30,471 bases of DNA, taken from contig JAQERH010000013.1 in assembly GCA_027698105.1 (NCBI GenBank), positions 39,204 through 69,674 on the forward strand, read 5' to 3'. The notes under the pieces are model-generated. The model was not told the origin of the DNA. It saw only the letters and a program-made list of their open reading frames with translations, and did not search any database. The position numbers and the translations under genes are program-made. This DNA comes from Lachnospiraceae bacterium AM93-12TA. GTDB lineage: Bacteria > Bacillota > Clostridia > Lachnospirales > Lachnospiraceae. Numbering within the stretch: position 1 is the first letter of the stretch; each line of letters opens with the position of its first letter. This document shows positions 1 to 30,471 of the stretch, one piece after another.

Positions 1-49
1 AGGTCCGTGTGGTAGCAATACCGTGAGAGTTCAAGTCTCTTCTTCTGCA
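1..49 (+). tRNA. tRNA-Leu(CAG), 3' part, cut by window start
   Basis: The window opens inside the anticodon loop of a leucine tRNA. These 49 bases are identical to the last 49 bases of the complete tRNA-Leu(CAG) at 1190-1273, covering the rest of the anticodon arm, the long class II variable arm, the T arm and the 3' acceptor strand CTTCTGC with discriminator A. CCA is not encoded. The anticodon is inferred from the complete copy. Confidence 0.93.
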
Positions 50-53
50 CGAT

Positions 54-84
54 AAAGAGTTCTGAGAAATTGGAACTCTTTTTT
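54..84 (+). terminator. Intrinsic terminator of the first tRNA-Leu
   Basis: AAAGAGTTC (54-62) pairs with GAACTCTTT (73-81), followed by a T run to 84. It resembles the terminator after the second copy at 1280-1308. Confidence 0.85.
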
Positions 85-158
85 CCTATATAAAAATGAG
101 AATCAGGTGAAATATCTGTCACCGCTTGTTTACATCTGGGGAGGAGGCGTTTTAATTG

Positions 159-683
159 ATGAATCTGGAGCTGGTAAAGGGAAATATGAAGTATAAGGCA
201 CAGATTGTTGAGATGGTGGAGGAGTGGGCTGCTTATAATAACAGTCACAACGCCAACACCTCGCCCTGGTCTATTTTTAAAAATGATGTTCATGATTTCG
301 ATTTTTACCTGGAGCATCTGGAGCTGACCGAACCAGGAGACGGCCTGGTTCCCGATTCCACCTACTTTTGTCTGGATCGGGACAAGGACAGAATGGTAGG
401 CGCTGTGAACATCAGACATTATCTGAATGATTATCTGCTGGCCTACGGAGGACATATCGGCGACGGAATCAGGCCGTCTGAACGGAAGAAGGGCTATGGT
501 GCAGCAATGATGGGTCTGGCTCTGGAGGAGTGCTTAAAGCTGGGAATCAAAAAAGTTCTGGTTGTGTGCAGCCGCGATAATATTGGATCGGCCAAAACTA
601 TAATAAAAAACGGCGGAATTTTGGAAAATGAGGTGGAAAGAGACGGCTCTGTGATGCAGCGGTACTGGATTACGCTACCATAG
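159..683 (+). CDS. GNAT-family N-acetyltransferase
   Basis: This is a cytoplasmic acetyl-CoA-dependent N-acetyltransferase of about 174 residues; the substrate cannot be read from sequence. The GNAT fold is supported by the acetyl-CoA pyrophosphate-binding motif A, RKKGYGAAM near residues 109-117. It is followed by the amphipathic helix and the strand KKVLVVCSRDNIGSAKTIIKNGG, typical of motifs A and B. The length fits a single-domain GNAT of the COG3981 (predicted acetyltransferase) type. The start is uncertain: a GGAGG at 143-147 lies 11 bases before ATG 159 and 8 bases before an in-frame TTG at 156. It is followed 29 bases later by a small unknown gene and lies between two leucine tRNA loci. 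The family call is firm and the function is unknown. Confidence 0.85.
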   Translation: MNLELVKGNMKYKAQIVEMVEEWAAYNNSHNANTSPWSIFKNDVHDFDFYLEHLELTEPGDGLVPDSTYFCLDRDKDRMVGAVNIRHYLNDYLLAYGGHIGDGIRPSERKKGYGAAMMGLALEECLKLGIKKVLVVCSRDNIGSAKTIIKNGGILENEVERDGSVMQRYWITLP

Positions 684-712
684 CAGGGAGAAAATATCAG
701 GAGGGCAGTAAA

Positions 713-970
713 ATGTTTGAAAAAAAGAAAACTGTGTATCAGGGATTTGATATGCAGGAGTTTAACAAAATAAGAGAGCTGCTAAGCGGATCTGGAATCT
801 GGTATGACTGGAAGGCAGATGACAGGCAGACACATTTTCTGGCTCCGGGGAGAGGAACGGCCAGAGGAAGCTTTGGCAGCGCAGGAGTGAACCTGGACTG
901 CGGGAAAGAGTATAAAATAATAGTAAAAGAAAAGGACTGGGACAGAGTTCAGAGCCTGCTCCACCAGTAA
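713..970 (+). CDS. Small conserved-looking protein of unknown function
   Basis: This 85-residue ORF starts with ATG behind AGGAGGGC (700-707) and is probably co-transcribed with the upstream acetyltransferase, 29 bases away. It is soluble, with no signal peptide or membrane segment. A basic N-terminus leads into an alpha-beta pattern, with the segment QEFNKIRELLSGSGIWYDW near residues 15-33 and a C-terminal strand-helix, KEYKIIVKEKDWDRVQSLL. That layout recalls small DUF2007-like proteins, in which a substrate-like residue run precedes a helix over a short ligand-binding fold, but I cannot confirm membership. A glycine- and arginine-rich loop lies in the middle. I do not assign a function. 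Confidence 0.65.
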   Translation: MFEKKKTVYQGFDMQEFNKIRELLSGSGIWYDWKADDRQTHFLAPGRGTARGSFGSAGVNLDCGKEYKIIVKEKDWDRVQSLLHQ

Positions 971-1037
971 GATGAAAGCGTTCTGATGCAGCTTTTTGTG
1001 ATGATATTTGAAAAAAGATAATTTTTTAAAAAAGTGC

Positions 1038-1066
1038 TTGCATTCTCTATAGGGCTGTGCTATAAT
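1038..1066 (+). promoter_or_regulatory. Sigma-A promoter for the tRNA-Leu pair
   Basis: A -35 TTGCAT (1038-1043) and a perfect -10 TATAAT (1061-1066) are separated by 17 bases. The predicted start near 1073 leaves about 30 bases before the first tRNA. Confidence 0.85.
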
Positions 1067-1102
1067 ATTTTTCGTTGGAAACAACAAGACAATGAAAGAT
1101 GT

Positions 1103-1186
1103 GCGGGAGTGCTGGAATTGGCAGACAGGCTAGACTAAGGATCTAGTGGTTGTATGATCGTGTGGGTTCAAGTCCCATCTCCCGCA
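1103..1186 (+). tRNA. tRNA-Leu(AAG)
   Basis: This is a class II tRNA of 84 bases with acceptor stem GCGGGAG/CTCCCGC and discriminator A. The anticodon stem CTAGA/TCTAG closes the loop CTAAGGA, giving anticodon AAG, which reads CUU and, after A34 deamination to inosine, other CUN codons. It has a long variable arm and a GTTCAAGT-type T loop. CCA is not encoded. It is separated from the next tRNA by 3 bases and clearly shares a transcript with it. Confidence 0.92.
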
Positions 1187-1189
1187 TAT

Positions 1190-1273
1190 GCAGAAGTGGC
1201 GGAATTGGCAGACGCGCACGGTTCAGGTCCGTGTGGTAGCAATACCGTGAGAGTTCAAGTCTCTTCTTCTGCA
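1190..1273 (+). tRNA. tRNA-Leu(CAG)
   Basis: This is a class II leucine tRNA with acceptor stem GCAGAAG/CTTCTGC, discriminator A, anticodon stem CACGG/CCGTG and loop TTCAGGT, giving anticodon CAG for CUG codons. It has a long variable arm, and CCA is not encoded. Its last 49 bases are identical to the partial tRNA at the start of the window. Confidence 0.94.
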
Positions 1274-1279
1274 CGATGG

Positions 1280-1308
1280 AGAGTTCTGAGAAATCAGGAC
1301 TCTTTTTT
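1280..1308 (+). terminator. Intrinsic terminator of the tRNA-Leu pair
   Basis: GAGTTCTGA (1281-1289) pairs with TCAGGACTC (1294-1302) around a GAAA tetraloop, followed by six T residues (1303-1308). Confidence 0.9.
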
Positions 1309-1365
1309 GTTTGTAAAAAAGTGCGTCTACGAAATCAAAAAAAATAAAACATCTTAGGAAGCAGT

Positions 1366-1395
1366 ATAGTAAAACGCGCCGATTTAGTATATAAT
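1366..1395 (+). promoter_or_regulatory. Candidate promoter of the sufC/sufB-like operon
   Basis: A perfect TATAAT at 1390-1395 lies 65 bases before the ATG. The -35 region (near 1366-1372) is a poor match to TTGACA, so the promoter is either weak or activator-assisted. The predicted start is near 1402, just before the inverted repeat at 1405-1435. Confidence 0.5.
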
Positions 1396-1404
1396 ACCCA
1401 TGTG

Positions 1405-1435
1405 CAGGAATCTGACAGACAAAACGGGATTCCTG
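1405..1435 (+). promoter_or_regulatory. Inverted repeat in the sufC leader, candidate operator or RNA hairpin
   Basis: CAGGAATC (1405-1412) and GATTCCTG (1428-1435) form a perfect 8-bp dyad with a 15-base spacer. It lies just after the predicted transcription start of the Fe-S assembly operon. There is no T run, so it is not an intrinsic terminator. A repressor site or leader hairpin is possible; the regulator is unknown. Confidence 0.45.
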
Positions 1436-1460
1436 AAATACGATACAGAGGAGGACCGCT

Positions 1461-2198
1461 ATGCTGGAACTTAAGAATATTTCATTTGAAGTCCAGGAGG
1501 AGTCAGAGCAGAGAGAGATTATACACAACCTGGATTTAACCATAGAGGATCATGAATTTGTAGTGATTACCGGACCGAACGGAGGCGGTAAATCTACCCT
1601 TGCCAAGCTGATCGCGGGAATTAAGACGCCTACAGAGGGACAGATTTTTTTTGACGGACAGGATATTACAGGGAAGAGCATTACAGAGAGAGCTAACATG
1701 GGTATCAGCTTTGCTTTTCAGCAGCCAGTGCGTTTTAAGGGAATTCAGGTACTGGATCTGCTCCGTCTGGCGGCTCATGACGACAAGCTGTCTGTGGCAG
1801 ATGCCTGTGTCTACCTTTCAGAGGTGGGACTCTGTGCCAGAGATTACATTAACAGAGAAGTAAACGCAAGCCTTTCTGGAGGAGAATTAAAGAGAATCGA
1901 AATTGCCACAGTATTGGCCAGAGCTTCCAGACTTTCCGTCTTTGATGAGCCAGAGGCAGGAATCGATCTGTGGAGTTTCCAGAACCTGATTCAGGTGTTT
2001 GAACGGATGCGTGAAAAGACGAAGGGATCTATTGTGATCATTTCCCACCAGGAGAGAATTTTAAACATTGCAGATCGAATCGTGGTAATTGCAGACGGCA
2101 GAATTACAAAGACAGGAAGAAAAGAAGAAATTCTTCCGGAGATTCTGGGAACTGCATCAGCAGTGGGTTCATGTGAGGCTTACAGGAGGGACAAATAA
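1461..2198 (+). CDS. sufC: Fe-S cluster assembly ATPase SufC/SmsC
   Basis: This is a soluble ABC-type ATPase of 245 residues that powers Fe-S cluster assembly on a SufB/SufD scaffold. It is a SufC rather than a transport ATPase because the Walker B region reads FDEPEAGID (about 161-169), the SufC-type variant, and because the next gene is a SufB-family protein. Walker A is GPNGGGKST (38-46), the signature is LSGGE (138-142) and the switch histidine is H196. The start is set by AGGAGG at 1449-1454, 6 bases from the ATG. The stop codon overlaps the next ATG by one base, so translation is coupled. No sufS, sufU or sufD gene is nearby, which matches the minimal two-gene SMS (SUF-like minimal system) layout known from anaerobes and archaea. 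Confidence 0.9.
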   Translation: MLELKNISFEVQEESEQREIIHNLDLTIEDHEFVVITGPNGGGKSTLAKLIAGIKTPTEGQIFFDGQDITGKSITERANMGISFAFQQPVRFKGIQVLDLLRLAAHDDKLSVADACVYLSEVGLCARDYINREVNASLSGGELKRIEIATVLARASRLSVFDEPEAGIDLWSFQNLIQVFERMREKTKGSIVIISHQERILNIADRIVVIADGRITKTGRKEEILPEILGTASAVGSCEAYRRDK

Positions 2199-3115
2199 TG
2201 GACGAGATTCAGAAGACACTTTTGGAAGAGGTGGCAGATCTTCACAGTATTCCTGTGGGGGCCTATAATATCCGGGCAAACGGTCAGATGGCTGCGAGGA
2301 ATACCACAGCTAATATTGATATTGTGACGAAAGAGGACAATTCAGGAATTGATATTCACATTAAGCCGGGTACGAAGAAAGAGAGCCTACATATCCCTGT
2401 GATTATGAGCCAGAGCGGCCTGACAGAGGTGGTGTATAATGACTTCTATGTAGGGGATGAGGCAGATGTGACGATTATTGCCGGCTGCGGCATTCATAAT
2501 GGCGGCGACGCAGCTTCCAGACATGACGGAATTCATCGGTTTTTCATTGGAAAAAATGCTAAAATCCGCTATGTGGAAAAGCACTATGGAAGCGGTGACG
2601 GCAATGGACAGCGCATTATGAATCCGGTGACGGAAGTGACTATGGATGAAGGCAGCTATATGGAAATGGAAACAGTCCAGATTAAGGGAGTGGATTCTAC
2701 AAAGCGGGAGACCAGGGCGAAGCTGGGAAAGGATGCCAAGATTGTCATCAAGGAAAGTCTGATGACCCATGGAAACCAGGACGCAGAAAGCCGTTTCCAT
2801 GTGGATTTGGATGGTGAGGACTCCAGCGCCAACGTAATTTCACGCTCTGTAGCCAGGGACAACTCCCATCAGCTCTATATGTCCAGCATTACGGGAAATA
2901 ACCGGTGCAGCGGTCATACGGAGTGCGATGCCATTATCATGGATCATGCCAGAATTCAGGCAGTGCCTGAGCTGACAGCAAATGATATCGATGCAGCTCT
3001 GATCCACGAGGCAGCTATCGGAAAGATTGCGGGAGAGCAGCTGATTAAGCTGATGACTCTGGGGCTGACAGAGGAAGAGGCGGAAGCTCAGATTGTCAAT
3101 GGATTTTTAAAATAG
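2198..3115 (+). CDS. SufB/SufD-family scaffold (SmsB), minimal Fe-S assembly system
   Basis: This cytoplasmic scaffold of 305 residues is the partner of the upstream ATPase. It carries the SufBD beta-helix core (COG0719). The C-terminal part, DHARIQAVPELTANDIDAALIHEAAIGKIAGEQL in outline, is the conserved SufB/SufD signature that contacts SufC. At 305 residues it is much shorter than a typical SufB (about 460) and lacks the long N-terminal region, as expected for the SmsB type. The ATG overlaps the sufC stop by one base, with AGGAGGG at 2184-2190. A terminator-like hairpin follows at 3139-3168. The family is certain; calling it SmsB rather than SufB rests on length and the absence of other suf genes. 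Confidence 0.87.
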   Translation: MDEIQKTLLEEVADLHSIPVGAYNIRANGQMAARNTTANIDIVTKEDNSGIDIHIKPGTKKESLHIPVIMSQSGLTEVVYNDFYVGDEADVTIIAGCGIHNGGDAASRHDGIHRFFIGKNAKIRYVEKHYGSGDGNGQRIMNPVTEVTMDEGSYMEMETVQIKGVDSTKRETRAKLGKDAKIVIKESLMTHGNQDAESRFHVDLDGEDSSANVISRSVARDNSHQLYMSSITGNNRCSGHTECDAIIMDHARIQAVPELTANDIDAALIHEAAIGKIAGEQLIKLMTLGLTEEEAEAQIVNGFLK

Positions 3116-3138
3116 AGATAAATAAGCAGAAGCGCTGA

Positions 3139-3168
3139 AAGGCCTGGGAGCTCTTGCCCGGGCCTTTT
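3139..3168 (+). terminator. Terminator after the sufC/sufB-like operon
   Basis: AAGGCCTGGG (3139-3148) pairs with CCCGGGCCTT (3157-3166) with one wobble, followed by a short TTTT. It ends only 8 bases before the ribosome site of the next gene. Confidence 0.7.
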
Positions 3169-3190
3169 GTGCCATAGAGGAGAAAATCGT

Positions 3191-4507
3191 ATGGGGAAGC
3201 AGTTGGATGAGGAGGTTCTCGATCTGGCCCTGATGGCAGGGCATATTCTTCTGGAAAACGGAGCGGAAATTTACCGGGTGGAGGAGACTATCGACAGAAT
3301 CTGCGGATATTACGGGGTGAGTTCAGAAAATGCGTTTGTGCTGAGTAATGGAATTTTTCTGACGGCGGGAAGCGCAAGGGAGAGCTTTTTTGCAAAGGTA
3401 CAGCACATTCCTGTCAGCGGAACCCATTTAAACAAAGTGGCGGCAGTCAACCAGCTGTCGAGAGAGATTGTGGAGGGAAAACATACGGTTCAGGATGCGT
3501 ATCGGATCCTGGAAGAGATCAGAATCATGCCTGGAAAGAAGCGGTGGATGCAGACGCTGGCTTCTGGTGTGGGAAGCGCAGGGTTCTGTATTTTTTTCGG
3601 AGGGACACTTTGGGATGGTCTGGCGGCCTTCGTAGCCGGAATATGCCTGTACCTGTACGTGCTCTGGATCAGTGTGCCTCACCTTTCCAAGATTGTGGGC
3701 AATATCGGGGGAGGGGCTCTGGTTACAATTGTCTGCTGTCTCCTTTATCTGATGGGAGTGGGAGAGAATCTGAATTTTATGATGATTGGAACCATGATGC
3801 CGCTGGTACCAGGAGTGGCTTTTACTAACTCGATCCGGGATGTGGCAGATGGAGATTACATATCGGGATCTGTCAGGATGCTGGATGCACTGCTGGTATT
3901 TTTCTGCATTGCAATCGGTGTAGGAATTGGATTTTCCCTGATGTCCATGCTTCCAGGCAGCAAAACACTGCAGGAATTGGGCCAGTTGGCTGAAAATGTC
4001 GGTCAGGACAGCATGAAAACAGGAGACATCTGGGCCTTTGGACAGCTGGCAAAGGAAATTTTATCAGCGGTTGTAGGAACGGTGAGCTTTTCAGTACTGT
4101 TCGGTGTTCCCAGAGAATACTACCCCTATTGTGGTTTTATCGGAGGTGCAGGATGGCTGGTATACTGCCTGGCAGAACTTGCGCTTCCTGGCTCTGGCCC
4201 CTGCTTTGCAGCCACGGCGGTGGTGATTCTGCTCTCCAGGATAGCTGCGGTGATGAAACGGTGTCCTGTAACTATTTTTTTGATTGCCGGAATCTTTCCG
4301 CTGGTACCGGGAGCCGGTGTGTACTGGACGGTATATCACATTGTGATGGAGGAACTGTTTCTGGCTGTGTCCACAGGATATGCGGCCATGAAGGAGGCGA
4401 TTGCCATTGTGATGGGAATTGTATTTGTGTTTGAACTGCCGCAGAAGATGTTCGTGTGGATAGCACAGCGGCTTGGCTCCTGTACTTTAAAACAAAGAAA
4501 GAATTGA
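3191..4507 (+). CDS. Threonine/serine exporter, ThrE family (fused)
   Basis: This predicted inner-membrane exporter of about 438 residues belongs to the ThrE family, whose studied members export L-threonine and L-serine. The N-terminal cytoplasmic part (about 1-120) contains the family motif AGHILLENGAEIYRVEETI near residues 17-35. It is followed by about ten hydrophobic segments, with the repeated motif PLVPG seen twice (MMPLVPGVAFTNSIRD and FPLVPGAGVYWTVY). The two PLVPG copies show a fusion of the DUF1212 and DUF3815 halves, which are separate proteins in many species. The start at 3191 is favoured by AGAGGAGA (3176-3183); an upstream TTG at 3167 would lie in the terminator. The substrate is inferred from the family only. 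Confidence 0.85.
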   Translation: MGKQLDEEVLDLALMAGHILLENGAEIYRVEETIDRICGYYGVSSENAFVLSNGIFLTAGSARESFFAKVQHIPVSGTHLNKVAAVNQLSREIVEGKHTVQDAYRILEEIRIMPGKKRWMQTLASGVGSAGFCIFFGGTLWDGLAAFVAGICLYLYVLWISVPHLSKIVGNIGGGALVTIVCCLLYLMGVGENLNFMMIGTMMPLVPGVAFTNSIRDVADGDYISGSVRMLDALLVFFCIAIGVGIGFSLMSMLPGSKTLQELGQLAENVGQDSMKTGDIWAFGQLAKEILSAVVGTVSFSVLFGVPREYYPYCGFIGGAGWLVYCLAELALPGSGPCFAATAVVILLSRIAAVMKRCPVTIFLIAGIFPLVPGAGVYWTVYHIVMEELFLAVSTGYAAMKEAIAIVMGIVFVFELPQKMFVWIAQRLGSCTLKQRKN

Positions 4508-4514
4508 AAAACAG

Positions 4515-4543
4515 TCATTTTTTCTGATTCATCTGCATAGATA
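4515..4543 (+). promoter_or_regulatory. Sigma-E-like (mother-cell) promoter for the Csp protease
   Basis: TCATTTT (4515-4521) and CATAGATA (4536-4543) are 14 bases apart, a reasonable match to sigma-E promoters (TCATATT, then CATACAAT, 13-15 apart). It lies just upstream of a germination-protease-like gene. The spatial match is good but the motifs are short and AT-rich. Confidence 0.4.
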
Positions 4544-4567
4544 TAGAAGTAATAGGTTGGTAAGTGT

Positions 4568-6283
4568 GTGCAGATGAATGATCAGAAGCTGGAAAACAGT
4601 CTGAATCTGGCTTTGGAGGCAACGAAAAGAGAGCTGGAGAAGTCGGCAGAGCTGGAGGCAGGATTTGACAGAAGGGATAACAGCTGGGAACTGATTGTCC
4701 GGTACAATGGAGATCTGAAAGAGGCGCTGGCTTCTATGCCGGAGGTGGAGGCGCAGACTCTGACAGGAGGATATGCTGTATTAAAGGTTCCGGAGTCTCT
4801 CATTGATTATCTTTCCTCCCTGGATCAGATTGAGTATATAGAGAAGCCTAAGCTTCTTAACTTTGCTGTCAATCAGGGAAGAACTGCATCCTGCATGAAT
4901 CCGGCACAGGCGGGACCTGACGGGCTGACAGGGCAGGGGATCATAGTGGCTGTAATTGACTCTGGAATTGATTTTTTTCATGAGGATTTCAGAAATGCAG
5001 ACGGAACCACCAGGCTTCTGGAACTTTGGGATCAGCAGCTTGACCGCGTGTTTACGAGGCAGGAGCTGAATGAGGCTTTAAGTCAGAGTGACAGAGAGAA
5101 GGGGGAGGCCTTGGTTCCCTCCAGAGATTTGAGCGGTCATGGAACAGCGGTAGCCGGGATTGCTGCTGGAAATGGCCGTGAGAGCGGGGGAACCTACCGG
5201 GGGGCGGCCTATGAAAGTGAGATTCTGGCAGTCCGCCTGGGAACTCCGGGGGAGCGTTCCTTCCCGAGAACCACGGAACTGATGAGGGCCCTTGACTATG
5301 TAGTGAACCGGGCGCTGTTTTATAAGATGCCGGCTGCAGTGAATTTGAGTTTTGGAAATACCTATGGTTCCCACGATGGAACCAGTCTGTTAGAGACCTA
5401 TATTGATCAGCTGTCCAATCAGTGGAAAACAGTCATTGTAACAGGCACAGGCAATGAGGGCAGCAGCAGGGGCCACACGGCAGGGCGGTATGAGCTGGGA
5501 AAAGATACAGAGATAGAGCTTTCAGTGGCTGAGTACGAAACGGGATTTGGAATTCAGCTGTGGAAGCTGTATGCAGATATTGTAGAACTTTCAGTGATCA
5601 GCCCGGAAGGGATTTCCACCGGCGTTTTAAGCCGGCGCCTGGGCGCTCAGAGAATTCCTATGGGCAGTACAGAGCTTCTGCTGTACTATGGAAAGCCCAG
5701 CCCCTACAGCCAGGCCCAGGAAATTTACCTGAATCTGCTTCCTGTTGGGAGCTATGTCCAGAGCGGAATCTGGAAAATACGGCTGACGCCCAGAAAAGTG
5801 TCAGTAGGCCAATATGATTTGTGGCTGCCCGGAGGAGGAAGTCTGAACCGTGCTACCCGGTTTCTTGTTTCAGATCCAGATACAACTCTGACCATCCCTT
5901 CCACTGCGTCCAGAGTGATTTCTGTGGGAGCCTATGACGACGCATATCTGTCCTACGCTGATTTTTCGGGAAGAGGTTATACAAGGCTTAACACTGCAGT
6001 AAAGCCGGAGCTGGCGGCTCCTGGAGTGGGAATTATGGCGCCCAAGGCAGGCGGAGGTTACGAGTCTGTGACGGGAACATCTTTTGCGGCGCCTTTTGTC
6101 AGCGGAAGCGCAGCTCTTATGATGGAGTGGGGAATTGTCAGGGGGAATGATCCATTCCTCTATGGAGAGAAGGTAAAAGCCTGCCTGATCCGGGGAGCCA
6201 GACCGCTTCCTGGGGAATCCGTCTATCCGAATCAGCGTCTGGGCTTTGGAAGGCTTTGTCTGGAGGACAGCTTCCCTCTTTAG
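4568..6283 (+). CDS. Subtilisin-like serine protease, CspA/CspB type
   Basis: This S8 peptidase of 571 residues resembles clostridial Csp proteases, which cleave and activate the spore cortex hydrolase SleC during germination. An N-terminal prodomain-like region (about 1-100) contains YAVLKVPESLIDYLSSLDQIEYIEKP. The catalytic triad is intact, with D131 (AVIDSGID), H191 (LSGHGTAVAG) and S505 (GTSFAAPF); the oxyanion Asn lies in GTGNEG. A beta-rich insert of about 130 residues lies between the Asn and Ser motifs, as in CspB. There is no signal peptide. The GTG at 4568 (GGTTGG 7 bases upstream) or the ATG at 4574 may be the start; both have weak ribosome sites. Some relatives of unknown role also occur outside germination loci, so the Csp function is inferred. 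Confidence 0.82.
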   Translation: MQMNDQKLENSLNLALEATKRELEKSAELEAGFDRRDNSWELIVRYNGDLKEALASMPEVEAQTLTGGYAVLKVPESLIDYLSSLDQIEYIEKPKLLNFAVNQGRTASCMNPAQAGPDGLTGQGIIVAVIDSGIDFFHEDFRNADGTTRLLELWDQQLDRVFTRQELNEALSQSDREKGEALVPSRDLSGHGTAVAGIAAGNGRESGGTYRGAAYESEILAVRLGTPGERSFPRTTELMRALDYVVNRALFYKMPAAVNLSFGNTYGSHDGTSLLETYIDQLSNQWKTVIVTGTGNEGSSRGHTAGRYELGKDTEIELSVAEYETGFGIQLWKLYADIVELSVISPEGISTGVLSRRLGAQRIPMGSTELLLYYGKPSPYSQAQEIYLNLLPVGSYVQSGIWKIRLTPRKVSVGQYDLWLPGGGSLNRATRFLVSDPDTTLTIPSTASRVISVGAYDDAYLSYADFSGRGYTRLNTAVKPELAAPGVGIMAPKAGGGYESVTGTSFAAPFVSGSAALMMEWGIVRGNDPFLYGEKVKACLIRGARPLPGESVYPNQRLGFGRLCLEDSFPL

Positions 6284-6362
6284 CAGATGTCAGGGAAAAG
6301 GAATTAAAAACAAAATATGACAAATTTTATAGAAAATTGATAAAATATTCAGAAATAAACAC

Positions 6363-6391
6363 TGTTAAAACCGTTGAAAATATGATATAAT
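6363..6391 (+). promoter_or_regulatory. Promoter for dgt and the dnaG-sigA operon
   Basis: An extended -10 TGATATAAT (6383-6391) has a partial -35 TGTTAA (6363-6368) at 17-base spacing. The predicted start is near 6398, about 53 bases before the dgt ATG. Confidence 0.6.
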
Positions 6392-6450
6392 GACAAGATA
6401 ATTGGGAAAGTTTGCAAATTAGTGCCAATGGTGATAAAGGATGTGATTTG

Positions 6451-7479
6451 ATGAACATCAGGGAGATGACAGAACAGTGGGAGATGGAGTATCTGAGGCC
6501 CTGGGCGTCCATGAGCAGAAATACAAGGGGACGGAAACGGGCGGAGGCGCTTTGCGACATACGGCCGGAATATCAGCGGGACCGTGACAGGATTCTTCAC
6601 AGCAAGGCTTTCCGCAGGCTGAAGCATAAGACACAGGTGTTTCTGGATCCGGAAGGAGATCACTACAGAACCAGGCTGACCCATACACTGGAGGTAGCCC
6701 AGATTGCCAGAACCATTGCGAAAGCTTTGCAGCTGAACGAATCTCTGACAGAAGCTATCGCTTTGGGTCATGACCTGGGGCATACGCCGTTTGGCCATGC
6801 AGGCGAGGCGGTGTTAAACCGTCTGGTTCCGGGAGGCTTTACCCACGCCAGACAGGGGGTACGAGTGGTAGATTTTCTGGAAAAACAGGGTCAGGGATTA
6901 AATCTTACCTGGGAGGTTCGGGACGGCATTTTGAACCACAGAACCTCTGGAAATCCATCTACACTGGAAGGCCATGTAGTGCGGCTGTCTGATAAGATTG
7001 CATACATTAACCATGATATTGATGACGCTGTCCGGGCAAAGCTGTTTACAGAGAGTGATCTTCCAACGGAGTATACAGACGTTTTAGGACACAGTGTCAG
7101 AGAACGGTTAAATACCATGATCCACGATCTGATTGAGCAGAGTCTGGAACGGCCTGAGATTGTCATGTCCCCCGGCATGGAGGCTGCGATGCATGGCCTG
7201 AGACGGTGGATGTTTGAACATGTCTATCGAGGGAAGGCAGCCAAGGCAGAGGAGGGGAAGGCGCAGCAGCTGATTGTGAGCCTTTACAGCTGGTATATAG
7301 ATCACCCGGATCAGCTTCCAGCAGAATATCTGACACAGATGGATGAGAGGCAGGAGACATTGGAGCGAACCGTGTGCGACTATATTGCCGGTATGACGGA
7401 TGTGTTCGCTGTTGAGCGGTTTAAGGAGCTGTTTGTGCCGAAATCGTTTAAGGTACAGCAGACGGATATGATGATATAG
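6451..7479 (+). CDS. dgt: dGTP triphosphohydrolase-like HD-domain protein
   Basis: This soluble HD-superfamily phosphohydrolase of 342 residues removes triphosphate from dNTPs and adjusts the dNTP pool. Metal ligands are visible: H78 (TRLTHTLEV), H107-D108 (ALGHDLGH) and D181 (LSDKIAYINHDIDD). The N-terminal RGRKRAEALCDIRPEYQRDRDRILHSKAFRRLKHKTQVF pattern is typical of the family. ATG 6451 is chosen with AAAGGA 9 bases upstream; an upstream TTG at 6412 has no ribosome site. It lies 31 bases before dnaG, and the dgt-dnaG-sigA order is common in clostridia. The exact nucleotide preference is not readable. Confidence 0.88.
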   Translation: MNIREMTEQWEMEYLRPWASMSRNTRGRKRAEALCDIRPEYQRDRDRILHSKAFRRLKHKTQVFLDPEGDHYRTRLTHTLEVAQIARTIAKALQLNESLTEAIALGHDLGHTPFGHAGEAVLNRLVPGGFTHARQGVRVVDFLEKQGQGLNLTWEVRDGILNHRTSGNPSTLEGHVVRLSDKIAYINHDIDDAVRAKLFTESDLPTEYTDVLGHSVRERLNTMIHDLIEQSLERPEIVMSPGMEAAMHGLRRWMFEHVYRGKAAKAEEGKAQQLIVSLYSWYIDHPDQLPAEYLTQMDERQETLERTVCDYIAGMTDVFAVERFKELFVPKSFKVQQTDMMI

Positions 7480-7510
7480 AAGGAACAAACGAGAACAGCA
7501 GGAGGATTTC

Positions 7511-9313
7511 ATGTACTATCCGGAAGAAGTAATTGAAGAAGTCAGGACAAGAAATGATATTGTGGATATTATTTCCGGCTATGTGAAGCTTCAGAAAAAG
7601 GGAAGTAATTATTTTGGACTTTGTCCCTTCCATCATGAAAAGTCACCGTCCTTTTCCGTCTCCCAGTCCAAGCAGATGTACCACTGCTTTGGCTGTGGAG
7701 TCAGCGGGAATGTGTTTACCTTTGTGATGGAATATGAAAATTATACGTTCAGGGAGGCAGTGGAGCTGTTAGCTGACAGAAGCGGGGTTAAGCTTCCCAA
7801 GATGGAATATTCCAAGGAGGCCAAGGCCCAGGCAGATCTGAGAGCAGCTCTGTTAGAGATTAACAAGCTGGCTGCCAACTATTTTTATTATCAGCTGAAG
7901 CAGCCCCAGGGGCAGCAGGGATATCAGTATCTGACAGGGAGAGGGCTGACAGAGCAGACGATTCGCAGGTTCGGGCTGGGTTATTCCAATAAAACCAGCG
8001 GAGATTTATATCAGTTTTTAAAATCCAAGGGATATGAGGACGGTATTTTAAAGGAAACTGGCCTTGTAACCATAGAGGAGAGGGGAGCCAGGGACAAATT
8101 CTGGAACCGGGTGATGTTTCCCATTATGGATGTGAATAACCGTGTGATTGGATTCGGCGGCAGGGTCATGGGGGATGGAGAACCAAAATATTTGAATTCT
8201 CCTGAGACGAAGCTGTTCGATAAGAGCCGGAACCTTTATGGACTGAATTATGCCCGTCTGTCCAGGGAAAAGTTTATCCTGCTCTGTGAGGGATATATGG
8301 ATGTGATTGCCATGCATCAGGCCGGCTTTTCCAATGCCGTGGCGTCACTGGGAACTGCCTTTACCAGCCAGCACGCAGCTCTTTTAAAGCGCTATACGGA
8401 TCAGGTGGTTCTGACCTATGACAGTGACGGCGCCGGTGTTAAGGCAGCTCTGAGAGCCATTCCTATTTTAAAAGCAGCGGGAATATCGGCCAGAGTGCTG
8501 AATATGAGACCTTATAAGGATCCGGATGAATTCATTAAAAATCTGGGGGCAGAGGCGTTCCGTCAGCGGATTCAGGAGGCCAGAAACAGTTTTTTATTTG
8601 AAATCGATACCATCAGACAGCAGTACAGCATGGAGGATCCGGAGCAGAAGACAGCCTTTTATAATGAGACGGCAAGAAAGCTTTTGGAATTTCCGGAGGC
8701 TCTGGAGCGGGATAATTACATTCAGGCTGTGGCCAGAGAGTATTTTATTAATTACGAAGATTTAAAGAGGCTGGTCAACCAGATGGGCAGCCGGTATGGA
8801 ACGGCGCTTCCAGGAACTCTGGCTGCCAGGGAGGCAGGAATTTCAGGAGAGGTTTATGGAGAAAAGCCCAGAACCTTTCAGAAGAAAAAAGACAGGGAGG
8901 AGGGAATCCGCCAGTCAGAGCGTCTGCTTCTCACCTGGCTGATTGAGGATCCCAGGCTGTTTGACAAGATTCAGGGGATCATCGGACCGGAGGATTTTGT
9001 GAAGCCTCTGTATCGGAGAGCCGCCCAGATGGTATTTGAAGGCCATGAAAATGGAGAGGTGAATCCGGCGGCAATTTTGAATCATTTTATTGACGATGAG
9101 GGAAACTATAAGGAAGTGGCGGCGCTGTTTAATGCCAGTCTGAATGATTCCCTGAGCAATGAGGAGCAGAAGAAGGCGTTTGCAGATACGGTAATGAAGG
9201 TGAAGAAAAGCAGCCTTGATTATCAGAGCAGGACTGCCTCTGACTTAAATGAACTGCAGAGAATTATCAAAGAGCAGGCAGAACTGGCAAATATGCGGAT
9301 TTCGTTGGATTAG
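7511..9313 (+). CDS. dnaG: DNA primase DnaG
   Basis: DNA primase of 600 residues makes RNA primers for replication forks and docks on the replicative helicase. The N-terminal CHC2 zinc finger has C38, H41, C59 and C62 (CPFHHEKSPSFS ... CFGCG). The RNA-polymerase/Toprim core shows LCEGYMDVIAMHQAGF (the catalytic Glu) and LTYDSDGAG (the metal-binding DxD) in the middle third. The C-terminal 150 residues form a helical helicase-binding region. Length is normal for the family. AGGAGG at 7500-7505 sets ATG 7511. It is the second gene of the macromolecular-synthesis run and is followed after about 80 bases by sigA. Confidence 0.95.
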   Translation: MYYPEEVIEEVRTRNDIVDIISGYVKLQKKGSNYFGLCPFHHEKSPSFSVSQSKQMYHCFGCGVSGNVFTFVMEYENYTFREAVELLADRSGVKLPKMEYSKEAKAQADLRAALLEINKLAANYFYYQLKQPQGQQGYQYLTGRGLTEQTIRRFGLGYSNKTSGDLYQFLKSKGYEDGILKETGLVTIEERGARDKFWNRVMFPIMDVNNRVIGFGGRVMGDGEPKYLNSPETKLFDKSRNLYGLNYARLSREKFILLCEGYMDVIAMHQAGFSNAVASLGTAFTSQHAALLKRYTDQVVLTYDSDGAGVKAALRAIPILKAAGISARVLNMRPYKDPDEFIKNLGAEAFRQRIQEARNSFLFEIDTIRQQYSMEDPEQKTAFYNETARKLLEFPEALERDNYIQAVAREYFINYEDLKRLVNQMGSRYGTALPGTLAAREAGISGEVYGEKPRTFQKKKDREEGIRQSERLLLTWLIEDPRLFDKIQGIIGPEDFVKPLYRRAAQMVFEGHENGEVNPAAILNHFIDDEGNYKEVAALFNASLNDSLSNEEQKKAFADTVMKVKKSSLDYQSRTASDLNELQRIIKEQAELANMRISLD

Positions 9314-9392
9314 CGTCTGTATGCAGAGGGAGAAGTCCTGTGTACGGATGCCGGGGAGAAAACAGTAGTAAGCTATGGAAGGATGGAGAATT

Positions 9393-10511
9393 ATGGAAGA
9401 AAAGATACTGACCTTTGAAGAGAAGCTGGAGAAACTTCTGGAGCTGGCAAGGAAAAAGAAAAACGTGCTGGAACAGAAAGAAATCATCGATTTCTTCCAT
9501 GGCGAAATCCTGAGTCCTGAGCAGCTGGATCAAATTGACGAATACCTGGAAAATAATAAGGTGGACGTACTGGCTCCTGACGAGGATCTGGAGATGGAAC
9601 CAGAGCTTTTTATGGAAGAGGAGGATTTGGAGGAAGAGGATATTGACGTGGATCACCTGGAACTGTCCATGCCGGAAGGCGTCAATATTGAGGATCCGGT
9701 CCGCATGTATTTAAAGGAGATTGGAAAGGTTCCTCTTTTAACTCCGGAGGAGGAGATCGACCTGGCGAAGCGGATGGAGATGGGGGACGAGTCAGCTAAA
9801 AAGCGGCTGGCAGAGGCCAATCTGCGTCTGGTAGTCAGCATTGCCAAGCGGTATGTAGGCCGTGGAATGCAGTTTCTGGATCTGATCCAGGAGGGAAATC
9901 TTGGTCTGATCAAGGCAGTGGAGAAATATGACTATTCCAAGGGCTTTAAATTCAGCACCTATGCAACCTGGTGGATTCGTCAGGCGATTACCCGATCTAT
10001 CGCTGACCAGGCCCGCACGATCCGGATTCCGGTTCACATGGTAGAGACGATTAACCGTCTGATCCGCACATCGAGACAGCTTTTGCAGGAGCTGGGGCGG
10101 GAGCCGCTTCCGGAGGAGCTGGCGAAGAAGCTGGATATGCCGGTAGACCGGGTGAGGGAAATTATGAAAATTTCTCAGGATCCTGTTTCTCTGGAGACGC
10201 CGATTGGGGAGGAGGAGGACAGCCATCTGGGCGATTTTATTCAGGATGAGCATGTTCAGATTCCAGTGGACGCGGCCACTTACACCCTGCTTCACGAACA
10301 GCTGATGGAGGTCCTTGATACTCTGACAGACCGGGAACAGAAGGTGCTCCGGCTGCGCTTTGGATTAGATGACGGAAGACCCAGAACCCTGGAAGAGGTG
10401 GGCAGGGAATTTAATGTGACCAGAGAACGGATCCGCCAGATAGAAGCGAAGGCTTTAAGAAAGCTTCGCCATCCCAGCAGGAGCAGAAAGCTGAAGGACT
10501 ATCTGGACTGA
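9393..10511 (+). CDS. rpoD: Primary sigma factor RpoD/SigA
   Basis: This is the housekeeping sigma-70 subunit of RNA polymerase, about 372 residues. An acidic region 1.1 (residues 1-100) is followed by region 1.2 ([28 protein letters not shown]). Region 2 is [37 protein letters not shown] and continues into [27 protein letters not shown]. Region 4.2 is [33 protein letters not shown] 9393 is preferred because AAGGATGGAG precedes it; an upstream in-frame ATG at 9375 has no ribosome site. The genes downstream (trmK, nif3) follow the order found near sigA in B. subtilis. Confidence 0.96.
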
Positions 10512-10557
10512 TGGGAAGCGGTACAATAACAAGAAAAAACTGACGGAGAGACAGACG

Positions 10558-11277
10558 ATGAAATTATCAAAGAGACTGGAACGGATTGCCTCTTTTGTAA
10601 AGCCGGGAAGCCGGCTGGCAGATATAGGCACGGATCATGGCTATATTCCCATTGCGCTGACAGAACGGGGGGTGATCCCCTCGGCCTTGGCGATGGATGT
10701 GAGAAAGGGACCTCTGGAGAGAGCGGAGGCTCATATTCAGGAGGCAGGACTGTCTGACCGGATAGAGACCCGGCTTTCTGACGGGCTGACAAAGCTTGCG
10801 GCCGGAGAGGCAGATACAGTGGTTATTGCGGGAATGGGCGGAGAGCTGGAGATACATATTCTGGAGGCGGGAAGACATGTCTGGGACAGCACAGCTCAGT
10901 GGATCCTCTCCCCCCAGTCGGATCTGGAGCATGTAAGACGGTATCTGCTGGGGCAGGGCTTTTCCATTGACCGGGAAGCCATGGTAAAAGAGGACGGCAA
11001 GTTTTACACGATTATGGATGTGGCTGGACCTGGTCAGAGGGCTGAATCTGATTGTGCCGACTGGAAGGAAAGCGACTACGTCTATGGAAAATACCTGATC
11101 GAGACGGCTGATCCGGTTTTAAAAGAGTTCCTGGAGCAGGAGAAGAAAACCGTTTCAGGGATTTTCAATTCTCTTAACAGCAGAGATACGGACAGCTCTA
11201 AAAAAAGGGCAGGGGAGCTAAAGAAAAAATTAGATCTGATAGAGGAGGCACAGTATGAAATGCAGGGAAGTAATTGA
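10558..11277 (+). CDS. trmK: tRNA (adenine-N1)-methyltransferase TrmK family
   Basis: This SAM-dependent class I methyltransferase of 239 residues is predicted to make m1A22 in tRNA, as TrmK (YqfN) does in B. subtilis. The SAM-binding motif I is ADIGTDHGYIP (21-31). DTVVIAGMGGELEIHIL carries the acceptor-side motif, and ILSPQSDLEHVRRYL follows. The C-terminal 60 residues are charged and helical, forming the tRNA-binding coiled coil of the family. It starts 46 bases after sigA and overlaps nif3 by 23 bases, indicating co-transcription and probably translational coupling. Confidence 0.9.
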   Translation: MKLSKRLERIASFVKPGSRLADIGTDHGYIPIALTERGVIPSALAMDVRKGPLERAEAHIQEAGLSDRIETRLSDGLTKLAAGEADTVVIAGMGGELEIHILEAGRHVWDSTAQWILSPQSDLEHVRRYLLGQGFSIDREAMVKEDGKFYTIMDVAGPGQRAESDCADWKESDYVYGKYLIETADPVLKEFLEQEKKTVSGIFNSLNSRDTDSSKKRAGELKKKLDLIEEAQYEMQGSN

Positions 11278-12055
11278 AAAGCTGAACCAGCTGGCACCGG
11301 AGTGCATTGCCTGTGACTGGGATAATCCGGGACTGCTGGCAGGCCGCAGAGATAAGGAAGTAAAGCGGATTCTGGTAGCGGTAGATGCAGATGATACTGT
11401 GGTGGAGGAAGCTGTCTTAAAAGGGGCGGATTTACTCTTAACCCACCACCCTCTGATTTTTAAACCGCTTAAAAAGGTGAATGACGACGATTTTATCAGC
11501 CGCCGCATTTTAAAGCTGATACAGGCGGATGTTTCTTACTATGCGATGCATACCAATTTCGATGCAGCCCCAGGCTGTATGGGGGATTTGGCTGCAGACC
11601 GGCTGAAACTCTCGGATCGGGAGATTTTAGAGCCTATGGGACTTATGGAGGATGGAAAGCCTTATGGAATTGGCACTATAGGTCTTTTTCCTGAGGAGAT
11701 GACTGTGCGGGAAGCGGCGGAATATGTCAAAAAGGCCTTTGAGCTTCCGTTTGTAACGGTGTATGGAGAGGATGGAGGAAGGAGCCTGGTGAAAAAGGCA
11801 GCTGTCTGTCCAGGAGCCGGGGGAAGTACCCTCGAAAATGCTCTGGAGAAGGGTGCTCAGGTCTATATTACCGGAGACATCGGTCATCATACAGGAATTG
11901 ATGCAGCGGCACAGGGAATGGCTGTGATTGATGCAGGCCATTTTGGCATTGAGCAGATTTTTATGGATTTTATGATGGAGTACCTTCCAAAGGTGCTTCA
12001 GGGAGAAGCGGAGGTTTTCAAATCTTCGCAGGGACTTCCAAACTGTGTGATATAG
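11255..12055 (+). CDS. Nif3-like dinuclear metal center protein (YqfO family)
   Basis: This is a Nif3/DUF34 family protein of 266 residues; some members act as GTP cyclohydrolase-like or metal-handling proteins but the general role is unsettled. Conserved metal ligands are present: H64-H65 (LTHHPLIF), H99 and D103 (MHTNFDA), and H229 and E233 (DAGHFGIEQ). It lacks the roughly 100-residue PII-like insert found in B. subtilis YqfO (about 370 residues), so it is the short form. ATG 11255 lies inside the end of trmK with GAGGAGG just upstream. Its place after sigA-trmK matches many Firmicutes. Confidence 0.88.
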   Translation: MKCREVIEKLNQLAPECIACDWDNPGLLAGRRDKEVKRILVAVDADDTVVEEAVLKGADLLLTHHPLIFKPLKKVNDDDFISRRILKLIQADVSYYAMHTNFDAAPGCMGDLAADRLKLSDREILEPMGLMEDGKPYGIGTIGLFPEEMTVREAAEYVKKAFELPFVTVYGEDGGRSLVKKAAVCPGAGGSTLENALEKGAQVYITGDIGHHTGIDAAAQGMAVIDAGHFGIEQIFMDFMMEYLPKVLQGEAEVFKSSQGLPNCVI

Positions 12056-12090
12056 AGAGGTGTAGGACAGCATAAACAGGAGGGATGAAT

Positions 12091-13746
12091 ATGGCAGCCG
12101 TAATGATTGGGGGAGAACGGTATGAATATCCGGAGGGAACACCCTACCGTGTCATAGCAGAGGAGCTTCAGGAAAAGGAGAAGGAGGATATTCTTCTGGT
12201 AAGGGCAGATGGAAAGCTGAGAGAGCTTCATAAGGAGCTGTCCGGAGACTGCAGCCTCTCTTTTATCACAGCTGAGGATAAGGAAGGATGGCAGACCTAT
12301 CAGAGGAGCGCTGTATTTTTGATGCTGAAGGCCTTCTATGAAACCGCGGGAAAGGAAAATGTAAAAAAGGTGACCGTATGCTTTTCCGTGGGGCAGGGAC
12401 TCTATATTGAGCCGGAGGGAGAATTTGAGCTGAATGAGGAGCTTCTGAAGGCTGTGAAGGACAAAATGGAGGAATTGAGGAAAGAGCGTCTTCCAATTAT
12501 CAAAAAAAGCCTGAACACGCAGGAAGCGGTAGAGCATTTTCACTGCCACGGCATGTATGACAAAGAGAAGCTGTTTCGGTTTCGCCGGGCATCCAGGGTG
12601 AATGTCTATTCCATTGACAAATTTGAAGATTATTTCTATGGCTACATGGTTCCTGACACAGGATATATAAAATATTTTGATTTGACTCTTTATGAACAGG
12701 GCTTTGTACTCCTGCTTCCAAAGAGAAGCGCGCCCAGAACCATTGAACCCCTCGCTCCCAGAAAGAAACTGTTTGCAGTGCAGAGGCAGTCGGAGCGATG
12801 GGGAGAAAAGCTGGGGATTTTTGATGTTGGCTCTTTAAATGAAGCGATTACCCAGGGCAGAATGAATGAGATGATTCTTATGCAGGAGGCGCTTCAGGAA
12901 AAGCAGATCGGAGATATTGCAGAGCAGATTGCAGCCAGACCGGATCGAAAACTGGTGATGATTGCCGGCCCCTCTTCTTCTGGAAAGACTACATTTTCCC
13001 ACCGTCTTTCCATTCAGCTGCGGGGGCTTGGGCTGAACCCACACCCGATTTCCGTGGACAATTACTTTGTCAACCGTGTCAACAGCCCCAGGGATGAGAA
13101 TGGAAATTATGACTATGAGGCTCTGGAATGCATTGACATGGAACGGTTTAATGCAGATATGGCAGATCTGCTGGCTGGAAAGACCGTAGAGCTTCCCCAG
13201 TATAATTTTGTGACAGGCGAAAGGGAGTATAAGGGAGATTTTATGACTCTCAGAAAAGGCGATATTCTGGTGATAGAAGGAATTCACTGCCTGAACGACC
13301 GCCTGTCCTATGCGCTTCCCAAGGAGAGTAAATTCCGGATTTATATCAGTGCCCTGACACAGTTAAATATTGATGAGCACAACCGGATTCCCACTACAGA
13401 CGGCAGGCTGCTGCGCCGCATGATCCGGGATGCCAGAACAAGAGGTTCCTCTGCCCAGGATACGATCCGTATGTGGGATTCCGTCAGAAGGGGAGAGGAG
13501 AGGAATATTTTCCCATTCCAGGAAAGCGCAGACGTAATGTTCAACTCGGCCCTCTTATATGAGCTGGCAGTGCTGAAGCAGTACGCAGAGCCGCTTCTCT
13601 TCGGTATTCCCCAGGATGCGCCGGAGTATGCAGAGGCAAAACGCCTTCTGAAATTCCTGGACTATTTCCTGGGAGTGGGAAGTGAAAACATTCCACATAA
13701 TTCCATGATACGGGAATTTATCGGAGGAAGCTGTTTTAAAGTATGA
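12091..13746 (+). CDS. TGS-domain nucleoside (uridine-type) kinase
   Basis: This is a predicted ATP-dependent nucleoside kinase of 551 residues built from three parts. An N-terminal TGS-like domain (about 1-65, with EYPEGTPYRVIAEELQ) is followed by a threonyl-tRNA-synthetase second-domain-like region (about 130-260, with HFHCHGMYDKEKLFRF). A C-terminal uridine kinase/phosphoribulokinase-like P-loop domain starts with GPSSSGKTT (293-301) and SVDNYFVNR. ATG 12091 is chosen because AGGAGGG (12078-12084) is 6 bases away; ATG 12085 would touch it. The synthetase-like parts suggest a tRNA- or nucleotide-sensing role, but only the kinase fold is firm. It is probably the last gene of the sigA run. 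Confidence 0.85.
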   Translation: MAAVMIGGERYEYPEGTPYRVIAEELQEKEKEDILLVRADGKLRELHKELSGDCSLSFITAEDKEGWQTYQRSAVFLMLKAFYETAGKENVKKVTVCFSVGQGLYIEPEGEFELNEELLKAVKDKMEELRKERLPIIKKSLNTQEAVEHFHCHGMYDKEKLFRFRRASRVNVYSIDKFEDYFYGYMVPDTGYIKYFDLTLYEQGFVLLLPKRSAPRTIEPLAPRKKLFAVQRQSERWGEKLGIFDVGSLNEAITQGRMNEMILMQEALQEKQIGDIAEQIAARPDRKLVMIAGPSSSGKTTFSHRLSIQLRGLGLNPHPISVDNYFVNRVNSPRDENGNYDYEALECIDMERFNADMADLLAGKTVELPQYNFVTGEREYKGDFMTLRKGDILVIEGIHCLNDRLSYALPKESKFRIYISALTQLNIDEHNRIPTTDGRLLRRMIRDARTRGSSAQDTIRMWDSVRRGEERNIFPFQESADVMFNSALLYELAVLKQYAEPLLFGIPQDAPEYAEAKRLLKFLDYFLGVGSENIPHNSMIREFIGGSCFKV

Positions 13747-13776
13747 TTATAGATTGTCATTCAAAGCTGCCTCCGT

Positions 13777-13843
13777 CTATACACAAAGAAAACTTTTCCT
13801 GCTCCACTTTAAAGTCACCGAAAAGTTTTCCTCGTGTATTTAG
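13777..13843 (+). repeat. Large inverted repeat between the nucleoside kinase gene and rnpB
   Basis: TACAC (13780-13784) with GAAAACTTTTC (13788-13798) pairs with GAAAAGTTTTC (13820-13830) and GTGTA (13834-13838). An ACTTTAAAGT palindrome lies in the loop. A T run follows at 13850-13855, so it may terminate the upstream operon, but its size and perfection are unusual for that. Confidence 0.75.
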
Positions 13844-13863
13844 AGCGAATTTTTTCTCCTCCA

Positions 13864-13892
13864 TAGACAAACCGTGAAAAGTGTGGTAAACT
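13864..13892 (+). promoter_or_regulatory. Promoter of RNase P RNA
   Basis: TAGACA (13864-13869) and TAAACT (13887-13892) are exactly 17 bases apart. The expected start is at about 13899-13905, at the 5' end of P1. Confidence 0.65.
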
Positions 13893-13905
13893 AGCCTACA
13901 GTTTT

Positions 13906-14258
13906 CCGAGTAAGACAAATGGCCGCAGCTGCATGTGCCGAAAGGCCGCAGGTGAGGAAAGTCCGGGCTTCACAGGGCAGGGTGCCAGATAACGTCTGGC
14001 GGAGGTGACTCCAGGGACAGTGCAACAGAAATAAACCGCGGGCAAGCTTTGCTTCCCGTAAGGGTGGAAAGGCAGTGTAAGAGACTACCGCCTGGCTGGT
14101 AACAGACAGGGCATATGTAAACCCCATCCGAAGCAAGACCGAACAGAAAGCATAAGGCGGCCCGTCTGCTTTCGGGTAGGTCGCTAGAGTCTGCCGGCGA
14201 CGGCAGAAGTAGATAGATGGCCATTCAACGACATAACCCGGCTTATCGTTTTGCTCGG
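13906..14258 (+). ncRNA. rnpB: RNase P RNA (class A)
   Basis: This is the catalytic RNA of RNase P, which trims tRNA 5' ends. The conserved CR I segment GAGGAAAGTCCGGGC (13953-13967) and the P4-side segment with ACAGAAA (14024-14030) are present. The 3' region has the AGATAGATGGCC and ACATAACCCGGC type sequences. P1 is formed by CCGAG and its extension (from 13906) pairing with CTCGG (ending 14258). The GGTAACAGACAGGGC and GGTCGCTAGAGTCTG regions also match the family. Long minus-strand ORFs over this region are fortuitous. Confidence 0.95.
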
Positions 14259-14277
14259 AAGACATAAACAGAAATAT

Positions 14278-14324
14278 AAAACTGCAGAGAATGTGTGATT
14301 GTGAGCACATCCCCTGCAGTTTTT
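14278..14324. terminator. Bidirectional terminator between rnpB and pyrI
   Basis: AAAACTGCAG (14278-14287) pairs with CTGCAGTTTT (14314-14323), with an inner ATGTG/CACAT stem. T runs occur on both sides, so it can serve rnpB on the plus strand and pyrBI on the minus strand. Confidence 0.88.
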
Positions 14325-14339
14325 AATTACTCTTCTAAG

Positions 14340-14768
14340 TTATTTTTTTTCGTATTTTTCTTCACAGTAGAGACAGCGGTAAACCTCTTTCTCCTCATCT
14401 GCCAGGCAGAATACATGAGGAAGCTCCTGCTCAATCGATGTGATGCAGCGAGGATTTTTACAGAAGATTACATTGGTAAGCTTTTGGGGCAGACGAAGAC
14501 TCTTCTTTTCTGCAATTTTACTGTCCTTGATGATATTCACAGTGATGCTGTGATCAATATAACCCAGAACATCCAGATCGACCACATCCAGTCCGCCGTC
14601 GATTTTAATAATATCTTTCTTTCCCATTTTTTCGCTTCTGGCATTCTTGATAATGGCAGTCTGGCAGTCTAATTTATCTAAGCCCAGTTTAAAGTAGATG
14701 TCCATACTTTTTCCGGCTTCGATGTGATCCAGAACAATTCCCTCTTTTAATCCGCTGATGTTTAACAT
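14340..14768 (-). CDS. pyrI: Aspartate carbamoyltransferase regulatory chain PyrI
   Basis: This regulatory subunit of 142 residues binds nucleotide effectors (CTP, ATP in studied enzymes) and joins PyrB trimers into the allosteric holoenzyme of pyrimidine synthesis. The nucleotide-binding domain covers about 1-95 ([20 protein letters not shown] and the [14 protein letters not shown] strand). The zinc site has C103, C108, C132 and C135 (CKNPRC ... YRCLYC). Its ATG lies inside the end of pyrB, an overlap of a few bases, so the two chains are co-translated. Its transcript ends at the shared terminator at 14278-14324. Confidence 0.94.
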
Positions 14769-15685
14769 GGTTTTTCCACCTCCAGTAATGTCATAATCAG
14801 AGCCATTCTCACATATACGCCGTACTGAACCTGGCGGAAGTAGGCAGCTCTTGGATCGTCATCTACCTCTACAGAAATTTCGTTGACTCTGGGAAGGGGA
14901 TGAAGCACAAACATATCCTCGCGGGCCAGGGCCATTTTCTGTCTGTCCAGAATGTAGCAGTCCTTCATGCGGATATAGTCCTCCTCATTGAAAAAACGTT
15001 CCTTCTGAACTCGTGTCATATACAGAATATCAAGCTCCGGCATAGCCTCGTCGAGATTTTCGACCTCGCGGTACTCAATGCCTTTTGCCTCCAGCACATC
15101 CTCGCGGATGTAGTCAGGAATACGAAGCTCCGGCGGAGAAATGAGCACAAAACGGATACCGGTATAGCGCACCAGGGCGTTAATCAGGGAGTGAACAGTA
15201 CGGCCGAATTTTAAATCGCCGCAGAGTCCAACGGTCAGATTGTCCAGACGGCCTTTTAAAGAGCGAATCGTCATCAGGTCAGTCAGAGTCTGGGTTGGAT
15301 GCTGATGGCCGCCGTCTCCTGCATTGATAACAGGAATGCCAGAGTGGACAGAGGCTACCATGGGAGCGCCTTCCTTGGGGTGGCGCATCGCGCAGATATC
15401 AGCATAGCAGGAAATAACACGGATGGTATCAGAAACGCTTTCTCCCTTAGCGGCTGAACTGGAATCTGCGGAAGAAAAGCCCAGTACGCTTCCGCCTAAA
15501 CGGAGCATGGCAGACTCGAAGCTTAAGCGTGTTCTTGTACTCGGCTCATAAAACAGAGTGGCTAATTTTTTACCGTCGCAGACGTGGGCATATTTCTGAG
15601 GATGCTTCTCGATATCGCTTGCCAGATCGAGAAGTGCTTCAATTTCTTCAACAGAAAAATCCAGAGGATTTAACAAATGTCTCAT
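14762..15685 (-). CDS. pyrB: Aspartate carbamoyltransferase catalytic chain PyrB
   Basis: This catalytic chain of 307 residues condenses carbamoyl phosphate and L-aspartate to carbamoyl-aspartate. The carbamoyl-phosphate loop reads [16 protein letters not shown] (about 44-59). [22 protein letters not shown] and [14 protein letters not shown] (the aspartate-side motif) are all present. ATG 15685 is chosen because AAGGAGAG precedes it at 6-8 bases; an upstream ATG at 15718 lacks a ribosome site and would add 11 atypical residues. The short leader leaves no room for a PyrR attenuator, and none is seen. It forms a pyrBI pair with overlapping ends. Confidence 0.95.
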
Positions 15686-15720
15686 GTGGCTCTCCTTTGT
15701 GTTTACTTTAATTTTCATTC

Positions 15721-15749
15721 ATTATAGCGGATCTGAGACACAATTTCCA
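15721..15749 (-). promoter_or_regulatory. Promoter of pyrBI
   Basis: On the minus strand, TATAAT (15726-15721) is preceded at 17 bases by TGGAAA (15749-15744). The predicted start is near 15714, about 28 bases before the ATG. Confidence 0.6.
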
Positions 15750-15814
15750 TACCATGTAAGAAAAAAGTAAGGGAATTTAAGAAAAATAGGATATGCCTTT
15801 CCGCAAATATTAGG

Positions 15815-15820
15815 TATAAT
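15815..15820 (+). promoter_or_regulatory. -10 element of the three-gene ABC operon
   Basis: A perfect TATAAT lies 32 bases before the ATG. No good -35 is seen at 16-18 bases upstream (TATGCC at 15792), so the promoter may depend on an activator or be weak. Confidence 0.5.
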
Positions 15821-15852
15821 GAAATGAGAAGAGAGGGCTGGAGGAATGAAAA

Positions 15853-16650
15853 ATGGCAGAAGTACGGGAAGCGGAAGACAGGAAACGAAATCCTGTCATA
15901 CAGGTAAAAAACTTATATAAGGTATATCGGGTGGGGGAGACGAAGGTTTACGCTTTAAACGGCGTGGATTTTACCATGTATAAGGGAGAATTCTGCGCCA
16001 TTGTGGGAACCTCCGGTTCAGGAAAATCTACCCTTTTAAATATGCTGGCAGGTCTGGAGAAGCCGACTAAGGGAGAGATTCTCATAAGCGGAAAGCACAT
16101 TGAGAAGATGAGAGAGGATCAGCTGGTAGCTTTCCGGCGGGAGAGGGTAGGCTTTATTTTTCAGTCCTACAATCTTCTGGGAACCATGAACGCCATTGAA
16201 AACGTTGCCCTGCCTCTGTCTTTTCAGGGAATTGGAAAAAAGGAGCGTCTGAAGGCGGCAGAAAAGTACCTGAAGCTGGTAGGACTTTCCCATGTAGGAG
16301 ATCATATGCCCAATCAGATGTCAGGAGGCCAGCAGCAGCGGGTGGGAATCGCCAGAGCGCTGGTGGTAAATCCGAAGATTATCTTTGCCGACGAGCCTAC
16401 GGGAAACCTGGATTCCAAAACTACCATGGAGGTGCTGAAACTGATGCAGAGAATTGTCAGGGAGCAGCAGCAGACTCTGGTTATGGTTACCCATGACGAT
16501 CATCTGGCCAGCTATGCAGACAGGATTTTTCATATCATAGACGGGAAGATTGTGAAGATAGAGGAAAACCATCATTCAGACGAGTCGATTTTTGGAGAAG
16601 GAGGAGCTGAAAAACAGGAACAAATATCAGACAGGGAGGATAAGAGATGA
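15853..16650 (+). CDS. ABC transporter ATPase, MacB/LolD type
   Basis: This cytoplasmic ATPase of 265 residues belongs to the MacB/LolD/FtsE-like class. Walker A is GTSGSGKST (52-60), the Q-loop is FIFQSYNLLG, the signature MSGGQ (156-160) is followed by QQRVGIARAL, Walker B is IIFADEPTGNLD (176-187), and the H-loop is VMVTHDDHLA. A charged tail of about 30 residues follows the H-loop region. It starts 7 bases after TGGAGGA. Its stop overlaps the next ATG (ATGA), and the permease is the third gene, so the three form one complex. The substrate is unknown; relatives handle lipoproteins, peptides or antimicrobials. Confidence 0.92.
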   Translation: MAEVREAEDRKRNPVIQVKNLYKVYRVGETKVYALNGVDFTMYKGEFCAIVGTSGSGKSTLLNMLAGLEKPTKGEILISGKHIEKMREDQLVAFRRERVGFIFQSYNLLGTMNAIENVALPLSFQGIGKKERLKAAEKYLKLVGLSHVGDHMPNQMSGGQQQRVGIARALVVNPKIIFADEPTGNLDSKTTMEVLKLMQRIVREQQQTLVMVTHDDHLASYADRIFHIIDGKIVKIEENHHSDESIFGEGGAEKQEQISDREDKR

Positions 16651-18512
16651 GAATGAAAAGGCTGAGACAGACATTGGTTCTTTTGCTGGCTGTCTGCATG
16701 ATGCTTGCAGGGACTCCGTTTGGAGTACTGGCAGGCATGATGGATATGACGAATTTTAATGACGGCAGAATTGAGGTTACCAAGGTCCCGAAGGGAAAGG
16801 CCGGAGGGAAAGTGACAATCCGCATGAAGATTGTCAATGATGAAGACTCTGATATGGAGGATACTGCCATCACGCTGGTAGGAGGAACCAGATACGATGA
16901 TATCCTGAATAATGTGTTTGATCAGGAGGAGGATGACGAGGATGAGGACGAGGATGACAGCAATACCATCCGGGACTACAATACCCAGTTCCCCTTTGAA
17001 GCAGATTCTTCCACATTTGAAGATAAGAAGGTAGGGACGATCAGAGGCCATTCTTCTAAAACAGTTTCCATGACGTTCCAGCTGCGAAGAGATCTGCAGC
17101 CAGGCTACTATCAGGCGTTTTTTGATTTAAACAGCAGCAGAGATCACGAAAAAACAGTAGGTGTGAATATCTGGGTATCTGCGTCAGATGGATCTGAATC
17201 AGATGAGGAGACCATGGATTATGACATCACTATTGGAGAGAACCAGTCCACCCCCTATGGCGCTTATGGGGAGGTGCTGAATTTTGGAGTCAATTTAAGA
17301 AACAGCGGAAACAGAAAGCTGTACGATGTGCGTGTTTCCATGCAGTTAGATGCAGCAGTGGAGAAGTTTCCCTTTGACATCAATGACGGAAATTATGACA
17401 GAAAAATGGGAGATGTAGAGGTAAACCAGATGATCTCGGTGCCCTACAGCATGGCAGTGAGAGAGGATGCGAAATCAGGCTTTTATCCCATTACCTATAA
17501 GATTTCCTATAAAGAGACAGAGGACGGGGATTTCGAGGAGCCGGTGGACAAGATCCTCTATGTCCGGGTGAAGGGAGAGGATGACGACGATCTGGAGGCA
17601 GACGCAGGGGATAATGAGAGAACCAAGGCCAGAATCATTGTAGAGAGCTTTTCTACAGAGCCGGCAGAGGTCTATGCAGGCACGCCGTTTGTACTGAAAA
17701 TCAGAATGAAGAATGCCTCCTCTGATGTCCAGGCCAGCAACATTCTGTTTACCTTCAGCTCTGAGGATACGGACAAGAATCCTGTGTTTACCACAGAATC
17801 AGGCTCCTCTACTGTAGTAGTGAACAGTCTGGCTCCCGGACAGAGTACAGATTTAGAGCTTTTATTTAATTCTTCGCCTACAGCAGAGCAGAAGTCCTAC
17901 ACTATGTCCATCAAGGAAAAGTACGACAGCCCGGAGTTTAAAAATGCAGAGGAGGAAGTAAAGATTTCAATTCCGGTGAAGCAGCAGCCCAGGTTTAGTA
18001 CCAGCACAATCGAGGTGATGCCGGAGAGCATCAGCGTGGGTTCAGAGACCAACGTCATGTTTGGAATCAACAATACAGGAAAGGTGCTTCTCTACAATGT
18101 AACGGCTGTTTTTGAGGGGGATTCCATTCAGAAAACAGACGCTTATGTAGGAAACATTGAGCCGGGTAAGACGGGAAATGTAGATGCCATGATTTCCGGC
18201 ATTGCTCCTACTGCAGATGACGGGAAAATAAAAATCCTCATTTCCTATGAAGACGAGAACGGAGAGGTGACAGAGGTGGAGAAAGAGATGACTCTTTTCG
18301 TCACAGAGCCAGTGGAGGAGATGCCAGACATGGATGCCATGGCGGGTATGGAGGAAATGATGCCGGAGGAACCGTCTGCATTCAGCAAGTATAAGTGGCT
18401 GATTCTTATAGGCGCAGCCGCAGCTGCAGCAGCGGGAACTGTGATTTACCGCCGCAGGAAGGCAAAAAAGCAGGCAGAGGAGGAAGTGGATATAGACGAT
18501 GAGATTTCTTGA
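16647..18512 (+). CDS. Extracellular, membrane-anchored protein of the ABC operon (CARDB/COG1361-like)
   Basis: This exported protein of 621 residues has a basic N-terminus and a hydrophobic signal segment (about 8-30). The main body, to about residue 570, is beta-rich with repeated modules. Each module carries sequences such as FGVNLRNSGNRKLYDVRVSM and MFGINNTGKVLLYNVTAVF, a pattern seen in CARDB/COG1361-type adhesion-like domains. A strongly acidic run lies at 92-104. The C-terminus has a single membrane segment (WLILIGAAAAAAAGTVIY) and a positively charged tail, so the body faces outward. It lies between the ATPase and the permease with 4-base and 14-base overlaps, suggesting it takes the place of MacA as the extracytoplasmic partner. 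Function is not otherwise known. Confidence 0.8.
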   Translation: MRMKRLRQTLVLLLAVCMMLAGTPFGVLAGMMDMTNFNDGRIEVTKVPKGKAGGKVTIRMKIVNDEDSDMEDTAITLVGGTRYDDILNNVFDQEEDDEDEDEDDSNTIRDYNTQFPFEADSSTFEDKKVGTIRGHSSKTVSMTFQLRRDLQPGYYQAFFDLNSSRDHEKTVGVNIWVSASDGSESDEETMDYDITIGENQSTPYGAYGEVLNFGVNLRNSGNRKLYDVRVSMQLDAAVEKFPFDINDGNYDRKMGDVEVNQMISVPYSMAVREDAKSGFYPITYKISYKETEDGDFEEPVDKILYVRVKGEDDDDLEADAGDNERTKARIIVESFSTEPAEVYAGTPFVLKIRMKNASSDVQASNILFTFSSEDTDKNPVFTTESGSSTVVVNSLAPGQSTDLELLFNSSPTAEQKSYTMSIKEKYDSPEFKNAEEEVKISIPVKQQPRFSTSTIEVMPESISVGSETNVMFGINNTGKVLLYNVTAVFEGDSIQKTDAYVGNIEPGKTGNVDAMISGIAPTADDGKIKILISYEDENGEVTEVEKEMTLFVTEPVEEMPDMDAMAGMEEMMPEEPSAFSKYKWLILIGAAAAAAAGTVIYRRRKAKKQAEEEVDIDDEIS

Positions 18513-19848
18513 TCTGCTCACCATGAGCGTCAATAATCTGCGCCGCAGAAAGCTTCGAACCTTTCTGACGGTTTTAGGAGTAGTCATCGGAACGGCTTCT
18601 ATTGTAGTCATGGTTTCCCTGGGTATCGGTCTCAACCATTTTACCATGGAGACCATTAAGTCTTCCGGCAGCCTGACAGCGATTGAGATCTACAACTACC
18701 AGGGAATGCATGGAGAGGATGGGGCGGAAGAGAACTTTATGACAGACGAAACCATTAAAAGTTTCGCTCAGATTCCCCACGTAACCTCTGTCTATCCATT
18801 ATTAAGCATCAATGTGCTGATGCGTCAGGGTATCTATGAGGGATATGTTACGATGATGGGAGTCCCCTTAGACTATATGAAGGATATTCCCTTAGGAGCT
18901 GGAAAGCTGCCTTCCCCCAATGCCGATATGCTGGATATGGTGGTGGGTAATATGGTAGCCAGAGATTTCACAAATGCTAAGACAGGAAAGGGATATTGGG
19001 ATACAGGAGAAATTCCGGATGTGGATTTTATGGGGCGTCCTGCGTTTGTTATTTTCGATATGGATGCTTACTATCAGTCCCAGTCAGGAGGCGGAGGAGA
19101 AGGAGAGTCTGTGAAGCCCCCCAAGAAATATATGCTGAATACGGCTGCTGTGGTAGAGGGAGGCCCGGAGGATTACAATGAATACTGCTACAGCGTATAT
19201 GTGGATTTACATAAGCTTCAGCAGCAGCTGAAACAGGTGTTTAAGAAAAATCCGATTCCCGGACAGCCGGTGAACAAAAAGGGAAAGCCCTACAATTACT
19301 TTATTTATGAGCAGGCTGTGGTCAATGTAGATGACATGGAGAATGTAAAGGAGGTTCAGCAGCAGCTGATCAGCATGGGTTTTGAGGCCAACAGCCGTAT
19401 GGACTGGCTGGAATCCTCCCAGAAGCAGTCTAATATGGTTCAGGCTGTATTAGGAGGAATCGGGGCCGTCTCCCTGTTTGTAGCTGCCATTGGAATCGCC
19501 AACACCATGATGATGTCTATCTATGAGAGAACCAAGGAAATAGGTGTTCTGAAGGTTCTGGGATGTGCCATGGGAAATATCAGAAGTATGTTTTTAATAG
19601 AGGCCGGATTTATTGGATTTATGGGCGGACTCATTGGTCTGATTCTAAGTTATGGAGTGTCCGGTATTGTGAACCGTTTTCTGGCCCCAGGTCTTACAGA
19701 GGGAATGACAAGCCAGATTTCCATGATTCCGCCATGGCTGGCCCTGGCAGCTGTAGTATTTGCCATTTTTATCGGCATGTTTGCCGGATTTTTCCCGGCT
19801 CAGAGAGCCATGAAGCTGTCGCCGTTAGCAGCCATCAGAAATGATTAG
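18499..19848 (+). CDS. ABC transporter permease, MacB/FtsX type
   Basis: This membrane permease of 449 residues has the MacB/FtsX topology. It has one N-terminal transmembrane helix (LRTFLTVLGVVIGTASIVVMVS, about 19-40), a large extracytoplasmic domain (about 45-310), and three C-terminal helices. The conserved cytoplasmic segment between the first two is MMMSIYERTKEIGVLKVLGCAMGNIRSMFLIEA. It ends PAQRAMKLSPLAAIRND, a typical family C-terminus. Its first 14 bases overlap the preceding gene, so the operon is tight. It works with the ATPase at 15853. A glycine-rich loop (SQSGGGGEGES) interrupts the outer domain. The cargo is unknown. Confidence 0.9.
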   Translation: MRFLDLLTMSVNNLRRRKLRTFLTVLGVVIGTASIVVMVSLGIGLNHFTMETIKSSGSLTAIEIYNYQGMHGEDGAEENFMTDETIKSFAQIPHVTSVYPLLSINVLMRQGIYEGYVTMMGVPLDYMKDIPLGAGKLPSPNADMLDMVVGNMVARDFTNAKTGKGYWDTGEIPDVDFMGRPAFVIFDMDAYYQSQSGGGGEGESVKPPKKYMLNTAAVVEGGPEDYNEYCYSVYVDLHKLQQQLKQVFKKNPIPGQPVNKKGKPYNYFIYEQAVVNVDDMENVKEVQQQLISMGFEANSRMDWLESSQKQSNMVQAVLGGIGAVSLFVAAIGIANTMMMSIYERTKEIGVLKVLGCAMGNIRSMFLIEAGFIGFMGGLIGLILSYGVSGIVNRFLAPGLTEGMTSQISMIPPWLALAAVVFAIFIGMFAGFFPAQRAMKLSPLAAIRND

Positions 19849-19971
19849 CTGTCATGTCAATCATAAAACAGGGTGAAATATTGTGCTTTTGTTTATACAG
19901 ATAAGAAGAAACAGGCAGCAGAATAAGAGAAAACAGAAGAAATCAACATTCCTTTGAAAGAGGGGAGTCAT

Positions 19972-21246
19972 ATGAAAAAGGAAATTGCACTGAGGCCACC
20001 ATGCAAAGAGTATGACGTACAGGGAATAGAGAGCTGGCTCCAGTATCAGAGCCTTACAGGAGACCATCTGTTTGACACAGCAGGGAGAACCTTTTATTTT
20101 CGGGAGGGAGAGCCTAAGAAACTGGTGTTTCGTCTGGAGCCCCATGGAAAAAAGAGAATAGATGAGAAGCAGAAGGAGGAGTGGAGAAGAAGAGGCTGGA
20201 CTTATGCGGCCTCCTATCGGCATCTCTACGATATTTTCTTTTCTGAGACAGAAGAGAGAGAGGAGACAGAAGCTCTGGCTGCCTCCCAGAGTGTGGGACT
20301 CCAGTTTCTGGATCAGAGGTTTGGAAGCTCAAGATTTGGAGGGATTTTTCTCATAGCGCTAACGGCGGTATTGTGCTGGATGAACTGGAAGAAGAGCGGT
20401 ACGATTCTTCAGTTTTTCTATGGAAGCGGATTGTTTGCAGTCCTTCTGCTTGCCGCGTATCTGATGTTCTGGATTTCTGCATTGGTGATGGGAGTGTGGC
20501 TCAGGAGACAGACAGGATCGCTGAAGGCAGGAAAGCCCATGCCGGATGAGGAATACCGGAGTTCCATGAGAAGGGCGGGAAGATTTTTAAAGGTTCTGGA
20601 AGCGCTTTGGACTGCGAGCATCCTACTGATGCTTGTGATGAATCTTTCCAGTTCTTCCGGCAGTCTGGGAGAGACGGCTGGCTGCAGCGATTTTCTAAGC
20701 CTTGCCAGAATGGAAGGAGAGCACTATACTCCGGATTTAGAACAGGGGAAGCCGAGAGGTCAGAGTTACAGGATAGAAAGAAATCCTCTGGTGAAGAAAA
20801 ATCTCTATGTAAGTCAGTCAGGGTATAAATTTCAGACTCAGAAGGAGCTGGAGCGATATGCAGAAGCGGGAAAGTCAGATGAAATTGCTCCTGTGAGAGA
20901 AGAAGCCCAGGCTAAAGCGGCGGAGGCGGGAATTCCCGCAGAGATGGAACTCTATCTCTACGAAACGAAGCAGGAGGAAGACGCACAGAAACTGCTGGAT
21001 CAGGTCTGCTCGAAATACATGGGAATTTCTCAGCGGGCAAATCTGTACCAGAAGGGGATTTATGGATTTGACGATGTCAGCGTGATCGATATGGAAGAAA
21101 ACAGACAGATCGTCTGTGCCAGAGGAGGAAGTACCGCTGCTATTCTGTTTTATGAAGGTGATTTAGATATGAATGACCATCTGCAGTACATTTCCAGGTC
21201 TGTTATGGCAGGAAAAGGCAGCTGGAAAGAGGAACTGACAAAATAG
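19972..21246 (+). CDS. DUF2812 membrane protein
   Basis: This membrane protein of about 424 residues has an N-terminal DUF2812-like domain, in which GIESWLQYQSLTGDHLFDTAGRTFYFREGEPKKLVFRLE (about 18-56) is the typical pattern. WRRRGWTYAASYRHLYDIFF follows at 71-90. Transmembrane helices lie at about 121-138, 148-176 and 208-225. A soluble extracytoplasmic or cytoplasmic C-terminal domain of about 190 residues follows. Start 19972 is set by AGGGGAG; an upstream TTG at 19954 is less likely. DUF2812 genes often sit beside a PadR regulator, but none is present here. The terminator at 21287-21340 follows it directly and overlaps the 5' end of sigK. Confidence 0.75.
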   Translation: MKKEIALRPPCKEYDVQGIESWLQYQSLTGDHLFDTAGRTFYFREGEPKKLVFRLEPHGKKRIDEKQKEEWRRRGWTYAASYRHLYDIFFSETEEREETEALAASQSVGLQFLDQRFGSSRFGGIFLIALTAVLCWMNWKKSGTILQFFYGSGLFAVLLLAAYLMFWISALVMGVWLRRQTGSLKAGKPMPDEEYRSSMRRAGRFLKVLEALWTASILLMLVMNLSSSSGSLGETAGCSDFLSLARMEGEHYTPDLEQGKPRGQSYRIERNPLVKKNLYVSQSGYKFQTQKELERYAEAGKSDEIAPVREEAQAKAAEAGIPAEMELYLYETKQEEDAQKLLDQVCSKYMGISQRANLYQKGIYGFDDVSVIDMEENRQIVCARGGSTAAILFYEGDLDMNDHLQYISRSVMAGKGSWKEELTK

Positions 21247-21280
21247 ATAAATAAACCAACCTGTGTCCCCACAGGGAAAA

Positions 21281-21310
21281 GCACTTGAAAAGCCGCTTTT
21301 GCATAAGATA
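21281..21310 (+). promoter_or_regulatory. Candidate sigma-K/sigma-E promoter of sigK
   Basis: CATAAGATA (21302-21310) matches the mother-cell sigma -10 consensus CATAnnnTA. An AC (21283-21284) lies 17 bases upstream as in sigma-K promoters. The predicted start (about 21317) lies in the loop of the terminator hairpin, so this transcript would lack the hairpin's 5' arm. The motif is short and untested. Confidence 0.4.
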
Positions 21311-21340
21311 CATTAACGTATCTGAAAGGCGGCTTTTTTT
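21287..21340 (+). terminator. Terminator hairpin overlapping the sigK start
   Basis: AAAAGCCGC (21288-21296) pairs with GCGGCTTTT (21329-21337), with an inner GATAC/GTATC stem and a T run to 21340. It terminates the DUF2812 transcript, while its 3' arm contains the probable sigK ribosome site AAAGGCGG (21325-21332). Confidence 0.8.
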
Positions 21341-21620
21341 GAAAACATTTCCCAAACCATTGACAGCAGAAGAGGAACGGAGTTATCTGAAGCAGTACAG
21401 AGAAGGAAGCGAGGAAGCAAAAGCCGTTCTGATAGAGAGGAATTTAAGGCTGGTAGCCCATGTTGTTAAAAAATATCAGTACACAGACTATGAGACGGAG
21501 GATCTGCTGTCTGTGGGAACCATAGGGCTTATTAAGGCGGTTAATACCTTTAAGATGGATCGTGGTTCCAGACTGGCTACCTATGCAGCCAAATGTGTAG
21601 AGAATGCTATCCTATCATAA
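21339..21620 (+). CDS. sigK: RNA polymerase sigma-K factor, N-terminal part (split gene)
   Basis: This encodes the first 89 residues of the late mother-cell sporulation sigma factor, then four foreign codons and a stop. It contains region 2: FPKPLTAEEERSYLKQYREG, LIERNLRLVAHVVKKYQ, DLLSVGTIGLIKAVNTF and RGSRLATYAAKCVEN. The frame breaks at the AATG core (21603-21606), inside the conserved ENEILM sequence of SigK. TTG 21339, with AAAGGCGG 6 bases upstream, is the favoured start. A TTG at 21285 would encode the hairpin and is doubtful. With the 21339 start there is no hydrophobic pro-sequence as in B. subtilis pro-SigK, a situation known from C. difficile. It is joined to 26878-27228 after excision. 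Confidence 0.93.
   Translation: MKTFPKPLTAEEERSYLKQYREGSEEAKAVLIERNLRLVAHVVKKYQYTDYETEDLLSVGTIGLIKAVNTFKMDRGSRLATYAAKCVENAILS
21603..21616 (+). other. Left attachment site core and arm of the skin-like element
   Basis: The core AATG (21603-21606) is followed by GCTATCCTATC (21606-21616 including the shared G). The arm is the inverted complement of GAGAGGATAGC at the right end (26863-26873) with one mismatch, so the two would form a dyad around the core in the excised circle. Confidence 0.75.
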
Positions 21621-21651
21621 AAGAGATCTGGAAAGAGCCCGGAAGCCGCTC

Positions 21652-21858
21652 TCAGCTGTCTGCCGTCTGGAGCAGTGTGGCTTCAATGACTGCATCCAGA
21701 AGAGCTTCCTTCTGGCGGGAGGATCCACGGAAGGCTCTGATTGTCTGGAGAACAGCATCTGCGTGGATTTCAGCCGTTTTTCGGGCCAGTTCTGATTTTC
21801 CTTCCTCTGTGCCGGGCGCATGGATAATGAGTGTCAAAGGACTCTTTTTTTTTGCCAT
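21652..21858 (-). CDS. Small skin-encoded protein, candidate excision factor
   Basis: This 68-residue protein on the minus strand has its ATG at 21858 and an AGAGG ribosome site 4 bases upstream. It starts with a basic MAKKKSPLTLIIH and continues as an amphipathic helical protein (EEGKSELARKTAEIHADAVLQTIRAF and QKEALLDAVIEAT). There are no cysteines or membrane segments. From memory it resembles small hypothetical proteins near serine recombinases in clostridial elements. It lies 32 bases inside the left end and opposes the cargo. C. difficile skin carries a small protein needed for excision, so a directionality factor is plausible, but this is inference only. A GATACAAT box (minus strand, 21882-21875) resembles a sigma-E -10. 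Confidence 0.6.
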   Translation of the reverse strand: MAKKKSPLTLIIHAPGTEEGKSELARKTAEIHADAVLQTIRAFRGSSRQKEALLDAVIEATLLQTADS

Positions 21859-21941
21859 AATACCTCTGCTGATTGTATCGTTTGCTTTAATCTATGAGAG
21901 AATATCTGTTTTCTATGCCTCATTGGAAATACTTGCTGTAA

Positions 21942-21956
21942 TGTGATCATATCACA
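21942..21956. promoter_or_regulatory. Crp/Fnr-type operator upstream of the SDR operon
   Basis: The sequence TGTGATCATATCACA is a perfect TGTGAT/ATCACA dyad around CAT. Its centre (21949) is about 41 bases before the predicted start (21990), the position of class II activator sites. It matches the operator at 24347-24361. Confidence 0.85.
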
Positions 21957-21977
21957 GAAAAAAAGCAGAAGCTCCTG

Positions 21978-21983
21978 TATAAT
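21978..21983 (+). promoter_or_regulatory. -10 element of the SDR-ferredoxin operon
   Basis: A perfect TATAAT lies 21 bases after the operator. No -35 hexamer is present at the right spacing (CAGAAA at 21955), consistent with an activator-dependent promoter. Confidence 0.75.
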
Positions 21984-22012
21984 AAAAACATAAAAAGACA
22001 GGAGGTGCTCAT

Positions 22013-22759
22013 ATGAGGCTGAAGGATAAAGTTGCTGTTATTACTGGCGGAAGCCGCGGGATTGGCTTTGCTACTGCAGAGAAGTTTCTGAAAGAAGGGG
22101 CTGTTGTGATTATTACAGCCAGTTCACAGGCTAACGCAGACCAGGCAGTATCAAAATTAAGGGAGAAGTACCCGGAAGCGGTAGCAGCGGGAATCAGCCC
22201 GGATTTATCAAGTCTTGAATCCGTCCGTGCCGCGTTTCGAGAGGTATCAAAAACCTATGGATGTGTAGATATTCTGGTAAATAATGCAGGAGTTTCCGAG
22301 AGCACTCCTTTTATGGAGTATACGGAAGAGCTTTACGACAAAGTGATGGAGCTGAATGTAAAAGGCGTATTTAATGCCACCAGAGCAGCTGCAGAGTGTA
22401 TGGCAACCAGAGGAAGCGGTGTTATTCTTTCCACCTCCTCCATGGTCAGCATTTCCGGACAGCCCAGCGGATTTGCCTATCCGGCATCTAAATTTGCAGT
22501 CAATGGTCTGACGATCTCTCTGGCGCGGGAGCTGGGACCAAAAGGGATCCGCGTCAATGCAGTAGCTCCCGGAATTACAGAGACAGATATGATGAAAGCA
22601 GTGCCCAAGGAGGTTCTGGATCCGATGATTGAAAAAATTCCCCTCCGCCGTCTGGGAAGTCCGGAGGACATTGCCAATGCTTTCGCATTCCTGGCCTCTG
22701 AGGAGGCGTCCTACATTACAGGCGTGGTGCTGAGCGTAGACGGAATGGCAAGATCATAG
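22013..22759 (+). CDS. Short-chain dehydrogenase/reductase (BaiA/FabG-like)
   Basis: This is a classical NAD(P)-dependent SDR of 248 residues. The cofactor motif is TGGSRGIG (11-18), followed by NNAG (90-93). The catalytic residues S143, Y156 and K160 (YPASK) are intact, and the C-terminal VDG motif is present. The spacing of PDL (63-65), KYPEAV, YPASK, VAPG and TDM resembles BaiA-type 3-alpha-hydroxysteroid dehydrogenases and FabG relatives more than sugar dehydrogenases, by recall rather than a search. AGGAGGTG precedes the ATG. Transcription begins at an activator-type promoter and probably continues into the ferredoxin gene. A bile acid or steroid substrate is a possibility only. Confidence 0.85.
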   Translation: MRLKDKVAVITGGSRGIGFATAEKFLKEGAVVIITASSQANADQAVSKLREKYPEAVAAGISPDLSSLESVRAAFREVSKTYGCVDILVNNAGVSESTPFMEYTEELYDKVMELNVKGVFNATRAAAECMATRGSGVILSTSSMVSISGQPSGFAYPASKFAVNGLTISLARELGPKGIRVNAVAPGITETDMMKAVPKEVLDPMIEKIPLRRLGSPEDIANAFAFLASEEASYITGVVLSVDGMARS

Positions 22760-22782
22760 AAAGGGATGAATAAAAGAAACAG

Positions 22783-22806
22783 GGCCGCGGCAGGAATACC
22801 GCGGCC
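22783..22806 (+). other. GC-rich hairpin between the SDR and ferredoxin genes
   Basis: GGCCGCGG (22783-22790) pairs with CCGCGGCC (22799-22806), 8 bp with an 8-base loop. No T run follows, so it is more likely an RNA-processing or stability element than a terminator. Confidence 0.7.
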
Positions 22807-22820
22807 TGGGAGGAATCAAA

Positions 22821-23024
22821 ATGGAGCGGAAACGAAAAAAAGCCCTGGTAGATCAGACTTTATGCGTAGCCTGTGGCTGCTGTATGAAGGTTTGTCCTCT
22901 GCAGGCAGTGAAAGTGGTGAAAGGGATGATGGCAGAGGTAGATTGGAATAAATGCGTGGGATGCGGCAGATGTGTGAAGGAATGTCCGGCCAGCATTATT
23001 TCCCTTCAGGAGGTGGAAGCGTGA
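22821..23024 (+). CDS. 2[4Fe-4S] ferredoxin
   Basis: This small electron carrier of 67 residues has two Cx2Cx2Cx3CP motifs. One has C15, C18, C21 and C25 (LCVACGCCMKVCP) and the other C45, C48, C51 and C55 (KCVGCGRCVKECP). It acts in the cytoplasm. GGGAGGAA precedes the ATG by about 7 bases, just behind the hairpin at 22783-22806. Its stop overlaps the GTG of the following membrane protein, so it probably delivers electrons to or from that protein. The extra basic N-terminus (MERKRKK) is unusual for a free ferredoxin. Confidence 0.92.
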   Translation: MERKRKKALVDQTLCVACGCCMKVCPLQAVKVVKGMMAEVDWNKCVGCGRCVKECPASIISLQEVEA

Positions 23025-23590
23025 AAAAACAGTGGTATGATTATTTGTGGGTGTTTTCTCTCACTTACCTGATTTTGGGATTCTTCAATATTTTATTTGC
23101 GTGGCTGGGGTTGATCTGTTTTTTTCTTCCGTTGCTGACTGCTCTGACGAAAGGGACGAAGGGCTACTGTAACCGGTACTGCGGAAGAGGCCAGCTGTTT
23201 GGCATTCTGGGAGGCCGTCTGGGGCTTTCCAGAAAAAAGGATATGCCCGGATGGATGAAGGGAAAGGCGTTCCGCTATGGCTTTCTCGCTTTTTTTCTGC
23301 TGATGTTTGCACAGATGCTCTGGAATACATACCTGGTATTCGCAGGAGTGCAAGGATTGAGGCAGGCAGTAACCCTTTTATGGACCTGGAAACTGCCGTG
23401 GCACTGGGCGTACCACGGAACCTTGTTCCATGAAGGGACGGCACAGTTTGCCTTTGGCTTTTACAGCGTGATGCTGACTTCGACTGTGCTGGGGATTGCT
23501 TTGATGGTATTGTTCAAACCCAGAACCTGGTGCGTAGTCTGTCCTATGGGAACCATGACCCAGATGATATGCAGGATAAAGAACCAATAA
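23021..23590 (+). CDS. NapH/NosR-like membrane Fe-S protein
   Basis: This polytopic membrane protein of 189 residues has about four helices (roughly 9-29, 30-43, 86-110 and 145-166). It contains cysteine motifs C50xxxC54 (GYCNRYCGRGQLF) and C171xxC174P (RTWCVVCPMGTM). These match the CxxxCP-type motifs of NapH, NosR and RdxA membrane proteins that pass electrons between quinones or ferredoxins and periplasmic or membrane redox enzymes. GTG 23021 is the start, with AGGAGGT (23009-23015), and it overlaps the ferredoxin stop. An upstream in-frame ATG at 22952 would run through the ferredoxin gene. With the SDR and ferredoxin it forms one operon. Confidence 0.82.
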   Translation: MKKQWYDYLWVFSLTYLILGFFNILFAWLGLICFFLPLLTALTKGTKGYCNRYCGRGQLFGILGGRLGLSRKKDMPGWMKGKAFRYGFLAFFLLMFAQMLWNTYLVFAGVQGLRQAVTLLWTWKLPWHWAYHGTLFHEGTAQFAFGFYSVMLTSTVLGIALMVLFKPRTWCVVCPMGTMTQMICRIKNQ

Positions 23591-23618
23591 ACAACTAATA
23601 AAAACAGAATGTATATAG

Positions 23619-23660
23619 AAAGCTTCGTTTATGCTCTCTGCAGCTGACGGAGCTTTTTTT
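23619..23660 (+). terminator. Terminator of the SDR-ferredoxin operon, within the end of the regulator gene
   Basis: AAAGCTTCG (23619-23627) pairs with CGGAGCTTT (23648-23656), followed by T residues to 23660. The 3' arm lies in the convergent Crp/Fnr coding region. Confidence 0.7.
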
Positions 23661-24288
23661 CATCCAGAATGGTGACCATACCGCGGGATAAGCGGACCAT
23701 GCCCTCACTTTGGAAATACCGAAGCATTCTTGTAATGACTTCACGATGCGATCCCAGATGGTTGGCGATTGTCTCATGGGTCAGCTTTAAGGCCTGGGTT
23801 CCTTCAATGGCAGACTCTTCCAGAAGAAAAGCAGCCAGCCGTTTATCCAGGCTTTTCCACATAATCTGTTCAATCAGCCACATTACATCAGAAAATCGGG
23901 AGGCCATCAGCTCATTTGTGTAGTTAGCTGCAGGCGCAGACTCATTCATAATGCTTTTGTATACATCGGCTGGAATGATCCACAGCTCAGTATCCTTTTC
24001 TGCTTCAATAATTATTTCAAATTGAATGGAACGCATGATGCAGGACGCAGAAAAGAGGCACATATCCATATCAAACAGCCGGTACAGGGTGATTTCACGT
24101 CCTTCGTCAGAGAGAATATAGGCCCGGAGCTGCCCTGACTGAAGCAGAAGCAGGCCGGTGCAGTCTGCGCTGCCGTTGTGGACAATTGTGCCTTTCGCAA
24201 CATGACTTGTCATGAGGCTTCCAAGAATTCTGTCCTGCTGGTTTTTAGTTAATTGATTCCAAATCGGAAAGCTGTTTTGAAAGTCCAT
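23629..24288 (-). CDS. Crp/Fnr-family transcription regulator
   Basis: This regulator of 219 residues has an N-terminal cNMP-binding-like beta roll (about 15-120), a long dimer helix (about 125-150) and a C-terminal HTH (about 168-205). The recognition helix is HREVITRMLRYF. R182, E183 and R187 have the spacing of CRP's DNA-contacting R-E-x-x-x-R, which reads GTGA half-sites. This predicts sites like those found at 21942 and 24347. C43, C77 and C83 (MCLFSASC) are not arranged like the FNR 4Fe-4S site and may be redox-sensitive. AAGGAGGG sets ATG 24288. It is divergent from thioredoxin and convergent with the ferredoxin operon. It probably activates both operons of the element; the signal is unknown. 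Confidence 0.9.
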   Translation of the reverse strand: MDFQNSFPIWNQLTKNQQDRILGSLMTSHVAKGTIVHNGSADCTGLLLLQSGQLRAYILSDEGREITLYRLFDMDMCLFSASCIMRSIQFEIIIEAEKDTELWIIPADVYKSIMNESAPAANYTNELMASRFSDVMWLIEQIMWKSLDKRLAAFLLEESAIEGTQALKLTHETIANHLGSHREVITRMLRYFQSEGMVRLSRGMVTILDEKKLRQLQRA

Positions 24289-24312
24289 TGTTTTCCCTCC
24301 TTGTATAGGACA

Positions 24313-24341
24313 AGTATAAGCCGGGCCGGCAGTTCTGTCAA
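24313..24341 (-). promoter_or_regulatory. Consensus sigma-A promoter of the Crp/Fnr regulator
   Basis: On the minus strand, TTGACA (24341-24336) and TATACT (24318-24313) are separated by exactly 17 bases. The predicted start is near 24306. The operator centre at 24354 is about 48 bases upstream, so the regulator may also act on its own gene. Confidence 0.85.
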
Positions 24342-24346
24342 TTTTA

Positions 24347-24361
24347 AGTGATCATATCACA
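24347..24361. promoter_or_regulatory. Crp/Fnr-type operator upstream of thioredoxin
   Basis: The sequence AGTGATCATATCACA differs by one base from the operator at 21942. Its centre (24354) is about 41 bases before the predicted trxA start (24395), with the same 21-base distance to the -10 as at the SDR promoter. Confidence 0.85.
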
Positions 24362-24382
24362 GAAGAAATCGGAAAAGTTTTG

Positions 24383-24388
24383 TATACT
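24383..24388 (+). promoter_or_regulatory. -10 element of the thioredoxin transcript
   Basis: TATACT lies 21 bases after the operator. No good -35 is seen at 16-18 bases upstream, so activation by the bound regulator is likely. Confidence 0.7.
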
Positions 24389-24418
24389 AAGCTCAGATAA
24401 AAGAAAGGAGCTGACAAT

Positions 24419-24748
24419 ATGAAAGCGATGGAGATAAATAAAGAATTATTTGAACAGATGATGGAAGATGACAGACCTGTACTGATTGATTTCTGGGCAC
24501 CCTGGTGCGGATACTGCAGAAGGATCGGGCCGGCTTATGAAAAGATTGCAGAGGAATATGGCAGCAGCGGCCGCCTGACGGTGGGAAAGGTAAATATCGA
24601 CGAAGAAAAGTGGCTGGCTGAGAAGGAGCAGATAGAGGTGATTCCTACGCTGATACTTTATAAAAATGGGAAGGCAGTGGATTCAATTGTAGCTCCAGAG
24701 TCTAAAGCCATGATCGAGGAATTTATTGAGAACGCATTGGAAAAATAA
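24419..24748 (+). CDS. trxA: Thioredoxin
   Basis: This thioredoxin of 109 residues is a cytoplasmic disulfide reductant. The active site is FWAPWCGYC (C30 and C33) with a Tyr in place of the usual Pro between the cysteines (WCGYC rather than WCGPC), which changes the redox potential in known variants. The cis-proline is P76 (IEVIPTLIL). AAAGGAG precedes the ATG by 8 bases. It is transcribed from the operator-linked promoter together with the deleted trxB, 22 bases downstream. The regulator gene is divergent. Confidence 0.92.
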   Translation: MKAMEINKELFEQMMEDDRPVLIDFWAPWCGYCRRIGPAYEKIAEEYGSSGRLTVGKVNIDEEKWLAEKEQIEVIPTLILYKNGKAVDSIVAPESKAMIEEFIENALEK

Positions 24749-24770
24749 GAATCAGTGAGGGGGATGCTTT

Positions 24771-25064
24771 ATGAAAGTAAATCATATTTACGATATGATT
24801 GTCATTGGAGGAGGACCGGCAGGTTATACAGCGGCTCTTTACGGGGCAGGAGCAGGACTTGATACACTGGTAATTGAAAAATTGTCAGCGGGAGGTCAGA
24901 TGGCGCTGACGCAGCAGATTGACAATTATCCTGGGTTTGAAGAAGGAATTGACGGATTTGAGCTGGCAGAACGGATGCAGAGGCAGGCGGAACGGTTTGG
25001 GGCAGTGACAGATGGGGCTATGGCAGTTCATATGGCGGAGGAGTATCTGGCAGAACATGCATAA
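24771..25064 (+). pseudogene. Thioredoxin reductase with a large internal deletion
   Basis: The 97-residue frame begins like TrxB, with the FAD-binding GGGPAGYTAALY (13-24), LIxEK-like VIEKLSAGGQM and the substrate-side NYPGFEEGIDGFEL. It then jumps near residue 77 directly to VTDGAMAVHMAEEYLAEHA, which matches the C-terminal end of the family. About 200 residues, including the CxxC active site and NADPH domain, are missing, yet the frame is kept. It cannot work as a reductase, but the FAD-binding segment could still be made. A GTGAGGGGG ribosome site precedes the ATG. It is best read as a decayed trxB, with an assembly or deletion event as an alternative. Confidence 0.82.
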
Positions 25065-25091
25065 CATCTGCCCAGCAGGGAAAGGCTGCGT

Positions 25092-25119
25092 TCATTTTAG
25101 GCATGCCGGGTGATATAAT
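25092..25119 (+). promoter_or_regulatory. Recombinase promoter (sigma-A extended -10 and/or sigma-E-like)
   Basis: TGATATAAT (25111-25119) is an extended -10. The same region reads TCATTTT (25092-25098), then 13 bases, then GATATAAT (25112-25119), six of eight positions of the sigma-E -10 CATACAAT. Mother-cell expression would fit a sigK excision enzyme, but both readings remain open. Confidence 0.45.
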
Positions 25120-25157
25120 AGAAGAAAGCATATCGCCAATGGGACAGGAGAGCAGAT

Positions 25158-26849
25158 ATGAGGAAACATGAAAACTGCATTGCCATTTATTCCCGCAAAT
25201 CAAAATTTACAGGAAAGGGAGAGAGTGTTGGGAATCAGGCCGAACTCTGCAGAGAGTACATCCGCATCCACTATGGGGCAGAGGCTTTGAAACATCTGCT
25301 CGTGTACGAGGATGAGGGATTTTCTGGAGGAGATTTAAACCGTCCTGGTTTTAAGAAGATGATGGAGGCTGCCAGAAAGCGGGAATTTCAGGCTTTGATT
25401 GTTTACCGTCTGGATCGAATCAGCCGGAATATCAGCGATTTTTCCGGGCTTATTGAAGAATTATCCCATCTGGATATTGATTTTATTTCTATTAAGGAGC
25501 AGTTTGATACTGGAACTCCTATGGGGCGGGCCATGATGTACATAGCGTCCGTGTTTTCCCAGCTGGAGCGGGAAACCATTGCAGAGCGGATTCGCGACAA
25601 CATGCACGAGCTGGCGAAGACGGGACGCTGGCTGGGGGGTACGACTCCTACCGGCTATGCTTCTGAAGCAGAGGAGACAGTTTTTGCAGACGGAAGGGCA
25701 AAAAGAGTATGCAGACTGAAGCTGCTTCCAGATGAGGCAGATAAGGTAAGGCTGATTTACAGCCTGTATCTGGAGCTTGGCTCACTGGCCATGACAGAAA
25801 CCCGTCTGCTGAAACTGGGGATTCAGACGAAAAACGGCAGAGCCTTTACCCGTTTTTCCATCCGTGGAATTCTTCAGAATCCCGTTTATCTGACAGCGGA
25901 TCAGGATGCCTACAGGTATTTTGAGAGAAACGGTTCAGAAGTATGTTCCGGAACAGAGGCTTTTGATGGCGTTCACGGAATGATGGTTTACAATCGAACC
26001 AGACAGGAAAAGGGAAGAACCACAGAGTTTCTGTCTCCGGAACAGTGGATTGTGGCGGTGGGACGTCATCCTGGCCTTATATCAGGAAGGCAGTGGACGG
26101 CTGTTCAGGAATCCCTGGAACGGAATAAAACAAAAGCATACAGAAAGCCCTGCAGAAATGAAGCTCTGGCAACAGGGCTTCTCTTCTGCAGCTGCGGCAG
26201 CCGGATGTACCCGAAGGCAGGGAGGAGAAGAAAAGAGGATGGCAGTAGGCCTTACACCTATGTGTGCAGGACAAAGGAGAGAAGCAGGGGAAATCTCTGT
26301 GCAGGAAGCAATGTGAGGGGGAAAGAGCTGGATACAGCCCTTGTAGAGCAAATACAGGGACTTGAGGAGGATAAAGAACATTTTCTCAGCTGCCTGAGGC
26401 AGGGACGCAGTTTCTGTCTGTCTGGTATGGACAGCGGACAAATACAGCTTCTGGCGGCGGAAAAGGAGAGAGAGGGGATTGAAAAGAAACTGCAAAGTCT
26501 GGCAGATTCCCTGTCTCTGTTTCAAGATAAAGGAGTACGGGAGAAAGCGGTCAGGCGCATGGAGGAGCTGGGCGGCAAAGGCAGGGAACTGGATCTTGAA
26601 ATTCAGCATATGAAAGCAGACGCCTGCCAGCGGGAATTGTCTGATTCAGAGGTTCAGAATCAGGGGAAAATGCTCTGCAGCTTTAAAAACAGTATAGGCA
26701 CTATGACAACAGAGCAGAAACGGGCAGCTTTGGACGTTCTGTTCCGCCGGATTATATGGGATGGAAACGTTGCCCACGCAGTGCTTGCAGGTGCCGCAGA
26801 TGAGGAACTGAACGGTCTTTCTGGAATAGAGGGATGCTGCTTTGACTGA
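25158..26849 (+). CDS. Large serine recombinase of the skin-like element
   Basis: This site-specific recombinase of 563 residues is predicted to excise the element from sigK. The N-terminal resolvase domain (about 8-155) has the catalytic S15 in YSRKS and the YRLDRISRN motif (83-91), plus QLERETIAERIR. A recombinase domain follows (about 165-330). A zinc ribbon has C344, C346, C370 and C381, and a coiled coil covers about 430-500. AGGAGAG precedes ATG 25158. It ends 25 bases before the right attachment core, as SpoIVCA-type genes lie near their own sites. It is the only recombinase in the element. Size and domain order fit the large serine family. Confidence 0.94.
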   Translation: MRKHENCIAIYSRKSKFTGKGESVGNQAELCREYIRIHYGAEALKHLLVYEDEGFSGGDLNRPGFKKMMEAARKREFQALIVYRLDRISRNISDFSGLIEELSHLDIDFISIKEQFDTGTPMGRAMMYIASVFSQLERETIAERIRDNMHELAKTGRWLGGTTPTGYASEAEETVFADGRAKRVCRLKLLPDEADKVRLIYSLYLELGSLAMTETRLLKLGIQTKNGRAFTRFSIRGILQNPVYLTADQDAYRYFERNGSEVCSGTEAFDGVHGMMVYNRTRQEKGRTTEFLSPEQWIVAVGRHPGLISGRQWTAVQESLERNKTKAYRKPCRNEALATGLLFCSCGSRMYPKAGRRRKEDGSRPYTYVCRTKERSRGNLCAGSNVRGKELDTALVEQIQGLEEDKEHFLSCLRQGRSFCLSGMDSGQIQLLAAEKEREGIEKKLQSLADSLSLFQDKGVREKAVRRMEELGGKGRELDLEIQHMKADACQRELSDSEVQNQGKMLCSFKNSIGTMTTEQKRAALDVLFRRIIWDGNVAHAVLAGAADEELNGLSGIEGCCFD

Positions 26850-26862
26850 ATGCAGCTTCTGG

Positions 26863-26878
26863 GAGAGGATAGCAAATG
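26863..26878 (+). other. Right attachment site core and arm of the skin-like element
   Basis: The core AATG (26875-26878) is preceded by GAGAGGATAGC (26863-26873), the inverted complement of the left arm with one mismatch. In the joined circle the arms are symmetric around AAAT, so the dyad centre falls inside the shared core. Confidence 0.75.
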
Positions 26879-27228
26879 AGATTCTAATGATGTTTCGCGC
26901 CGGCCGAAAGCGAGCCAGGGACGTTTCGCTCTATGATACGATTGGAACGGATAAGGATGGAGAGACCGTCAGCCTGATGGACGTTCTGGAAGCTGATGAG
27001 ATCCAGGCATTAGATACAATTATTATGGAGCAGGACGTAAAAGAGCTTTATCAGGCCTATGAATCCTGCCTGAAGGATACAGAGCAGCAGGTAATCCGCA
27101 TGCGGTATGGACTGTTTGGAACCAGGGCGCATACACAGAGAGAGGTGGCAGCCGTTCTGGGAATTTCCCGATCCTATGTATCCCGCATTGAAAAAAAGGC
27201 AGTAGAAAAGCTTAGGGAGGCATTTTAG
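26878..27228 (+). CDS. sigK: RNA polymerase sigma-K factor, C-terminal part (split gene)
   Basis: This encodes the last 116 residues of sigma-K. It begins with EILMMFRAGRKRARDVSLYDTIG, matching the region after the ENEILM break, and DKDGETVSLMDVL follows. Region 4.2 is TQREVAAVLGISRSYVSRIEKKAVEKL (the HTH is GISRSYVSRIEKKA). It has no start or ribosome site of its own; a TTG upstream at 26842 would read the recombinase tail and attachment arm and is not a real start. It is expressed only after the element is excised, joined to 21339-21605. The stop codon lies in a GC-rich hairpin. The regions are not diverged from SigK, so the gene is not a pseudogene. Confidence 0.94.
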   Translation, partial: EILMMFRAGRKRARDVSLYDTIGTDKDGETVSLMDVLEADEIQALDTIIMEQDVKELYQAYESCLKDTEQQVIRMRYGLFGTRAHTQREVAAVLGISRSYVSRIEKKAVEKLREAF

Positions 27229-27238
27229 CCTCCCTGAG
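27211..27238 (+). terminator. Hairpin at the sigK stop codon
   Basis: CTTAGGGAGGC (27211-27221) pairs with GCCTCCCTGAG (27228-27238) with one wobble, and the sigK stop is in the loop region. No strong T run follows, so termination may be weak. Confidence 0.55.
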
Positions 27239-27275
27239 TGGAAGTGATTCTTGACTTTTTTGACAGGTGCTGGTA

Positions 27276-27302
27276 TGTTATAATAGTTAGTTTATGCTAA
27301 CT
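27276..27302 (+). promoter_or_regulatory. Promoter and inverted repeat of ahpC
   Basis: An extended -10 TGTTATAAT (27276-27284) has no -35 at normal spacing; TTGACT and TTGACA lie 22 and 13 bases upstream. The inverted repeat AGTTAG/CTAACT (about 27285-27302) overlaps the start region and could be an operator; it is not a good PerR box. Confidence 0.55.
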
Positions 27303-27355
27303 GTGATAAAATAGAGAAAACGGTACATGATAAAGATACAAAAGGAGGAATAAGT

Positions 27356-29250
<1,895 letters not shown>

Positions 29251-29278
29251 TTTTGAACAAAGTTTTACGAAAATTCCA

Positions 29279-29307
29279 TTGTATTGCCGAGGGATAGCAG
29301 ATATAAT
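29279..29307 (+). promoter_or_regulatory. Promoter of galE
   Basis: TTGTAT (29279-29284) and a perfect TATAAT (29302-29307) are separated by 17 bases. The predicted start is near 29314, 27 bases before the ATG. Confidence 0.8.
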
Positions 29308-29340
29308 AGATAGGAACACTGAGCATAGGAGGAAGATGTT

Positions 29341-30357
29341 ATGTCTATTTTAGTTACAGGAGGAGCCGGCTACATTGGAAGTCATACCTGTCTTGAGCTG
29401 TTAAAGGCAGGATACGAGGTAACAGTGGTTGACAATCTCTGCAATTCCAGCGAGGAAGCGGTAAAACGTGTAGAGAAGATTGCGGGAAAACCGGTAAAAT
29501 TTTATCAGGCGGATATTCTGGACCGTGAGGCTCTCAATAAAATTTTTGACAGTGAAAAAATAGATTCTGTGATCCATTTTGCAGGACTGAAGGCAGTAGG
29601 CGAGTCTGTGGCAAAGCCGCTGGAGTACTATCACAATAACATTACAGGAACTCTGATCCTGTGCGATGTGATGAGAAATCATGGAGTAAAGAATATTGTA
29701 TTCAGTTCTTCTGCCACTGTATACGGAGATCCGGCATTTGTACCGATTACAGAGGAGTGCCCGAAGGGTCAGATTACCAATCCATACGGCCAGACAAAGA
29801 GTATGCTGGAGCAGATTCTCACAGATTTCCATGTGGCTGATCCGGAGTGGAATGTGGTGCTTCTGCGTTACTTTAATCCTATCGGAGCCCATGAGAGCGG
29901 TTTAATCGGAGAGGATCCGAAGGGAATTCCGAACAATCTGGTTCCTTATATTGCCCAGGTGGCAGTTGGTAAGCTTGAGTGTCTGGGTGTTTTCGGAAAC
30001 GATTATCCGACCCATGACGGCACAGGTGTCCGCGACTATATTCACGTAGTGGATCTGGCAGTCGGACATGTAAAAGCGTTAAAGAAGATTGAGGAGAAGG
30101 CCGGCGTTTGTATCTATAACCTGGGAACAGGAAAGGGATACAGTGTTCTCGATGTAGTGAAGGCATACGAGAAAGCGTGCGGAAAAGAAATCAAATACGA
30201 AATCAAGCCGAGAAGGCCAGGTGATATTGCAACCTGCTATGCAGATGCTTCCAAGGCAAAGAAGGAATTAGGCTGGGAAGCAGAGAGAGGCATTGAGGAG
30301 ATGTGTGCAGATTCATGGCGGTGGCAGTCAGCGAATCCGGACGGCTATAGAGGCTAA
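29341..30357 (+). CDS. galE: UDP-glucose 4-epimerase GalE
   Basis: This NAD-dependent epimerase of 338 residues interconverts UDP-glucose and UDP-galactose for exopolysaccharide and galactose use. It is an extended SDR with TGGAGYIGS (6-14), the catalytic serine region SSSATVYGD (S124), and Y149 with K153 ([10 protein letters not shown]). [12 protein letters not shown] and [14 protein letters not shown] are typical of GalE. AGGAGGA lies 8 bases before the ATG. It is transcribed from its own promoter and ends in a strong terminator. It has no gal neighbours. Confidence 0.96.
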
Positions 30358-30382
30358 GAATAATTAAATCACAGCAAAAACG

Positions 30383-30420
30383 GGCACTTTCCAGTGGAGA
30401 CACTGGAGAGTGCCTTTTTT
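30383..30420 (+). terminator. Intrinsic terminator of galE
   Basis: GGCACTTTCCAGTG (30383-30396) pairs with CACTGGAGAGTGCC (30401-30414) around GAGA, followed by six T residues (30415-30420). Confidence 0.93.
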
Positions 30421-30421
30421 A

Positions 30422-30471
30422 GTGCGCCCGGCGGCGCACGTCTCTAACTGGTGAAAGTCCGGAATCCGCCC
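30422..30471 (+). mobile_element. Group II intron, 5' end (cut by window end)
   Basis: The sequence begins GTGCGCCC, matching the GUGYG 5' start of group II introns, and continues with GTCTCTAACTGGTGAAAGTCC, typical of the first domain of bacterial group II introns. GTGCGCC (30422-30428) pairs with GGCGCAC (30433-30439). It starts one base after the T run of the galE terminator. The rest, including any reverse transcriptase gene, lies beyond the window. Confidence 0.75.

What the first reader, a model, noticed from the sequence alone, without database searches (positions are those of the whole stretch)
21339..27228. sigK is split by a compact 5.3-kb skin-like element
The N- and C-terminal parts of sigma-K occur 5.27 kb apart in the same frame and orientation, and removing 21603-26874 restores CVENEILMMF with no stop. 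A large serine recombinase ends 25 bases before the right junction. This is the layout of the sporulation skin switch known from B. subtilis and C. difficile, but several times shorter than either (from memory). Developmental excision would make sigma-K in the mother cell only.
Basis: partly seen in the sequence, partly recalled or inferred. Interest (0 to 1): 0.95.

Follow-up and report, generated by a model that had tools for sequence, protein, structure and literature searches.

The report
Tiny self-excising insert splitting sigK
In a DNA fragment from a Lachnospiraceae-like bacterium, a 5.3-kb insert carrying its own recombinase and a likely excision helper splits the late spore-forming gene sigK at one exact codon and is predicted to cut itself out in the mother cell so that sigma-K can be made; 25 further bacterial DNA stretches carry inserts of 1.6 to 25 kb at the same codon.

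Summary
sigK is split at the AAT codon of C-V-E-N-E-I-L by 5,272 bp (21603-26874), in frame, with an intact large serine recombinase (LSR) ending 25 bases before the right junction. The ten closest relatives found have an unbroken sigK. The rebuilt element ends form a dyad (11 of 12 inner positions) centred on a shared AA, as expected of an LSR site.

New here: 26 such elements, window included, sit at the identical sigK codon, 1,634 to 25,433 bp long, so 5.3 kb is mid-range. Besides the LSR, 24 of 26 share a small protein of no named family, in the window the unannotated minus-strand ORF 21652-21858 (68 aa). I propose it is the recombination directionality factor. Half of its genes have a sigma-E-like promoter motif. 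In three elements of about 1.64 kb, LSR plus this ORF are nearly everything. LSR and sigK identities conflict (92% against 53%), so the elements move between hosts.

The window's cargo is cellular (SDR, ferredoxin, Crp/Fnr, thioredoxin, broken thioredoxin reductase); no phage structural gene was found.

Excision, its timing and the directionality role are inferred; no excised molecule was seen. New variant of the known skin switch.

The parts
21280..21311 (+). sigma-K/E-like promoter motif before sigK (AC, 17 nt, CATAAGATA)
   Evidence: AGCACTT and GCATAA kept in the window and all 8 relatives printed; promoter class judged from a recalled consensus, not tested
21339..21605 (+). sigK 5' half, TTG start, no pro-sequence; N-terminal 89 residues to the AAT codon
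   Evidence: TIGR02846 E 4.7e-43; TTG start shared with all 8 relatives printed
21574..21632 (+). attL: sigK left side plus element left end; core AATG 21603-21606, central dinucleotide AA
21652..21858 (-). 68-aa ORF, proposed recombination directionality factor (RDF)
   Evidence: profile of its family hits 24 of 26 sigK elements; best control E 0.17 (76 sigK loci without the LSR) and 0.07 (47 stretches around other LSRs); found with the LSR in 9 of 12 and 13 genomes among 397
21889..21916 (-). sigma-E-like promoter motif of the proposed RDF gene (ATA-N17-CATAGATT)
   Evidence: same motif at 12 of 24 RDF genes, 0.26 expected; motif chosen after seeing the first 11
22013..22759 (+). cargo: short-chain dehydrogenase/reductase (FabG-like)
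   Evidence: PF13561 1.7e-65
22821..23024 (+). cargo: 2x[4Fe-4S] ferredoxin
   Evidence: PF00037 2.2e-14
23021..23590 (+). cargo: membrane protein with a weak Fer4_5 match
   Evidence: PF12801 1.5e-4 over the longer ORF 22952-23587; no family at 1e-5 from the GTG start
23629..24288 (-). cargo: Crp/Fnr-family regulator
   Evidence: PF13545 4.4e-17
24419..24748 (+). cargo: thioredoxin
   Evidence: PF00085 2.2e-28
24771..25064 (+). cargo: thioredoxin reductase, broken after about residue 81
   Evidence: TIGR01292 covers 73 of 300 positions; similarity to relatives' TrxB stops at residue 81
25091..25119 (+). sigma-A-like motif before the recombinase (TTCATT-17-TATAAT)
   Evidence: 9 of 12 matches, 11% of shuffles as good; not listed by the promoter scan; weak
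25158..26849 (+). large serine recombinase (563 aa)
   Evidence: PF00239, PF07508, PF13408; relatives lie by a sigK half in 22 of the 27 class-draw genomes with a hit
26845..26904 (+). attR: element right end plus sigK right side; core AATG 26875-26878
26875..27228 (+). sigK 3' half (region 4), 117 residues
   Evidence: TIGR02846 E 4.1e-40

Best explanation
This is a compact, non-phage sigK-intervening (skin-type) element whose serine recombinase, likely helped by the 68-aa protein encoded at its left end, would excise it precisely at the shared AA core during sporulation and so would rebuild sigK in the mother cell. Shown: exact in-frame split, intact recombinase gene, dyad attP, unbroken sigK in relatives, and a small protein shared by 24 of 26 elements at the same codon. 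Inferred: the recombinase performs the excision; the small protein is the directionality factor; its sigma-E-like promoter limits excision to the mother cell; the recombinase alone is made more widely and would mediate entry at sigK; the spore keeps the element. The SDR, ferredoxin, Crp/Fnr and thioredoxin genes are passengers that resemble ordinary chromosomal genes of relatives.
For: Both SigK halves are complete to one codon and open. L001-L010 have the uninterrupted gene. attP inner arms: window 11 of 12 complementary, 0 of 20,000 shuffles; mean of 26 elements 9.73, shuffles 3.18, largest 4.5; attB 4.38. Outer arms match within elements (9.35 of 15) better than between elements (6.12; 0 of 2,000 re-pairings). 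Where the flanks differ, as AATG against AACG in G206 and G198, AA stays shared. The LSR clade favours sigK: 22 of 27 class-draw genomes with a hit have a sigK half within 1.5 kb of it (21) or on the same stretch (G701). A profile of the small protein from 11 elements finds 12 of 14 held-out elements (G029, found through that protein, left out); no control below E 0.07. LSR and small protein share 9 genomes of 12 and 13 in 397, p 2.5e-13. Motif ATA-N17-CATANNNT at 12 of 24 RDF genes (7 of the first 11, 5 of 13 held-out), 0.26 expected, most 2 in 400 resamplings. In C. difficile the skin RDF CD1234 has 72 aa and a sigma-E promoter and its LSR is expressed constitutively (PMC5025042, sections read); the B. 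subtilis skin RDF Skr has 64 aa (PMC6957869, passages).
Against: No excised junction or circle was seen. The best unbroken sigK among the 120 listed database proteins is 94% identical (82 of 89 and 110 of 117 residues), not the window's own allele; the database is clustered at 90%, so an identical allele could be hidden. The window's outer attP arms are weak (5 of 15), as in G176 and G029 (6 each). The proposed RDF has no accepted family match, its pI is 8.1 against 5.5 reported for CD1234, and its model (mean pLDDT 83, pTM 0.56) matches no solved or viral fold. 2 of 26 elements (G427, G578, LSR inverted) show no RDF; in two of the three smallest elements the held-out match is weak (E 0.002 and 0.012). 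The promoter motif is missing at 12 of 24 RDF genes, was defined after seeing the first 11, and related elements are not independent. The sigma-A-like motif is within shuffle noise.
Confidence: 0.8

Rival explanations
1. Dead insertion: the element has permanently broken sigK and the lineage no longer makes sigma-K.
For: Cargo shows decay (trxB broken); outer attP arms are weak; no joined allele of the window was found.
Against: LSR, RDF candidate, inner att arms and both sigK halves are open and conserved. In the 26 elements the junction codons read in frame; the 3' half runs open to a normal end in 22, reaches the end of the DNA held in 3 (G753, G578, G427) and is split a second time in 1 (G596). 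SpoIIID, a mother-cell sporulation regulator, is found in 13 of 14 element carriers tested, not in G038; 12 over the cut-off.
Confidence: 0.12
2. Excision happens but is not tied to sporulation: the element leaves at low rate in any cell, as a mobile element does, and sigK loss is a tolerated side effect.
For: LSR and sigK identities conflict (G198-G004 92% against 53%; G226-G206 93% against 54%), so elements move; 20-kb members carry MobA/MobL or RepA_N genes; a weak sigma-A-like motif precedes the LSR.
Against: The sigma-E-like motif sits before the RDF candidate, above expectation; one codon of a sporulation gene is used throughout.
Confidence: 0.1
3. The 68-aa protein is not a directionality factor but another conserved element gene (for example a regulator), and the LSR excises without it or with another helper.
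For: No functional annotation; two elements lack it; RDFs as a group share no significant sequence similarity (PMC5025042).
Against: It was the only gene besides the LSR shared across the first 11 elements, sits directly before the LSR in the 1.64-kb elements, and tracks the LSR among genomes.
Confidence: 0.25
4. Assembly artefact joining unrelated DNA into sigK.
For: The window's genome is not held.
Against: A 99% identical but different LSR is encoded on another contig (P0001); junctions fall exactly on a symmetric att core; GC inside (0.480) is close to the flanks (0.475); 25 parallel cases.
Confidence: 0.01
5. The two halves work as separate stable proteins (split sigma factor).
For: Each half has an open frame with a possible start.
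Against: The break lies inside the conserved stretch CVENEIL and the ten closest relatives keep it unbroken; both ends carry LSR site features.
Confidence: 0.02

Closest known systems
B. subtilis skin element (SpoIVCA, Skr; 48 kb)
   Same: Splits sigK; LSR encoded inside; 64-aa RDF; site sequence AATGA (PMC6957869 and PMC10745906, passages); the window's attR reads AATGA.
   Different: Prophage-like and nine times longer; B. subtilis SigK has a pro-sequence (PMC5025042), the window's does not; RDF homology untested (Skr sequence not available here).
C. difficile skin-Cd (CD1231 LSR, CD1234 RDF)
   Same: sigK without pro-sequence; LSR plus a 72-aa RDF with a sigma-E promoter; excision argued to be the main gate (PMC5025042, sections read).
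   Different: Inserted at a different site and in opposite orientation to skin-Bs (PMC5025042; PMC6957869); 19 genes; CD1234 acidic (pI 5.5), window protein 8.1; homology of the two RDFs untested.
B. cereus gin element in gerE
   Same: Non-phage intervening element with LSR plus directionality factor (GirC, GirX), excised in sporulation (PMC5595907, abstract and two sections read).
   Different: In gerE; 31 genes; three recombinases.
sigK insertions of the B. cereus group (22 and 39 kb)
   Same: Insertion in sigK; the 22-kb one has no phage proteins and is excised (PMC10745906, start of abstract and passages).
   Different: Larger; carry DNA-modifying and hypothetical genes; the 22-kb form sits at another position than skin.
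sigK prophages (C. tetani, C. perfringens, Alicyclobacillus MMB025)
   Same: sigK used as the integration site (PMC5553647, PMC13141910, passages).
   Different: Phage genomes.

Membership tests
skin-type sigK-intervening element | splits sigK into two in-frame halves | tested here: met
skin-type sigK-intervening element | encodes an intact large serine recombinase inside the element | tested here: met
skin-type sigK-intervening element | short shared core and LSR-type attP symmetry | tested here: met
   AATG shared; inner arms 11 of 12; outer arms weak, 5 of 15
skin-type sigK-intervening element | encodes a cognate RDF | tested here: inconclusive
   conserved candidate in 24 of 26 elements; function untested
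skin-type sigK-intervening element | mother-cell (sigma-E, SpoIIID) control of excision | tested here: inconclusive
   ATA-N17-CATANNNT motif before the candidate RDF gene
skin-type sigK-intervening element | excision restoring sigK during sporulation | not testable with these tools
   needs cells or reads
prophage or prophage remnant | phage structural or packaging genes | tested here: not met
   PHROGs at 1e-5 on 7 further element ORFs: 4 metabolic matches, 3 none; the LSR matches integrase families; not every small ORF was scanned
gin-type element | inserted in gerE, three recombinases | tested here: not met
   one LSR found, in sigK
integrative mobilizable element | relaxase or Mob gene | tested here: not met
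   none among the window's element ORFs scanned, although G226 has MobA/MobL and G004 RepA_N

The most novel reading that the evidence does not exclude
Clostridia harbour a mobile family of sigK-specialist elements whose whole core is two genes, a serine recombinase and an unnamed 57-75 aa directionality factor under sigma-E. It works as a DNA-level intein of sigK: as little as 1.64 kb (factor plus recombinase only), or opened up to carry exchangeable metabolic cargo (redox genes, alpha-galactosidase, sugar PTS, two-component system) that every spore inherits and every mother cell discards. It moves between genera and hands species that lack a SigK pro-sequence a new irreversible gate on late sporulation; in one genome a second element even splits sigK again.
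Probability: 0.6. Interest if true: 0.87.

Novelty: new variant of a known kind. Interest (0 to 1): 0.72.

Why it matters
Skin elements are textbook developmental DNA rearrangements, called an exception in clostridia (PMC5025042, 2016). Here 9 of 397 family-draw genomes and 22 of 391 class-draw genomes have this LSR clade at sigK, and bounded elements go down to 1.63 kb. This makes an old question testable: what is the minimum needed to turn an insertion into a developmental switch, and is the gate useful to the host or only safe for the element? The proposed RDF family would also give matched recombinase, factor and site sets for use as tools.

Tried and rejected
Own-genome searches failed because no genome is held, so copy number of sigK and of the cargo in this host is unknown. 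An attP pattern scan of IMG/VR gave 3 stretches without sigK or LSR; I take them for chance inverted repeats. The RDF scan of IMG/VR confirmed nothing, although the A1 profile had found a relative in L140 and L141. Fold searches of the RDF model gave no match at E <= 0.001. The apparent break inside H. hathewayi sigK (L076) is a run of N (9624-9999); what it hides cannot be told. Shared ORFs that overlap the LSR in other frames were set aside as shadows of the LSR. The 'NapH' query was translated out of frame; nothing rests on it. The sigma-A-like promoter of the LSR is within noise. Literature: ten searches of the held open-access library; in the listings, abstract starts and passages I saw there was no report of sigK elements in Lachnospiraceae or of elements this small. 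Subscription papers are not covered.
Full report
CHECK. The two sigK halves are real and complete. 21339-21605 and 26875-27228 match the SigK model over adjoining profile stretches, AATG is shared at 21603 and 26875, and the frame runs on across the core. The LSR ends 25 bases before the junction codon. In all ten closest loci found by the C-half (L001-L010; Lachnospiraceae, Hungatella and similar labels) the halves meet in the same AAT codon. Among the 120 listed database proteins the best unbroken SigK is 94% identical.

FAMILY. I searched the LSR in 397 genomes drawn from the family of a near relative: 12 have it at E <= 1e-150. In 8 the sigK C-half follows at once; in a ninth, G221, both halves flank it; G349 has a C-half 4.6 kb on; G122 and G173 show none in the stretches held. 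In 391 genomes of the class, 27 have it at E <= 1e-110 (29 hits) and 22 of these have a sigK half by it; G574, G540, G715, G493, G708 and the second hits of G324 and G428 do not. With L059 (Ruminococcus sp. MAG), G004 (Tyzzerella sp. An114), G029 (found through the RDF) and the window, 26 elements are bounded on both sides, all at the same codon, from 1,634 to 25,433 bp. Since nearly all were found through the LSR or the C-half, that they share the LSR is by construction. Left out of the 26: ten stretches with one sigK half in the DNA held (single-sided list), G439 and G472, whose LSR lies near a contig end, and the IMG/VR loci. In 22 of 26 the 3' half is open to a normal end; in 3 the DNA held ends first; in G596 it stops after 39 codons. 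There the rest of sigK lies about 5.4 kb further on, with a second, distant LSR between, so that gene is split twice.

SITE. Element right end plus left end gives a dyad centred on AA of AATG. Inner 12 positions: mean 9.73 complementary in 26 elements against 3.18 shuffled; window 11, none of 20,000 shuffles as good. The host site is not symmetric (4.38). Outer arms match within each element better than between elements (9.35 of 15 against 6.12, 0 of 2,000). The window's own outer arms are weak (5 of 15). Where right and left flanks differ (AACG against AATG) only AA is common, so I put the crossover there.

SMALL PROTEIN. Comparison of ORFs in the first 11 elements left two genes shared by all: the LSR and a 57-75 aa ORF (direct matches to the window's copy in 9 elements, the tenth, L059, through G206). 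In the window it is 21652-21858 on the minus strand, 49 bases from the core. The window's copy matches no family in Pfam, NCBIfam or PHROGs at the limits used; two relatives have only weak matches (best NCBIfam 0.009, under its cut-off; PHROGs 0.012 and 0.015; Pfam 0.15). A profile of these 11 finds it in 13 of the 15 other bounded elements (12 of 14 without G029), the weakest at E 0.012 and 0.002 in two of the 1.64-kb elements. Controls: 76 sigK loci without the LSR, 1.24 Mb, best 0.17; 47 stretches around other LSRs, two genomes counted twice, 0.67 Mb, best 0.07, or 0.05 with a profile of all 24. Over the 397 genomes the profile hits 13, the LSR 12, both 9 (p 2.5e-13). Of the four profile-only genomes, G029 has a sigK element whose LSR was below my limit; G284, G129 and G167 show no sigK half in the stretches held. 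692 database proteins match, one cluster on 558 contigs with the name Lachnospiraceae. The predicted structure is a two-helix hairpin (pLDDT 83, pTM 0.56) without a match.

REGULATION. ATA-N17-CATANNNT lies near the start of 12 of 24 RDF genes against 0.26 expected; I chose the motif after reading the first 11 upstream stretches, of which 7 have it; of 13 held-out ones 5 have it. In the window it is 21889-21916. It resembles sigma-E sites (consensus recalled). In C. difficile the RDF is the sigma-E and SpoIIID controlled partner while the LSR is constitutive (PMC5025042). The window's LSR has TTCATT-17-TATAAT upstream, not better than chance. sigK starts at a conserved TTG without a pro-sequence, so, as argued for C. 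difficile, excision would be the main gate.

CARGO AND ORIGIN. SDR, ferredoxin, membrane protein, Crp/Fnr, thioredoxin and a broken thioredoxin reductase; PHROGs gives metabolic labels only. Crp/Fnr, thioredoxin and thioredoxin reductase lie together in the same divergent order at other loci of two relatives (L227, L228), where TrxB similarity covers the window's ORF only to residue 81, so the passengers are probably captured host genes. Other elements carry alpha-galactosidase (G324), a two-component system (G038), GH1 plus PTS (G072), MobA/MobL (G226) or RepA_N (G004). LSR and sigK identity disagree (92 against 53%; 93 against 54%). In the LSR tree the window groups with P0001-P0004, then with G176. 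The nearest named phage LSR is 38.8% identical; an IMG/VR contig of 38.8 kb, L140, has an LSR (43%), an RDF relative and an inverted sigK half, so phage ancestry of the family stays open.

STATUS. Shown: split, junctions, site symmetry, family, mobility signal. Inferred: excision, its timing, RDF role. 13 of 14 element carriers tested have SpoIIID, G038 not (12 over the cut-off); of the two element-free relatives in that call G002 passes the cut-off and G001 has it in partial pieces.

VERDICT. A new variant of the skin switch: compact, cargo-bearing, with a proposed new RDF family and natural two-gene minimal versions.

Noticed in passing
L218 19024-19122 and L230 5502-5789 (G596): sigK is split twice: a 6.6-kb element at the shared codon and a second stretch of about 5.4 kb between residues 28-33 of the 3' half, holding a distant LSR (22%); the two pieces overlap by about 6 residues, like a core repeat.
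   Followed up: partly
database cluster P0001: A 99% identical LSR sits on an ENA contig of 5,275 bases, 3 more than the element length; it could be the excised circle or the piece between the two junctions. I had no way to fetch the contig.
   Followed up: no
L199, L201, L206: sigK elements of 1,648, 1,645 and 1,634 bp that hold little more than the RDF-like ORF and a 453-455 aa LSR frame.
   Followed up: partly
L198 and L202: Elements of 2.7 and 2.9 kb with the LSR inverted relative to sigK and no detectable RDF relative.
   Followed up: partly
L140: 38.8-kb IMG/VR contig with a related LSR (43%), an RDF relative and the sigK N-half in inverted orientation: a possible prophage ancestor.
   Followed up: partly
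window 24771-25064: Thioredoxin reductase cut off after about residue 81 beside the LSR, a sign of a capture or deletion break.
   Followed up: partly
window 21286-21338: Terminator-like hairpin (AAGCCGC...GGCGGC, then a T run) ends directly before the TTG start of sigK; read by eye.
   Followed up: no
L076 9624-9999: H. hathewayi sigK holds a run of N inside the 3' half; whether it hides an insertion cannot be told.
   Followed up: partly
P0213, P0204: RDF relatives carry the source names Lachnospiraceae (558 contigs) and Mediterraneibacter gnavus: culturable hosts for a test may exist.
   Followed up: no
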